Shown here one piece after another: positions 1 to 64,000 of a stretch of 64,000 nt of DNA. A program made the translations under genes and the position numbers. Source of the stretch: Sinorhizobium fredii NGR234. GTDB taxonomy: Bacteria; Pseudomonadota; Alphaproteobacteria; Rhizobiales; Rhizobiaceae. The notes beneath the pieces were generated by a model. That model searched no databases and was not told where the DNA came from. It saw nothing but the letters and a program-made list of their open reading frames with translations. Each line of letters begins with the position of its first letter. The first letter of the stretch is position 1. Location of the stretch: assembly GCF_000018545.1 (NCBI RefSeq), contig NC_012587.1:1302001-1366000 (forward strand), written 5' to 3'.

Positions 1-5
1 TGTCG

Positions 6-1007
6 TCAATCCTGGGCGCTGGCGTTCGCGGTCTCGTTGGGCGCGGCATTGCCGTTCAGCAGGACTTCCACATCGGTATTGACGCCGGCCTTCACGGCGA
101 AGTCGCGCTGATAGATCTTGTCCTTGTTGCGCGCCACGGCCGTGTAACTGCCTTCCGCAAGCACCAGCGTTGGGAAGGCGCCGACGCTTTCGCTCACGAC
201 GTCGCCCGACGACGTCAGGATCGACCAGGCGGTATCGGCGATCGCCTCGCCGCCCGCTTCCGAGACGAGCTTCAGTGTGAGCTTCGCGGCGCGATGCTGG
301 ATGGTTGCTTCGGTCAGCTTGCCGGCCTCCACCTGAATATCGGCGCGGATCACCGCATTGACCGAGCCATAGTCGGAGACGACATGATAGGTGCCGGCGC
401 CGAGCCGGACCACCGTGCTGGGCTTCACGTCGGCGACGATCAGGGCGCGCTCGCCGTCTTCCTTCTCATCGGAGGAGAAGATCGAAAAGCTGAGCTCGGT
501 CGGTGGAATACGCACGTCGCTGCCGGAGACGGCATTCAGCATGACGCCGCCGGCATCGAGCACAAGGATCTGTTTGTCCAAGGCGCCTTGCTCCGGCACG
601 CGAATTTTGCGGGTGGCCGCGGCGCGACCGAAGGCGACGTTGACGAAATATTCGCCGGGCACGAGATTGAAGGCCGTGGAACCGCCTTCCGAGGTGGCCA
701 GCAGCGGGAGTTTTCCGTCGCCGCCGGGAATGGGACTGAAGACCCGCCAGGTCAGGCCCGACTCGACCGGCTGACCGTCCGCCGTCAGCAGGGCCTCGAG
801 CTTCACGTCCTTCAGTTCGCCGTTCTGCGTGGGGTCGCTGACGAGCGGATTGAAACTCGTAAGCTTTGGCATCTTCCGGCTGCCGGAGATCGACGGAAAG
901 CTCTTGAAGGCGTCGGTCGCGTCTTCGGCAAGTGCCCGCTCCGCACCGGAACCGGCGAGGATGATCGCCAAGGCGGTTCTCAGCAGAATACGAGGGCGGA
1001 TGCGCAT
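6..1007 (-). CDS. Secreted repeat protein of unknown function
   Basis: A protein of about 333 aa with an N-terminal signal peptide (MRIRPRILLRTALAIILAG, cleavage near ALA-ED). I do not recognise a named family. The mature part looks all-beta and carries at least three related modules: a G-E/T/S-Y turn (PGEYFVNV, AGTYHVVS, EGSYTAVA) followed by a charged strand ending in a V-x-A/E-G turn. This resembles carboxypeptidase-regulatory or Ig-like beta-sandwich repeats of exported proteins. The start at 1007 is chosen because it begins directly with a signal peptide; an in-frame ATG at 1061 would add 18 residues and has no ribosome site. It is divergent from the nitroreductase. Function unknown. Confidence 0.75.
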   Translation of the reverse strand: MRIRPRILLRTALAIILAGSGAERALAEDATDAFKSFPSISGSRKMPKLTSFNPLVSDPTQNGELKDVKLEALLTADGQPVESGLTWRVFSPIPGGDGKLPLLATSEGGSTAFNLVPGEYFVNVAFGRAAATRKIRVPEQGALDKQILVLDAGGVMLNAVSGSDVRIPPTELSFSIFSSDEKEDGERALIVADVKPSTVVRLGAGTYHVVSDYGSVNAVIRADIQVEAGKLTEATIQHRAAKLTLKLVSEAGGEAIADTAWSILTSSGDVVSESVGAFPTLVLAEGSYTAVARNKDKIYQRDFAVKAGVNTDVEVLLNGNAAPNETANASAQD

Positions 1008-1107
1008 GAGGACAGTTGACTTCCTGACTTGATGACTCCACTTGAGACGCCGGTATGGCATTTTCGTGGCTGTCGATCCGGCGGCAAGTTAGTGGAATTC
1101 GCTCGAT

Positions 1108-1692
1108 ATGAAAACCGAAATTAAGCTCGTCGACTATCTCGCTTCCCGCAGGTCTATTCCAGCCTTCCAGATGGGGTCGCCCGGGCCGGGCAGGGCCGAG
1201 GTGGAGGAGATGCTGAGGCTCGCCTCCCGCGTGCCGGACCATGGCAAACTCGCTCCCTGGCGCTTCATCGTCTATCGCGGCGAGGAGAGGGCGAGGATCA
1301 GCGCCGAGTTGAAGAGGATGGCGCTTGCCGCCAGGCCGGATCTCTCGGAGGAACTGATCAAGGTCGAGGAGACGCGGCTGACGCGCGCCCCGGTCGTCGT
1401 CGCCGTCGTCAGCAAGGCCGCGCCGCATTTCAAGATTCCCGAATGGGAGCAGATGATGTCGGCCGGCGCCGTGTGCCTCAACCTGTTGATGGCAGCAAAC
1501 GCGCTCGGCTATGCTTCCAACTGGCTGACCGAATGGTATGCCTTCGACGAGAGAGCCTATCCGCTGCTGGGCGTGGCGCCGGGCGAAAGGATCGCCGGGT
1601 TCATCCACATCGGCACGGCAATGGTGCCGCCGACCGAGCGGCCGCGGCCGGAACTGGCCGAGATCGTCACCTGGGTCGGGAAAGACGCCTGA
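1108..1692 (+). CDS. Nitroreductase family protein
   Basis: A 194-aa protein of the FMN-dependent nitroreductase fold. An N-terminal SRRS motif (as in FMN-phosphate binding RRSxR), the segment [16 protein letters not shown] and a C-terminal [12 protein letters not shown] are typical of the small YdjA-like branch. Members reduce nitroaromatics, quinones or enones with NAD(P)H; the physiological substrate cannot be read from sequence. Its TGA stop overlaps the ATG of the next gene by one base, so the two are translationally coupled. Pairing a nitroreductase with a flavin reductase-like protein suggests a shared flavin-dependent reaction, which is inference. Confidence 0.88.
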
Positions 1693-2294
1693 TGTTCTAC
1701 GAAACCGCTTCCAATCAGCACGGCTTGCCGCACGACCCCTTCAAGGCGATCGTGTCGCCGCGGCCGATCGGCTGGATTGGCACGCGTGCCACGGACGGCG
1801 CGTTGAACCTCGCGCCCTATTCCTTCTTCAATGCGATCAGCGACCGGCCGAAGCTCGTGATGTTTTCATCGAGCGGCTACAAGGATTCGGTGCGCAATAT
1901 CGAAGCGACAGGTGAATTCACCGCGAGCTTCGCCAGCCGCAACCTGAGCGAGGCGGTCAACATGACCTCGATGGCGGCGCCGCATGGCGACAGCGAGTTC
2001 GAGATCGCCGGATTGACGCCGGTCGAGGGGACGCTCGTCAAGGCGCCTTTCGTCGGCGAGGCCTTCGCCGCGCTCGAATGCCGGATGACGGAGATGTTCC
2101 AGCCGAAGGGCCTCGATGGCACGGCGTCGGACAGCTATGTCGTCATCGGCGCGGTCGTCGGCATCCATATCCGCGACGAGGCGATCCGCGACGGACGTTT
2201 CGACGTGACGGCGGTGAGGCCGCTCGCGCGCCTCGGCTATATGGATTACTGCGATGGCGGCGATGTCTTCCAGATGACGCGTCCGGTCCGCTAG
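1692..2294 (+). CDS. Flavin reductase-like (FMN-binding split barrel) protein
   Basis: A 200-aa protein of the flavin reductase-like domain family. Residues 15-60 contain the diagnostic FKAIVSPRPIGWIGT and NLAPYSFFNAIS segments that bind FMN. The family includes NAD(P)H:flavin oxidoreductases and proteins that simply hold FMN. Translation starts at the ATG in the TGATG overlap with the nitroreductase. The TAG stop at 2292-2294 lies inside the left terminal inverted repeat of a MITE-like element, so the present C-terminus (about MTRPVR) may have been set by that insertion. Confidence 0.88.
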   Translation: MFYETASNQHGLPHDPFKAIVSPRPIGWIGTRATDGALNLAPYSFFNAISDRPKLVMFSSSGYKDSVRNIEATGEFTASFASRNLSEAVNMTSMAAPHGDSEFEIAGLTPVEGTLVKAPFVGEAFAALECRMTEMFQPKGLDGTASDSYVVIGAVVGIHIRDEAIRDGRFDVTAVRPLARLGYMDYCDGGDVFQMTRPVR

Positions 2295-2564
2295 AGCCTT
2301 TCCTGGTTAAATTGAAGCATTCTGCCGAGCAGGTTTTCGTCAGGGCAGAGGCGATTGTCGAAGGTCGTACCCGAAGGTACGGCCGAGGCGATCGCCTCTG
2401 ATCCTGGCGGAAAGATGCCCGGCCCTTCGGGTTGGCTGAAGCGGGCGGCCTGTTTGCTCGGCTGGCTTGGCCGTATGCGTTGGCTACGCCGCGCGCCAGC
2501 CGAGCAAACATTCCACTCCGCTTAAGCCAACAGAATGGTTCAATTTAACCAGGAAAGGCTCTAG
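2291..2564. mobile_element. MITE-like element with 26-bp perfect terminal inverted repeats
   Basis: A 274-bp non-coding segment bounded by perfect inverted repeats at 2291-2316 and 2539-2564 (outer end CTAGAGCCTTTCC). The arms continue to 34 bp (2291-2324 / 2531-2564) with one mismatch. Inside are a perfect 15-bp hairpin (2452-2466 with 2495-2509), a 6-bp hairpin (2366-2371 / 2376-2381) and a palindrome GAGGCGATCGCCTC (2385-2398). The outermost bases read C-TA at one end and TA-G at the other, consistent with TA target duplication as in IS630/mariner-type elements. There is no coding capacity. The TAG stops of both flanking convergent genes lie in the two termini. I recall similar sequences between genes in Sinorhizobium; the family name is not assigned. 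Confidence 0.7.
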
Positions 2565-3274
2565 GTTTCCGGCTGCGCCCGCGCCTCGGCGAGAAGATCG
2601 ATCTGCAGCGATGAGCGGGCAGCCACGGCCGAGAAGCCGTTTTCCAGGCTGTTTGTCTCTAGCCGTTGCACCGCCGCCTCGTCGACGGCATCGGCGGGCA
2701 GCATGTCGTAGGCCGCGATGCCGGCTTCCCAAGCCCGGAGCACCACCGCGGCGCGCCCGGCCCGGACGACAGCCGGCACATCGCCAGTCCCGGTTACGCG
2801 CCGGCAACCGCACGCTTCCGCGAGAGCAGAGGCGTCGAATATCAGTGCCGATAGGCGCGGGGAAACGCCTGCCATCGAGTGAGGTGAGAGCACGCTTTCG
2901 GCAACCGTGGCATATTCCGCAAGCAGTGCCGTTCGGCCCTCGTGTATTCCTGCGGCTGCTTCGGCGACTTTCAGCATCACTTCGACCTTCTGGATATCGG
3001 CCGGTCCCCGGCACGCCGTCAGCACGACGCCGTCGATATCGGCGAGGAGGCTCGAAAGACCCTCGACATCGGTGGCGTCCGCGAGCTCGATCCGCGCGAG
3101 AAAAAGGCAGGCCGACTGCCCTTTGCCGGCGTGCCGCACGCTTGGCCGGCTTTGAAGCGTCGTCGCATCGACAACGATCGCTCCGACGGCCTGCAGCACC
3201 TTCTCGGTGGGAGGCGGATCGCCCGCCGCAAGATACAGCAGAGGCTTCATGGTTTGTGCGCGGTTAACGGACAT
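2561..3274 (-). CDS. CitE/HpcH-aldolase-like hypothetical protein
   Basis: A 237-aa protein with weak resemblance to the HpcH/HpaI aldolase and citrate lyase beta (CitE) family: a beta-strand/acidic pattern (DIDGVVLT, KVEVMLKVAEAA, LSALIFDASALAEACG) and a C-terminal AWEAGIAAYDMLP like the A-x-x-x-G-x-x-A-x-D-x-P signature of CitE-like lyases. The canonical metal-binding region is hard to find, so activity is uncertain. The start at 3274 is preferred to an internal Met at 3250. The TAG stop is provided by the right end of the MITE-like element. Convergent with the flavin reductase gene. Confidence 0.6.
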   Translation of the reverse strand: MSVNRAQTMKPLLYLAAGDPPPTEKVLQAVGAIVVDATTLQSRPSVRHAGKGQSACLFLARIELADATDVEGLSSLLADIDGVVLTACRGPADIQKVEVMLKVAEAAAGIHEGRTALLAEYATVAESVLSPHSMAGVSPRLSALIFDASALAEACGCRRVTGTGDVPAVVRAGRAAVVLRAWEAGIAAYDMLPADAVDEAAVQRLETNSLENGFSAVAARSSLQIDLLAEARAQPET

Positions 3275-3346
3275 GGTGAACCAATCTTAAACCTTTGACC
3301 GCTAATATTCGGACATTGGGGCTGTCGGGTGTCTAGTGGGGCATAG

Positions 3347-4465
3347 GTGATCATACAAGCATTTCTTCGCTGGGTCGAAACGGCGAGAACCGGCGATCGC
3401 GCACGCGCGGCCAGCGCGCTTGGGCGAGCCTATGCCCAGGCCGAGATGAACGGCCTCGATCGGCATGCCGCCGAGATGGCAATGACCTTCCTGTTGGACG
3501 ATCCTTCGCCACGGGTGCGTCTGGCGCTGGTCGAAGCCATGGCCGATTGCCCGACGGCGCCGCGAGCGATCGTCCGGGCGCTGGCCGAGGACCAGCCCGA
3601 AATCGCTTTCGCGGCAATCGCCCGTTCGCCGGTGCTTACCGATGTAGATCTCGTCGACCTCGCGGCGCGCGGCACGGCGGAGACGCGTGCGCTGATCGCG
3701 GCGCGGGGCGCCGTGTCCTGTTCCGTCGCCGCTGCGATCGCCGAGATCGGCGACGAGGAGGAGGTTTCGGTCCTTCTCGAAAATAGCGGCGCGGTGCTCC
3801 TGCAGGGCTCTCTCAGGAGGATCGCGCATCGCCTCGGGCATGCTGCGGCCGTCCGCGACCGGCTGCTCAGTCGCGCCGACCTGCCGAGCGACGCGCGGCA
3901 TGCGCTTGCCGAGAAGATCGGTGCGGCGCTCTCGGCTTGCGAACTCGTCCAGGCGGTCATCGGTTCGGCTCGCGTGGAGCGGGTCACGCGAGAGGCGTGC
4001 GACGCCGCGGCCTTGGCAATGACGGCAGCCGCGTCGCCGAATGACTTGTCCCAGATGGTCGCCCATTTGCGCGAGACAGGGCGCTTGACACCTGCCTTTC
4101 TGATGAGGGCACTCTGCGGCGGTGCCACGGAATTCTTTACCCTGGCGGTGGCCGATCTTTCCGGTCTGGCGGAAAAGCGTGTACGCTCGATCCTTTTCGG
4201 TGGGCGTGTGCATTCGATCCGCGCACTCTTGCAGAGCGCCGGCCTGGCGCGCGATATCAGCGAAGCCTTCGCTGATGCCGTTCTGTATTTGCAGGCGCAG
4301 GCGGGCGAGGGCGCCGCGCCGCTCGCCGCTCTCCTCGAGCGCCTTCGTCGGAACCCGTCCTCGACGTCGGCCTCCGTCGCCGAATTCGTTGAACGATTGG
4401 GCTTTGCTGAACAACGGCAGATCGCCCGGGACTATGCCCTGCTTGCTTCGCGCCAGGCAGCCTGA
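3347..4465 (+). CDS. DUF2336 domain protein
   Basis: A 372-aa, almost wholly helical protein rich in Ala, Leu and Arg, with HEAT-like repeats in the first half (for example DDPSPRVRLALVEAMAD, EDQPEIAFAAIARSP). It matches my memory of the alphaproteobacterial DUF2336 family, whose biochemical role is unknown. The start is GTG at 3347 (GTG-ATC-ATA), with a G-rich patch (GTGGGGC) about 5 bases upstream as a weak ribosome site. No signal peptide or membrane span. Its end is 8 bp from the end of the convergent next gene. Confidence 0.72.
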   Translation: MIIQAFLRWVETARTGDRARAASALGRAYAQAEMNGLDRHAAEMAMTFLLDDPSPRVRLALVEAMADCPTAPRAIVRALAEDQPEIAFAAIARSPVLTDVDLVDLAARGTAETRALIAARGAVSCSVAAAIAEIGDEEEVSVLLENSGAVLLQGSLRRIAHRLGHAAAVRDRLLSRADLPSDARHALAEKIGAALSACELVQAVIGSARVERVTREACDAAALAMTAAASPNDLSQMVAHLRETGRLTPAFLMRALCGGATEFFTLAVADLSGLAEKRVRSILFGGRVHSIRALLQSAGLARDISEAFADAVLYLQAQAGEGAAPLAALLERLRRNPSSTSASVAEFVERLGFAEQRQIARDYALLASRQAA

Positions 4466-4473
4466 TCAGAGGC

Positions 4474-4905
4474 TCAATCGCCGAACCGACGCGCCACCCA
4501 GGAATAGCCGTCTTCCATGTAGTGTACCGGAGCACTGACGATCGCTTGCAGCTTCTCGCGGTCCGGCACCGCGCCGCCGAGCCATGTCAGGGCGCGCTTC
4601 GGCAGGCCGGGTTTTTCCTCCTGCTTTGCGGGAGCCGTTGCCGCTTGCTGCGGCGCCGCGTTGATCTCCGGGGTGGCCGTGGGAGCCTGCTCCGGATCGG
4701 CGGCCGCCATGTCCGTGCCCGAGGTTTCGCAAACGGCCACGACGACCGGATAGTTCTTGTCGGAGAACTTCGGCAGCTCCTTTTGGGATTCCCTATCGCA
4801 CTGGGCGATCGACGGCCATGTGCCGTTCACGGTCGAGATGTAGTGGCATTGCGTGACATTGTCATCGCAACCGAGGATGGTCATGACGATCAGGGCGGCT
4901 TTCAT
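4474..4905 (-). CDS. Small cysteine-containing hypothetical protein
   Basis: A 143-aa protein. The N-terminus (MKAALIVMTILGCDD) is short and hydrophobic and ends in I-L-G-C, reminiscent of a lipobox but with an unusually short n-region. Four cysteines in the first 60 residues could form disulfides if exported. Residues about 65-100 are a low-complexity Ala/Pro/Glu linker, and the C-terminus is basic and aromatic (YSWVARRFGD). I recognise it only as a conserved rhizobial hypothetical. The 225 bp upstream, to the GNAT gene, hold no further gene I can support. Confidence 0.6.
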   Translation of the reverse strand: MKAALIVMTILGCDDNVTQCHYISTVNGTWPSIAQCDRESQKELPKFSDKNYPVVVAVCETSGTDMAAADPEQAPTATPEINAAPQQAATAPAKQEEKPGLPKRALTWLGGAVPDREKLQAIVSAPVHYMEDGYSWVARRFGD

Positions 4906-5130
4906 ATCTTAGGTCCGTTTACAAGTCTGTTGTCATTATCTTATGGAGCCTGGATTGTTTCCGAAGTAGGGCAGAATTGCCGCCCAACGAAACAATTTGT
5001 TTCGGTCCGTCACTCGGATTGATTGCAAGTCCTCCTGCGCCGTTTGACGTATTGGCGCCGTTCGCCATCGCGGATAGTTTTCGCCCGGGTCGCTCGCGCA
5101 TGGGCGACAGATTTGCGTTGAGGTTTTGGA

Positions 5131-5592
5131 ATGACCGCCATCACTATTGCCGAGGAGCCGCCGCGCCAGCCGCCTATCCTCCGCCTGCTTGAACTCTCCG
5201 ATGCCTATGCGGCATCGCTTTATCCGGCCGAAAGCAATCATATGGTCGATGTCTCGGCCCTGGAAATGCCGACGGTGTCCTTCTTTGTCGCGCGATCGGA
5301 CGGCGAGATCGTCGGCTGCTGTGCGTTGGTGGAAGCCGGCGATGGTACGGCGGAGATCAAGCGGATGTTCGTCGATCCGGAGGCGAGGGGACTGAAAGTC
5401 GGCAGGCGGCTTCTTGCCGCGATGGAGGCCAAGGCGGAAAGGCGGGGTCTGACCGCTATCCGGCTCGAAACCGGCATCCACCAGCCGGAGGCGATCGGCC
5501 TCTACAAGTCGTCCGGTTATGTGGAGCGGCCGCCGTTCGGCAGCTATCTGGCCGATCCGCTGAGCTTGTTTATGGAGAAACGGGTCGGGTAG
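5131..5592 (+). CDS. GNAT family N-acetyltransferase
   Basis: A 153-aa single-domain GNAT. The acetyl-CoA pyrophosphate loop is visible as VDPEARGLKVGRRLLAAME (Q/R-x-x-G-x-G/A variant), preceded by the beta4 strand GTAEIKRMFV and followed by RLETGIHQPEAIGLYKSSGY, the usual motif B. The acceptor substrate is unknown. The gene stands alone, followed 16 bp later by the palindromic repeat that carries IS110 element 1. Confidence 0.88.
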   Translation: MTAITIAEEPPRQPPILRLLELSDAYAASLYPAESNHMVDVSALEMPTVSFFVARSDGEIVGCCALVEAGDGTAEIKRMFVDPEARGLKVGRRLLAAMEAKAERRGLTAIRLETGIHQPEAIGLYKSSGYVERPPFGSYLADPLSLFMEKRVG

Positions 5593-5608
5593 GACGCGCG
5601 GCACAACT

Positions 5609-5646
5609 GCCCCTCACCCTAACCCTCTCCCCGCTCGCGGGGAGAG
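5609..5646. repeat. Left part of a palindromic repeat interrupted by IS110 element 1
   Basis: Contains the hairpin CCTCTCCCCGCTCGCGGGGAG, one module of the bipartite palindromic repeat seen intact at 20069-20194 and 51792-51925. Read on the minus strand it resumes at CTCTCCCC directly after the IS110 core CT; the other part of the same copy lies at 7220-7302. This copy is a short form lacking the CCTCGGGTTAAACCCGAGG hairpin of the other two. Confidence 0.85.
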
Positions 5647-5659
5647 GACTCCCCACCGT

Positions 5660-6910
5660 TTAGCAAGAGAGTTTCTGCTCGGCCAAGGAAGGATTGAAGG
5701 TGGTGCCGGTTTTCAGCATTGCGCATGCGACGTTGAGGAGGCGGTCGGCGACGGATCGCAGGGCACGACCGTGGCTGTGACCTCGGCTTCGAAGGGCGGC
5801 GTACTTCAAACGGCTCCGAGAGTCGTGCTGAATGGCGACGCGTGCCCAATGGTACATGGCGTTGGCGAGCCGGTCGTGGCAGGCCTGTCTTCTGATGACG
5901 ATGCAGCTCTTGCCGGACCGCTTGGTAACGGGCGCGACTCCTGTCAAACTGCGCAAGGCGGCGTGGTCACGTCGCTGCAGGGCATCGAAGGCTTCTGCGA
6001 GCAGCGTGGCGAGGACGATCCTTCCCACTCCCGGCAAGGATGCGAGGATCTCCACGTCATGCTGCTTCCTCTGCCCCGGCTCGGTCTCCTCGGTCGGGAC
6101 AAGGCGGGCAGTCAGGGTATCGAGCCGCTGATGCGCTTGCTTGAGCTGCCGGTTCACGAGGCGAATGCGGGCAATGAGCGTGGCAATGTGGGCGCTGGCG
6201 GCTTCGGTCGTCCCGGCGGCGACCTTGACGGGCGGCGTGCGCAGCACGGCGAGCACATGGGTGGCGTCGACGCGGCGGATGCGGTTGCGTTTGAGAAGCT
6301 TGGCGATCGTCGCCGCGCGGATCCGCGCGGCTTTGGCCGGCGTCGGCACGGCTTCCCAGAGATCGAGCAGCCACTCGGCCCCGAGGTCGTTTTCGAGCTC
6401 GAGCAGCGCAGGAAAGTAGCGCCAGAGCTGCTCGCGCATGCGGTTGGTCAACCGGTTGCGCTCGGCGCCGAGGTCCTCGGCCATGCGCGACCATTCGCGC
6501 AATTCGATGACGACAGGATCGGCGGCGGCAAGCAGCCGGAAGCACCGGCGATCGGTGCGCAAGGCCGAGGCCATCACTTCGGCATCGCGGCTGTCGTCCT
6601 TGGCGCCGGCCAGGGTGAACCGGTCGCGAAAGCGATCCATTTGTTTCGGGTTGATGGCATGCACCTGGCAGCCGCGCTCGATCAGCGTCTCGACCACGGG
6701 CCCGTGCGGCACCTCGATCGCGACCTGGATTTGCCCGGCCTCGGTTGCACCGCTGGTTGCCGTCAGCCAGGCCGCCAGCTCGGCGAGCCCTTCGCCGCCG
6801 TGCCTGAAGACCCTTTCGCCGATTTTCCGGCCATCACCATCCGTGAGGAACACATGATGGCTCTCCGACGCCCAGTCGACGCCGGCATAGAATTGTTTCT
6901 GATCGGTCAT
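5660..6910 (-). CDS. IS110-family transposase (DEDD recombinase)
   Basis: A 416-aa IS110 transposase. The N-terminal RuvC-like DEDD domain shows D in YAGVDWASESH (about residue 11), E in AIEVPHGP and the D pair in AKDDSRDAEV. The C-terminal Transposase_20 domain shows LASLPGVGRIVLATLLAEAF and the serine-containing TKRSGKS segment where IS110 enzymes carry the catalytic Ser. Start at 6910 (MTDQKQF), with a GGAGAAGGG ribosome site immediately upstream; longer in-frame extensions would run into the non-coding guide region and are rejected. Recombination is RNA-guided in this family (bridge RNA, established for IS621). Confidence 0.95.
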   Translation of the reverse strand: MTDQKQFYAGVDWASESHHVFLTDGDGRKIGERVFRHGGEGLAELAAWLTATSGATEAGQIQVAIEVPHGPVVETLIERGCQVHAINPKQMDRFRDRFTLAGAKDDSRDAEVMASALRTDRRCFRLLAAADPVVIELREWSRMAEDLGAERNRLTNRMREQLWRYFPALLELENDLGAEWLLDLWEAVPTPAKAARIRAATIAKLLKRNRIRRVDATHVLAVLRTPPVKVAAGTTEAASAHIATLIARIRLVNRQLKQAHQRLDTLTARLVPTEETEPGQRKQHDVEILASLPGVGRIVLATLLAEAFDALQRRDHAALRSLTGVAPVTKRSGKSCIVIRRQACHDRLANAMYHWARVAIQHDSRSRLKYAALRSRGHSHGRALRSVADRLLNVACAMLKTGTTFNPSLAEQKLSC

Positions 6911-6949
6911 CCCTTCTCCTCGTCCAAGCCTGCGAGCCACCGCGATCTT

Positions 6950-7080
6950 CGCCGATCCCTGTACTGGCGCTCGGAAACGGATACAGCTCCGGCGCGGACT
7001 CCCCACGGGGCATCGATCACGGCCAATCCGACGGGGCACGCGTCCTCTCCAGGTGGTCGGGCCACAGGGGACAATTGGTT
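6950..7080 (-). ncRNA. Predicted bridge RNA of IS110 element 1
   Basis: Read on the minus strand, this region contains in order: GTCCCCT (7066-7072), equal to the left target plus CT core; GGAGAG (7045-7050), reverse complement of core plus right target; GTGGGGAGTCC (6996-7006), an 11-base match to the element's own right terminus running into the core; and GTACAG (6959-6964), reverse complement of core plus left terminus. The first pair is enclosed by a CCAAT/ATTGG stem (7074-7078 with 7023-7027) with a GTGG/CCAC hairpin between the guides; the second by CGAT/ATCG (7012-7015 with 6953-6956). This is the target-loop then donor-loop order known for IS621. The 5' end of the RNA is not determined. 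Confidence 0.7.
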
Positions 7081-7219
7081 GCTCCCGACGAATCGGCTCG
7101 GTTCAGGAAGGCTACGCCAATTTCGGCCATCGTCGCGGGTCATGCTTCATTCCGCTACGCTTCACTTCGCACGACACGCGACGACGGCGTGCAACCCAAG
7201 AACCGCCGGAAAAAGGTAC

Positions 7220-7302
7220 AGGGGACTTGGGGGCGGAGCGTTGCCGCGAGTCCCTTCGCCCCGCGTGCGGGGAGAAGGTGGCCGGCAGGCCGGATGAGGG
7301 GC
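7220..7302. repeat. Right part of the palindromic repeat interrupted by IS110 element 1
   Basis: Contains the second module, the hairpin CCCCGCGTGCGGGG with flanking GACTCGC-like and GCCGGCAGGCCGG segments, ending in GATGAGGGGC. On the minus strand it corresponds to the first half of the intact copies (CCCCTCAT... to ...AGTCCC). From here to the parE stop at 7354, about 50 bp hold nothing I recognise. Confidence 0.8.
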
Positions 7303-7353
7303 AAAAAATACGTGCTGGTTCAAGGAGACCGGCGGCAATGACCGCCGCCGCTC

Positions 7354-9411
7354 TCAAATATCCAGATTCTCCACAAACACGGCGCGCTCCTGGATAAAGC
7401 GGAAGCGCGCGTCGGCCTTCGTTCCCATCAGGTTGTCGACGGCCTCGCGCGTCCCCTCGAAATCAACGTCGTCGATCTCGACCTTGAGCAGGGTCCGGTT
7501 GGCCGGATCCATGGTCGTTTCCTTGAGCTGTGCCGGAAGCATCTCGCCCAAACCCTTGAACCGGCCGATCTCGACCTTGCCGCGGCCGTTGAATTCGGTG
7601 CGCATCAGTTCTTCGCGATGCGCGTCGTCGCGCGCATAGAACGTCCTGGAGCCCTGGCTCAATCGGTAGAGCGGCGGCACGGCGAGGTAGAGATGGCCGC
7701 CGCGAATGAGTTCCGGCATCTCCTGATAGAAGAAGGTGATCAAGAGCGAGGCGATGTGGGCACCGTCGACGTCCGCGTCGGTCATGATGATGACTCGCTC
7801 GTAGCGAAGATCCTCCTCGCGGTATTTCGACCGCGTACCGCAGCCGAGCGCCTGGACGAGGTCGGTGATCTGCTGGTTGGCGCCGAGCTTTTCGCGGCCG
7901 GCACTGGCGACGTTGAGGATCTTGCCGCGCAGGGGCAGGATGGCCTGGTTGGCGCGGTTGCGCGCCTGCTTGGCCGAGCCGCCTGCCGAGTCGCCCTCGA
8001 CGATGAAGAGTTCAGCGCCTTCCGCGGTGTTCTGCGCGCAGTCGGCGAGCTTGCCTGGCAGGCGCAGCTTGCGCACCGCGGTCTTGCGATTGACTTCCTT
8101 TTCCTTGCGTCGGCGGACGCGCTCCTCGGCACGCTCGATCACCCAGTCGAGAAGCTTCGCGGCTTCGCCCGGATTGTCGGCGAGATAGTGGTCGAAAGGG
8201 TCGCGCAGGGCGTTCTCGACGATGCGCTGCGCCTCCACGGTCGCAAGCTTGTCCTTCGTCTGGCCGACGAATTCCGGCTCGCGGATGAAGACCGAGAGCA
8301 TGCCTGCCGCCGAGATCATCACGTCGTCGGTGGTGACGATCGCGGCCCGCTTGTTCTGCGTGAGCTCGGCGTAGTTCTTCAAACCCTTGGTGAGCGCGAT
8401 GCGCAGGCCCGCCTCGTGCGTGCCGCCTTCCGGCGTCGGGATGGTGTTGCAGTAGGAGTGGATCTGCTGGTCGCCGCCATACCAGGTAACGGCCCATTCG
8501 AGCGAGCCGTGGCCGCCGGACTTTTCCGACTTGCCGGCGAAGATCTCGCGCGTGACGGTGAATTCCTTGCCGAGCGTCGCGGCGAGATAATCCTTGAGAC
8601 CGCCGGGGAAATGGAAGACCGCCTTTTCCGGAGTTTCCGAACCTTCCGGCAAGAGCGACGGATCACAGGACCAGCGGATCTCGACGCCGCCGAACAGATA
8701 GGCCTTGGAGCGGGCCATGCGGAACAGCCGCGCCGGCTCAAAGCGGGCATGCGGGCCGAAGATTTGCGGGTCCGGATGGAAGCGGACCTTCGTGCCTCGG
8801 CGATTGTGCACCTCGCCGAGCTCTTCGAGCCCACCCTGTGGAATGCCGCGGGAGAAGCGCTGGCGGTAGAGCTTGCGGTTGCGCGCCACCTCGACCTCGA
8901 CCGAGTCCGACAGCGCGTTGACGACGGACACGCCGACGCCATGCAGGCCGCCCGAGGTCTCGTAAGCCTTGCCGTCGAACTTTCCGCCGGCATGCAGCAC
9001 CGTCATCACCACTTCGAGGGTCGACTTGTTGGGGAACTTCGGGTGGTTTTCCACGGGAATGCCGCGGCCGTTGTCGGTCACCGTCAGGAAGCCCTCGGCG
9101 TCGAGGTATACTTCGATGAAGTTGGCGTGGCCGGCGACGGCCTCGTCCATCGAGTTGTCGATCACCTCGGCAAAGAGGTGGTGCAGCGCCTTCTCGTCCG
9201 TTCCGCCGATATACATGCCCGGCCGGCGGCGCACCGGCTCCAGCCCCTCGAGGACCTCGATGGCGGAAGCATCGTAGTCGCTGCCGTCGCTCCCCTTCGG
9301 CGTAGGCCGCGGCGCATCGCTGCCGGCGGCAGGCGCTGTCGGCTTGCGCGGCGCGTCGGCCGGCTTCGGCTGCAAGGGCATGGCGGAGAAGAGGTCGCTG
9401 CTGTCGTCCAT
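7354..9411 (-). CDS. parE: DNA topoisomerase IV subunit B
   Basis: A 685-aa type IIA topoisomerase ATPase subunit acting with ParC to decatenate and relax DNA. It shows the GHKL ATPase motifs (EVIDNSMDEAVAG, TVTDNGRGIP, SGGLHGVGVSVVNALS), the QTK-type lysine loop (GQTKDKL), and a TOPRIM domain (ELFIVEGDSAGGSAKQARNR split motif, then IMTDADVDGAHIASLL). The residues between TOPRIM and the C-terminus lack the long GyrB insert, which favours ParE. An N-terminal Pro/Ala-rich tail of about 55 residues precedes the ATPase domain. Start placed at 9411 (MDDSSDLFS), downstream of a longer, poorly supported frame. Followed by IS110 element 1. Confidence 0.93.
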   Translation of the reverse strand: MDDSSDLFSAMPLQPKPADAPRKPTAPAAGSDAPRPTPKGSDGSDYDASAIEVLEGLEPVRRRPGMYIGGTDEKALHHLFAEVIDNSMDEAVAGHANFIEVYLDAEGFLTVTDNGRGIPVENHPKFPNKSTLEVVMTVLHAGGKFDGKAYETSGGLHGVGVSVVNALSDSVEVEVARNRKLYRQRFSRGIPQGGLEELGEVHNRRGTKVRFHPDPQIFGPHARFEPARLFRMARSKAYLFGGVEIRWSCDPSLLPEGSETPEKAVFHFPGGLKDYLAATLGKEFTVTREIFAGKSEKSGGHGSLEWAVTWYGGDQQIHSYCNTIPTPEGGTHEAGLRIALTKGLKNYAELTQNKRAAIVTTDDVMISAAGMLSVFIREPEFVGQTKDKLATVEAQRIVENALRDPFDHYLADNPGEAAKLLDWVIERAEERVRRRKEKEVNRKTAVRKLRLPGKLADCAQNTAEGAELFIVEGDSAGGSAKQARNRANQAILPLRGKILNVASAGREKLGANQQITDLVQALGCGTRSKYREEDLRYERVIIMTDADVDGAHIASLLITFFYQEMPELIRGGHLYLAVPPLYRLSQGSRTFYARDDAHREELMRTEFNGRGKVEIGRFKGLGEMLPAQLKETTMDPANRTLLKVEIDDVDFEGTREAVDNLMGTKADARFRFIQERAVFVENLDI

Positions 9412-9664
9412 GGAGTGGTTCAGATCATTCCTGTCGTCTCTGTCGGCAAGGCCATAGCAAGAGCAGAGCGCTGCCGCCATCTCTTGCCGCGCGAATCACC
9501 GGAATTCTGCCAGACTCTTGCGCAAAGCGCGAACAAAAGGCGAATTTCCGATGTGCCGGATGGGCGAATGGCCCGGCAACGCGACGAATTGCTCGCTTCA
9601 GTGTTGCGTAGCGAATGTCCCGGTGGCAAGGCATGGGCCGAACCAGGGAGCCCGTCGGGTGTCT

Positions 9665-10543
9665 ATGTCCACAATTGTTTTTTCCGTCCGACTGCTGGTA
9701 GGCGCGGTGCTTTTCTTGAGCGTCGCGGCCTCCGCCATAGCCAAGCCCCTGCAGCCCTACAAGGATGCACTGTTCGGCTATCCCGCAATCCTGCGGGAGG
9801 AGGACGGCGGTGATTTCCGCGTCGTCGACTATCAGGAACTGAGGGACATCAACGGGCGCGACCAGATTCCGGAGCGACGTGTGAAGCGGGCCTATCTGTC
9901 GCTTGGCGTGAAAAGTTCGCAGGTCAACGAGACTCTCGACCTCGGTGGTCGCTCTCTCGACGTGACGCGCATCGGCCCGGATCGCGGCGCAGCCTTCACG
10001 GTAATCTTTGTCCATGGGCGCGGCGGCGACCGGCGCCTCGGCGCCAACGATTTTTCATTTGGCGGCAATTTCAACCGCCTCAAAAATCTGGCGGTCGGCA
10101 ATGGCGGTGCCTACTATGCGCCGAGCATACGCTCCTTCGATGCGGCCGGCGTCGCCGATATCGCGGCGCTGATCCGCCTTGCCGCCGAGCGATCCGGCGG
10201 CCGGCCCGTGGTGCTGTCCTGCGCCTCCATGGGAAGCTTCATCTGCTGGGGCATCGCGCGCGACCAGAGGGCCACGGCAGCGCTGGGCGGCATGATGGTG
10301 ATGGGCGGCGTCGCCGACCCCGCGTTTGAAGAGAGCGCGGCTTACAAGGCAAGGCTGCCGATGTTCTTCAGCCATGGCAGCAACGACAGCGTCTATCCGG
10401 CCGAGGCACAGGTTGCACTCTATCGTTCGGTGCGCAGCAAGAACTATCCCGCTCGCTTCGTGTTGTTTGAGACTGGGTCGCATGGGACGCCGGTGCGCAT
10501 GACCGACTGGCGGGATGCGTTGAACTGGATTCTTGATCGATAG
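9665..10543 (+). CDS. Exported alpha/beta hydrolase
   Basis: A 292-aa protein with a signal peptide (MSTIVFSVRLLVGAVLFLSV... ASAIA-KP). The body is an alpha/beta hydrolase: FVHGRGGDRR oxyanion region, nucleophile elbow-like SCASMGSF, acid FFSHGSNDSVYP, and histidine ETGSHGTP. It is probably a periplasmic esterase of unknown substrate. The nucleophile motif C-A-S-M-G departs from the classic G-x-S-x-G at its first position. The 253 bp between it and divergent parE should hold both promoters; I see no other gene there. The next gene follows after 33 bp, so the two may be co-transcribed. Confidence 0.82.
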   Translation: MSTIVFSVRLLVGAVLFLSVAASAIAKPLQPYKDALFGYPAILREEDGGDFRVVDYQELRDINGRDQIPERRVKRAYLSLGVKSSQVNETLDLGGRSLDVTRIGPDRGAAFTVIFVHGRGGDRRLGANDFSFGGNFNRLKNLAVGNGGAYYAPSIRSFDAAGVADIAALIRLAAERSGGRPVVLSCASMGSFICWGIARDQRATAALGGMMVMGGVADPAFEESAAYKARLPMFFSHGSNDSVYPAEAQVALYRSVRSKNYPARFVLFETGSHGTPVRMTDWRDALNWILDR

Positions 10544-10576
10544 CCGAGAGCGCGGGCCGCATTTTGGAAAATTAGC

Positions 10577-11893
10577 ATGGAAAAGTTTGAAAGCTGGGGG
10601 CGGCTCGACAAGCGGCCTGAAGGCGCCATCTCGCCGGATGACTACGAGGACCGGCTCGGCGCGGTCGCCCCCATGGCCTATCTCCCCTTCGGCAACGGGC
10701 GGAGCTATGGCGACGTCTGCCGCACGGATCGCGGCACGCTGGTCGACAGCGCCAGGCACGGCCGCATCCTCACCTTCGATCCGGGAACCGGGGTGATGAC
10801 CTGCGAGGCCGGTGTCACATTGCGTGAAATTCTCGTGAAGGCGATACCGCACCGCTTCTTCCTGCCCGTGACGCCGGGCACGGGTTTTGTTACCGTCGGC
10901 GGGGCCGTCGCCAATGACGTGCACGGCCGGAACCATCATGCCCGCGGCTCCTTCGGCAATCATGTCCGGCGCCTGACGCTGCTGCGCTCGGATGGCCAGC
11001 GCCTAGTCTGCTCTGCCGACGAGAATGCCGAGCTCTTTGCCGCCACGATCGGCGGCCTGGGCCTGACGGGACTGATCCTCGACGTGGAACTGCGGCTGAT
11101 GAAAGTTCCGTCGCCGCATGTCCAACAACACGCGATTCGTTTCGAAAACCTCGACGAATATTTCGCGCTCGTCGATCGCGTCGGCGAAGAGCACGAATAT
11201 TCCGTCGCCTGGATCGATCAGCTCGCGGGGGGCCGACGTACAGGAAGGGGTGTGCTCTGGGCTGGGGACCATGCGGATGCATCCTGCGAATATCCGGACG
11301 TACCCAAGGGGCTGAAGCTCTCATTGCCCCTGTCTCTGCCGTTCAATCCGTTGAATTCCCTGACGCTGAAGGCGCTCAACGAGTACCGCTTTCGCAGGGA
11401 GGTGCCGGGGGAAACGGTTTCGACGATAAAGTGGACGTCCTACTTCCATCCGCTCGACCGGCTCGGTGCCTGGCATCGGCTTTACGGGCCGCAGGGTCCT
11501 TGCCAGCACCAAAGTGTTTATCCGGTAGAGAATGCCCAGCAGACCACGGTCCGGCTCCTGGAGACTGCCCGCAAACACGGCCACGCCTCTTTCCTGACGA
11601 CAGTGCATCGTTTCGGAGACACTGCAGCCCGAGGCTTACTTTCCTTCCCTCGGCCGGGTTTCTCGCTGATCTTGGACTTCGCCAATCAAGGTGAAGCGAC
11701 CGTCAAGTTGCTCGATGCTCTCGACCGGATTGTCGTCGAGGTCGGCGGCGCGGTGAATCCAAGCAAGGATCTCCGCATGGGCCCTGATGTTTTCCAGGCG
11801 TCCTTCCCGTCGTGGCGAAAGCTCGAAGCATTGCGCGATCCGGCCCTGGTCTCGGATTTCTGGAAGCGCACCGCGCTCGCGCTCAACTGCTGA
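10577..11893 (+). CDS. FAD-binding oxidase, DprE1/VAO-like
   Basis: A 438-aa vanillyl-alcohol-oxidase superfamily protein. The N-terminal FAD-binding PCMH domain shows PFGNGRSYGD (about residue 37), MTCEAGVTLREIL, PVTPGTGFVTVGGAVANDVHGRNHH and FAATIGGLGLTGLI. The NDVHGRNHH segment is characteristic of the DprE1-like branch (decaprenylphosphoryl-ribose 2-oxidase). In rhizobia such proteins probably oxidise a polyprenyl-linked or free sugar; the substrate is not established here. No signal peptide. The start has only a weak ribosome site. Confidence 0.83.
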   Translation: MEKFESWGRLDKRPEGAISPDDYEDRLGAVAPMAYLPFGNGRSYGDVCRTDRGTLVDSARHGRILTFDPGTGVMTCEAGVTLREILVKAIPHRFFLPVTPGTGFVTVGGAVANDVHGRNHHARGSFGNHVRRLTLLRSDGQRLVCSADENAELFAATIGGLGLTGLILDVELRLMKVPSPHVQQHAIRFENLDEYFALVDRVGEEHEYSVAWIDQLAGGRRTGRGVLWAGDHADASCEYPDVPKGLKLSLPLSLPFNPLNSLTLKALNEYRFRREVPGETVSTIKWTSYFHPLDRLGAWHRLYGPQGPCQHQSVYPVENAQQTTVRLLETARKHGHASFLTTVHRFGDTAARGLLSFPRPGFSLILDFANQGEATVKLLDALDRIVVEVGGAVNPSKDLRMGPDVFQASFPSWRKLEALRDPALVSDFWKRTALALNC

Positions 11894-11899
11894 GAACGG

Positions 11900-12490
11900 T
11901 CAGCGCCTCATTCCCTTTATGTCCATGTCGAACTCGACCACGTTCGAGTAGATGGGCGTGCCGACGTCCATGCCGTAGGGCGCACGGCGGATGCTGCCGC
12001 GGATGGTGAAGGAGATCGAACCCTTGTTCCAATCGGTCAGCGTGACGGCAAAGCGCTCCTTGCGTGTCTTGCCGCGCGCCGTCAGCGCACCCTCGACGGT
12101 TGCGCTGTCAGGCCCGGTCTGCGTCACGCTCGTGGAACGGAAGGTCACCGTCTGATAGTTGGCCGTATCGAAGACCGCGCTGGAACGCAGGAAATCCTCG
12201 ATTCGGCGCTCTCTCGCCCTCACGCTCTCCGGATAGAGCGTGAACTCGACCGACGATCGCCCGACATTGCCGCCGTCTATCCGGAACCTGCCGGAGAACT
12301 TCGCGAAGTTGCCGGCGATACCGCCGCCACCTGTCTGCCCGACATTGAATTGGATGCGGGAGGAACTTGCGATGCTGTAGCTGCCGGCTGCGTCGGCGAG
12401 CGACGCAGCCTTTGCGGCCACAGGTAGAGCGGCAGCGAGCAAGGCCAATGGAAGGGCTGCCTTCAGTGAGAGAGTGCGTGGAGCGTTCAT
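11900..12490 (-). CDS. YceI family periplasmic protein
   Basis: A 196-aa protein with a signal peptide (MNAPRTLSLKAALPLALLAAALPVAA-KA truncated by peptidase near AKA-AS) and a YceI lipocalin-like beta-barrel: SRIQFNVGQTGGGGIAGNFAKFSGRF near the start and VEGALTARGKTRKERFAVTL in the middle. Family members bind polyisoprenoid or quinone-like lipids. Its ATG overlaps the stop of the cytochrome b561 gene by 4 bp, so the two form an operon; YceI and b561 are often paired, suggesting a quinone-linked periplasmic redox role. Confidence 0.9.
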   Translation of the reverse strand: MNAPRTLSLKAALPLALLAAALPVAAKAASLADAAGSYSIASSSRIQFNVGQTGGGGIAGNFAKFSGRFRIDGGNVGRSSVEFTLYPESVRARERRIEDFLRSSAVFDTANYQTVTFRSTSVTQTGPDSATVEGALTARGKTRKERFAVTLTDWNKGSISFTIRGSIRRAPYGMDVGTPIYSNVVEFDMDIKGMRR

Positions 12491-13113
12491 GAATCATTTC
12501 CTTCCGGCAGCGGCTTCATTGCTTCTCGAACATCGGCTGCGTCTGCATCGCTCGGCCGAGAGCCGGCGCCCAGCATGCGTTTCAGCACCGCGTCGCCTCG
12601 AATGAATTGGTGGTAAAGCGCTGCTGCAGCGTGGACGACCACCAGGGCGAGCATGGCATAGGCGAGCAATGCGTGGGCAAAGGCCCAGAACGCTTCGGAG
12701 CTCTCCGATTGCGGCACGGGCAGGTGCGGAACGACGACGATGTTGAAGTAGAAGCTCGGGATGTTCAACGTCGAGGCGGAAGCGACAGCCCAGCCGGCTA
12801 GAGGAGTTGCGAGCCCGAGGATGATGAGCATACGGTGCGCTTCGCCTGCCGCCACATGTTCGAACGGGCGGAGCCCCGGGGCCGGCGGCGGGCTGCGTTC
12901 TACCAGCCACCAGATCGCCCTCACGAGCGCCAGGCCCAGAGCGGTGAAGCCGAACGACTTGTGCCATTGGTAGAGCGAAAACTGCAGTGCGGGGTCGATT
13001 TCGGTGCGCCGCATGAGGAAGCCGATCAGCATCAGACCGAGGATCAGCAGCGCCATCGTCCAGTGCAGGACGATCGTTACGCTTCCGAAACCACTCTCGC
13101 TGTTGCGCAGCAT
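12487..13113 (-). CDS. Cytochrome b561 family membrane protein
   Basis: A 208-aa di-haem cytochrome b561 with four membrane spans (about residues 15-35, 50-70, 95-115, 145-170). Candidate haem-ligand histidines are in VLHWTMALL, YQWHKSFGFTAL, EAHRMLIIL and VVHAAAALYHQF. Family members oxidise quinol and pass electrons to periplasmic partners. Start chosen at 13113 (MLRNSESGFG); the frame is open farther upstream but without b561 homology. First gene of an operon with yceI. Confidence 0.9.
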   Translation of the reverse strand: MLRNSESGFGSVTIVLHWTMALLILGLMLIGFLMRRTEIDPALQFSLYQWHKSFGFTALGLALVRAIWWLVERSPPPAPGLRPFEHVAAGEAHRMLIILGLATPLAGWAVASASTLNIPSFYFNIVVVPHLPVPQSESSEAFWAFAHALLAYAMLALVVVHAAAALYHQFIRGDAVLKRMLGAGSRPSDADAADVREAMKPLPEGNDS

Positions 13114-13348
13114 CGAACGACCAATTCGTTTGCCTTGCCGGTGGGCAGTCTGCTGACATGAGACGCCCGAAGCCTGGGTTTTATTCGGAACGTTGCATCC
13201 ATTCCAGGCGGCATCGGGCATCGATAGCGCAACTCGCCCGCTTTGTCCTGCCGTTGGGTCGGCCCGGAATCTGCGGGCGGGTGCTTTCATTTGCCCGACC
13301 GATTTGCTAGGCCGCTTGCCCGAGAGCCCTGATCCCGGAGGAAGTTTC

Positions 13349-14119
13349 ATGACGCCCGATATCCGCCCGCTGGTTGCCGGCAACTGGAAGATGAATGGCA
13401 CGCGTGCATCGCTGGACCAGATCAAGGCGATGGCCGAAGGCGTCAAGGGCGCACTTTCCGCAAAGGTGGAGACGCTGATCTGCCCGCCGGCGACGCTGCT
13501 CTATGTTGCGACCGCGCTTTGCGACGACAGTCCGCTGATGATCGGCGCCCAGGACTGCCACCAGAAACAGTCGGGTGCCCATACCGGCGAGATTTCCGCC
13601 GAGATGATCGCCGATTGCTTCGGCACGCACGTCATCGTCGGCCACTCGGAACGCCGCACCGATCATGCCGAGACCGATGCGCTGGTCAGGGCGAAGACGG
13701 AAGCCGCGCACGCCGCGGCGCTCGTCGCCATCGTCTGCATCGGCGAGACCGAAGAAGAGCGCAAGAGCGGCAAGACGCTCGACGTGCTGAAGCGCCAGCT
13801 CGCCGAAAGCCTGCCAGATGCCGCGACGGCTGAGAACACCGTGATCGCCTATGAGCCGGTCTGGGCGATCGGTACGGGCCTGACGCCGACCGTCGGAGAT
13901 GTCGAGGAGGCGCATGCCTTCATGCGGCGTGAACTCGTCTCCCGCTTTGGTTCGGAAGGCGGCAAGATGCGGATCCTTTACGGCGGCTCCGTCAAGCCCT
14001 CCAATGCCACGGAATTGATGGGCGTCGCCAATGTGGACGGCGCCCTGATCGGCGGCGCCAGCTTGAAAGCGGAAGACTTCCTCGCCATCTACGGGGCCTA
14101 TGAAGAATTGACTGCGTGA
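13349..14119 (+). CDS. tpiA: Triosephosphate isomerase
   Basis: A 256-aa glycolytic and gluconeogenic enzyme interconverting DHAP and glyceraldehyde-3-phosphate. It shows the substrate lysine in VAGNWKMNG, the catalytic His in IVGHSERR, the catalytic Glu in [12 protein letters not shown] (loop 6), and the phosphate-binding [21 protein letters not shown] ribosome site ends about 5 bases before ATG 13349, which fixes the start although the frame is open upstream. Followed by secG after 134 bp. Confidence 0.97.
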
Positions 14120-14142
14120 CCGGCGCGCGGGTCCGGCGGGGG

Positions 14143-14170
14143 CTTGGAATAGCCGCCTGCTTGGTATAAA
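14143..14170 (+). promoter_or_regulatory. Putative secG promoter
   Basis: CTTGGA at 14143-14148 and TATAAA at 14165-14170, separated by 16 bp, resemble the rhizobial housekeeping consensus CTTGAC / CTATAT. It lies about 84 bp before the secG start. Sequence match only. Confidence 0.4.
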
Positions 14171-14253
14171 GAGGCGCGAAATTTGGCCGCGGCCCGTTAC
14201 GTGGCCGCGATCGTTCGATTCGAATGCCCCGCAGAGGGCAGGACTGGAAGCTG

Positions 14254-16492
<2,239 letters not shown>

Positions 16493-16556
16493 GCTGGCAC
16501 TGTTCAGCACCCGGCGGCGAAGGCTCTTCCTTTACGTTGCCGGCGAGTGGAGGCGA

Positions 16557-16783
16557 GGAGCGTGCGTCCTGCCAATCTCCCGTGGGGGAGATGCCCGGCA
16601 GGGCAGAGGCGTCGACCGCACGGGGGGGCGAACACGCCCCCACATCGACCATGGACCGGATTATCGAGCTGAGCAGGGCCCAGACTGGGATAAATCAGCA
16701 GTTTAGAGGTAGCCGGCAGCACCCCCCTCTGCCCTGCCGGGCATCTCCCCCACAAGGGGGGAGATGGGCAAGACGCACGCTCC
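16557..16783. repeat. Inverted-repeat intergenic element
   Basis: The 415-bp gap between pyrG and the VOC gene is mostly this element. A perfect 28-bp inverted repeat lies at 16582-16609 and 16726-16753 (core GATGCCCGGCAGGGCAGAGG). Outer arms GAGCGTGCGTC...CATCTCCC extend it imperfectly to the ends, and each arm carries its own small hairpin (CTCCC...GGGAG). The central 116 bp have no coding potential. I recall the GCATCTCCCCCAC-type arm as common between genes in Rhizobiaceae. Nothing else is recognised in the gap. Confidence 0.75.
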
Positions 16784-16907
16784 ACGTCTCCTCGACAACC
16801 GTTTGAATGATACTCATCAGCGTTGATCGCCGCCCTACGACCGCCGCGCTTGCAATCGGCCGTCAAAAGTTGCAAACAGCGGCAAACCGGTCATCAGGGA
16901 AACCGCC

Positions 16908-17795
16908 ATGAACCTGCCCACGCGCACCGCCCGCCCGCTCGATCATCTCGTGCTGCCGGTGGCGGAACTCGGGCAGGCAAGGCGGCGCCTGGCCGATCTC
17001 GGCTTCACGGTTGCCGAGGACGCACGCCATCCCTTCGGCACGGAAAACGCCTGCGTCTTCTTTCCTGACAATACCTATCTGGAGCCGCTCGCCATAGCCT
17101 CCCGCGAGGAGTGCGAGGCTGCTGCGCTCGCCGGAAATGCCTTTGTCGCGCGCGACCACGCGTTCCGCTTTCGGCAGGGCCCCGAAGGCCTATCGGCAAT
17201 CGTGCTCGGGACGCCCGATGCCGCCACCGATCACATCCGCTACCGGTCCTGCGGCATCTCCGGCGGCGAGATGCTGGAATTCTCGCGGCCCATGCGTCTG
17301 CCGGACGGACGCGAAGGGCTCCGCTCTTTCCGGTTGGCCTTCGCCGCGGATCTGCGCGCGCCGGATTTCTTCCTGTTCAGTTGCCAGCGTATTCGCGCCC
17401 TGCCGGTCGACAGCGCGCTGCACAAGCACGAAAATGGTGTGGTCGGCATTGCCGAAGTCGTTCTTTCGGAGCCCAATCCGACGGACTTCCAGTATCTGCT
17501 GCAGGAAGCCGTCGATGAGCGCGAGGTCTCGGCCCATTCCTTCGGGATGGACATCCAAGCCGGCAGCGCCAAGCTGTCGGTCATGAACCCTGCCGGGATG
17601 GAGGCCTTCTACGGGCGCCCCGTCAGCGCGACCGAACGCGGCCTGCGCGGCCGTGCCGTGGTGTTCCGCGTCACCGATCTCGAGGCGACCCGCGCGCTGT
17701 TTGCGCAGAACGATATCGAATTTGCAGAAATGGGCGGACGCCTCATTGTTCCGGAAGCGCCGGGGCAGGGGGTGATTTTCGCGTTTGGAGTGTGA
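16908..17795 (+). CDS. VOC (glyoxalase-like) family protein
   Basis: A 295-aa protein with vicinal-oxygen-chelate folds: [23 protein letters not shown] at residues 11-33 is a typical beta-alpha-beta start with a metal-ligand His, and [13 protein letters not shown] near residue 175 begins a second module. It resembles the glyoxalase-like group found next to kdsA in rhizobia; substrate unknown. The stop TGA at 17793-17795 is 2 bp before the kdsA ATG, so it is co-transcribed with kdsA. Confidence 0.82.
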
Positions 17796-17797
17796 CA

Positions 17798-18637
17798 ATG
17801 GAAACGAATGCAAGGGTCGTCGTCGGCGAGGGTATCGGCCAGGTGGTATTCTCGCAGAAGGAGCGGCTGACGCTGATCGCCGGCCCCTGCCAGATGGAGA
17901 GCCGCGAGCACGCCTTCATGATGGCCGGCAAGCTCGCCGAGCTCTGCAAGTCGCTCGGTCTCGGCCTTGTCTATAAGTCTTCCTTCGACAAGGCGAACCG
18001 CACCTCGCTCTCCGGCAAGCGCGGCATCGGCCTTGAGAAGGCGATGGAGATCTTTGCCGATCTCAAGCGCGAATTCGGCTTTCCGGTGCTGACCGACGTC
18101 CATACGGAAGAACAGTGCTCGCAAGTCGCCGGGACCATCGACATCCTGCAGATCCCGGCCTTCCTGTCGCGCCAGACCGACCTGCTCGTCGCGGCGGCGA
18201 AAACAGGGCGCGCGATCAACGTGAAGAAGGGCCAGTTTCTCGCGCCCTGGGACATGAAGAACGTGCTCGCCAAGTTCACCATGAGCGGCAATCCGAACGT
18301 GCTTCTCTGCGAGCGCGGCGCGTCCTTCGGCTACAACACGCTCGTTTCCGACATGCGCTCGCTGCCAATCATGGCGGGGCTCGGCGCGCCCGTGGTCTTC
18401 GACGCGACCCATTCGGTGCAGCAGCCTGGCGGGCAGGGCGGCTCCTCGGGCGGCCAGCGTGAGTTCGTCGAGACCTTGGCGCGTGCGGCTGTCGCTGTCG
18501 GCGTCGCCGGCGTCTTCATCGAGACGCATGAGGACCCGGACAGCGCCCCCTCCGACGGCCCGAACATGGTGCCGCTCAAGGACATGCCGCGTCTCCTCGA
18601 AAAGCTGCTCGCCTTCGACGCGATATCCAAGGCCTGA
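17798..18637 (+). CDS. kdsA: 3-deoxy-D-manno-octulosonate 8-phosphate synthase
   Basis: A 279-aa enzyme condensing PEP with arabinose-5-phosphate to KDO-8-P, needed for lipopolysaccharide inner core. Conserved segments: IAGPCQMES (residues 30-38), [69 protein letters not shown]. The first Cys in AGPCQ points to the metal-dependent class. ATG 17798 is preferred because GGAG ends 7 bases upstream; a GTG two codons earlier overlaps the previous stop. Confidence 0.96.
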
Positions 18638-18719
18638 AGCCGGCGCATGAAATATTCATGAACTGCGATGCCGCTCGGGACATTGCCACCGGCGCGCCAT
18701 TGTAATTTCAGGGCCATGA

Positions 18720-20042
<1,323 letters not shown>

Positions 20043-20068
20043 GCAAAAGACGTCTGGCTACCGCGCGG

Positions 20069-20194
20069 CCCCTCATCCCGCTGCCGCGACCTTCTCCCCC
20101 TTGCGGGGAGAAGGGAGATGCCGCGCCGCCTCAGTCCCCTCTCCCCGCGAGCGGGGAGCGGGTTAGTCCTCGGGTTAAACCCGAGGAGAGGGGC
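20069..20194. repeat. Intact bipartite palindromic repeat
   Basis: The 300-bp gap after eno contains this repeat: CCCCTCATCCCG, then hairpin CTTCTCCCCCTTGCGGGGAGAAG, a spacer, hairpin CCTCTCCCCGCGAGCGGGGAG, then CCTCGGGT-TAA-ACCCGAGG and GAGAGGGGC. The same modules occur at 51792-51925 and, split by IS110 element 1, at 5609-5646 / 7220-7302. It is the reference that lets the IS ends be placed. Confidence 0.85.
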
Positions 20195-20229
20195 GATCCG
20201 CCACATCTCGATCGACGATTTAGTATCCA

Positions 20230-20259
20230 AAACCCGCCCGCCTCACGGCCGGCGGGTTT
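20230..20259 (+). terminator. Probable eno terminator
   Basis: Stem AAACCCGCC with GGCGGGTTT around a 12-base interior, followed by CCCTTTCC. The U-tract is weak; assigned mainly by position between eno and the FtsB-like gene. Confidence 0.5.
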
Positions 20260-20342
20260 CCCTTTCCTTGCCGTTCATGGTCAACGGTCGGTTAATCAAT
20301 CGACGCTAGTCTGCCTTGGTATTGCGTAGCAGGGCATTGACG

Positions 20343-20663
20343 ATGTGGACACGGCATCACAAGAAACGGAGACTGGGGCGGCTGGTAGTGCCGGTGATCG
20401 CGGTCGCCTTTCTATCCTACTTCGGCTATCATTCGATCCATGGCGGTTACGGCTTGAGGGCGACGGAGGAGTTTGATCGCCAGATCGCCGAGCGGCAGGC
20501 ACGGCTGGACGAGCTTACTCAGAAGCGGCAAATCCTGGAAAAGGAGGTCGAACTGATGAGTGACGGTTCGTTGGAAAGAGACATGCTGGATGAGAAGGCT
20601 CGCCTCGCGCTCAACATGTCGCGCAGCGATGAGATCGTTATTTTTCACCGCCCGGCGAATTAA
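20343..20663 (+). CDS. FtsB/DivIC-like septum formation protein
   Basis: A 106-aa bitopic protein: basic N-terminus (MWTRHHKKRRLGR), one membrane span (LVVPVIAVAFLSYFGYHSI), then a coiled coil (QIAERQARLDELTQKRQILEKEVELM) and the conserved LERDMLDEKARLALNMSRSDEIVIF end. This is the FtsB/DivIC architecture, which joins FtsL and FtsQ at the division site. Start at ATG 20343; an upstream start is possible but adds no homology. Placement between eno and pdhA is usual in this group. Confidence 0.85.
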   Translation: MWTRHHKKRRLGRLVVPVIAVAFLSYFGYHSIHGGYGLRATEEFDRQIAERQARLDELTQKRQILEKEVELMSDGSLERDMLDEKARLALNMSRSDEIVIFHRPAN

Positions 20664-20678
20664 CTGAAATTCAGTTAA
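20660..20678. promoter_or_regulatory. AT-rich perfect palindrome before pdhA
   Basis: TTAACTGAA-A-TTCAGTTAA, 9-bp arms, overlapping the TAA stop of the FtsB-like gene and 122 bp before pdhA. It could be the end of the upstream transcript or an operator for the pdh operon; no U-tract follows on either strand. Confidence 0.4.
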
Positions 20679-20800
20679 CTAAAAATAATGATTTAAAATC
20701 AGTGCATTACACAGAATGATAGCCATGCAAATATGGCATTGCTGCGGCGCTCTTCTTTCCCTATGGTAGCCCACCAAAGGCTAACCATTGGGAGGAATGA

Positions 20801-21847
20801 ATGGCTCCGCGAAAAACCGCGTCCGTCTCCAGCCGCAAGGCCGCTGCCAAGACGTCCAAGAAGGACTTCGCCGGCGGTACGATCGCCGAATTTTCCAAGG
20901 AAGATGAATTGAAGGCCTATCGCGAAATGCTGCTGATCCGGCGTTTCGAGGAGAAGGCCGGCCAGCTTTACGGCATGGGCTTCATCGGCGGCTTCTGTCA
21001 CCTCTATATCGGTCAGGAGGCGGTCGTCGTCGGCATGCAACTGGCGCTGAAAGAGGGCGACCAGGTCATCACCGGTTACCGCGACCACGGCCATATGCTG
21101 GCCTGCGGCATGAGCGCCCGCGGCGTGATGGCCGAGCTTACCGGTCGCCGCGGCGGTCTTTCCAAGGGGAAGGGCGGCTCGATGCACATGTTCTCCAAGG
21201 AAAAGCATTTCTATGGCGGTCACGGCATCGTCGGCGCGCAGGTATCGCTCGGCACCGGCCTTGCCTTTGCCAACAGGTATCGCGGCAACGACAATGTCAG
21301 CCTCGCCTATTTCGGTGACGGCGCCGCCAACCAGGGACAGGTCTACGAGAGCTTCAACATGGCGGCGCTCTGGAAGCTGCCGGTAATCTACATCGTCGAG
21401 AACAACCGATACGCGATGGGCACCTCCGTGTCGCGCGCTTCGGCGCAGACCGATTTCTCGCAGCGCGGCGCTTCCTTCGGCATTCCGGGCTATCAGGTCG
21501 ACGGCATGGATGTGCGCGCCGTCAAGGCTGCGGCCGACGAGGCTGTCGAACATTGCCGCTCCGGCAAGGGACCGATCATCCTGGAGATGCTGACTTATCG
21601 CTATCGCGGCCACTCGATGTCCGATCCGGCGAAATATCGCTCGAAGGATGAAGTGCAGAAGATGCGCTCGGAGCATGATCCGATCGAGCAGGTGAAGGCC
21701 CGCCTCGTCGAAAAGGGCTGGGCGAGCGAGGACGAACTGAAGCAGGTCGACAAGGAGGTTCGCGACATCGTCGCCGACAGCGCCGATTTTGCCCAGTCTG
21801 ATCCGGAGCCGGATGTAGCCGAGCTCTATACCGACATCCTGCTTTGA
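20801..21847 (+). CDS. pdhA: Pyruvate dehydrogenase E1 alpha subunit
   Basis: A 348-aa thiamine-diphosphate-dependent E1 alpha subunit that decarboxylates pyruvate with PdhB. The ThDP motif [31 protein letters not shown] spans about residues 168-198, and the phosphorylation-loop-like [13 protein letters not shown] is present. A Lys/Ala-rich N-terminal leader of about 25 residues precedes the catalytic domain. Good GGGAGG ribosome site. First gene of pdhABC. Confidence 0.96.
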
Positions 21848-21864
21848 TCCGGGGAGGGACGAAT

Positions 21865-23232
<1,368 letters not shown>

Positions 23233-23245
23233 GCAGGGGGTGGCA

Positions 23246-23548
23246 ATGGCAACTCTGAAGGAGACCAGGCGTATTGCCTGGTCGCTCTATTGGAAATCGA
23301 GTTTACTTTGCTTGCTGACTGGTGCAGTAGCGGGTGCGGTTTTCGGCTTCATTGTGGGGTTTATTGGCGGGTTCGCCGGTGTGCGTTCGGAGATACTTGC
23401 GCCGATTTATACGTGGGGCGGTTCGATAGTTGGCCTGCTTGCAGGTTTCGTAGCGTTCAACTTCGTAGTGGCATGGACAATTGGAAAATCGATCGGTGGA
23501 CAGCAGCTTGAACTAGCCGTCGCCACTTCGTTTCGGGAGGGACAATAA
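23246..23548 (+). CDS. Small two-span membrane protein between pdhB and pdhC
   Basis: A 100-aa protein of no family I recognise. Two or three hydrophobic spans ([22 protein letters not shown], then [21 protein letters not shown]) with glycine-rich faces follow a basic N-terminus ([14 protein letters not shown]). An AGCAGGGGG ribosome site precedes ATG 23246; a GTG two codons earlier is possible. The last base of its TAA is the first base of the pdhC ATG, so it is coupled. Its base composition is visibly lower in GC than pdhB and pdhC and its codons are less biased, suggesting a later insertion into the operon. Confidence 0.72.
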
Positions 23549-24891
23549 TGCCAATCAACATCACAATGCCTGCCCTCTCTCCGACCATGGAAGAAGGCAA
23601 TCTCGCCAAGTGGCTGGTCAAGGAAGGCGACAAGGTCAAGTCCGGCGACGTCATCGCCGAGATCGAGACCGACAAGGCGACGATGGAAGTCGAAGCCGTC
23701 GATGAGGGCACCGTCGCCAAGATCGTCGTCCCGGCCGGTACCGAAGGCGTTAAGGTCAATGCCTTGATCGCGGTTCTGGCCGCCGATGGCGAGGACGTCG
23801 CAACGGCGGCGAAGGGCAATGGCGCCGCCGCGCCGGCGTCCGCCGCCAAGGCAGAGGCACCTGCTCCGGCAGCGCCTGCCGCAGCACCTGCGCCGGCCGC
23901 GGCCCCGACCGCTCCGGCCGCAGCTTCAGCGCCGGCCGCCGCCGGGGGCGACGGAAAGCGCGTCTTCTCCTCGCCGCTCGCCCGTCGCCTTGCCAAGGAA
24001 GCGGGCATCGACCTCTCCGCAGTTGCCGGTACCGGCCCCTACGGCCGCGTCGTCAAGAAGGATGTGGAATCCGCGGTCTCCGGTGGCGCCGCCAAGCCGG
24101 CCGCAGCACCGGCTGCCGCTCAGGCACCGGCCGCGGCACCGCTCGCCAAGGGCATGTCGGAAGACGCCGTCCTCAAGCTCTTCGAGCCGGGCTCGTACGA
24201 GCTCGTCCCGCATGACGGCATGCGCAAGACGATTGCCAAGCGCCTGCAGGAATCGAAGCAGACGATCCCGCACTTCTACGTCTCCCTCGATTGCCAGCTC
24301 GATGCGCTGCTGGCGCTGCGCGCCCAGCTCAACGCCGCTGCACCCGAGAAGGACGGCAAGCCGGTCTACAAGCTCTCGGTCAACGACATGGTGATCAAGG
24401 CGCTGGCGCTGGCGTTGCGCGACGTTCCGGATGCGAATGTGTCCTGGACCGACACGAACATGGTCAAGCACAAGCATGCCGATGTCGGCGTTGCCGTGTC
24501 GATCCCGGGCGGGCTGATCACGCCGATCATCCGCCAGGCGGAGCTGAAGAGCTTGTCCGCCATCTCCAACGAGATGAAGGACTACGGCAAGCGCGCCAAG
24601 GAGCGCAAGCTGAAGCCCGAGGAATACCAGGGTGGCACCACCGCGGTTTCCAACATGGGCATGATGGGCGTCAAGAACTTCGCAGCCGTCGTCAACCCGC
24701 CGCATGCGACGATCCTCGCGGTCGGCGCCGGCGAGGAGCGCGTCATCGTCAAGAACAAGGAGATGGTCGTCGCCAACATGATGACCGTCACGCTCTCGAC
24801 CGACCATCGCTGCGTCGATGGCGCGCTCGGCGCCGAACTGCTCGGTGCCTTCAAGCGCTACATCGAAAACCCGATGGGCATGCTCGTCTGA
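23548..24891 (+). CDS. pdhC: Pyruvate dehydrogenase E2, dihydrolipoamide acetyltransferase
   Basis: A 447-aa E2 core. Order: lipoyl domain (1-78, Lys in [15 protein letters not shown]), Ala/Pro linker, peripheral-subunit-binding domain ([34 protein letters not shown], about 132-165), second Ala/Pro linker, and catalytic acyltransferase domain ending in [26 protein letters not shown] with the active-site H-R-x-x-D-G motif. One lipoyl domain only. The upstream ribosome site (GGGAGGGACAATA) resembles that of pdhB (GGGAGGGACGAAT), reflecting the duplicated lipoyl start. Confidence 0.96.
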
Positions 24892-24899
24892 TGCGAACC

Positions 24900-24920
24900 G
24901 GACCGGCATAACGCCGGTCC
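24900..24920. other. Hairpin after pdhC
   Basis: GGACCGGC with GCCGGTCC around loop ATAAC, no U-tract. It may protect the pdhABC mRNA or give partial termination before the esterase gene. Confidence 0.4.
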
Positions 24921-24948
24921 GTCCTCTCCCTGACATGCGAGTGGGCAG

Positions 24949-25590
24949 ATGAAGACAGTCCTTTGCTATGGTGACAGTCTGACCTGGGGCTATGACGCGA
25001 GCGGCGCGGGTCGCCATCCCCTGGAAGATCGCTGGCCGACCTTGCTTCAGAAAGCGCTGGGCGTCGGCGTCAACGTCATCGCCGAGGGGCTAAACGGCCG
25101 CACGACCGCTTATGACGATCATCTCGCCGATTGCGACCGCAACGGCGCGCGCGTCCTGCCGACCGTGCTGCACAGCCACGCGCCGCTCGATCTCGTCGTC
25201 TTCATGCTCGGCTCCAACGACATGAAGCCGATAATCCATGGCACGGCCTTCGGCGCCGTCAAGGGCATCGAGCGCCTAGTCAATTTGGTTCGCAAGCACG
25301 ACTGGCCGACGGAAACGGAGGAGGGGCCCAGTATCCTGATCGTCTCGCCTCCACCGATTTGCGAAACGGCCGATAGCGCCTTTGCCGCCATGTTTGCCGG
25401 CGGCGTCGAGCAGTCGGCGATGCTGGCGTCGCTTTATCGCGACCTCGCCGACGAGCTCGATTGCGGTTTCTTCGACGCCGGCTCGGTCGCCGGGACGACG
25501 CCGCTCGATGGGGTGCATCTCGACGCCGAGAATACCCGCGCGATCGGTCGCGGCGTGGAGCCGGTCGTCCGGATGATGCTCGGGCTTTGA
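24949..25590 (+). CDS. SGNH/GDSL-type esterase
   Basis: A 213-aa SGNH hydrolase: block I CYGDSLTWGYD (nucleophile Ser), block II Gly in EGLNGRTTAYD, block III LGSNDMK, block V DGVHLDAEN (Asp/His). It is close to arylesterases and 7-ACA-type acyl hydrolases of rhizobia. No signal peptide, so cytoplasmic. It sits inside the pdh cluster, 57 bp after pdhC and 2 bp before the GNAT gene, but a role in pyruvate oxidation is not evident. Confidence 0.9.
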   Translation: MKTVLCYGDSLTWGYDASGAGRHPLEDRWPTLLQKALGVGVNVIAEGLNGRTTAYDDHLADCDRNGARVLPTVLHSHAPLDLVVFMLGSNDMKPIIHGTAFGAVKGIERLVNLVRKHDWPTETEEGPSILIVSPPPICETADSAFAAMFAGGVEQSAMLASLYRDLADELDCGFFDAGSVAGTTPLDGVHLDAENTRAIGRGVEPVVRMMLGL

Positions 25591-25592
25591 CG

Positions 25593-26174
25593 ATGGCGGC
25601 TGTCGCAACCCTGAGACCCGCACAACGGAGCGAGGCGGCGGAACTGGCGGTCCTCGTCGATGTCGCCTCGCACGGCTTTGCCTCGTGGCTGTGGTACGGC
25701 GGCGTCTTGAGCGGATCGGCGGATACCGCTTTCGAACACGGCCGCAACCGGCTGCGCCAGGATGAGGGCTTGGGGACGTGGCGCGACGCGGTGGTCGCCG
25801 TCCTCGAAGAAGAGATCGTTGGCGTTTCGGTGTCCTATGGCATCGATGCGTCGGTGCGGGACATCGAGCCGAAGCATCCGGTGCTCGGGCCGCTGCTTGC
25901 CCTTCAGAGCGAGATTGTCGGCCACTGGTTCATCGACAGCCTCGGCGTCTACAGCGCGCATCGCGGCAAGGGGATTGGCCGGGCACTGCTCGGAAACGAA
26001 TTCATACGCGCCGGCGCGGCGCCGGTGAGCCTGATCACCGAGAGCCACAATGAAAAGGCGCAGGCGCTCTACAAGAGGAACGGCTTCGAAGAGGTGACGC
26101 GCGCCGAGGCCGTACCGCTCTTCGAAGACAGCAGGAAACATGACTGGGTGCTCTTCACCCGCAAGGTCGCTTGA
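25593..26174 (+). CDS. GNAT family N-acetyltransferase
   Basis: A 193-aa GNAT protein. The acetyl-CoA loop is SAHRGKGIGRALLGNEFI (about 128-145), with ITESHNEKAQALYKRNGFEEV as motif B. An N-terminal extension of about 70 residues (GFASWLWYGGVLSG) precedes the core. The ATG is 2 bp after the esterase stop and lpdA starts 18 bp later, so it is part of the same transcript. Substrate unknown. Confidence 0.85.
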   Translation: MAAVATLRPAQRSEAAELAVLVDVASHGFASWLWYGGVLSGSADTAFEHGRNRLRQDEGLGTWRDAVVAVLEEEIVGVSVSYGIDASVRDIEPKHPVLGPLLALQSEIVGHWFIDSLGVYSAHRGKGIGRALLGNEFIRAGAAPVSLITESHNEKAQALYKRNGFEEVTRAEAVPLFEDSRKHDWVLFTRKVA

Positions 26175-26192
26175 AACAAAGGTAGGAAACAC

Positions 26193-27638
26193 ATGGCTGA
26201 GAATTACGACGTCATCGTTATCGGTTCGGGCCCGGGCGGCTATGTCACCGCCATCCGCTCGGCGCAACTGGGCTTGAAGACGGCGATCGTCGAGCGCGAG
26301 CATCTGGGCGGCATCTGCCTCAACTGGGGCTGCATCCCGACCAAGGCGCTGCTGCGCTCCGCCGAAATCCTCGACCATGCCAATCACGCCAAGAATTACG
26401 GCCTGACGCTCGAAGGCAAGATGACAGCCAATGTCAAGGATGTCGTCGCCCGCTCGCGCGGCGTTTCGGCGCGGCTGAACGGCGGCGTCGCCTTCCTCAT
26501 GAAGAAGAACAAGATCGACGTGATCTGGGGCGAGGCGAAGCTGACGAAACCCGGCGAGATCGTTGTCGCCGCGTCGTCGAAGCCGGCCGTCCAGCCGCAG
26601 AACCCGGTTCCGAAGGGCGTCAAGGGCGACGGGACCTATACGGCCAAGCACATCATCATCGCGACCGGCGCACGGCCGCGCGCGCTGCCCGGCATCGAGC
26701 CGGACGGCAAGCTGATCTGGACCTATTTCGAGGCGATGAAGCCCGAAGAACTGCCGAAGTCGATGGTCGTCATGGGCTCCGGCGCGATCGGCATCGAATT
26801 CGCAAGCTTCTACCTCTCGATGGGCGTCGATGTGACCGTCGTCGAGCTCCTGCCGCAGGTAATGCCGGTCGAGGACGCCGAGATTTCCGCCCTGGCCCGC
26901 AAGCAGCTCGAGAAGCGCGGCATGAAGATCTTCACGGACGCCAAGGTAACGAAGGTCGAAAAGGGCGCCAACGACGTCACGGCCCATGTCGAGACGAAGG
27001 ACGGCAAGACAACGCCGATCAAGGCGGACCGTCTGATCTCCGCCGTCGGCGTCCAGGGCAATATCGAAAACCTCGGGCTCGAAGCGCTCGGCATCAAGAC
27101 CGATCGCGGCTGCATCGTCACCGACGGTTACGGCAAGACCAATGTGGCCGGCGTCTATGCGATCGGCGATGTCGCCGGCCCGCCGATGCTGGCGCACAAG
27201 GCCGAGCATGAAGGCGTGATCTGCGTCGAGAAGATCGCCGGCGTTCCTGGCGTCCATGCGCTCGACAAGACCAAGGTCCCGGGCTGCACCTATTGCGACC
27301 CGCAGGTTGCCTCCGTCGGCCTCACCGAGGCGAAGGCCAAGGAACTCGGTCGCGATATTCGCGTCGGCCGCTACAGCTTCGGCGCCAACGGCAAGGCGAT
27401 CGCGCTCGGCGAGGACCAGGGCATGATCAAGACGATCTTCGACAAGAAGACCGGCGAACTGCTCGGTGCCCACATGGTTGGCGCGGAAGTCACCGAACTT
27501 ATCCAGGGCTTCGTCGTCGCCATGAACCTGGAGACGACCGAGGAAGAGCTGATGCACACGATCTTCCCGCATCCGACGCTCTCCGAAATGATGAAGGAAA
27601 GCGTACTCGACGCCTACGGAAAGGTGTTGAACGCTTGA
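26193..27638 (+). CDS. lpdA: Dihydrolipoamide dehydrogenase (E3)
   Basis: A 481-aa flavoprotein disulfide reductase reoxidising dihydrolipoamide for the PDH complex. FAD-binding VIGSGPGGYVTAI, redox disulfide GGICLNWGCIPTKALL, NAD-binding VVMGSGAIGIEFASFYLSMG, VYAIGDVAG, and the C-terminal catalytic HPTLSEMMKE (His-Glu) are all present. About 40 residues around 115-145 (LTKPGEIVVAASSKPAVQP) form a lysine-rich insert relative to the shortest E3 proteins. AGGTAGGAAA precedes the start. Confidence 0.95.
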   Translation: MAENYDVIVIGSGPGGYVTAIRSAQLGLKTAIVEREHLGGICLNWGCIPTKALLRSAEILDHANHAKNYGLTLEGKMTANVKDVVARSRGVSARLNGGVAFLMKKNKIDVIWGEAKLTKPGEIVVAASSKPAVQPQNPVPKGVKGDGTYTAKHIIIATGARPRALPGIEPDGKLIWTYFEAMKPEELPKSMVVMGSGAIGIEFASFYLSMGVDVTVVELLPQVMPVEDAEISALARKQLEKRGMKIFTDAKVTKVEKGANDVTAHVETKDGKTTPIKADRLISAVGVQGNIENLGLEALGIKTDRGCIVTDGYGKTNVAGVYAIGDVAGPPMLAHKAEHEGVICVEKIAGVPGVHALDKTKVPGCTYCDPQVASVGLTEAKAKELGRDIRVGRYSFGANGKAIALGEDQGMIKTIFDKKTGELLGAHMVGAEVTELIQGFVVAMNLETTEEELMHTIFPHPTLSEMMKESVLDAYGKVLNA

Positions 27639-27713
27639 TGACGTGCGGCCGCCCGAAACTTGCGCTATATTCACGCATTGCTTGCGTGACATCTTCAGTG
27701 CTCGGAGGGTTTC

Positions 27714-27965
27714 ATGAGCGTGAACGGCGTGGGTATTCTGGCGGCAATCATCATCGGCGGTCTCGCCGGCTGGCTGGCGGAGAAATTCATGAACAGCCAG
27801 ATGGGGCTGTTTATGAACATCATTCTCGGCATCATCGGCGCGGTCGTCCTGAACTTCATCCTGGCGGCATTCGGAATGGCCTATGCCGGCTGGGTTGCCT
27901 ATCTGATCGTCGGCTTCATCGGAGCCTGCCTGCTGATTGCGGTAGGTCGAGCGGTCCGAGGATAG
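27714..27965 (+). CDS. GlsB/YeaQ/YmgE family membrane protein
   Basis: An 83-aa, three-span protein with the family pattern AAIIIGGLAGWLAEKFM, MNIILGIIGAVVLNFIL, GWVAYLIVGFIGACLLIAVGR. Often annotated as transglycosylase-associated and stress-induced, without proven activity. CGGAGGG precedes the ATG by 4 bases. Between lpdA and lipA. Confidence 0.85.
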   Translation: MSVNGVGILAAIIIGGLAGWLAEKFMNSQMGLFMNIILGIIGAVVLNFILAAFGMAYAGWVAYLIVGFIGACLLIAVGRAVRG

Positions 27966-27983
27966 AGAAGCCTCTACTATTCA

Positions 27984-28086
27984 CTACAGCGCCGCGCATC
28001 TGCCAGACGCGCAAAGGTCGCTGTAGCACTTTGAATTGCTGCATGTTTTTATCCTTAAATCGGCTAGGATTTAAGGAAACAGGCAG
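27984..28086. repeat. Two-hairpin intergenic element upstream of lipA
   Basis: First hairpin: CTACAGCG (27984-27991) with CGCTGTAG (28019-28026), enclosing a second stem GCGCATCT/AGACGCGC. Second hairpin: CCTTAAAT (28053-28060) with ATTTAAGG (28069-28076), extended outward by CTGC...GCAG. This two-part structure is one I recall as widely repeated between genes in Rhizobiaceae. It could be a MITE remnant or an RNA structure in the lipA leader. Confidence 0.6.
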
Positions 28087-28200
28087 GACCGGTCAGGCTG
28101 CCATGCAAATGACGGCCTGACTTTTCATGTCTGGCTGTTTATATAGATCGAAAAACCAGCGGCCCTCGGCCCGCTTGCTCGATACGACGAAGGAAGACAG

Positions 28201-29172
28201 ATGGTAACGGTTTTCGATGCGGTCTCGGATCGGGCTCAACGCGTTCGCCACCCGGAAAAGGCGCACAGGCCGGATACGGAAGTGCTGCGCAAGCCGGACT
28301 GGATCCGAGTCAAGGCACCGACCTCGAAGGGCTATCAGGAGACCCGTTCGATCGTGAAGAGCAACAAGCTCGTCACCGTCTGCGAGGAGGCCGGCTGCCC
28401 GAACATCGGCGAATGTTGGGACAAGAAGCACGCCACCTTCATGATCATGGGCGAGATCTGTACGCGTGCCTGCGCCTTCTGCAATGTCTCGACCGGCAAG
28501 CCGAACGCGCTTGACCTCGACGAACCCGAGAACGTCGCCAAGGCGGTCAAGCAGATGGGCTTGAGCCACGTCGTCATCACCTCGGTCGACCGTGACGACC
28601 TCGACGACGGCGGTGCGGAGCACTTCGAGAAGGTGATCTTCGCGATTCGCGAAGCCTCGCCCTTGACGACGATCGAGATCCTGACACCGGACTTCCTGAG
28701 GAAGCCCGGCGCGCTGGAGCGGGTCGTCGCCGCCAAGCCGGATGTCTTCAACCACAATCTCGAAACCGTTCCGTCGAACTATCTGACGGTGCGCCCCGGG
28801 GCGCGCTATTTCCATTCGATCCGCCTCTTGCAGCGGGTGAAGGAACTCGATCCGACGATGTTCACCAAATCCGGCATCATGGTCGGCCTCGGCGAGGAGC
28901 GGAACGAGGTCTTGCAGCTGATGGACGACCTGCGCACCGCCGATGTCGACTTCCTGACGATCGGCCAGTACCTGCAGCCGACGCGCAAGCACCACAAGGT
29001 CGAGAACTTCGTGACGCCCGAGGAGTTCAAGTCCTACGAGACCGTCGCCTACACCAAGGGCTTCCTGATGGTCGCGTCGAGCCCGCTGACCCGCTCGTCG
29101 CACCACGCCGGCGACGATTTCGCGCGGCTGCGGGCGGCGCGGGAGAAGAAGTTGCTGGCTGCAGCGGAATAG
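28201..29172 (+). CDS. lipA: Lipoyl synthase
   Basis: A 323-aa radical-SAM enzyme inserting two sulfurs into octanoyl domains, the last step of lipoate synthesis for PdhB and PdhC. It has the auxiliary cluster motif [13 protein letters not shown], the radical-SAM motif [10 protein letters not shown], and the C-terminal [15 protein letters not shown] with the Arg-Ser-Ser cluster ligand. AAGGAAG precedes the start. Its position beside pdh and lpd genes matches its role. Confidence 0.97.
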
Positions 29173-29194
29173 TCCGCTCGCCATCGTTGCGGGA

Positions 29195-29230
29195 ATGACA
29201 GCCGCGGCGCTCGCGCGTCGCGGCTGTCAT
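29195..29230. terminator. Hairpin after lipA
   Basis: A perfect 12-bp stem ATGACAGCCGCG with CGCGGCTGTCAT, 12-base loop, followed by GTCTTGG. It may end lipA transcription but lacks a U-tract. Confidence 0.45.
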
Positions 29231-29244
29231 GTCTTGGAGGCGGA

Positions 29245-29808
29245 ATGGCGAACCACCTGTCCGATATGGCTGAGGCAGCCTCTCATCTCTCGAGGGCGAA
29301 GCGGATTCTGGTGATCGGCTGCTCGGGCGGCGGCAAGACGACTTTGGCGCGGTGGCTTTCGGCACGGTTCGATCTGCCATTCGTCTCGATGGACCAGGAG
29401 TTCTTCTGGCTACCCGGCTGGGTTTCGAGAGCGCGTGCGGAACAACGGACATTGATTGCGGCCAGGGTCGACGAGCCGCGATGGGTCATGGACGGAACAA
29501 ACCCGTCGAGCTTCGATCTGAGGATGCCGCGCACGGACGTCGTCGTCTGGGTGCGTATGCCGCGCCTGCTGTGCCTGTGGGGTGCAGCGAGCCGCTGGCT
29601 GAAATGGCGTGGGCAGGCGCGACCGGAAATGGCCGACGGTTGCCCCGAACGATTAAGCCCGGACTTCATCCGCTACATTTGGACTTTCGAGCGCAAGTTC
29701 GCACCGGCGATCGCCATCGGCCTTGAGGCGTATTCCGTTCCGGTCATTCAGATAAGAAGCCGGGCACAAATGCGTCGGCTCCTTGATCTTCTCGCGCCTC
29801 GGCCTTAA
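29245..29808 (+). CDS. P-loop ATPase, adenylate-kinase-like
   Basis: A 187-aa protein with Walker A GCSGGGKTTLARWLS at about residues 31-45, followed by DLPFVSMDQEFFWLPGW and PRTDVVVWVRMPRLLC. It belongs to the group of small topology-modulation or adenylate-kinase-related proteins (FlaR/AAK-like) of unknown substrate. A GGAGGCGG ribosome site overlaps the lipA hairpin end. The 3' end is 9 bp from the next gene. Confidence 0.75.
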   Translation: MANHLSDMAEAASHLSRAKRILVIGCSGGGKTTLARWLSARFDLPFVSMDQEFFWLPGWVSRARAEQRTLIAARVDEPRWVMDGTNPSSFDLRMPRTDVVVWVRMPRLLCLWGAASRWLKWRGQARPEMADGCPERLSPDFIRYIWTFERKFAPAIAIGLEAYSVPVIQIRSRAQMRRLLDLLAPRP

Positions 29809-29817
29809 CTCCAAATC

Positions 29818-30267
29818 ATGCCGCATTTCGAAACCAACCACGTCGTCAAGCACTCGGCCGAAGAGATGTTCAACCTCGTTGCCGATGTCGAGCGCTATCC
29901 GGAATTCCTGCCGCTTTGCGAGGCGCTCAGTGTCCGCTCGCGCAAGGAGCGCGACGGCAAGGTGCTGCTGCTTGCCGACATGACGGTCGGCTACAAGGCG
30001 ATCCGCGAGACGTTTACGACGCAGGTCCTGCTGAAACCCGCCGAGCGGATGATCGACGTCAATTATATCGAGGGGCCATTCAAGTATCTCGATAATGTCT
30101 GGCGTTTCGAGCCTGTGAACGACAGCCAGTCGATCGTGCATTTCTACATCGACTACGAATTCAAGAGCCGCATACTCGGCGCCCTGATGGGCTCGATGTT
30201 CGATCGCGCTTTCCGCATGTTCTCGGAAGCCTTCGAGAAACGCGCCGACGCGGTCTACGGCGCCTGA
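29818..30267 (+). CDS. COQ10/RatA-type START-like protein
   Basis: A 149-aa polyketide-cyclase/START-fold protein: HSAEEMFNLVADVERYPEFLPLCEAL is the family signature, with FKYLDNVWRFEP and the helical ALMGSMFDRAFRMFSEAFEKRA end. In alphaproteobacteria these are viewed as COQ10-like ubiquinone-binding proteins; the E. coli homologue is called RatA. Chaperoning of ubiquinone is the more likely role. Its last 13 bp overlap the end of the convergent cinA-like gene. Confidence 0.88.
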   Translation: MPHFETNHVVKHSAEEMFNLVADVERYPEFLPLCEALSVRSRKERDGKVLLLADMTVGYKAIRETFTTQVLLKPAERMIDVNYIEGPFKYLDNVWRFEPVNDSQSIVHFYIDYEFKSRILGALMGSMFDRAFRMFSEAFEKRADAVYGA

Positions 30268-30752
30268 GCGATCTCCTTCAGGAGATCGAGCGCCGTTCTC
30301 ACCGTTGCCAGGCGCACCGCATCGCGACCGATATCGCCGTAGCGCATCTCCCGGTGAAGGAGATTGCCCGATCGCCCTGCGGCAGCCAGGTGGACAAGCC
30401 CGACCGGCTTCTCAACCGAGCCGCCGCTTGGGCCCGCAATGCCCGTGACTGCGACCGCGAGATCGGCAGCGGAGTGCGCGATGGCGCCCCGCACCATTTC
30501 TATGGCCGTTTCGCGAGAGACCGCGCCATGGGCCGCAAGCGTCGCGGCATCAACGCCGAGCATGTCGATTTTCGCCTCGTTGGAATAGGTGACGAAGCCG
30601 CGGTCGACGACCGAGGACGAGCCGCCGATCTCGGTCAGCGCGGCGGCGATCAGGCCGCCGGTACAGGATTCGGCGGTGGCGACCTTCAGCCCCCGCTCGG
30701 TGAAATCGGCAATGATGGCCCGCGCCGCCGCTTCGATGTAGGCCGGCCACAT
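30255..30752 (-). CDS. CinA C-terminal domain amidase
   Basis: A 165-aa stand-alone CinA-C (PncC-type) domain: VATAESCTGGLIAAALTEIGGSS with the catalytic Ser, GFVTYSNEAKIDMLGV, and AVTGIAGPSGGSVEKPVGLV. PncC deamidates nicotinamide mononucleotide in NAD salvage. Start at 30752 in a TGATG overlap with ispDF, so it is the second gene of an ispDF-cinA operon. Confidence 0.9.
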   Translation of the reverse strand: MWPAYIEAAARAIIADFTERGLKVATAESCTGGLIAAALTEIGGSSSVVDRGFVTYSNEAKIDMLGVDAATLAAHGAVSRETAIEMVRGAIAHSAADLAVAVTGIAGPSGGSVEKPVGLVHLAAAGRSGNLLHREMRYGDIGRDAVRLATVRTALDLLKEIAQAP

Positions 30753-31966
30753 CAGGCTTTGGTCCCCGGCGCATAGACGACCGTCGCCGTGGCGATTGCC
30801 GCGATACCTTCGCCGCGCCCGACGAAGCCGAGCCTCTCGTTGGTCGTCGCCTTGACCGAGCAGCGGTCGAGCCCGATGTCGAGTATGGCGGCAAGATTTT
30901 CGCGCATCTGCTGGCGGTGCGGGCCGACCCTCGGGGCTTCGGCGATCAGCGAAATGTCCGCATTGGTGACGACGCCGCCGCGCTCGCGCACGATTCGCGC
31001 CGCGTGCTCCAGGAAGATGCGCGAGGCGGCGCCCTTCCACTGCGGATCGGACGGCGGAAAATGATCGCCGATATCGCCGGCGCCGCAGGTCGCGAGAAGC
31101 GCATCGGTCAAGGCGTGCAGGGCGACATCCGCATCGGAATGGCCGGAGAGCTTGCGGTCATGCGGTATGAACACGCCGCAAAGCGTGACGCCGTCGCCCT
31201 CGACGAGCTGATGCACGTCATAACCGTTGCCGGCGCGCACATCCGGGATTGCGTGGCGGGTCAGCCTTTCATCGGCCATCGAAATATCCTTTTGAAGGGT
31301 GAGCTTCACATTGTCCGGCGACCCTTCGACGAGCACCACCGGGATGCCGGCCCATTCGGCGATGGAAGCGTCGTCGGTAAAGTCGCTCCGGCCGCTGGCA
31401 TTTGCGGCGCGGTGGGCGGCGAGGATCGCCTCGAGGCGGAAGCATTGCGGCGTCTGGGCGGCATAGAGGCCGCTCCTGGGCACCGTCTGCTCGACAAGGC
31501 GGCCGTCTGGCGCCCGTTTCAGCGTGTCGGCGACGGCGGTTGCCGGAAGCACCGCCTCCGCTCCGCCTTCGAGCGCCGTGCGGCAGCGGTCGAGCAGGGC
31601 GTGGTCGATGAAGGGACGCACGGCGTCCTGGATCATCGCGTGCCGGACGCCCGCCTTGGCGAGCGCCTCGATACCGGCAAGAACCGAGAGCTGCCGCGTC
31701 GCACCGCCGTAAACCACCGACACCGCGATCGGACGCGACATCCGCTCGAGTGCCGCGGCGAGAAGCGCCTCATCGTCCGGATGGATGACGACGACGACCG
31801 GTCCGATGCTCGCCCATGTCGCGAAAACGTCAAGCGTATGGGCGATAACGGGGCGATCGCCGATCGTTCGGTACTGCTTTGGCCCTTCCGCCGACTGGCC
31901 GGCGCGCTCGCCGCGGCCGGCCGCGACGACGACGACGCCACAGGAGAACTGTTCTTTCGGCTGCAT
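30752..31966 (-). CDS. ispDF: Bifunctional IspD/IspF
   Basis: A 404-aa fusion of the MEP isoprenoid pathway. Residues about 1-225 are IspD ([13 protein letters not shown] nucleotide loop, [21 protein letters not shown]). Residues about 245-404 are IspF ([63 protein letters not shown]). The two activities flank IspE in the pathway; fusion is typical of alphaproteobacteria. Start at 31966 ([10 protein letters not shown]); the frame is open upstream but unrelated. Confidence 0.95.
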
Positions 31967-32198
31967 TTTCTGTATGGGGTCCCGCAATTTTCCAATCTTC
32001 GCCGTCATGTACCGCGAAGGCCTCGCCATTGCCAGCCATCTGTCCATCGCGCTCAAAGAAGGCCGCGCTTTTCGGGCTATCGACAGGCATGAAATGGAAT
32101 ATCTGAAGCGCGTCGAAGCACCGCAAGGAATTTTGTGGGGCGCGTGGAAATCGCTTGGCAAGCCGAACAACAATGTCTAAAAATAGTGCAAGATACAC

Positions 32199-33227
32199 AT
32201 GTGCCTGAAAGATATGCATTTGCCACCATCGGCCCTGTCATCGTCTCTCCGCGTCGGGAATGTCGAAATCCGCAATCGGGTGGCGCTCGCTCCGATGTCC
32301 GGAGTGACCGATTTGCCTTTCCGCATGCTTGCCTGGCGCTTCGGTGCCGGGTTTGTCGTGACGGAAATGGTGGCGAGCCGCGAACTAGTCGGCAATGCCG
32401 CCGAATCCTGGGCGCGGCTGAAAAACTCCGGGATCGATCCCCACATCGTGCAGCTTGCCGGACGGGAGGCTCACTGGATGGCGGAGGCGGCGAAGATCGT
32501 CGAAGCCAACGGCGCCGACATCGTCGACATCAACATGGGCTGCCCGGCAAAGAAGGTCACCGGCGGCTATTCCGGATCGGCGCTGATGCGCGACCCGGAT
32601 CACGCCCTGTCGCTGATCGAGGCGACGGTCAAGGCTGTCCGCGTCCCGGTGACGCTGAAGATGCGTCTCGGCTGGGACGAGAATTCGATCAATGCGCCGC
32701 TGATCGCGCGCCGGGCCGAAGAGGCGGGCGTGCAGGCGATCACCATTCATGGCCGCACCCGCATGCAATTCTACAATGGCAACGCGGATTGGGACGCGAT
32801 CCGCGCGGTTCGCGACGTGATTTCCATTCCCCTGATCGCCAACGGCGACGTCGATACGATCGCCGACGCCATGGAAATCCTGCGCCGCTCCGGTGCCGAT
32901 GCGGTCATGCTGGGCCGATCGTGCCAGGGACGACCGTGGCATGCGGGCGCGCTGGCCGGTGCCGCGGATGAACCGGCTGCGACGGAAATCGCGGCAATAT
33001 TTGTCGAGCACTACGCGATGATGCTCGACTTCTACGGGCCGGAAATCGGCCTTCGCCATGCCCGCAAGCATGTCGGCTGGTATCTCGAGCGTTTCGCGCC
33101 GGACCTTCTGACCGAGCGGAAAGCGGAGATGCTGACGTCGAAGGACGTGAAACTTGTGAGCGATCGGGTAGCGACGGCGATTGCTCGCTCCGGCCTGGAG
33201 CCGGCGAGGGGAGAGATGGCGGCATGA
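32199..33227 (+). CDS. dusB: tRNA-dihydrouridine synthase (NifR3-like)
   Basis: A 342-aa flavin-dependent tRNA-dihydrouridine synthase. [16 protein letters not shown] is the FMN-binding start, NMGCPAKKV holds the catalytic Cys, and [25 protein letters not shown] and [12 protein letters not shown] complete the TIM barrel. This is the gene long known as ORF1/nifR3, first in the ntrBC operon. Its stop overlaps the ntrB ATG by 4 bp. Met-6 at 32214 is an alternative start. The 232 bp between divergent ispDF and this gene contain the operon promoter, which I could not place. Confidence 0.94.
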
Positions 33228-34378
33228 CCGAAAAGTCGATGATCCAGGAATCGGCGGAAGCCGCAAGCGACCTCTCGATGGCTGTCCTGAACGCCATACA
33301 GAACCCGGTCATTCTCGTTGACGAGAACGGCCATGTCGCCTTCGCGAACTGGGAGGCGGAATCTTTCTTCGGGGCGAGCGCCAGCCATCTCGCTCGCCAC
33401 GACATCAGCGCCTTCATTCCCTTCGGCAGCCCGCTGCTGACGCTCATCGAACAGGTGCGCGAGCGGCGCGCCCCGGTCAACGAATACCGGGTCGATCTGA
33501 GTTCGCCGCGCCTCGGCGCCGACAAGCTCGTCGACCTTTACGTGGCGCCGGTGCTGTCGCAACCGGGATCCGTGGTGATCGTCTTCCAGGAACGCTCGAT
33601 GGCCGACAAGATCGATCGGCAGCTCACCCATCGGGCCGCGGCGCGCTCGGTGACGGGGCTTGCCTCGATGCTGGCCCACGAAATCAAGAACCCGCTATCC
33701 GGCATCAGAGGCGCGGCGCAACTCCTCGAAACTTCGGCCAATGACGAGGACCGGGCGCTGACGCGGCTGATCTGCGACGAGACCGACCGCATCGTCTCGC
33801 TCGTCGATCGCATGGAGGTATTTTCGGACGAGCGGCCGGTAGACCGCGTGCCGCTCAACATCCACTCCGTCCTCGACCACGTGAAGGCGGTCGCCAAGGC
33901 GGGCTTTGCCCGCAACATCAAGATCTCCGAAAACTATGACCCCTCGCTTCCGTCGGTCTATGCCAACCGCGACCAGCTCGTCCAAGTGTTCCTCAACCTG
34001 GTCAAGAACGCCGCCGAGGCGATCGGCGATCGGCCCGAAGGCGAAATCATGCTGACGACCGCCTATCGCCCGGGCATCCGGCTCTCGGTGGCAGGAACGC
34101 GCGAAAAGATCTCGCTGCCGCTGGAATTCTGCGTGCACGACAACGGACCGGGCGTGCCCTCCGACCTGCTGCCGCATCTCTTCGACCCGTTCATCACGAC
34201 GAAAACGAACGGCTCCGGTCTCGGGCTGGCGCTGGTGGCCAAGATCATTGGCGGCCATGGCGGCATCGTCGAATGCGACAGCCAGCATAGCCGCACGACG
34301 TTTCGCGTCCTGATGCCGGCCTCAAAGGGGCGGGCGGCAGACGACGTAACACCGATGACAAAAGGAACCACTGCATGA
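33224..34378 (+). CDS. ntrB: Nitrogen regulation sensor kinase NtrB
   Basis: A 384-aa cytoplasmic histidine kinase (GlnL) that phosphorylates NtrC under nitrogen limitation and is controlled by PII. An N-terminal PAS domain ([28 protein letters not shown]) leads to His[26 protein letters not shown] with the phospho-His, then HATPase N box ([12 protein letters not shown]), G1 (HDNGPGVP) and G2 ([13 protein letters not shown]). Coupled at both ends by ATGA overlaps with dusB and ntrC. Confidence 0.96.
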
Positions 34379-35829
34379 CCGGCGCCACGATCCTTGTCGC
34401 GGATGACGACGCAGCCATTCGCACCGTGCTCAACCAGGCCCTGAGTCGTGCCGGATACGATGTGCGCATCACCTCGAACGCCGCGACGCTCTGGCGCTGG
34501 ATCGCTGCCGGCGACGGCGACCTGGTCGTGACCGATGTCGTGATGCCGGACGAGAATGCCTTCGATCTCCTGCCGCGGATCAAGAAGGCGCGTCCCGACC
34601 TGCCGGTCCTGGTGATGAGCGCGCAGAACACCTTCATGACCGCCATCAAGGCTTCGGAGAAGGGCGCCTACGACTATCTTCCGAAACCCTTCGACCTGAC
34701 CGAACTGATCGGCATCATCGGCCGGGCGCTCGCCGAGCCGAAACGCCGGCCCTCGAAGCTGGATGACGATTCGCAGGACGGCATGCCGCTCGTCGGTCGC
34801 TCCGCCGCCATGCAGGAAATCTACCGCGTGCTGGCCCGGCTGATGCAGACCGACCTGACGCTGATGATCACCGGCGAATCGGGAACGGGCAAGGAACTGG
34901 TCGCCCGCGCGCTACACGACTACGGCAAACGCAGGAACGGTCCGTTCGTCGCCATCAACATGGCGGCGATCCCCCGCGACCTTATCGAATCGGAGTTGTT
35001 CGGTCACGAGAAGGGAGCTTTCACCGGCGCACAGACGCGCTCCACCGGCCGCTTCGAGCAGGCTGAGGGCGGCACGCTCTTCCTCGACGAAATCGGCGAT
35101 ATGCCGATGGATGCGCAAACGCGGCTGCTGCGCGTCCTGCAGCAGGGCGAATACACGACCGTCGGCGGCCGCACGCCGATCCGCTCCGACGTGCGCATCG
35201 TCGCTGCGACGAATAAGGACCTGAAGCAGTCGATCAACCAGGGTCTCTTCCGCGAGGACCTCTACTACCGCCTGAACGTCGTGCCGCTCCGCCTGCCGCC
35301 GCTGCGGGACCGAGCCGAGGATATTCCCGATCTCGTCCGGCATTTCGTCCAGCAGGCCGAAAAGGAGGGGCTCGACGTCAAGCGCTTCGACCAGGAGGCG
35401 CTGGAACTGATGAAGGCGCATCCCTGGCCCGGCAACGTCCGCGAGCTCGAGAACCTCGTGCGTCGCCTCACCGCACTTTATCCACAGGATGTGATCACCC
35501 GCGAGATCATCGAGAACGAGCTGCGCTCCGAGGTGCCGGACAGCCCGATCGACAAGGCTGCGGCGCGGCCCGGCTCGATGTCGATCTCCCAGGCGGTCGA
35601 GGAGAACATGCGGCAGTATTTCGCAAGCTTCGGCGAGGCCCTGCCGCCGACGGGCCTTTATGACCGCGTGCTTGCGGAGATGGAATATCCGTTGATTCTC
35701 GCGGCCCTGACGGCGACGCGCGGCAACCAGATAAAGGCTGCCGATCTCCTCGGGCTCAACCGCAACACGCTCCGCAAGAAAATCCGGGAGCTGGGTGTCT
35801 CGGTCTATCGGAGTTCACGCACCGCTTGA
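34375..35829 (+). CDS. ntrC: Nitrogen assimilation response regulator NtrC
   Basis: A 484-aa sigma-54 activator. Receiver domain with phospho-Asp in [10 protein letters not shown] (about residue 54). AAA+ domain with Walker [16 protein letters not shown], the sigma-54-contacting loop GAFTGA ([14 protein letters not shown]), Walker [13 protein letters not shown], and arginine finger region. C-terminal Fis-type [24 protein letters not shown]. All elements for canonical activation are present. Overlaps ntrB by 4 bp. Confidence 0.97.
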
Positions 35830-36036
35830 CTGCTTTGCAACACCGTTGCATTTTCGCCACAATGCGTTGATTGAAGGGCTCAGGGCGGCCGATTCGAACC
35901 GCACGTGGGCAATGACGGCTCGTGTGACACGGTGAATGCCGACGTCCGTCCGGGCCGGCACGTTCAAGATTTTTGGTCCGGAATTGCAGGCGGGTGCCGG
36001 TGTCTTCGGGCGCCGGTTTTAGGGGAAGCTTTTTTC

Positions 36037-38310
36037 ATGGTGGATGGAATGGCCTTGCCATTGGGCACCGAGGAGCGTGTTGCGGCTGCCCAGGATCGGC
36101 GAGCCTCCTTCGCGTTCCCGGGTCTGATGCTGGCCACCGGTGCACTGGTCTGCGCCACCCTGTCGCTGCTCGTCCTTCTCGGCCTTACCCCGGTCCGTCC
36201 GGAACGAAACATCGTCATCGCCTGCGCCGGCATCAACGGCGTCTTCGTCGTCGGACTGATCTATCTCATTGCCCGCGAAATCATCCGGCTGCTTCGTGCC
36301 CGCAGCAAGGGCAGGGCCGCGGCGCGGCTGCATGTGCGCATCGTCGCCCTGTTCTCGATCGTCGCGATCACACCGGCCATCCTCGTCGCGATTTTTGCCA
36401 GCATCACCCTCGATGTCGGCCTCGACCGCTGGTTCTCGCTGCGCACCCAGGCGATCGTGCGCTCCTCGCTGAACGTCGCCCAGGCCTATGTGCTGGAGAA
36501 TGCCAGCTATCTGCAGGGGCAGACGGTGTCGATGGCCAATGACCTCGAGCGCAACCGGCAGCTCTACGCCCTCGACCGCACCGGCTTCACCGAACTGATG
36601 ACGCGGCAGGCGAGGGGGCGCGGCATGCTCGGTGCATTCCTCGTTCGCGCCGACGGCAGTGCCATCCTCCAGGCCAATATCTCGACCGAGCGGCCCTTGC
36701 CCGCCATCCCGCAGGACGCGCTGAAAAGCACGGTCGCCGGACAGCCGACGCTCATCCCTCCGGGGGTGACCAATCTGGTAGGCGCGGTCGTTCCGCTCGA
36801 GAATTTCCCCGGAATCTATCTCTATACGCTTCGAAACGTCGATCCCGAAGTCATGCGCTCCATGCGGCTGATGGAGGAGAACACCGCCGAGTACAAGGCA
36901 CTCGAGGCGGGGCGCACGTCGCTGCAGATCGCCTTTGGCGTCCTCTATATCGGCTTCGCGCTGATCGTGCTCCTGGCGGCGATCTGGACAGCTATCGCCG
37001 TTGCCGACCGCATCGTCCGGCCGATCCGGCAGCTGATCGGCGCGGCCGACAGCGTCGCCTCCGGCAATCTCGACGTCGTCGTGCCGGTGCGTGCCGTCGA
37101 CGGTGACGTCGGCAACCTGTCGCGCACCTTCAACAAGATGGTCAGCGAGATCAGGACGCAGCAGGATCAGATCCTTGTCGCCAAGGACGAGGTCGATCAG
37201 CGCCGCCGCTTCATCGAGGCGGTGCTGTCCGGCGTCACGGCAGCCGTGATCGGTGTCGGCCGGGACCGGCGCATCACGATCGCAAATCCCTCGTCGGAGG
37301 AATTCCTGCGCAAATCGGCTCCCGGACTGCTCGGAGCGAGCCTGCGCGACGTAGCGCCGGAGATCGAGGAAGTGCTGGTCGAGGCGGAAAGTCGCTATCG
37401 CAACGACTACCGCAAGCAGATCAACATCATGCGCGGTGGAACCGAGCGAACCCTCAACGTTCAGGTGACGCGTGAGGAGGGCGAAGGGTCGCTCGGCTCC
37501 TACGTCATCACCATCGACGACATCACCGACCTGGTCATTGCCCAGCGGTCGACGGCCTGGGCGGACGTGGCTCGGCGCATCGCGCATGAGATCAAGAACC
37601 CGCTGACGCCGATCCAGCTTTCCGCCGAGCGCTTGAAACGGCGCTATGGCAAGCAGATCGACCAGCAGGACAAGGCGGTATTCGACCAGTGCACGGATAC
37701 GATCGTGCGCCAGGTGGAAGACATCGGCCGGATGGTCGACGAGTTCTCGGCCTTCGCGCGCATGCCGAAACCGACGAAGGAAAAGTCCGACCTGCGTGCA
37801 ATCCTCAAGGATGCCGTCTTCCTGCGCGAGATGGGCAACAGCCACATCACCTTTATCAGGGATTTCGGCGATGAGGCGCTCGAGGGCCAGTTCGACGGGC
37901 GCATGCTCGGCCAGGCCTTCGGCAACATCGTCAAGAATGCGGTGGAGGCGATCGAAGCCGTCCCGGCCGAGGCGGCCCGCGGCGCGCCCAGGATATTGGT
38001 GCGCTCCCGCCGCGACGGTGCCACAGGGCGCTTCGTGGTCGATGTGATCGACAACGGCAAGGGGCTGCCGACCGAAAACCGGCACCGGATTCTGGAGCCA
38101 TACATGACGATGCGCGAGAAAGGCACCGGGCTGGGACTCGCTATCGTCAAGAAGATCATTGAGGACCATGGCGGACAATTGGAATTGCACGATGCACCGG
38201 CGGATTTCGACGGCGGCGTCGGGGCGATGATCCGCGTGATCCTGCCGCTCGCCGGCGAAACCGGGGGCGATGAGACTGTGAAGGATAAGGGTAATACCAA
38301 TGGCGGCTGA
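36037..38310 (+). CDS. ntrY: Membrane sensor kinase NtrY
   Basis: A 757-aa sensor kinase. Four hydrophobic spans: about 22-47, 58-80, 100-125 and 295-318. The last two bracket a periplasmic region of about 170 residues. Then HAMP (VADRIVRPIRQLIGAADSVASGNLDV), PAS, HisKA with [23 protein letters not shown], and HATPase (GNIVKNAVEAIEAV, DNGKGLP, GTGLGLAIVKKI). Known to sense redox or nitrogen state and control NtrX. ATG 36037 is preceded by AGGGGAAGC; the frame is open upstream without homology. The 207 bp after ntrC likely contain its own promoter. Confidence 0.95.
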   Translation: MVDGMALPLGTEERVAAAQDRRASFAFPGLMLATGALVCATLSLLVLLGLTPVRPERNIVIACAGINGVFVVGLIYLIAREIIRLLRARSKGRAAARLHVRIVALFSIVAITPAILVAIFASITLDVGLDRWFSLRTQAIVRSSLNVAQAYVLENASYLQGQTVSMANDLERNRQLYALDRTGFTELMTRQARGRGMLGAFLVRADGSAILQANISTERPLPAIPQDALKSTVAGQPTLIPPGVTNLVGAVVPLENFPGIYLYTLRNVDPEVMRSMRLMEENTAEYKALEAGRTSLQIAFGVLYIGFALIVLLAAIWTAIAVADRIVRPIRQLIGAADSVASGNLDVVVPVRAVDGDVGNLSRTFNKMVSEIRTQQDQILVAKDEVDQRRRFIEAVLSGVTAAVIGVGRDRRITIANPSSEEFLRKSAPGLLGASLRDVAPEIEEVLVEAESRYRNDYRKQINIMRGGTERTLNVQVTREEGEGSLGSYVITIDDITDLVIAQRSTAWADVARRIAHEIKNPLTPIQLSAERLKRRYGKQIDQQDKAVFDQCTDTIVRQVEDIGRMVDEFSAFARMPKPTKEKSDLRAILKDAVFLREMGNSHITFIRDFGDEALEGQFDGRMLGQAFGNIVKNAVEAIEAVPAEAARGAPRILVRSRRDGATGRFVVDVIDNGKGLPTENRHRILEPYMTMREKGTGLGLAIVKKIIEDHGGQLELHDAPADFDGGVGAMIRVILPLAGETGGDETVKDKGNTNGG

Positions 38311-39664
38311 CATTCTTGTTGTGGACGATGAGGAAGATATCCGCGAGATCGTCTCGGGCATCCTCTCGGACGAGGGCCATGAGACACGGACGGCTTTCGA
38401 CAGCGACAGCGCGCTCGCGGCCATCAACGACCGCGTGCCGCGGCTCGTCTTCCTGGACATCTGGATGCAGGGCAGCCGGCTGGACGGGCTGGCGCTGCTC
38501 GACGAGATCAAGGGCCGTCACCCCGACCTGCCGGTGGTGATGATCTCCGGCCACGGCAACATCGAGACGGCCGTTTCGGCGATCAAGCGCGGCGCCTACG
38601 ACTTCATCGAGAAGCCGTTCAAGGCCGACCGGCTGATCCTGATTGCCGAGCGGGCCTTGGAAAACTCCAAGCTGAAGCGCGAGGTCTCCGAGTTGAAGAA
38701 GAGGTCCGGCGATCCGGTGGAACTGATCGGCACCTCGGTCGCGGTCTCGCAGTTGCGCCAGACGATCGAAAAGGTCGCCCCGACCAACAGCCGCATCATG
38801 ATCCAGGGACCCTCCGGCTCCGGCAAGGAACTGGTGGCGCGCATGATCCATCGCAAATCGACGCGCGCGACCGGCCCCTTCGTGGCCTTGAATGCGGCCG
38901 CCATCACGCCGGACCGCATGGAAATTGCGCTCTTCGGCACCGAGGGCACGTCCGGTCAGCCGCGGCGCACCGGTGCGCTGGAAGAAGCCCATGGCGGCAT
39001 ACTCTATCTCGACGAGGTCGGCGAAATGCCGCGCGAGACGCAGAACAAGATCCTGCGCGTGCTCGTCGATCAGCAGTTCGAGCGTGTCGGTGGTTCGAAG
39101 CGCGTCAAGGTGGATGTCCGCATCATTTCCTCGACCGCCTACAACCTCGAAAGCATGATCGCGGATGGCCTCTTCCGGGAGGATCTGTACCACCGGCTGG
39201 CCGTCATCCCGGTGCGCGTTCCGGCGCTGGCGGAGCGACGGGAAGATATCCCCTTCCTGGTCGACATGTTCATGCGCCAGGTGAGCGAACACGCCGGCAT
39301 CCGTCCACGCAAGATCGGCGAAGATGCACTCGCGGTGCTCCAGGCACATGACTGGCCCGGCAATATCCGGCAGTTGCGCAACAACATCGAACGCCTGATG
39401 ATCCTTGCCCGCAGCGACGGGCCGGATACGCCGATCAGCGCCGACATGCTGCCGAGTGAGGTGGGCGACACGCTGCCGAAGATTTCCGCCAAGGGCGACC
39501 AGCACATCATGACGCTGCCGCTGCGCGAGGCTCGCGAAATGTTCGAGCGGGACTATCTGATTGCCCAGATCAATCGCTTCGGCGGAAACATTTCACGCAC
39601 GGCGGAATTCGTCGGCATGGAGCGCTCGGCCCTGCACCGCAAGCTGAAATCGCTGGGCGTCTAG
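38300..39664 (+). CDS. ntrX: Response regulator NtrX
   Basis: A 454-aa NtrC-family regulator partnered with NtrY, overlapping ntrY by 11 bp. Receiver with phospho-Asp in LVFLDIWMQG; AAA+ Walker [16 protein letters not shown]; Walker B GGILYLDEVGEM; C-terminal HTH GGNISRTAEFVGMERSALHRKLKSLG. Where NtrC has the GAFTGA loop, NtrX reads FGTEGTSGQPRRTGALEEA, so the sigma-54 contact loop is missing. It therefore probably acts without sigma-54 or by repression. Confidence 0.95.
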   Translation: MAADILVVDDEEDIREIVSGILSDEGHETRTAFDSDSALAAINDRVPRLVFLDIWMQGSRLDGLALLDEIKGRHPDLPVVMISGHGNIETAVSAIKRGAYDFIEKPFKADRLILIAERALENSKLKREVSELKKRSGDPVELIGTSVAVSQLRQTIEKVAPTNSRIMIQGPSGSGKELVARMIHRKSTRATGPFVALNAAAITPDRMEIALFGTEGTSGQPRRTGALEEAHGGILYLDEVGEMPRETQNKILRVLVDQQFERVGGSKRVKVDVRIISSTAYNLESMIADGLFREDLYHRLAVIPVRVPALAERREDIPFLVDMFMRQVSEHAGIRPRKIGEDALAVLQAHDWPGNIRQLRNNIERLMILARSDGPDTPISADMLPSEVGDTLPKISAKGDQHIMTLPLREAREMFERDYLIAQINRFGGNISRTAEFVGMERSALHRKLKSLGV

Positions 39665-39672
39665 GAATCTCC

Positions 39673-40536
39673 ATGCCGAGAACCGCCTATGTGAACGGCG
39701 CCTATGTGCCGCACTCCGAAGCTGCAATCCATGTAGAAGATCGCGGCTTCCAGTTTGCCGATGGCGTCTACGAGGTCTGCGAAGTGCGTCACGGCGTTAT
39801 CGTCGATCTCAGCCGCCACCTCGACCGCCTCGACCGGTCGCTCAGCGAACTCAGGATAAGCTGGCCGATGAGCCGGGCGGCGCTCATCCACATCATCCGC
39901 GAAGTGCTGCGCCGCAACCGGGTCAGCAATGGGCTCTTCTATCTTCAGGTGACGCGCGGGGTCGCCCGGCGCGATCACGTCTTTCCGGCGAAGGGCACGC
40001 CGCCATCGATCGTCGTCACGGCCAAGCGGACGGATGCCGCCGCGATCGCTCGGAAAAATGCCGTAGGCATCGCCGCGATAACCGTACCGGAGAACCGCTG
40101 GGACCGGGTCGATATCAAAACGGTGGGGCTTCTCCCGAATGTTCTCGCCCGCCAGAGGGCGAAGGAACTCGGCGCGCAGGAGGCGATCTTCGTCGATGCG
40201 GACGGCATGGTCAAAGAAGGGGCGGCGACCAATGTGTGGATCGTCGACGGTGAGGGAATGCTGCGCACCCGCCCGGCCGAACATGGCATCCTGCGCGGCA
40301 TCACGCGCACGACGCTGATGGACGTGGCGAAGCCGCTCGGCTTGACGATCGAGGAGAGAGCCTTTTCCGTCGAGGAGATGCTCGGCGCCCGGGAGGTGTT
40401 CGTCACGGCCGCGACGAGCATCTGCTTTCCGGTCGTTTCGATCGATGGAAAGACGATCGGCAACGGCCATCCGGGAAGCATAGCACAGAATATTCGTGAA
40501 GCCTTTTTCGACGTTGCGGAAAAGACGGCGATTTGA
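39673..40536 (+). CDS. dat: D-amino-acid aminotransferase (class IV PLP)
   Basis: A 287-aa fold-type IV PLP aminotransferase: VEDRGFQFADGVYEVCEV at the start, PLP lysine region VDIKTVGLLPNVLARQRAKELGAQEAIFVDADGMVKEGAATNVWIV, and GILRGITRTTLMDVA. It resembles D-alanine aminotransferases rather than branched-chain enzymes, but the D or L specificity cannot be proved from sequence. It starts 8 bp after the ntrX stop and probably belongs to the ntrYX transcript. Confidence 0.88.
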   Translation: MPRTAYVNGAYVPHSEAAIHVEDRGFQFADGVYEVCEVRHGVIVDLSRHLDRLDRSLSELRISWPMSRAALIHIIREVLRRNRVSNGLFYLQVTRGVARRDHVFPAKGTPPSIVVTAKRTDAAAIARKNAVGIAAITVPENRWDRVDIKTVGLLPNVLARQRAKELGAQEAIFVDADGMVKEGAATNVWIVDGEGMLRTRPAEHGILRGITRTTLMDVAKPLGLTIEERAFSVEEMLGAREVFVTAATSICFPVVSIDGKTIGNGHPGSIAQNIREAFFDVAEKTAI

Positions 40537-40643
40537 TACCAAACTTCAAGAGGTGTCGGGGGAAGGCTTCTGTGACACTTCGGATCGCAAATTTGACAAA
40601 ATGCACCGGCGCCAAAGCCGGCAAATAAGAAAGAAGCGGCGCG

Positions 40644-40886
40644 ATGGCGGAACGTTCTCAAAACTTGCAGGATCTTTTTCTTAATACGGTTCGCAAGCAA
40701 AAGATTTCATTGACCATTTTCCTTATCAATGGCGTGAAGCTGACGGGTGTTGTGACATCTTTTGACAATTTCTGTGTCCTGTTGCGCCGTGACGGCCATT
40801 CTCAGCTCGTCTACAAGCACGCCATCTCGACCATCATGCCGGGCCAGCCCCTGCAAATGTTCGAGAATGAGGAAGCGGCATCCTGA
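40644..40886 (+). CDS. hfq: RNA chaperone Hfq
   Basis: An 80-aa Sm-like protein that pairs small RNAs with mRNAs. Sm1 is [23 protein letters not shown] with F-x-x-F-x-x region [10 protein letters not shown]; Sm2 is [11 protein letters not shown] with the YKHAI signature. The short C-terminal tail (MFENEEAAS) is usual for rhizobia. AAGAAAG precedes ATG. It is followed by hflX, the common arrangement. Confidence 0.97.
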
Positions 40887-40967
40887 CGGGACCTGAGGAT
40901 CATTACCAAACGCAATTCGAAATCGCCGTCGTCGATCATTCCGGAGCTTGAGAAGCGCCGCGACGAC

Positions 40968-42290
<1,323 letters not shown>

Positions 42291-42294
42291 GCGT

Positions 42295-42324
42295 ATTGAC
42301 GTAACGGCATGCCGTTACGTCAAT
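42295..42324. terminator. 30-bp perfect palindrome at the hflX/mazG convergent ends
   Basis: ATTGACGTAACGGCA followed by its exact reverse complement. It begins 4 bp after the hflX stop and includes the mazG TAA (42315-42317). As RNA it forms a hairpin from either direction, so a bidirectional transcript end is likely; the U-tracts are short. Confidence 0.55.
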
Positions 42325-43148
42325 TGCCTTTCGATCGCCTTTGCCGCCTGCCAGAGTTCTTCCATGCGCTCCAGCGATGCGGCATCAAGGGTCTCGCCAC
42401 CGGCATGCAGTTCCTGCTCGATATGGCTGAAGCGGCGCCGGAATTTCGTGTTCGTGCCACGCAATGCCATTTCCGGATCGGTGCCGACATGGCGGCCGAT
42501 ATTGACAAGCGCAAAGATCAGATCGCCGAGTTCGTCGGCAACCTTGCGCCGGTCGCCATCATTCAGTGCCTGCCGCAACTCGCCGATTTCCTCCTCGACC
42601 TTGTCGAGGATCGGTGCGGGCTCCGACCAGTCAAAGCCGACCTTGGCGGCGCGCTCCTGAAGCTTCAGGGCCTCGACCAGGGCCGGAAAGCTGCGCTGCA
42701 CGGAACCGAGATGGCCGGAATGCTCCTCCAGCGGCAGGCCGCGCCGCATGCGGCGTCTGTGCCGGTCGGCTTTCTCGGCCTGCTTGATCTCGTCCCACTG
42801 CAGCTTGACCGCCTCGGGTGTATCGGCATCGGAGCGGGCAAAGACATGTGGATGGCGGCGGATCATCTTGCGGGTGACGGCTTCGACCACGTCGCCGAAG
42901 GAGAACTCGCCGACCTCCTCCGCCATCTGCGCGTGATAGACCACCTGCAGCAGCAGATCGCCGAGCTCGTCGCAAAGATCGTCCATGTCATGACGCTCGA
43001 TCGCGTCGGCGACCTCGTAGGCTTCCTCAATCGTGTAGGGCTTGATCGTCTCGAAGGTCTGGACGATATCCCAGGGGCAGCCGGTCTTCGGTTCGCGAAG
43101 TGCTGCCATGATAGCGATGAGGCGTTGAATATCGCGAGAAGGTTCCAT
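42315..43148 (-). CDS. mazG: Nucleoside triphosphate pyrophosphohydrolase MazG
   Basis: A 277-aa protein with two MazG domains. The first has GCPWDIVQTFETIKPYTIEEAYEVADAIE and DELGDLLLQVVYHAQMAEE; the second has VEEEIGELRQALNDGDRRKVADELGDLIFALVNIGR. E-E-x-x-E and E-x-x-D metal sites are intact. It hydrolyses (d)NTPs to monophosphates. Its ATG is 4 bp after the deaminase stop, so they are an operon. Confidence 0.95.
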   Translation of the reverse strand: MEPSRDIQRLIAIMAALREPKTGCPWDIVQTFETIKPYTIEEAYEVADAIERHDMDDLCDELGDLLLQVVYHAQMAEEVGEFSFGDVVEAVTRKMIRRHPHVFARSDADTPEAVKLQWDEIKQAEKADRHRRRMRRGLPLEEHSGHLGSVQRSFPALVEALKLQERAAKVGFDWSEPAPILDKVEEEIGELRQALNDGDRRKVADELGDLIFALVNIGRHVGTDPEMALRGTNTKFRRRFSHIEQELHAGGETLDAASLERMEELWQAAKAIERQLT

Positions 43149-43152
43149 TGGC

Positions 43153-43740
43153 TCAATTCAGCGGTATGGCGTTGTTGTCCTTGCCCGCCTGATAGGCTTC
43201 CGACAGGCGGTTGTAGCGTTCGCGGATGCGGGTGTCCTGGGCCGCGAGCCGCTTCGCCGTTTCCGGGTCGGCATCGCGCATCAGCGCCGCAATCGAGGCC
43301 GATTTCCAGAACGCATTTTCCTGGGCATAGCCGCCGGGTTCAAGCCGGAAGACTTCCTTGAGGATCTTCAGGTCGTGAGGGATCGAGAAGCTGTCGCGCG
43401 AATCCTCGTGGCTGAAGAAGTAGTAGAAATTGTCGAAGCCGGCCCAGGTGATTGCGGAGAGGCACATGGAGCAGGGCTCGTGCGTCGACAGGAAGATCAG
43501 GTCGCGCGTGTCGCGCTTCTCCGCCATTTCATAGAAGCGCTTCAGCGTGTGGACCTCACCGTGCCAGAGCGGATTTTCGGTCTCGTTGTTGGTCTCGGCC
43601 AGCACGAGCGAGAGATCGGCCTTGCGCAGGATCGCGGCGCCGAACACCTTGTTGCCGGCCGCGACACCCTTCGCCGTCAAAGGCAATATGTCGTTCTCGA
43701 TGACCGCCAGCAGGCGCTCGGCCAGTTCGGATTGATTCAT
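43153..43740 (-). CDS. Cytidine/deoxycytidylate-type deaminase family protein
   Basis: A 195-aa zinc deaminase: HGEVHTL (H-x-E) and HEPCSMCLSAI (P-C-x-x-C) form the zinc site, and NKVFGAAILRK is the preceding strand. The long C-terminal half (residues 105-195) is helical and unusual for a minimal deaminase. Substrate unknown. The pairing with mazG suggests nucleotide pool cleaning, which is inference. Start at 43740 (MNQSELAERL). The 229 bp to divergent cysG hold both promoters. Confidence 0.82.
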   Translation of the reverse strand: MNQSELAERLLAVIENDILPLTAKGVAAGNKVFGAAILRKADLSLVLAETNNETENPLWHGEVHTLKRFYEMAEKRDTRDLIFLSTHEPCSMCLSAITWAGFDNFYYFFSHEDSRDSFSIPHDLKILKEVFRLEPGGYAQENAFWKSASIAALMRDADPETAKRLAAQDTRIRERYNRLSEAYQAGKDNNAIPLN

Positions 43741-43969
43741 GTCTGCAGTCTCCCGCGGATCGCTGCCGGCATTTAACGGAGGTCTTGCCGCAGGCGCAAT
43801 GGCGCTGCCGATCTGCCCACGCTCTTCCTCCGGAGATATTTGCTCAAAAAGATTGGCTGTCGAGCAAAACAATACGTGGCCGGAAAGCCATAGAAATTTC
43901 TGTTTCTTCAATTGTCTGCGGCTATGAGGGATATTCGCCGCAGCCTGTAGAAGGAGCCGCCCTCTCGAT

Positions 43970-45430
43970 ATGTCGCAGCAACTGTCCGTTTTTCCGGCAT
44001 TCTTTCGCGTCGCGCAGAAGCGCGTGGCGGTATTCGGCAATGGGGACGAGGCCTTTGCCAAGGTGCGGCTGCTGCTGAACACCGAGGCGCACATCCGAGC
44101 TTATGCGGAACAACCGGAGTCGGCCTTCGAGGCTTTCCTGAAGGAAAAGGGCATCGAGACGGTTCGCGCAGCCTTTGCCGATCATCAGGTCGAAGGCGCC
44201 GTACTGGTCTTTGCCGCCACCGGCAATGCGGCTGCCGATCGGGTGATCGTCACTGCGGCACGCGAGCGCAAGATCCCTGCAAACGCCGTCGACCAGCCCG
44301 ACTATTGCGATTTCCTGACGCCGGCACTCGTCAATCGCGCCCCGGTCGCCGTCGCGATCGGCACGGAAGGGGCAGGCCCGGTTCTGGCGCAGATGATCCG
44401 CGCGCAGATCGATCAGTTGCTGTCGCCTTCGCTCGGCATCGTCGCGACCTTGGCCGCAAGCTATCGCGAGGCCGTCGATCGCCTCGTTCCGCGCGGCGTG
44501 GCACGCCGCGTCTTCTGGCGGCGCTTCTTTTCGGGGCCGGTCGCCGATCATGTGGCGCTCGGCGATCTCTTTTCCGCCCGTCGCGAGGCGTCGCGGCTGC
44601 TGGACTCTGCCGACCGCGTTTCCGGGCATGTCTGGCTGGTTGGTGCCGGTCCGGGTGCTGAGGATCTGCTGACGCTCAGGGCGCAGCGAGTGATGATGGA
44701 AGCCGACGCGATCGTTTATGATGCGCTTGTCCCGCAAGCAATCGTCGACATGGGCCGCCGCGACGCCGAGCGGCTTTCGGTCGGCAAGCGCAAGGGCTGC
44801 CACACCAAATCTCAGGACGAAATCAACCACTTGCTGGTCAGGCTCGCCAAGGAAGGCAAGCGCGTCGTGCGGCTGAAATCCGGCGATCCGCTGATCTTCG
44901 GCCGGGCCGGCGAGGAGATGGCCGCCCTGCGCGAGGCCGGCGTGACCTACGAGATCGTCCCCGGCATTACCTCCGCCTTTGCCGCGGCCGCGGATTTCGA
45001 GCTGCCACTGACGCTTCGCGGTGTCGCATCGTCGCTGGTCTTCACGACCGGCCATGATCTTGCCGGGGAAGTGCTTCCCGATTGGGCGCGGCTTGCCGTT
45101 TCCGGCGCGACGATTGCGGTCTATATGGGCCGCACGGTGGCCGCTTCGGTTGCCGGTCGGCTGATGCAGGCGGGGTTGCCGGCGGAGACGACCGTCGCCG
45201 TCATCGAGAATGCCAGCCGCGCCGAGCGGCGTCTGCTGCACGGCATCCTTCGTGAACTGCCGGATATCGAGAACCGGACGGAGCTCGACGGCCCGGTCAT
45301 GGTGATCATCGGCGACGCGGTCGCCGGCGCGAACTTCGACCGCTCGGAGCCGCTTGCTGCCGGTCGGCGTCACGGTGCAGATGCAAGTGATACTTCCGGC
45401 GCCAAACGCGCCGAACAGATGTTGAATTGA
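43970..45430 (+). CDS. cysG: Siroheme synthase
   Basis: A 486-aa multifunctional enzyme making siroheme for the sulfite/nitrite reductase encoded downstream. N-terminal dehydrogenase/ferrochelatase domain (KRVAVFGNGDEAFAKVRLLL, VFAATGNAAADRVIV, PVAVAIGTEGAGPVLAQMIR) and C-terminal SUMT methyltransferase (HVWLVGAGPGAEDLLTLRA, KRKGCHTKSQDEIN, VVRLKSGDPLIFGRAGEE, VPGITSAFAAAA). Its extended tail of about 20 residues is unique. AAGGAG precedes the start. First gene of a five-gene assimilation cluster. Confidence 0.95.
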   Translation: MSQQLSVFPAFFRVAQKRVAVFGNGDEAFAKVRLLLNTEAHIRAYAEQPESAFEAFLKEKGIETVRAAFADHQVEGAVLVFAATGNAAADRVIVTAARERKIPANAVDQPDYCDFLTPALVNRAPVAVAIGTEGAGPVLAQMIRAQIDQLLSPSLGIVATLAASYREAVDRLVPRGVARRVFWRRFFSGPVADHVALGDLFSARREASRLLDSADRVSGHVWLVGAGPGAEDLLTLRAQRVMMEADAIVYDALVPQAIVDMGRRDAERLSVGKRKGCHTKSQDEINHLLVRLAKEGKRVVRLKSGDPLIFGRAGEEMAALREAGVTYEIVPGITSAFAAAADFELPLTLRGVASSLVFTTGHDLAGEVLPDWARLAVSGATIAVYMGRTVAASVAGRLMQAGLPAETTVAVIENASRAERRLLHGILRELPDIENRTELDGPVMVIIGDAVAGANFDRSEPLAAGRRHGADASDTSGAKRAEQMLN

Positions 45431-45440
45431 GGACGAGGTG

Positions 45441-45758
45441 ATGGTGAGCAAGGTTTTGACGGCAAATCGCTTGGCGGACGGCATTTCCGTCTGGCTCGAT
45501 GCCTCCGGCAACTGGGTGGAGTCGCTGCAGGATGCCTTCATCGCCCGTCATGCGGAGGCCGTCGCCGCCCTCGAGGCAACCGGCAAGACAGCCTTCGCCG
45601 ACAACAAAGTCGTCGACGTCAATGTCGTTGACGTGGAAGAAGTAGACGGCATACTCCGGCCGCTCCGCATGCGCGAGCGGATCCGGGCGGAAGGCCCGTC
45701 GATCGCCTACGCTGCCGGTTATCATGGGCTTTCCGGCCCGAAGAATTTTGCTGCCTGA
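45441..45758 (+). CDS. DUF2849 protein of the sulfite reductase cluster
   Basis: A protein of about 105 aa matching DUF2849, always found between cysG and the sulfite/nitrite reductase in this group. Segments: VLTANRLADGISVWLDASGNWVE, DNKVVDVNVVDVEEVDG and a C-terminal GPSIAYAAGYHGL. No cofactor motif; molecular role unknown, perhaps an accessory to siroheme or reductase assembly. The start is ambiguous: ATG 45441 is used, with GTG 45438 or 45444 possible after ACGAGG. Confidence 0.82.
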   Translation: MVSKVLTANRLADGISVWLDASGNWVESLQDAFIARHAEAVAALEATGKTAFADNKVVDVNVVDVEEVDGILRPLRMRERIRAEGPSIAYAAGYHGLSGPKNFAA

Positions 45759-45772
45759 GGACCTGAGCTTCC

Positions 45773-47446
45773 ATGTACCGTTACGACGAATTCGACCACG
45801 CCTTCGTTTCCGCACGCGTCGAGCAGTTCCGCGATCAGGTCCAGCGGCGGCTGTCCGGTGAACTTGCCGAGGATGCCTTCAAGCCGCTGCGGCTGATGAA
45901 CGGTGTCTATCTGCAGCTTCACGCCTACATGCTCCGTGTCGCCATTCCCTACGGCACGCTGTCGAGCCGCCAGATGCGCATGCTCGCCCATATCGCCCGC
46001 AAATACGACCGTGGCTACGGGCATTTCACCACCCGCCAGAACATCCAGTACAACTGGCCGCGCCTTTCCGACACGCCGGACATCCTGAACGACCTGGCGA
46101 GTGTCGAGATGCACGCGCTTCAGACCTCCGGCAACTGCATTCGCAACGTTACGGCCGATCATTTCGCCGGTGCCGCGGCGGACGAAGTCGCCGATCCGCG
46201 TCCCTATGCGGAAATTCTGAGGCAATGGTCGAGCGTCCATCCGGAATTCTCGTTCCTGCCGCGCAAGTTCAAGATCGCCGTCACCGGTGCCGAGCGCGAC
46301 CGCGCCGCCATCCAGGTGCATGACATCGGCCTTCATCTGAAGAAGGACGAGAACGGCAAGCTCGGCTTTGCCGTCTATGTCGGCGGCGGGCAGGGCCGCA
46401 CGCCGATGATCGCCAAGAAAATCCGAGACTTCCTGCCGGAAGAGGATCTGCTTTCCTACACGACGGCGATCATGCGCGTTTACAACCTTCATGGTCGACG
46501 CGACAACAAGTACAAGGCGCGCATTAAGATCCTCGTGCACGAGACCGGCGCGGAGGAATTGGCGCGTCAGGTCGAGGTTGAATTCGCCACCCTCAAGGAT
46601 ACCGAACTGAAGCTGCCCGACGCCGACATCCAGGCGATCGCCTCCTATTTCGCGCCGCCGGAACTACCGAATCGTGCGGAAGGCTGGGGCAATCTTGCCC
46701 GCTGGAAGAAGGCCGACGAGGCCTTCGCTCAGTGGGTCCACCAGAACGTCCAGCCTCACAAGCATCCCGACTACGGCATGGTGACGATTTCGCTGAAGCC
46801 GATCGGCGGCATTCCGGGCGACGCGACCGACAGCCAGATGGATCTCGTGGCGGATATCGCCGAGGAATATGCCTTCGACGAGATCCGCGTCAGCCACGAG
46901 CAGAACCTGATCCTCCCACACGTGGCGCTGGCCGACCTCGAGCCGGTCTACCGGGCGCTGGTCGCCTCAGGCCTCGCCACCGCCAATGCCGGACTGATCA
47001 CCGACATCATTGCCTGTCCGGGGCTGGACTATTGCGCGCTTGCCAATGCGCGCTCGATCCCCGTCGCGCAGGAGATTTCCAGCCGCTTCGGCTCGTTCGA
47101 GCGGCAGGCCGAAATCGGCGAGCTGAAGATCAAGATTTCCGGCTGCATCAATGCCTGCGGGCACCACCATGTCGGCCATATCGGCCTCTTGGGCGTGGAG
47201 AAGAAGGGCGCAGAACTCTATCAGATCACGCTCGGCGGCTCCGGTGACGAGAACACTTCGATCGGCGAGATCATCGGCCGCGGCTTCGAGCCGGAGAAGG
47301 TGACGGATGCGGTGGAGACGATCGTCGACACCTATCTCGGCCTGCGCCGCGACAAGTCTGAAACCTTCCTCGAAGCCTATCGCCGCGTCGGGCCGCAGCC
47401 TTTCAAGGACGCCCTCTACGGCGGCGGCGCTCAGGAAGCCGCGTGA
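45773..47446 (+). CDS. cysI: Sulfite/nitrite reductase hemoprotein
   Basis: A 557-aa siroheme-[4Fe-4S] reductase. Cluster/siroheme cysteines in IIACPGLDYCALA (C-x5-C) and ISGCINACGHHHVGHIGLLG (C-x3-C); siroheme-binding basic segment HFTTRQNIQYNWPRL and TSGNCIRNV. In rhizobia this gene serves assimilatory sulfite reduction to sulfide; its nitrite-reductase-like sequence means I cannot exclude nitrite. The neighbouring cysG supplies siroheme and fpr a plausible electron donor. 14 bp after DUF2849. Confidence 0.93.
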   Translation: MYRYDEFDHAFVSARVEQFRDQVQRRLSGELAEDAFKPLRLMNGVYLQLHAYMLRVAIPYGTLSSRQMRMLAHIARKYDRGYGHFTTRQNIQYNWPRLSDTPDILNDLASVEMHALQTSGNCIRNVTADHFAGAAADEVADPRPYAEILRQWSSVHPEFSFLPRKFKIAVTGAERDRAAIQVHDIGLHLKKDENGKLGFAVYVGGGQGRTPMIAKKIRDFLPEEDLLSYTTAIMRVYNLHGRRDNKYKARIKILVHETGAEELARQVEVEFATLKDTELKLPDADIQAIASYFAPPELPNRAEGWGNLARWKKADEAFAQWVHQNVQPHKHPDYGMVTISLKPIGGIPGDATDSQMDLVADIAEEYAFDEIRVSHEQNLILPHVALADLEPVYRALVASGLATANAGLITDIIACPGLDYCALANARSIPVAQEISSRFGSFERQAEIGELKIKISGCINACGHHHVGHIGLLGVEKKGAELYQITLGGSGDENTSIGEIIGRGFEPEKVTDAVETIVDTYLGLRRDKSETFLEAYRRVGPQPFKDALYGGGAQEAA

Positions 47447-47472
47447 ACGAAGCCGCATAAGGATTTGAGAAG

Positions 47473-47970
47473 ATGACGAAAATCTGGAAAGAAGGCGGCT
47501 TCGTGAATGATGACCCCTGGGTCGTCGAGACCGAGGAGGTGAAGGCCGGCACGAACGAGAAGGCGATCCTCGGCCTCGACGCGTTCGTGGAGCAGGCAGC
47601 AAACGGTGCTTCGGGTCTCGGAGTCCTGATCGGCCCGGCGGACGACGTGACGCGGCTGGCACCGCATCTGGACCGGATCGCGCTGGTGGCATTGGCCTTT
47701 CCCGCCTTCAACGACGGGCGCGCCTTCAGCCATGCCTCGCTCTTGCGCAGCCGTCTGGGCTTCGAAGGCGAAGTCCGCGCGGTCGGCGATGTCTTGATCG
47801 ACCAGATCCCGCTGATGCTGCGGTGTGGCATCGACAGTTTCGCAGTGACGAATGCGACGGCGATCAACAGGCTCTCGGAAGGGCGCCTGCCGGGCATCGC
47901 AAATCACTATCAGCCGACCGCAAAACCCTCGACCGACGCCAAATCCTACAGTTGGCGCCGCGTTTCTTAA
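47473..47970 (+). CDS. DUF934 protein of the sulfite reductase cluster
   Basis: A 165-aa DUF934 protein, conserved next to cysI in many proteobacteria. Segments: IWKEGGFVNDDPWVVE, GVLIGPADDVTRLAPHLDRIALVALAFPAFNDGRAFSHA, LRSRLGFEGEVRAVGDVLIDQIPLMLRCGIDSF. Genetic evidence elsewhere links it to sulfite reduction, possibly as a partner subunit. It ends within a hairpin (CCGCGTTT 47958-47965 with AAACGCGG 47973-47980). Confidence 0.88.
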   Translation: MTKIWKEGGFVNDDPWVVETEEVKAGTNEKAILGLDAFVEQAANGASGLGVLIGPADDVTRLAPHLDRIALVALAFPAFNDGRAFSHASLLRSRLGFEGEVRAVGDVLIDQIPLMLRCGIDSFAVTNATAINRLSEGRLPGIANHYQPTAKPSTDAKSYSWRRVS

Positions 47971-48115
47971 AAAAACGCGGTCCGCGACAGTGTGAAGCAA
48001 GCCGAAATGTCAGAAAGAGCCTATATTTGGAAGGGAATTCCTTTCAATTTGCCAAGGCTTGGAATATCCGCTCGTAGTTGATAAAAAGCCTCACCATTAC
48101 AGGACTGAAGCCACG

Positions 48116-48928
48116 ATGAATGCGCCGGCAAAAAAGGAAGAATTCGCGGTACAGATACCGGCGGGTGTTTTCGCCGAAACGGTCACGAGCGTCGAACACT
48201 ACACGGACCGGCTCTTCCGCTTTCGCATGACGCGCCCGCAGGAGTTCCGCTTCCGCTCCGGCGAGTTCGCGATGATCGGGCTGATGGTCGGCGACAAGCC
48301 GGTCTATCGTGCCTATTCGATCGCCAGTCCCGCCTGGGACGAGGAACTGGAGTTCTTCTCGATCAAGGTGCCGGACGGACCGCTGACCTCGCATCTGCAG
48401 GGCATCAAGCCCGGCGACCAGGTGCTGATGCGCAAGAAGCCGACCGGCACGCTGGTGCTTGATGCGCTGGTGCCCGGCCGCAGGCTCTACATGTTCTCGA
48501 CCGGCACCGGCATCGCTCCCTTTGCGAGCCTCATCCGCGACCCGGAGACCTTCGAGAAGTTCGAGGAAGTCATCCTCACCCATACCTGCCGCGATGTGGC
48601 CGAACTGAAGTACGGCTTCGATCTCGTCGAGGAAATCCGCAATCACGAGTTCTTGAACGAGATCGTCGGCGACAAGCTGCGCCACTACGCAACGGTGACG
48701 CGCGAGGATTATCCCTTCAAGGGCCGGATCACCGACCTGATGACCAACGGCGAGTTCTTCTCCGACCTCGGCCTGCCGCCGCTCGACCCGGCGATCGATC
48801 GCGGCATGATCTGCGGCTCGACGGCCATGCTGAAGGACACCAAGGAAATCCTCGAGGCAGCGGGCCTTACAGAAGGCGCCAACAACAAGCCTGCCGAATT
48901 CGTCATCGAGCGCGCTTTCGTCGGCTGA
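48116..48928 (+). CDS. fpr: Ferredoxin-NADP+ reductase
   Basis: A 270-aa FAD enzyme passing electrons between NADPH and ferredoxin/flavodoxin. FAD-binding RAYSIASPAWDEELEFFSIKV, NADP-binding YMFSTGTGIAPFASLIRD, and C-terminal ICGSTAMLKDTKEIL with the terminal E-R-A-F-V-G end of bacterial subclass I. Start at 48116 (MNAPAKKEEF); an upstream ATG is not supported. It may feed CysI, or act in oxidative stress defence as in other bacteria. The leader, 47971-48115, is AT-rich and likely carries its own promoter. Confidence 0.93.
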   Translation: MNAPAKKEEFAVQIPAGVFAETVTSVEHYTDRLFRFRMTRPQEFRFRSGEFAMIGLMVGDKPVYRAYSIASPAWDEELEFFSIKVPDGPLTSHLQGIKPGDQVLMRKKPTGTLVLDALVPGRRLYMFSTGTGIAPFASLIRDPETFEKFEEVILTHTCRDVAELKYGFDLVEEIRNHEFLNEIVGDKLRHYATVTREDYPFKGRITDLMTNGEFFSDLGLPPLDPAIDRGMICGSTAMLKDTKEILEAAGLTEGANNKPAEFVIERAFVG

Positions 48929-48957
48929 GCCGGTAACCGACAAACTGATCGGAAGGG

Positions 48958-48986
48958 GAGGTGCATCCTGCGATGCGCCTCTTTTT
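48958..48986 (+). terminator. Terminator after fpr
   Basis: Stem GAGGTGCATC with GATGCGCCTC (one G-T pair), loop CTGC, followed by TTTTTCATT. Confidence 0.8.
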
Positions 48987-49016
48987 CATTTGCCGGCCGT
49001 GCAAGAGGAACAAACG

Positions 49017-49634
49017 CTACGCGTCCGCCAGATAGTCCATTAGCTGCGACATCGAGGCGGCAGCACCGGCAGGGTCCGCCGTCTCGATCGCGCGCATGAC
49101 CTTGACGTGGCGCGCCACCGAGCCTTTCATCTTTTCCGGCGAGGCGGAAGCGAACCAGATGCGGCGCGCATGCGTCTGGAGCGGAGCCAGTGCCGCCGTC
49201 AGGTAGCGGTTCGGGCAGGCCTCTTCCATCACCTCGTCGAACATCTTGTCTGCGACCAGAAAGCCCTCCAGATCGCCGCGACCGGCGCAGTCCTGCATCA
49301 ACTGCCTGCAGTCGCTTATCACTTGGCGGGCCTCGGTGCTTGCATGCTCGGCCACAAGCGCCGCTGCCAGGGGTTCGAGCTGTTGACGCGTTTGCATCAC
49401 ATGGACACGATCGTCCGGTCGGATGCGGCTGATCTGCAGCCCGACCCGCGGGCGAACCTCGATCAGCCCCTGCCAGGCGAGTTTCTGGATCGCCTCGCGG
49501 ACCGGCGTGCGGCCGTGGTTGGCGAGCTCCAGCAGTTGTCGTTCGGTAACGAGTGTTCCCGGCTTCAGCTTCAAGGTGACGATCAGACGTTCGAGCGCCA
49601 GATAGGCGAGGTGGGCCTGCGATTGCAATGACAT
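49017..49634 (-). CDS. GntR-family regulator (FCD domain)
   Basis: A 205-aa transcription factor. N-terminal winged HTH (LAYLALERLIVTLKLKPG, LVTERQLLELANHGRTPVREAIQKLAWQGLIEVRPRVG) and a C-terminal all-helical FCD ligand domain with metal-type residues (DKMFDEVMEEACPN, HVKVMRAIE). Divergent from the DapA-family gene with two palindromic sites between them, so it very likely regulates that gene and itself. Start at 49634 (MSLQSQAH). The 61 residues open upstream in frame are non-homologous and would cover the operators. Confidence 0.9.
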   Translation of the reverse strand: MSLQSQAHLAYLALERLIVTLKLKPGTLVTERQLLELANHGRTPVREAIQKLAWQGLIEVRPRVGLQISRIRPDDRVHVMQTRQQLEPLAAALVAEHASTEARQVISDCRQLMQDCAGRGDLEGFLVADKMFDEVMEEACPNRYLTAALAPLQTHARRIWFASASPEKMKGSVARHVKVMRAIETADPAGAAASMSQLMDYLADA

Positions 49635-49649
49635 GAACGTCCTCGGATG

Positions 49650-49707
49650 TGATATATCAGAGATTGACACAGTTTCGAAATCGTGGCAAGTAAGCTGATA
49701 TATCAGC
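49650..49707. promoter_or_regulatory. Paired GntR operators TGATATATCA
   Basis: Two copies of the palindrome TGATATATCA, at 49650-49659 and 49696-49705; the second extends to GCTGATATATCAGC (49694-49707). Centres are 46 bp apart, in the 89-bp gap between the divergent genes. The first is 16 bp before the regulator start, the second 19 bp before the DapA-family start, where binding would block both promoters or loop. Confidence 0.75.
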
Positions 49708-49723
49708 ACCAAGGAGGCTTGCC

Positions 49724-50617
49724 ATGTGGCGCGGCGTATTTCCGGCAGTAACGACAAAATTCACGACTGAGGGCGATCTCGACAAGGCCGAGATGGAGCG
49801 CTGCTTCGCGCTGCAGTTCGACGCAGGCGTCGACGGCATGATCGTCTGCGGTTCTCTCGGCGAGAACATGACGCTGGAGGCGGAAGAGAAGGTCGAGATC
49901 CTGAAGATTGCAAAGTCGGTCGCCAGCGGCAAGCCGGTGCTGATGACCATCTGTGAAAGCGCCACGCGGCGCGGCGAGGCTGCGGCGAGGGCGGCAGCCA
50001 AGGCCGGGGCCGACGGTCTGATGGTTCTGCCAGGCGTGCCCTACAAGTCCTCGCCGGCGGAAACGCTCGCTCACGTCCAGGCGGTCGCCGCCGCCGGCGG
50101 GTTGCCGATCATGGTCTACAACAATCCGGTCGCCTATGGCGTCGACGTGACGCTTGCGATGTTCGATGAACTCGCCAGGAACGAACTCGTCGTCGCGATG
50201 AAGGAGTCGACCGACGACATCCGCCGCGTCACCGACGTGCTGACCCGCTTCGGGGAGCGTTTCGACTGCTTCACCGGCGTCGACAACCTGGCGCTCGAAA
50301 GCCTGCTGATGGGAGCCCACGGCTGGGTCGCCGGCCTTGTCGTCGCCTTCCCGAAGGAGACGGTTGCGATCTGGAAACTCTCCCAGGCCGGTCGTCTGGA
50401 AGAGGCGAGGGCGATCTACCGCTGGTTCCGTCCGCTGCTCGATCTCGACGTCTCCACCAACCTCGTCCAGAACATCAAGCTCGCCGAGGTCTTCGCGATC
50501 GATTCCAACGATCGCGTCCGCGCCCCGCGCCTGCCGCTCGCCGGCGGAGAGCGTAAGCGGGTCGAAGGTATCATCGAATCCGCGCTTGCCAAGCGGCCGG
50601 CGCTGCCGGTGCTCTGA
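49724..50617 (+). CDS. DapA-family aldolase/lyase
   Basis: A 297-aa member of the dihydrodipicolinate synthase/N-acetylneuraminate lyase superfamily: GVFPAVTTKFTTEGDLD, GSLGENMTLEAEEK (G-S/T-x-G-E), catalytic Tyr in IMVYNNPVAYGVD, and Schiff-base Lys in VVAMKESTDDIRR. It is probably not the lysine-biosynthetic DapA, because it sits with a dedicated GntR regulator as in catabolic members; hydroxyproline or keto-acid pathways are candidates. AAGGAGG precedes the start. It ends 28 bp before IS110 element 2. Confidence 0.85.
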   Translation: MWRGVFPAVTTKFTTEGDLDKAEMERCFALQFDAGVDGMIVCGSLGENMTLEAEEKVEILKIAKSVASGKPVLMTICESATRRGEAAARAAAKAGADGLMVLPGVPYKSSPAETLAHVQAVAAAGGLPIMVYNNPVAYGVDVTLAMFDELARNELVVAMKESTDDIRRVTDVLTRFGERFDCFTGVDNLALESLLMGAHGWVAGLVVAFPKETVAIWKLSQAGRLEEARAIYRWFRPLLDLDVSTNLVQNIKLAEVFAIDSNDRVRAPRLPLAGGERKRVEGIIESALAKRPALPVL

Positions 50618-50675
50618 GTGGGGTTGTATACGACAGTGTCTGCCCCTTGTGTGTCGCGAATCAGCGATTGTGTTT

Positions 50676-51779
<1,104 letters not shown>

Positions 51780-51791
51780 AAAACACAGTTG

Positions 51792-51925
51792 CTCATCCCG
51801 CTGCCGCGACCTTCTCCCCGCAAGCGGGGAGAAGGGGACTCGCGGGAACGCTGTGCCCCAACAGTCCCCTCTCCCCGCCCTGAGGGGAGAGGGTTAGTCC
51901 TCGGGTTAAACCCGAGGAGAGGGGC
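51792..51925. repeat. Bipartite palindromic repeat next to IS110 element 2
   Basis: CTCATCCCGCTGCCGCGACC, hairpin CTTCTCCCCGCAAGCGGGGAG, spacer with GACTCGCGGGAACGC, hairpin CCTCTCCCCGCCCTGAGGGG, then CCTCGGGT-TAA-ACCCGAGG and GAGAGGGGC. It is nearly module-for-module the same as 20069-20194. IS110 element 2 sits at its very first bases. The 224 bp between the transposase and aapP hold this repeat and the aap terminator, no gene. Confidence 0.85.
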
Positions 51926-51950
51926 AATTAAGTCACGGTCTCTGAACTGA

Positions 51951-51980
51951 AAACGGCCCGCCTGTTCAGGCGGGCCGTTT
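51951..51980 (-). terminator. Terminator of the aap operon
   Basis: A perfect 13-bp stem AAACGGCCCGCCT with AGGCGGGCCGTTT, 4-base loop. Read from aapP (minus strand) it is followed by TCAGTTCAG. It lies 24 bp beyond the aapP stop. Confidence 0.8.
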
Positions 51981-52003
51981 GCGTTGGCATCTGTCTGCCC
52001 AAA

Positions 52004-52780
52004 TCAGTGCAGGATCTGGCTCAGGAACAGCTTGGTGCGTTCGTGCTGCGGATTGTCGAAGAACTCGGCCGGCGAATTCTGTTCGACGATCTGGCCCTGG
52101 TCCATGAAGATGACGCGGTTGGCCACCTGGCGCGCGAAGCCCATTTCGTGGGTGACGCAGAGCATCGTCATGCCTTCTTCGGCGAGGCTGACCATGGTGT
52201 CGAGCACTTCCTTGACCATTTCCGGGTCGAGCGCCGAGGTCGGCTCATCGAACAGCAGGATCTTCGGCCGCATGCACAGCGAGCGGGCGATCGCGACGCG
52301 CTGCTGCTGGCCGCCCGAGAGCTGGCCCGGATATTTGAGGGCTTGCTCGGGGATCTTGACGCGCTTGAGGAAATGCATGGCGATTTCCTCGGCTTCCTTC
52401 TTCGGCATCTTGCGCACCCAGATCGGTGCGAGCGTGCAGTTTTCCAGAATCGTCAGATGCGGGAAGAGGTTGAAGTGCTGGAAGACCATGCCCACTTCGC
52501 GGCGCACTTCGTCGATCTTCTTCAGGTCGTTGGTGAGCTCGATGCCGTCGACGACGATCTTGCCCTTCTGGTGCTCCTCGAGCCGGTTGATGCAGCGGAT
52601 CATCGTCGATTTGCCGGACCCCGACGGGCCGGCAATGACGATGCGTTCGCCGCGCATCACTTTGAGATTGATGTCGCGCAGGACGTGGAAGTCACCATAC
52701 CACTTGTTCATATTGCTGATTTCGATCGCGACATCCGTCGTCGATACGGTCATTTTCGATGCAGCGGCAGTGTTTGCCAT
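52004..52780 (-). CDS. aapP: General L-amino-acid ABC transporter ATPase
   Basis: A 258-aa ABC ATPase of the polar amino-acid class. Walker [20 protein letters not shown]-loop [12 protein letters not shown], signature [19 protein letters not shown], Walker [16 protein letters not shown]-loop CVTHEMGFA. Last gene of aapJQMP, 12 bp after aapM. The system takes up a broad range of L-amino acids and is needed for nitrogen exchange in rhizobium-legume nodules (established for R. leguminosarum). Confidence 0.95.
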
Positions 52781-52792
52781 ATGTTTCCCCTT

Positions 52793-53947
52793 TTATCGTT
52801 GGCTCTTGTCGAGCAGGCGTTCCATGAAGCCTGAATAGCGCGACATGCCGAAGCAGAAAAGCCAGAATACGAAGCCCGCGAAGATCAGGCCGGTGATCGG
52901 CGTTACGGCGGTAGCCCAGTTTGCGTCGGTAAAGTTGAAGCGAACGATGCCGAGCAGATCGAACATGCCGATGATCGAGACGAGTGACGTGTCCTTGAAC
53001 AGGCCGATGAAAGTATTGACGATGCCCGGGATCACCAGCTTCAGCGCCTGCGGCAGGACGATGAGGTTCATTTTCTGCCAATAGCTGAGACCCAGCGAAT
53101 CGGCGCCCTCATACTGGCCCTTCGGAATGGCCTGCAGACCGCCGCGCACCACTTCCGCCATATAAGCCGAAGCGAAGAACGACACGCCGATGAGCGCCCG
53201 CAGGAATTTGTCGAAAGTGACGCCCTGCGGCAGGAACAGCGGCAGCATGACGCTTGCCATGAACAGTACCGTGATCAGCGGAATGCCGCGCACGATCTCG
53301 ATGAACACCGTGCAGAGCATCTTGATCACCGGCATGTCGGACCGCCGGCCGAGTGCCAGCAGAATGCCCAGCGGCAATGAAACCGCGATACCGACGAAAG
53401 ACAGGGCAAGTGTGACCATGAGGCCACCCCAGAACGCCGTCTCGACATAGACGAGGCCGAGCCAGCCGCCGGGAAGCAGGATGGTGGCGACGATCGGCAA
53501 CGCGGCAAACAGAAGGATCGCGTTCAATCCCTTGTAGGGGATCTTGGGGATCAACATCGGCACAAGGAACAGGACGAACAGGATTCCGACCAGAGCCGGG
53601 CGCCAGCGTTCCTCGAGCGGATAGCGGCCGAAGACGAATTGTCCGAACTTCGCATTGACGAAGGCCCAGCAGGCGCCGCTCCAGCCGTCCGGCTGCGAAC
53701 CTCCTTGGGAGAGGGTGGCGCAGACGCCACGACCGCCCCCCGTCCAGGCCGCGTCGATGAAGAGCCACTGAATTGCAGGCGGCACCAGCCATGCCAGGAT
53801 GAGCAGGCTGATGATCGTCAGAACGGTGTCCTTCGGTGTTGCGAAGAGGTTTTTCCGCAGCCACGAGACAACGCCGCTTTCCAGTGCCGGGGCAGGCGAA
53901 GCGTCGACCATGGAGGAGCGGACAAAAGCTGCTTGATTCGTGCTCAT
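52793..53947 (-). CDS. aapM: General L-amino-acid ABC transporter permease AapM
   Basis: A 384-aa inner-membrane permease with about eight spans. The C-terminal half carries the HisM-type permease domain ([73 protein letters not shown], the EAA loop facing AapP). A long N-terminal region with three extra spans is characteristic of Aap permeases compared with other polar amino-acid systems. 4 bp after aapQ. Confidence 0.94.
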
Positions 53948-53951
53948 GATC

Positions 53952-55145
53952 TCACCTCTCCACCAGCGCCATGCGGGCGTTGTACCAGTTCATGAACAGC
54001 GAGGTGGCGAGGCTCAGGCTGAGATAGACGATGATCCAGATGCTGACGACTTCGATCGCCTGTCCGGTCTGGTTGAGGATCGTGCCGCCAACGGCGACGA
54101 GATCCGCATAGCCGACGGCCACCGCGAGCGATGAGTTCTTGGTGAGGTTGAGATACTGGCTGGTCAATGGTGGGATGATGATGCGCATTGCCTGCGGCAC
54201 GACGACCAGACGGGTCGTCAGCCTCGGACGGATGCCAAGTGCGTGAGCCGCTTCCGTCTGCCCCTTTGAGACCCCCCGGATGCCCGCCCGAACGATCTCT
54301 GCAATGAAGGCTGCCGTGTAGAACGAAAGCGCGAGGAAGAGTGATATGAATTCCGGTCCGACGACCGAACCGCCCGTCAGATTGAACTTGCCGGCGATCG
54401 GAATGTCGAAAGTCAGCGGAGCTCCGGTTGCAAGGAAAGTTATCAGCGGTAGACCGATGAGCAAGCCGAGTACGATCCACAAAACGGGCAGCCGCTGACC
54501 GGTTGCCTCTTGCCGTTGCCGGGCATAGCGGGCGAAGACGACGCTTGCGACGGCGGCGATGATCAATGCGAACAGCGTATATTGGGAGCCCTCTCCGAAG
54601 ATAGCTCTCGGGAAGGCGACGCCGCGATTGCTGACATAGATGTCCAACGGCAGGGCGAGCGCCTCCCGCGCCTGGGGCAGGATCGCCAGAACGCCGCTAT
54701 ACCAGAAGAAGATAACCAACAGCGGCGGAATGTTGCGGAACACCTCGACGTAGGCGAGCGAGAGTTTGGCGATGATCCAGTTGTGCGACAGACGTCCAAT
54801 ACCGACGATGAAGCCGATGATGGTTGCCGTGATGATACCGGTGACCGCCACCAGCAGTGTGTTGACGAAACCAACGACCAGAGCGCGGCCGTAGCTTGAA
54901 TCGCTCGTGAAGGCGATCAGTGATTGTCCGACATCGAAGCCCGCCCGGCTGTTCAGAAAGCCATAGCCGGATGCGATGTTCGCGCGCTGCAGGTTCTCGA
55001 CCGTGTTTTGAACGATCCAATAGACGAGAACCGCCAGAATGATGATGGTGACTGCCTGGTAGAAGATCCCGCGCACCTGTGGATCGTTTATTATCGATCC
55101 GGAGGATTTGCTTCTCTCAGGCGCGTTGGTAACGCCAATGGCCAT
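53952..55145 (-). CDS. aapQ: General L-amino-acid ABC transporter permease AapQ
   Basis: A 397-aa permease partner of AapM. N-terminal span near residues 30-48, then a permease domain beginning [31 protein letters not shown], with [19 protein letters not shown] and a large periplasmic/hydrophobic insertion before [28 protein letters not shown] (EAA loop). Follows aapJ after a 92-bp gap holding a strong palindrome. Confidence 0.94.
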
Positions 55146-55195
55146 ACAATGCCTCTTTCCCCAATCCGCCCTTGTTGGGCGTTCTTATCGTTGCG

Positions 55196-55223
55196 GCGGA
55201 GGGGCGGCATGCCGCCCCTCCGC
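55196..55223. other. 28-bp perfect palindrome between aapJ and aapQ
   Basis: GCGGAGGGGCGGCA followed by its reverse complement, in the aapJ-aapQ intercistronic gap, 15 bp after the aapJ stop. As RNA it makes a very stable hairpin with no U-tract, the kind that protects the upstream mRNA 3' end and lowers downstream expression. Confidence 0.7.
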
Positions 55224-55237
55224 TGTTTTCGAACCGA

Positions 55238-56263
55238 TCAGCGAACCGGCGGAGCGTACTGGATGCCGCCCTTGTTCCACAGCGCATTCAGGCCGCGCTC
55301 GATCTTCAGCGGGCTGCCTGCACCGATGTTGCGGTCGAAGACTTCGCCATAGTTGCCGACGGCCTTGATCACGTTGACCGCCCACTCGTTGGTGAGCCCG
55401 AGGTCCGTGCCGATCTTGCTGTCGGCTTCGACGCCGAGGAAGCGCTGAACGTCAGGGTTCGGCGACTTCTTCATTTCCTCGACATTGGCTTGCGTGACGC
55501 CGAATTCCTCGGCCTGGATCAGGGCATAGTGAACCCAGGTGACGATATCGAACCACTGGTCGTCGCCTTGGCGGACGGCCGGACCGAGCGGCTCCTTCGA
55601 GATGATCTCCGGCAGGATCATGTGATCGTCCGGCTTGGAGAGGGTGAGGCGCAGCGAATAGAGGCCGGACTGGTCGGTCGTGTAGACGTCGCAACGGCCC
55701 GCGTCGTAAGCGGCGTTCACTTCCTCGAGCTTCTCGAAGACGACCGGGTTGTACTGCAGGTTGTTGGTCTTGAAGTAGTCGGCGAGGTTCAGCTCGGTCG
55801 TCGTGCCGGTCTGGACGCAGACGGCTGCGCCGGAAAGTTCGAGCGCGGACTTCACGTTGAGGCTCTTGCGAACCATGAAGCCCTGGCCGTCATAGTAGTT
55901 GACCGGGCGGAAGTTGAAGCCGAGCGCCGTGTCGCGGTTGATGGTCCAGGTCGTGTTGCGGGCGAGCACGTCGACTTCGCCGGACTGCAGCGCCGGGAAA
56001 CGCTCCTTCGCGGAGGTCGGCGTGTACTTCACCTTGGTGGCATCGCCGAAAACCGCTGCAGCGATCGCCTTGCAATAATCGACGTCGAAACCGCTCCAGT
56101 TGCCGGATGCGTCAGGGGCTGCGAAACCGGCGAGACCGGTGTTCACGCCGCACTGGACAAAGCCCTTGGCCTTCACGTCGTCAAGGGTCGCGGCCGATGC
56201 CGCCTGTGCGCCAATCCCCATGACAGCAGCGCCAAAAAGAGCTGTCAGAATTCTTCTTGCCAT
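55238..56263 (-). CDS. aapJ: General L-amino-acid-binding periplasmic protein AapJ
   Basis: A 341-aa solute-binding protein. Signal peptide MARRILTALFGAAVMGIGAQ..., cleaved near ASA-ATL. Mature domain: VKAKGFVQCGVNTGLAGFAAPDASGNWSGFDVDYCKAIAAAVFGDA is the family-3 binding protein start, with LNFRPVNYYDGQGFMV-type hinge and VCVQTGTTTELNLADYF. Two cysteines (CGVN, YCKA) and two later (VCVQ, RCDVY) may pair. Start at 56263; the 42 residues open upstream have no role. First gene of the operon. Confidence 0.95.
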   Translation of the reverse strand: MARRILTALFGAAVMGIGAQAASAATLDDVKAKGFVQCGVNTGLAGFAAPDASGNWSGFDVDYCKAIAAAVFGDATKVKYTPTSAKERFPALQSGEVDVLARNTTWTINRDTALGFNFRPVNYYDGQGFMVRKSLNVKSALELSGAAVCVQTGTTTELNLADYFKTNNLQYNPVVFEKLEEVNAAYDAGRCDVYTTDQSGLYSLRLTLSKPDDHMILPEIISKEPLGPAVRQGDDQWFDIVTWVHYALIQAEEFGVTQANVEEMKKSPNPDVQRFLGVEADSKIGTDLGLTNEWAVNVIKAVGNYGEVFDRNIGAGSPLKIERGLNALWNKGGIQYAPPVR

Positions 56264-56602
56264 TTTTTGAACCTTTTCGGTTGTTCGTAAGTTCCCGTCT
56301 GCACCGTGCGTTCTGTCGGCGCGTGCAGCCTCAGCCACCCTCCTGGCATGAGTGCAATCTATCTCATGCTCAAAATCCATGAGGGTCAAGTGATGTTGCT
56401 GATTTTCTGATTTTCCATGTGAAAAACTGAAAATTCGCCAGAACTTTAAGCAGATTCTGCCGGAAATCGTCCGCTTCTGGATAAAAAACCGTCAGATGTA
56501 CGCATTTGGGAGCTTAACGCCGCGGCGTCGAATTTTTCCTTGACCCCACCCGTGCCGCGTTCGATGAGTTTCCATCGAGTTTTCAACGGCGGATTCGTTA
56601 AA
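56264..56602. promoter_or_regulatory. Divergent aapJ/metC control region
   Basis: A 339-bp non-coding, AT-rich gap. On the minus strand CTTGAC (plus 56385-56390) fits a rhizobial -35 for aapJ; 17 bp on, ATGAGA is a poor -10. An imperfect palindrome TTTTCCATGTGAAAA and repeated CTGATTTT units lie at about 56398-56430. No convincing sigma-54 site was found. The metC promoter is not placed. Confidence 0.4.
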
Positions 56603-57790
56603 ATGGCAGACAAAATAAACGCGCGTGGCGAGATCGGCATCAACACCCGCCTCGCGCACACCGGCAACAATCCTTCCGACTTCCATGGATTCGTCAATCC
56701 GCCGGTGGTCCACGCCTCCACCGTGCTGTTCCCGAATGCCAAGGCAATGGAAACGCGGGCGCAGAAATACACCTATGGCACGCGCGGCACGCCGACGACC
56801 GATGCGCTCTGCGACGCAATCAACGAACTTGAGGGAGCCACCGGAACGATTCTCGTGCCTTCGGGTCTCGCCGCCGTCACGGTGCCCTTTCTCGCCTATC
56901 TTTCCTCCGGTGACCACGCCCTGATGGTCGATTCGGTATATTTCCCGACCCGGCATTTCTGCGACACGATGCTGACCCGCCTGGGCGTTACGGTCGAATA
57001 TTACGATCCGATGATCGGTGCTGCCATTGAGAGCCTGATCAGACCGAACACGCGGCTGGTGCACACGGAGGCGCCGGGCTCGAACACATTCGAGATGCAG
57101 GATATCCGGGCCATTGCCGATGCCGCCCACCGCCACGGCTGTGTCGTCACCATGGACAACACCTGGGCCACGCCGCTCTACTTTCGGCCGCTCGACCACG
57201 GCGTCGACGTGTCCATCCACGCGGCGACCAAATACCCGTCCGGACACTCGGACGTACTGCTTGGGACCGTTTCCGCCAACGCGACGCATTGGCCGGCCCT
57301 GACCGAGGCGATGGTCACGCTCGGCGTCTGCGTCTCGCCGGACGACAGCTACCAGATCCTGCGTGGCCTCAGGACCATGGGCATTCGCCTCGAGCGCCAC
57401 CAGGAAAGCGCGCTGGCGATTGCCCGTTGGCTCGAAAGTCGTGAAGAGGTGGCGCAGGTGCTGCATCCGGCTCTGCCGAGCTTCCCCGGGCACGAGCTCT
57501 GGAAGCGCGACTTTGGCGGGGCGAGCGGCATTTTCTCATTTGTCCTGAAGGCCGAGCCGGAAACAGGCAAGGCGAAGGCGCATGCCTTCCTCGATGCGCT
57601 GTCTTTCTTCGGCCTTGGCTATTCCTGGGGCGGCTTTGAGAGCCTCGCGCTCCATGCAAACCTCTCCGATCGCAAGGTCGCCAAGGCTCCGTCCGGAGGC
57701 CCGGTCATCCGGCTGCAGATCGGCCTTGAAGATGTTGCCGACCTGCGACGCGACATCGAAGCGGGACTAGCTGCGGCCAACGCCGTCTGA
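56603..57790 (+). CDS. metC: Cystathionine beta-lyase
   Basis: A 395-aa PLP enzyme of the Cys/Met metabolism family converting cystathionine to homocysteine, ammonia and pyruvate. YTYGTRGTPTTDALCDAINELEGATG with PLP-phosphate contacts, TMDNTWATPLYFRPLDHGVDV, and Schiff-base Lys in SIHAATKYPSGHSDVLLG. The sequence is of the proteobacterial MetC type. Start at 56603 (MADKINARGE), since the upstream open frame lacks homology. Divergent from aapJ. Confidence 0.92.
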   Translation: MADKINARGEIGINTRLAHTGNNPSDFHGFVNPPVVHASTVLFPNAKAMETRAQKYTYGTRGTPTTDALCDAINELEGATGTILVPSGLAAVTVPFLAYLSSGDHALMVDSVYFPTRHFCDTMLTRLGVTVEYYDPMIGAAIESLIRPNTRLVHTEAPGSNTFEMQDIRAIADAAHRHGCVVTMDNTWATPLYFRPLDHGVDVSIHAATKYPSGHSDVLLGTVSANATHWPALTEAMVTLGVCVSPDDSYQILRGLRTMGIRLERHQESALAIARWLESREEVAQVLHPALPSFPGHELWKRDFGGASGIFSFVLKAEPETGKAKAHAFLDALSFFGLGYSWGGFESLALHANLSDRKVAKAPSGGPVIRLQIGLEDVADLRRDIEAGLAAANAV

Positions 57791-57840
57791 GCGATGAAGA
57801 GGCCGTGCGGTGCAGGCGGAGAACGTTTGCCGCCTGCCGC

Positions 57841-59022
57841 CTATGCCTTCTGGCGGCCCGAGGCGCCATATCCATAGAGCCAGTCGAGATCGGCGGCGAG
57901 CGCTTCCGGTCCCTTGAGAGCAAGGACCAAGTCTCGCGCGACCCGTACCGGCCCACGGGCGTGATAGGCGAAACGGTTGAAGGCCGCGCGTTTGCGCACC
58001 CGGGAAATCCGAGCCCGGCGCGCCTGCTCGTACCGACCGAACGCGGCCGGAGCGTCGACACATTCGGCAAGACAACACGCCAGTTCGCTGGCATCCTCGA
58101 TTGCCATCGCTGCACCCTGAGCAGCAAAGGGCGTCATTGCATGGGCGGCGTCGCCGATGAGGACAAGGTCTCGCCCATTGTGCCAAGCCCCCTCGTCGAC
58201 GGTGCACAGGGGCCAATAGGTGGCTGACGCGGCGCTTTCGATCATTGAATGCAAATCCGGGTGCCAGGTCTCGAAAGCAACGGCAAATTCGCGTCGTCTT
58301 TCCCTAGAGTCTTTGCCTGTCCAGACGGCCCCGGCCGGCTTGCCACCAACAATCGCGACGAGATTGAAGCCGTCGATCTCGCGGAGCGGGTAGGCGACCA
58401 AATGCGCCTTTGACCCAAGGAAGGCAGTGACGCGATCTGCCGAAAGGTAGGCGGACGCTTCGGCGCGCGGCAGCAACAGCCGCCAGGCGATATTGCCCGA
58501 GAACCGGACGGTGCCGGCCCCGGCGATCGCGGTTCTTGCCTGCGACCAGAGACCATCGGCGCCGATGACCACGGAAGGACGGCGTCCGACCGCTTCCCCA
58601 ACCGCAGCGGCCGGATCACCAGCAATTCGGGTTTCCAGATGGAGACGGCAGTGTGGCTCCGATCGTACGGCGTCCAGGAGGATTTTCTGCAGACTGGCGC
58701 GATGCAGCACCCCATAGGGGGCCGCCCAACGGCTCCTCGCTTTGGCACCAGTTGGAACTTCCGCGAGCGATCGCAGCGTGCGTCCGTCGACAAGCGCGAT
58801 CGAGTCTGGTTCGCTCCACACGTCCTCAAGCGCAGGGAGCAGGCCGAGTTCCATCAGGATGCGCGAGGCGTTCGGCGACACTTGCAGCCCGGCGCCCACT
58901 TCGTCCAGGGCGTCCGCCTGCTCGAAAACATCTGCAGGAATCCCGTGCCGCGCAAGGCACAGCGCCATTGTCAGTCCGGCAATGCCGGCGCCAACGATCG
59001 CGACCGGTTCAGCCTTTTGCAT
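57841..59022 (-). CDS. FAD-dependent monooxygenase (salicylate hydroxylase-like)
   Basis: A 393-aa class A flavoprotein monooxygenase: GxGxxG motif VAIVGAGIAGLTMALCLARHG at residues 7-27, middle DG motif PSVVIGADGLWSQAR, and GD motif LVLIGDAAHAMTPFAAQGAAMAIEDA. Likely hydroxylates an aromatic acid; the substrate is not evident, as no ring-cleavage genes are near. The convergent metC end is 50 bp away. Confidence 0.9.
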   Translation of the reverse strand: MQKAEPVAIVGAGIAGLTMALCLARHGIPADVFEQADALDEVGAGLQVSPNASRILMELGLLPALEDVWSEPDSIALVDGRTLRSLAEVPTGAKARSRWAAPYGVLHRASLQKILLDAVRSEPHCRLHLETRIAGDPAAAVGEAVGRRPSVVIGADGLWSQARTAIAGAGTVRFSGNIAWRLLLPRAEASAYLSADRVTAFLGSKAHLVAYPLREIDGFNLVAIVGGKPAGAVWTGKDSRERRREFAVAFETWHPDLHSMIESAASATYWPLCTVDEGAWHNGRDLVLIGDAAHAMTPFAAQGAAMAIEDASELACCLAECVDAPAAFGRYEQARRARISRVRKRAAFNRFAYHARGPVRVARDLVLALKGPEALAADLDWLYGYGASGRQKA

Positions 59023-59049
59023 CGGCGTCGCGCCAGCAGCTCGGGTTGG

Positions 59050-59295
59050 TCAGGCGGCCTTGGTCTCGAAGAGACAGCCCGGCGGGATTGTCTCGGTCGC
59101 CTTCAGGCTCGCATTGTAGCGATAGAGCGTCGAGCAATAGGAGCAGACCTTTTCGTTGTCGTCGCCCATGTCGATGAAGATATGGGGATGATCGAAGGGA
59201 ACGGATGCGCCGGTGCACATGAATTCCTTGACGCCGATCTCGATGACCTGGTGCCCGCCGTCATTCTGGAAATGGGGGATGCTGTGGCCGGCCAT
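59050..59295 (-). CDS. Zinc-finger domain protein (NDUFS6-like)
   Basis: An 81-aa protein with the C-x-H...C-x2-C pattern of the zf-CHCC family: FMCTGASVPFDHPHIFIDMG followed by KVCSYCSTLYRY. This family includes the mitochondrial complex I subunit NDUFS6, and the alphaproteobacterial form is a candidate accessory complex I subunit. Start at 59295 (MAGHSIPHF). 27 bp before the monooxygenase start. Confidence 0.85.
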   Translation of the reverse strand: MAGHSIPHFQNDGGHQVIEIGVKEFMCTGASVPFDHPHIFIDMGDDNEKVCSYCSTLYRYNASLKATETIPPGCLFETKAA

Positions 59296-59455
59296 GTCGT
59301 ACTCCGATGAATGCAAGTCTGGTGTCGATTTTGCCGGCACCATAGTGAGCTTTGGTGCAAATGTGTAGCAACAATCACGACGCGCTTGTGGTTTTTGCCG
59401 GGGCGGGGGTTTTCGGCCATACCATTCCCGCCTAGTTTTGCGGCGAAAACGATCG

Positions 59456-60256
59456 ATGTCTGGGAAAACCATGGATTTGACCCCTCCGCCATTCTCGCGC
59501 TTCACGCATGACGACCTGGAAATCGCCTATTTCGACGAGGGCGACCCGTCGGGAGATCCGGTGCTGCTCATTCACGGGTTTGCCTCGAGCGCCAACGTCA
59601 ACTGGGTTTATCCCGGCTGGCTGAAGACGCTCGGCGATGCCGGCTATCGGGTCGTCGCGTTCGACAATCGCGGTCACGGCGCAAGCAGCAAGCCTTATGA
59701 CGCCTCGGTCTACCATCCGCACCAGATGGCCGGCGACGCCGCCGCCCTTCTCGTCCATCTTGGCATCGGCGAGGCGCATGTCATGGGCTATTCGATGGGC
59801 GCGCGCGTCTCGGCATTTCTGGCGTTGCATCACCCGCATCGCGTCCGCTCGCTCGTGTTCGGCGGTCTCGGAATAGGCATGGTGACCGGGGTGGGGGATT
59901 GGGATCCGATTGCCGATGCGCTGCTGGCGCCGTCGCTCGAAGACGTGACGCATGCGCGCGGCCGCATGTTCCGCGCCTTTGCCGACCAGACGAAAAGCGA
60001 CCGTCAAGCACTTGCCGCCTGCATTTCGACCTCGCGCGACCTGCTCTCCGCCGAGGATGTCGGGCGCATCGATGTGCCCGTTCTGATCGGGGTCGGCACC
60101 AAGGATGATGTCGCCGGATCGGCGCTGGAACTCGCCGCCCTGATGCCGCAGGCCCGGGCGCTGGATATCCCGGGCCGTGACCATATGCTGGCGGTCGGCG
60201 ACCGCGTCTTCAAAAAGGCGGTTCTTGAGTTTTTCGGCGAGGTCGGTCGCGCATAG
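59456..60256 (+). CDS. Alpha/beta hydrolase
   Basis: A cytoplasmic hydrolase of about 266 aa: LLIHGFASSANVNW oxyanion loop, VVAFDNRGHGASSKP, nucleophile elbow GYSMGARVS (G-x-S-x-G), Asp in GVGTKDDVAG and His in PGRDHMLAV. A complete triad is present. The substrate is unknown; similar to rhizobial esterases beside cysE. Starts at 59456 or 59471. Confidence 0.88.
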   Translation: MSGKTMDLTPPPFSRFTHDDLEIAYFDEGDPSGDPVLLIHGFASSANVNWVYPGWLKTLGDAGYRVVAFDNRGHGASSKPYDASVYHPHQMAGDAAALLVHLGIGEAHVMGYSMGARVSAFLALHHPHRVRSLVFGGLGIGMVTGVGDWDPIADALLAPSLEDVTHARGRMFRAFADQTKSDRQALAACISTSRDLLSAEDVGRIDVPVLIGVGTKDDVAGSALELAALMPQARALDIPGRDHMLAVGDRVFKKAVLEFFGEVGRA

Positions 60257-60378
60257 GCTCGTAGCGATCGCCGACTGAAACCCTGCGAGCCCATTTATGT
60301 CGTTCGGAAATTGCCCTATATAAGGGGCAGCGCGGGCAATAGATTGACCAGGCTATGTTGACAGGAAGGAGCGCGACT

Positions 60379-61206
60379 ATGGTCGCCAAGACCGAACTTC
60401 GCCACACGGAACCGCTGAAAGCGGTCGACCCCATCTGGGACAGCCTGCGCGAAGAGGCGCGCCTGGCAGCCGAGCGCGATCCGATGCTTGCCGCCTTTCT
60501 TTATTCGACGGTGGTCAACCAGCATTCGCTGGAAGAGAGCGTGGTCTACCGGATCTGCGAGCGGCTCGACCATCCCGACCTGCAGGCCAATCTGCTCCAC
60601 CAGACCTTCCTGGAAATGCTCGAGGATTGGCCTGAATGGAGCACGATCCTGCGCGTCGACATCCAGGCCGTCTACGACCGCGACCCGGCCTGCACGCGGT
60701 TCCTCGAGCCCGTGCTCTATTTCAAGGGCTTCCACGCGATCCAGACGCACCGGCTCGCCCACTGGCTCTGGACCCGCGGGAGGAAGGATTTCGCCCTCTA
60801 TCTCCAGAGCCGCTCCTCGAGCGTCTTCCAGACCGACATCAACCCGGCCGCGCGCGTCGGGCGCGGCATCTTCCTCGACCACGCGACGGGTCTCGTCGTT
60901 GGCGAAACGGCGGTCATCGGCGACAATGTATCGATCCTGCACGGCGTGACCCTTGGCGGCACCGGCAAGGAGGGCAGCGATCGGCACCCGAAGATCGGCG
61001 ACGGCGTGCTGATCGGCGCCGGGGCGAAAATCCTCGGCAATATCCATATCGGCCATTGCTCGCGGGTGGCGGCCGGATCGGTCGTGCTGAAGGCGGTTCC
61101 GCCGAAGACGACGGTGGCCGGCGTTCCCGCCAAGGTGGTCGGCGAGGCTGGATGCTCCGAGCCCTCGCGGCAGATGGACCAGATCCTGGCGAGCTTCGAT
61201 ATCTGA
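60379..61206 (+). CDS. cysE: Serine O-acetyltransferase
   Basis: A 275-aa enzyme making O-acetylserine, the acceptor for sulfide from the CysI pathway. N-terminal helical domain (DPIWDSLREEARLAAERDPMLAAFLY) and left-handed beta-helix hexapeptides (IFLDHATGLVVGETAVIGDNVSILHGVTLGGTG, with the catalytic Asp/His in LDHATG, then IGAGAKILGNIHIG). The C-terminal tail ends MDQILASFDI, as in feedback-inhibited forms. Start at 60379 after AGGAAGGA. Confidence 0.96.
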   Translation: MVAKTELRHTEPLKAVDPIWDSLREEARLAAERDPMLAAFLYSTVVNQHSLEESVVYRICERLDHPDLQANLLHQTFLEMLEDWPEWSTILRVDIQAVYDRDPACTRFLEPVLYFKGFHAIQTHRLAHWLWTRGRKDFALYLQSRSSSVFQTDINPAARVGRGIFLDHATGLVVGETAVIGDNVSILHGVTLGGTGKEGSDRHPKIGDGVLIGAGAKILGNIHIGHCSRVAAGSVVLKAVPPKTTVAGVPAKVVGEAGCSEPSRQMDQILASFDI

Positions 61207-61353
61207 GGGCGCGCGCGGAAAAATCTCAGCGATAATCCAATGCGTTACGGCTATTCGCTATCATCTTCATGAGTGCGCGCCGGCGTGTGGGTTTACACCT
61301 GGCAACGCCGCATGCGAGAAGCGCCGCAAATCAACCGGATACGGAGAAGAGAT

Positions 61354-61557
61354 TTGAAGCCCGAAGAAATCCGCAAGCTTGAGGCCTATTTCAAGCGCAC
61401 TTTGAATCCCGCGATGGTCGTCAAGGCTCGTCCCAGGAAGGACGAATCCGCGGAGGTTTACCTTGGCGATGAATTCCTTGGCGTCATATTTCGCGACGAG
61501 GAAGACGGCGAGCTTTCCTATAGTTTCTCGATGGCAATCCTCGACGTGGACCTGTGA
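61354..61557 (+). CDS. DUF3126 protein with TTG start
   Basis: A 67-aa alphaproteobacterial DUF3126 protein (KPEEIRKLEAYFKRTLN, AEVYLGDEFLGVIFRDEEDGELSYSFSMAILDVDL). The TTG at 61354 is chosen as start because GGAGAAGA lies immediately upstream and the protein then has the family length; an upstream ATG would add 27 unrelated residues. Role unknown. A strong terminator follows. Confidence 0.82.
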   Translation: MKPEEIRKLEAYFKRTLNPAMVVKARPRKDESAEVYLGDEFLGVIFRDEEDGELSYSFSMAILDVDL

Positions 61558-61606
61558 TCGGAACGCCGCGCGGTCGATCGACAACTGCGCGCTCCATCAT
61601 TCACTT

Positions 61607-61640
61607 AAGCCGGCCCTGAGCAACGGGCCGGCTTTTTCTT
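61607..61640 (+). terminator. Terminator after DUF3126
   Basis: A perfect 10-bp stem AAGCCGGCCC with GGGCCGGCTT, loop TGAGCAAC, followed by TTTCTTATAA. Confidence 0.88.
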
Positions 61641-61732
61641 ATAAAGTCATATTTTTACAGAAAATGGTCGGTCGCGGCCGGATCTTCATCAAGTCGTTGC
61701 AAGAATTGTGTTTTATTGCATCGCACACTGAA

Positions 61733-61766
61733 CTTGACTTTTTGTGCAGTGCACCTAGACTGACGC
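61733..61766 (+). promoter_or_regulatory. Putative phasin promoter with TGC palindrome
   Basis: CTTGAC with 17 bp to TAGACT resembles the rhizobial housekeeping consensus. Within the spacer is the palindrome GTGCAGTGCAC (61744-61754), and TTGCATCGCAC lies just upstream. TGC-rich palindromes are the type bound by the PHB-responsive repressor PhaR/AniA at phasin genes elsewhere. Confidence 0.5.
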
Positions 61767-61794
61767 TTGCCCACCGCCCACAAGGAGAAGCTTG

Positions 61795-62148
61795 ATGTTT
61801 AATTTCGACGACGCAAACAAGAAAAGCAAGGAAGCACTGGACGTGGCCGTGAAGAGCTACTCGGCGCTGACCAAGGGCTATCAGGCCATTGCGACCGAAG
61901 CAGCAGACTACTCGAAGAAGTCCTTCGAAGACGGTATCGCCCATCTCGAAAAGCTGTCGGGTGCCAAGAGCCTCGAAGCAGCCTTCGAACTTCAGACGAA
62001 CTATCTGAAGTCGAGCTATGAGGCTTTCGTCGCCGAAGCATCGAAGATCGGTGAGATGTATGCGGATCTCGCCAAGGACGCCTACAAGCCCTACGAGGCG
62101 CCGGTCGCCAAGGCAACCGCAGCCGTGAAGTCTGCTGCCGCCGCCTGA
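61795..62148 (+). CDS. Phasin family protein
   Basis: A 117-aa helical phasin that coats polyhydroxybutyrate granules: FNFDDANKKSKEALDVAVKSYSALTKGYQAIATEAADYSKKSFEDGIAHLEKLSGAKSLEAA is typical, with heptad patterns and an Ala/Lys C-terminus. AAGGAG precedes the ATG at 61795. Its codon use is strongly biased, suggesting high expression. Monocistronic between two terminators. Confidence 0.9.
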   Translation: MFNFDDANKKSKEALDVAVKSYSALTKGYQAIATEAADYSKKSFEDGIAHLEKLSGAKSLEAAFELQTNYLKSSYEAFVAEASKIGEMYADLAKDAYKPYEAPVAKATAAVKSAAAA

Positions 62149-62170
62149 CGATATAGACCATCGCTATCGC

Positions 62171-62207
62171 AAGAAGGCCGGTCGCGGTTGCCGCGGCCGG
62201 CCTTCTT
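62171..62207 (+). terminator. Terminator after phasin
   Basis: A 17-bp stem AAGAAGGCCGGTCGCGG with CCGCGGCCGGCCTTCTT (one G-U), loop TTG. The 220 bp from here to clpS are AT-richer and should hold the clpS promoter; no gene seen. Confidence 0.75.
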
Positions 62208-62427
62208 GTTCTCGGCTGCTCCATTTATCGAGCCGCATCGACAGTTTGGGACAAGGCATAATGCCAATCACAATGGCCGAAGAAATTTGATCAATCTTGT
62301 GCTTGGCCGTGCGAATATGATTGCAGTGCGTCGGTTCGGTCTTAAAATCCAAGAACGAACCATTAGATAAAGGCAAGCAGGCCGCAGCCACCTTCATGGA
62401 TTGCGGCTGTCAAGGGAATGAAACAGA

Positions 62428-62781
62428 ATGATCGCCATGCCGGTCCGGATGCAGCAGGGAAGCGAAGGAAACGGAGGCGGCCCCAGTCGTGGCACGTCCG
62501 TTATCACACGCACCAAGCCGAAGACCAAGAAGCCGAGTTTGTACCGCGTTCTGCTTTTGAATGACGATTACACGCCGATGGAGTTCGTCGTCCATATCCT
62601 GGAACGGTTTTTTCAGAAGGACCGGGAACAAGCGACGGTCATTATGCTTCATGTCCACAACCACGGCGTTGGAGAATGCGGCGTCTTTACCTACGAAGTC
62701 GCCGAAACCAAAGTGACGCAGGTAATGGATTTCGCCAGGCAGCATCAGCATCCGTTGCAATGCGTCATGGAAAAGAAATGA
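62428..62781 (+). CDS. clpS: ATP-dependent Clp protease adaptor ClpS
   Basis: A 117-aa N-degron adaptor that delivers proteins with bulky N-termini to ClpAP. A flexible N-terminus (about 35 residues) precedes the core: [25 protein letters not shown] with the ND...TPMEFV pocket, [22 protein letters not shown], and [13 protein letters not shown]. Paired with clpA 9 bp downstream. Confidence 0.96.
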
Positions 62782-62790
62782 GGAACTAAC

Positions 62791-64000
62791 GTGCCAACAT
62801 TTTCGCCCAGCCTCGAAAAGGCGCTGCATCAGGCACTGACTTTTGCCAACGAGCGCCATCATGAATATGCGACGCTCGAGCACCTGCTGCTGGCATTGAT
62901 CGATGATGCCGATGCGGCGGCCGTGATGGGCGCATGCAATGTAAATCTGGAAACACTTCGCAAGACCGTGACGGACTATGTCGACAACGAATTGTCCAAT
63001 CTGATCACCGGCTATGATGAAGACTCCAAGCCCACTGCCGGCTTCCAACGCGTCATCCAGCGTGCCGTCATCCACGTGCAATCCTCCGGCCGTGAAGAGG
63101 TGACGGGAGCCAATGTGCTCGTCGCCATCTTCGCCGAGCGCGAGAGCCATGCGGCCTATTTCCTGCAGGAGCAGGAAATGACGCGTTACGATGCGGTGAA
63201 TTTCATCTCGCACGGCATCGGCAAGCGCCCCGGCAGTTCGGAGTCGCGGCAGGTGCGGGGCGCAGAAGATCAGGAGTCGGAGCAGAAGGCACCGCGCGAG
63301 AGCGAGGAAACCGGTCCGAAAAAGCAGCAGGATGCGCTGACGGCTTACTGTGTCAACTTGAACGAAAAGGCCAAGTCCGGAAAGATCGACCCGCTGATCG
63401 GCCGGCACGCCGAGGTAAACCGCACCATCCAGGTCCTTTGCCGCAGGTCAAAGAACAACCCGCTCTATGTCGGGGATCCAGGCGTCGGCAAGACGGCGAT
63501 CGCCGAGGGTCTCGCCAAGCGCATTGTCGAAAAGCAGGTGCCGGAGGCACTTCAGGACGCCACGATCTTTGCCCTCGACATGGGGACGCTGCTCGCCGGT
63601 ACGCGTTATCGCGGCGATTTCGAAGAGCGCCTGAAGCAGGTCGTCAAGGAACTCGAGGAATACCACGGCGCGGTCCTCTTCATCGACGAGATCCATACGG
63701 TGATCGGCGCCGGCGCGACATCGGGCGGTGCGATGGATGCATCCAACCTCCTGAAGCCGGCGCTCTCGTCCGGCTCGATCCGCTGCATCGGTTCGACCAC
63801 CTACAAGGAGTATCGCCAGTTCTTCGAGAAGGACCGGGCCCTCGTCCGCCGCTTCCAGAAGATCGACGTCAACGAGCCGACGGTTGCCGACGCGATTGAG
63901 ATTATGCGGGGGCTGAAGCCCTATTTCGAGGAGTATCACCACCTCAAATATTCGAACGAGGCGATCCGGGCGGCCGTCGAGCTTTCGGCCCGCTACATCA
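62791..64000 (+). CDS. clpA: ATP-dependent Clp protease ATPase ClpA, 5' part
   Basis: An open frame from GTG 62791 to the window end, 403 codons so far, no stop. The N-domain (MPTFSPSLEKALHQALTFAN, HHEYATLEHLLLALIDD) is two Clp_N repeats, followed by a charged linker (about 145-180) and the first AAA+ domain: IDPLIGRHAEVNRTIQVLCRR, Walker A GDPGVGKTAIAEG, Walker B VLFIDEIHTVIGAGA. AGGAAC precedes the GTG. The linker, short middle region and clpS neighbour make it ClpA rather than ClpB. Confidence 0.95.
   Translation, partial: MPTFSPSLEKALHQALTFANERHHEYATLEHLLLALIDDADAAAVMGACNVNLETLRKTVTDYVDNELSNLITGYDEDSKPTAGFQRVIQRAVIHVQSSGREEVTGANVLVAIFAERESHAAYFLQEQEMTRYDAVNFISHGIGKRPGSSESRQVRGAEDQESEQKAPRESEETGPKKQQDALTAYCVNLNEKAKSGKIDPLIGRHAEVNRTIQVLCRRSKNNPLYVGDPGVGKTAIAEGLAKRIVEKQVPEALQDATIFALDMGTLLAGTRYRGDFEERLKQVVKELEEYHGAVLFIDEIHTVIGAGATSGGAMDASNLLKPALSSGSIRCIGSTTYKEYRQFFEKDRALVRRFQKIDVNEPTVADAIEIMRGLKPYFEEYHHLKYSNEAIRAAVELSARYI

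Follow-up and report, generated by a model that had tools for sequence, protein, structure and literature searches.

The IS110-group element at positions 5647-7219 of the analysed window, a stretch of 64,000 nucleotides from Sinorhizobium fredii NGR234, very probably encodes a bridge RNA with guide segments for its own ends and for its target. An earlier note, made from the sequence, had proposed such an RNA and had regarded its target loop as already set for the repeat that the element interrupts; this proposal was upheld by the guide matches, the fold, the joint change of guides and targets in relatives and the uniform insertion sites. The coordinates of all features are collected in Table 1.

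Table 1. Features of the IS110-group element, its target and the predicted bridge RNA (positions of the window)
Feature	Position	Strand	Remarks
IS110-group element between both junctions	5647-7219	minus	1,573 bp, or 1,575 if the core dinucleotide is counted once
Left terminus TGTACC	7215-7220	minus	
Right terminus GTGGGGAGT plus probable core CC	5646-5656	minus	
Left half of target, AAGTCC-CC	7221-7228	minus	GTCCC+CT in 9/9 copies
Right half of target, TCTCCCCG	5638-5645	minus	
Transposase/recombinase gene, 416 aa	5660-6910	minus	ATG at 6910, stop 5660-5662
Long hairpin in left end	7126-7188	minus	conserved loop (GTGAAGCG.AGCGGAACG)
Bridge RNA core (predicted)	~6924-7107	minus	target and donor loops; outer stem 7095-7100 with 6933-6938
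Target-binding stem-loop (predicted)	7025-7094	minus	helices 2 and 3; apical stem GTGG/CCAC alternates with GTGC/GCAC
Left target guide GTCCCCT	7066-7072	minus	matches left target 7220-7226
Right target guide GGAGAGG (GGAGAG 7045-7050)	7044-7050	minus	matches right target 5641-5647
Donor-binding stem-loop (predicted)	6939-7023	minus	helices 4 to 6
Left donor guide GTGGGGAGTCC	6996-7006	minus	11-base identity to right terminus 5646-5656
Right donor guide GTACA plus probable core GG and handshake base G	6957-6964	minus	left junction 7216-7223
TTGCTA, -35-like hexamer	5661-5666	minus	17 bases from TACCTT (7213-7218) only in circle

The element in the window is complete, and identical ends were found in nine genome copies at nine different repeats. 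Because the copies end identically at nine sites, the termini could be placed from them. In the minus strand, with both strands read, the left flank ends in AAGTCCCC and the element starts with TGTACCTTTTTCC; it ends in GGTGGGGAGTCC, which is followed by TCTCCCCGCG. The encoded protein shows the Pfam domains DEDD_Tnp_IS110 (9.8e-34) and Transposase_20 (2.2e-15) and scores above the cut-off of NCBIfam NF033542 (IS110 family RNA-guided transposase). IS621 and ISCro4 were its PDB matches, and the sequence match to IS621 is weak (phmmer, 4.9e-09). Residues D12, E66, D106, D109 and S332 do not vary among the relatives in two alignments, one with 14 and one with 12 sequences. According to a pairwise alignment compared by eye, D12, D106, D109 and S332 correspond to D11, D102, D105 and S241 of IS621, which are named in passages of PMC11208158, and E66 would correspond to E60 of IS621, where the local alignment is off. 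As in the IS110 group, the protein combines a DEDD RuvC-like domain and a Transposase_20 domain with a catalytic serine, and a long non-coding end is located 5' of the gene, with 309 nt upstream of it vs 13 nt from the stop codon to the right junction. The element does not follow the IS1111 group, which has its RNA downstream of the gene, since the RNA sits upstream here. The left end also contains a long hairpin, whose arms co-vary in relatives as judged by eye rather than by a count; it is missing from several of them (L027, L058, L052 and L034) and thus appears dispensable for the RNA core.

Each of the four guide strings described in the earlier note was found once in the 309-nt 5' end, in the minus strand, at the positions and in the order claimed: target-left, target-right, donor-left and donor-right. 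None of 20,000 dinucleotide-preserving shuffles of the 5' end contained all four in order; single strings occurred in 550 (GTCCCCT), 4345 (GGAGAG), 8 (GTGGGGAGTCC) and 275 (GTACAG) of them. The left target guide GTCCCCT probably consists of GTCC-CC and one further base. This final base is C instead of T in copies L003 and L004, which occupy the same target, and this suggests that it is not required. The right target guide reads CC-TCTCC, and its next bases, AC, would read the donor GT at the handshake position. The reverse complement of the right donor guide is C-CC-TGTAC, and the string GTACAG (6959-6964) matches the left terminus at 7216-7221. Guides on either side of the core match target and donor, as in other IS110-group RNAs, and they change together with the target, the joint change being weak on the donor side.

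The 6.89-Mb genome, in three contigs, contains nine full copies, all of them on the chromosome-sized contig C3, and the eight other copies show 2 to 6 differences per 1,577 positions in relation to the window copy. All nine interrupt GTCCCCTCTCCCC in intergenic palindromic repeats, which we take to be the RIME family. Their flanks differ at each site, the sites are scattered across 3.1 Mb, and the break is at the identical base in each copy. A genome search with the uninterrupted 13-mer found 36 further exact sites, mostly in the same repeat type (by eye), vs none for the backwards pattern. The 11-mer covered by the guides has 39 exact sites left. With one mismatch it has 130, close to the background of 149 matches at up to one mismatch obtained with the backwards control, so one-mismatch sites were ruled out as repeat evidence; none of the nine copies is inserted at such a site. 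The bases left of GTCC vary over the nine copies (aa, ca, ct), and the left guide has no match there.

Empty exact copies of the target 13-mer in the window itself include one in a repeat at 20134-20146 (plus strand), and an intact one at 51864-51876, beside another IS110-type gene (50826-51779, plus strand). This gene is of another kind, with a 331-aa open frame; C3 shows four matches of that frame length and one longer, and the RNA model gave no significant match at the gene. Contig C1 (536 kb) contains nine of the 26 genomic Transposase_20 matches, most unrelated to the copies of the window element. A search of the genus for the orthologous empty site of the window copy did not find an identical site; four genus genomes match across the join at 70-72% and show no element, with other palindromic repeats there (by eye).

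The fold was studied on an alignment of 19 RNA cores of related elements. The consensus shows an outer stem around the target and donor stem-loops, with the guides in the internal loop of each; two stem-loops with internal loops, the target loop first, are also the arrangement of the IS110 group. The earlier note had each guide pair within a short enclosing stem: the enclosure was recovered, but the stems are not short, with 14 pairs in the target loop and 9 plus 4 in the donor loop. Double-sided changes were found at 18 of the 41 pairs, 96.0% of the cells pair, and none of 500 shuffles of the 19 RNAs reached any of five fold measures, a comparison in which related sequences may beat shuffles without structure. 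Controls slid by 1 to 3 columns gave 2 to 10 double-sided pairs vs 18 in the unslid alignment, and the innermost pair of the apical stem is C-G in nine of the 19 RNAs and G-C in another nine; both clearly support the predicted fold despite the relatedness of the sequences. Folded as a single sequence, the RNA core was no better than shuffles (z -0.76), and the whole 309 nt gave a z of -2.58. The core value is uninformative, and the case for the fold rests on the compensatory changes. Covariance model R1, built from the 19 RNAs with the window RNA among them, scored the window RNA at 193.7 bits vs 14.3 bits for the runner-up in the window. Rfam gave nothing relevant at the gathering threshold or at E up to 5. 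In the genome of the window element R1 recovered 12 RNAs; further matches, mostly broken copies, were kept out of every count.

Rhizobia and other alphaproteobacteria contain close relatives, of which genome contigs yielded 14 loci. At a cut-off of E 1e-60, genomes with relatives numbered five of 33 in the genus, six of 346 in the family, four of 397 in the order and three of 385 in the class, own genome included in each. Seven plasmid records contain relatives, each below 60% identity, and no relative was found in viral contigs. A sister group (L034, L037, L147, L148 and L149), from genus relatives and from plasmids of Sinorhizobium, Labrenzia and Roseibium, has its right end about 340 bases past the gene, and its left junction mostly shows one extra C relative to its own left guide. 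In L153, a one-base bulge is needed to make the left guide fit, and a right end was not found.

The right target guide was compared with the right target, the five bases right of CC, in 19 elements. Left out were L011, which has lost part of its guide region, L025, whose contig stops short of the right end, L054 (genome and RNA the same as L049), the near-duplicates of L034 or L147 (L037, L148 and L149), loci already represented by another copy (L032, L033, L050, L051, L055 and L057), all copies of the window element other than the window copy itself, which are eight, and fragments (L012, L014, L016, L028, L029, L030, L035, L046-L048, L053, L056, L060 and L146). Guide and own target agreed at 82 of 95 positions, or 4.32 of 5 per element vs 3.14 when swapped, and none of 200,000 permutations reached the observed value. 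With one element per distinct right guide, which makes eight, agreement was 4.25 of 5 vs 2.05 (6 of 200,000 permutations); L026, whose G run is one shorter, was counted as a separate guide in the guide-target tests. Target and guide reading are the same in the window element (TCTCC/TCTCC), L145 (TCCCC/TCCCC) and L052 (GCAAC/GCAAC), and show mismatches in L059 (CAGTA/CAGTT), L034 and L147 (both CCTCC/CCTCT) and L019 (TCTGA/TCATC). The fits are weak in L019 (2 of 5) and L018 (3 of 5). For L052, a loose pattern from the left donor guide listed four places for the right end, one of which, 1.7 kb downstream from the left end, reads GGTGGGAGGT-CC-GCAAC; GCAAC was absent from the search pattern, yet it is what the right target guide reads.

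The left target guide tracked its target more weakly than the right one, at 102 of 152 positions (37 of 200,000 permutations), in 19 elements that include L025 and leave out L026, which has an extra G at the left junction. Its register in L034 and L147 was set by eye, and one-base shifts were not optimised. Fits ranged from 8 of 8 in L059, where guide and target both read GCACTCC, and in L024, to 3 of 8 in L034 and 2 of 8 in L147. On the donor side, the left donor guide agreed with the right end at 8.68 of 9 positions vs 8.48 when swapped (5,266 of 100,000 permutations), and the right donor guide with the left end at 4.85 of 5 vs 4.66 (576 of 100,000). Since donor guides and ends are nearly constant, donor covariation is weak; among elements with altered donor guides, L052, L034 and L147 have ends that fit these guides, and one to three donor mismatches were found in L059, L019, L021, L022, L025 and L026. 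The condition under which the earlier note would have been refuted, guides of related copies that fail to track their own termini or targets, thus did not apply on the target side; on the donor side the check is a weak one. Relatives whose guides differ mostly occupy sites that differ to match, and the element counts as a well-supported new case of the recently discovered RNA-guided insertion systems.

The earlier note had placed the exchange at a CT core. In the window copies a T follows CC both in the target and in the left end, so the DNA is identical under CT and CC and the two cannot be told apart there; the relatives, however, point to CC, one base to the left. Their left junction nearly always reads CC-TGTAC or CC-TGTTC, and their right junction CC followed by T, C, A or G. 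The base after the right-junction CC is the one read by the right target guide in 18 of 19 elements (2 of 100,000 permutations). The genome of L059 contains a paralogous empty site, CACT-CC-CA, without T and with 88% identity across the join. In that of L049, the empty site predicted from CC, GGCACCTCCCCCCCACT, occurs 12 times among 26 listed variants, and the CT version once, one C short of fit. Empty sites of relatives mostly show CC followed by a base other than T. These junction and empty-site patterns suggest that the T is part of the element and that the exchange occurs at CC, barring a CT core in the donor that is regularly retained opposite a CC core in the target; the core of this clade is probably CC. 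Exceptions at the left junction are L054, which shows TC, and L026, with its extra G. The base equivalent to the IS621 handshake equals the base that precedes CC in the target in 18 of 20 elements, the variants L059 and L148 among them, and disagrees in L049 and L147.

In a tree of the gene only, the window lineage is nested in a well-supported group (97/99), and a poly-C guide is found in all eight remaining members of that group. The seven right-guide states require at least six changes on this tree (22 rows), with L026 and L011 entered as poly-C. Because the window lineage is nested in the poly-C group, its guides would have changed to the repeat arm. The window RNA and that of its near relative L021, with a poly-C guide, differ at four guide bases, two each on the left and on the right, and three of these four differences are located at guide positions that match the repeat. 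Poly-C sites of the same genome are occupied by L010 and L011, both of them decayed relatives, and the L010 RNA carries the poly-C guide. All nine copies share the changed guide, so the change presumably preceded their spread. We regard it as rather likely that this clade has a CC core, one base to the left of the IS621 CT core, with the T in its left end, that a few point changes of the target loop led from poly-C to the host repeat family, and that both guide versions and the insertions matching them are present in one genome.

Other explanations of the agreement were also considered. The complementarity could be real and the structure could act in the DNA or in the mRNA leader, with the protein alone picking the site. 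The transposase start follows directly on the structured region, part of which the mRNA might therefore include as well; this explanation is nevertheless very unlikely, since guides and targets change together while the protein stays 54-88% identical, and the equivalents in IS621 and ISEc21 act as RNA according to passages of PMC11208160 and PMC11187229. It is extremely improbable that the agreement reflects only GC-rich low complexity and common descent, without pairing. Many relatives do read and occupy poly-C, an easy match, and the columns are related by descent, but the agreement persists among the eight distinct guides (4.25 of 5 vs 2.05; 6 of 200,000 permutations), the targets GCAAC, CAGTA, TCCCC and TCTCC are not poly-C, and the seven guide states changed at least six times on the tree.

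The uniform sites could also have arisen if the nine copies had spread by homologous recombination, or by duplication of the repeat with the element inside, which we consider highly improbable. All copies are in the same repeat type, and the mosaic pattern of their shared variant bases is suggestive of gene conversion between copies; flanks that differ at all nine sites over 3.1 Mb and the constant break base speak against such a spread. Guided insertion by a bridge RNA is the reading that we retain.

By analogy with its family, the element would move as a circle with joined ends, which would read GGTGGGGAGT-CC-TGTACC. The bridge RNA, encoded by the left end, would be transcribed from a promoter formed at the circle joint, as described for IS621 in passages of the papers on that element. 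Its donor loop would pair with the joined ends, GTGGGGAGT-CC-TGTAC, and its target loop with GTCC-CC-TCTCC in the arm of the intergenic palindromic repeat. Recombinase dimers would sit on each loop, as in passages on IS621 (PMC11208160, PMC11208158), and the DEDD/serine recombinase would join donor and target at the common CC. The predicted insertion site of the wild-type RNA is GTCCCCTCTCC, not poly-C. The promoter-like pair at the junction matches the -35 consensus at 4 of 6 positions and, weakly, the -10 at 3 of 6. The -35-like hexamer has a mean of 3.8 of 6 over 21 elements, near-duplicates included, vs 1.4 at other offsets and 2.5 at the best other one, and a sigma-70 scan found no promoter in the inserted element.

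Two loci show end-to-end arrangements. A fossil on C3 (L143:2870-3020, minus strand, C3 ~2486900) consists of a repeat half, CT and 96 bp of left end as an inverted repeat, followed by GGTACAGGACTCCCCACCG, which in reverse complement is a right end joined to a left end, and by repeat sequence; it looks like the remnant of an end-to-end joint. In the relative L163 (G025:C105 ~76829-77040), the left end is directly preceded by the right-end-like GTGTGGAGT-CC-TGTTCC, like an end-to-end joint. These joints and the junction promoter-like pair are consistent with a circular intermediate.

The system resembles IS621 of E. coli, as described in passages of PMC11208160 (Durrant et al. 2024) and of the structure paper PMC11208158, in its 5' RNA with target loop followed by donor loop, its host repeat as target (REP in IS621), left guides that read the bottom strand and right guides the top strand, handshake bases, and a DEDD and serine recombinase. 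Unlike in IS621, the consensus has an outer stem around both loops, the left end has an extra hairpin, the host repeat is a different one, and the target core in relatives of the window element is CC instead of CT. As in ISEc21, according to passages of Siddiquee et al. 2024 (PMC11187229), the RNA is located upstream of the gene, as in the IS110 type. The same passages report natural retargeting by changed guides between ISEc11 and ISXne4; compared with the ISEc21/IS1111-type seekRNAs, a single alphaproteobacterial clade shows seven right-guide states here, and one genome contains two of these. ISRm19, an IS110-family element of Sinorhizobium, has four of four copies in palindromic repeats (Tobes and Pareja 2006, PMC1525189), as does every copy here, and the passages of that paper on ISRm19 speak of no RNA. 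Among open-access papers, searches for IS110 bridge RNA with Rhizobi and for IS110 with RIME and Sinorhizobium found none. Bridge RNAs, REP-type targets, the upstream location and natural guide change are already published in the passages cited above; new here is one more member of the kind, which shows natural retargeting in a clean series and probably a shifted core.

The clade offers naturally varied bridge RNAs with known targets, and one genome holds both guide versions. The series lets one test how guide changes originate and whether they are linked to copy-number bursts, as well as how strict the core dinucleotide is compared with that of IS621. Recombinases of about 416 aa with poly-C or repeat-arm specificity are starting points for tool work.
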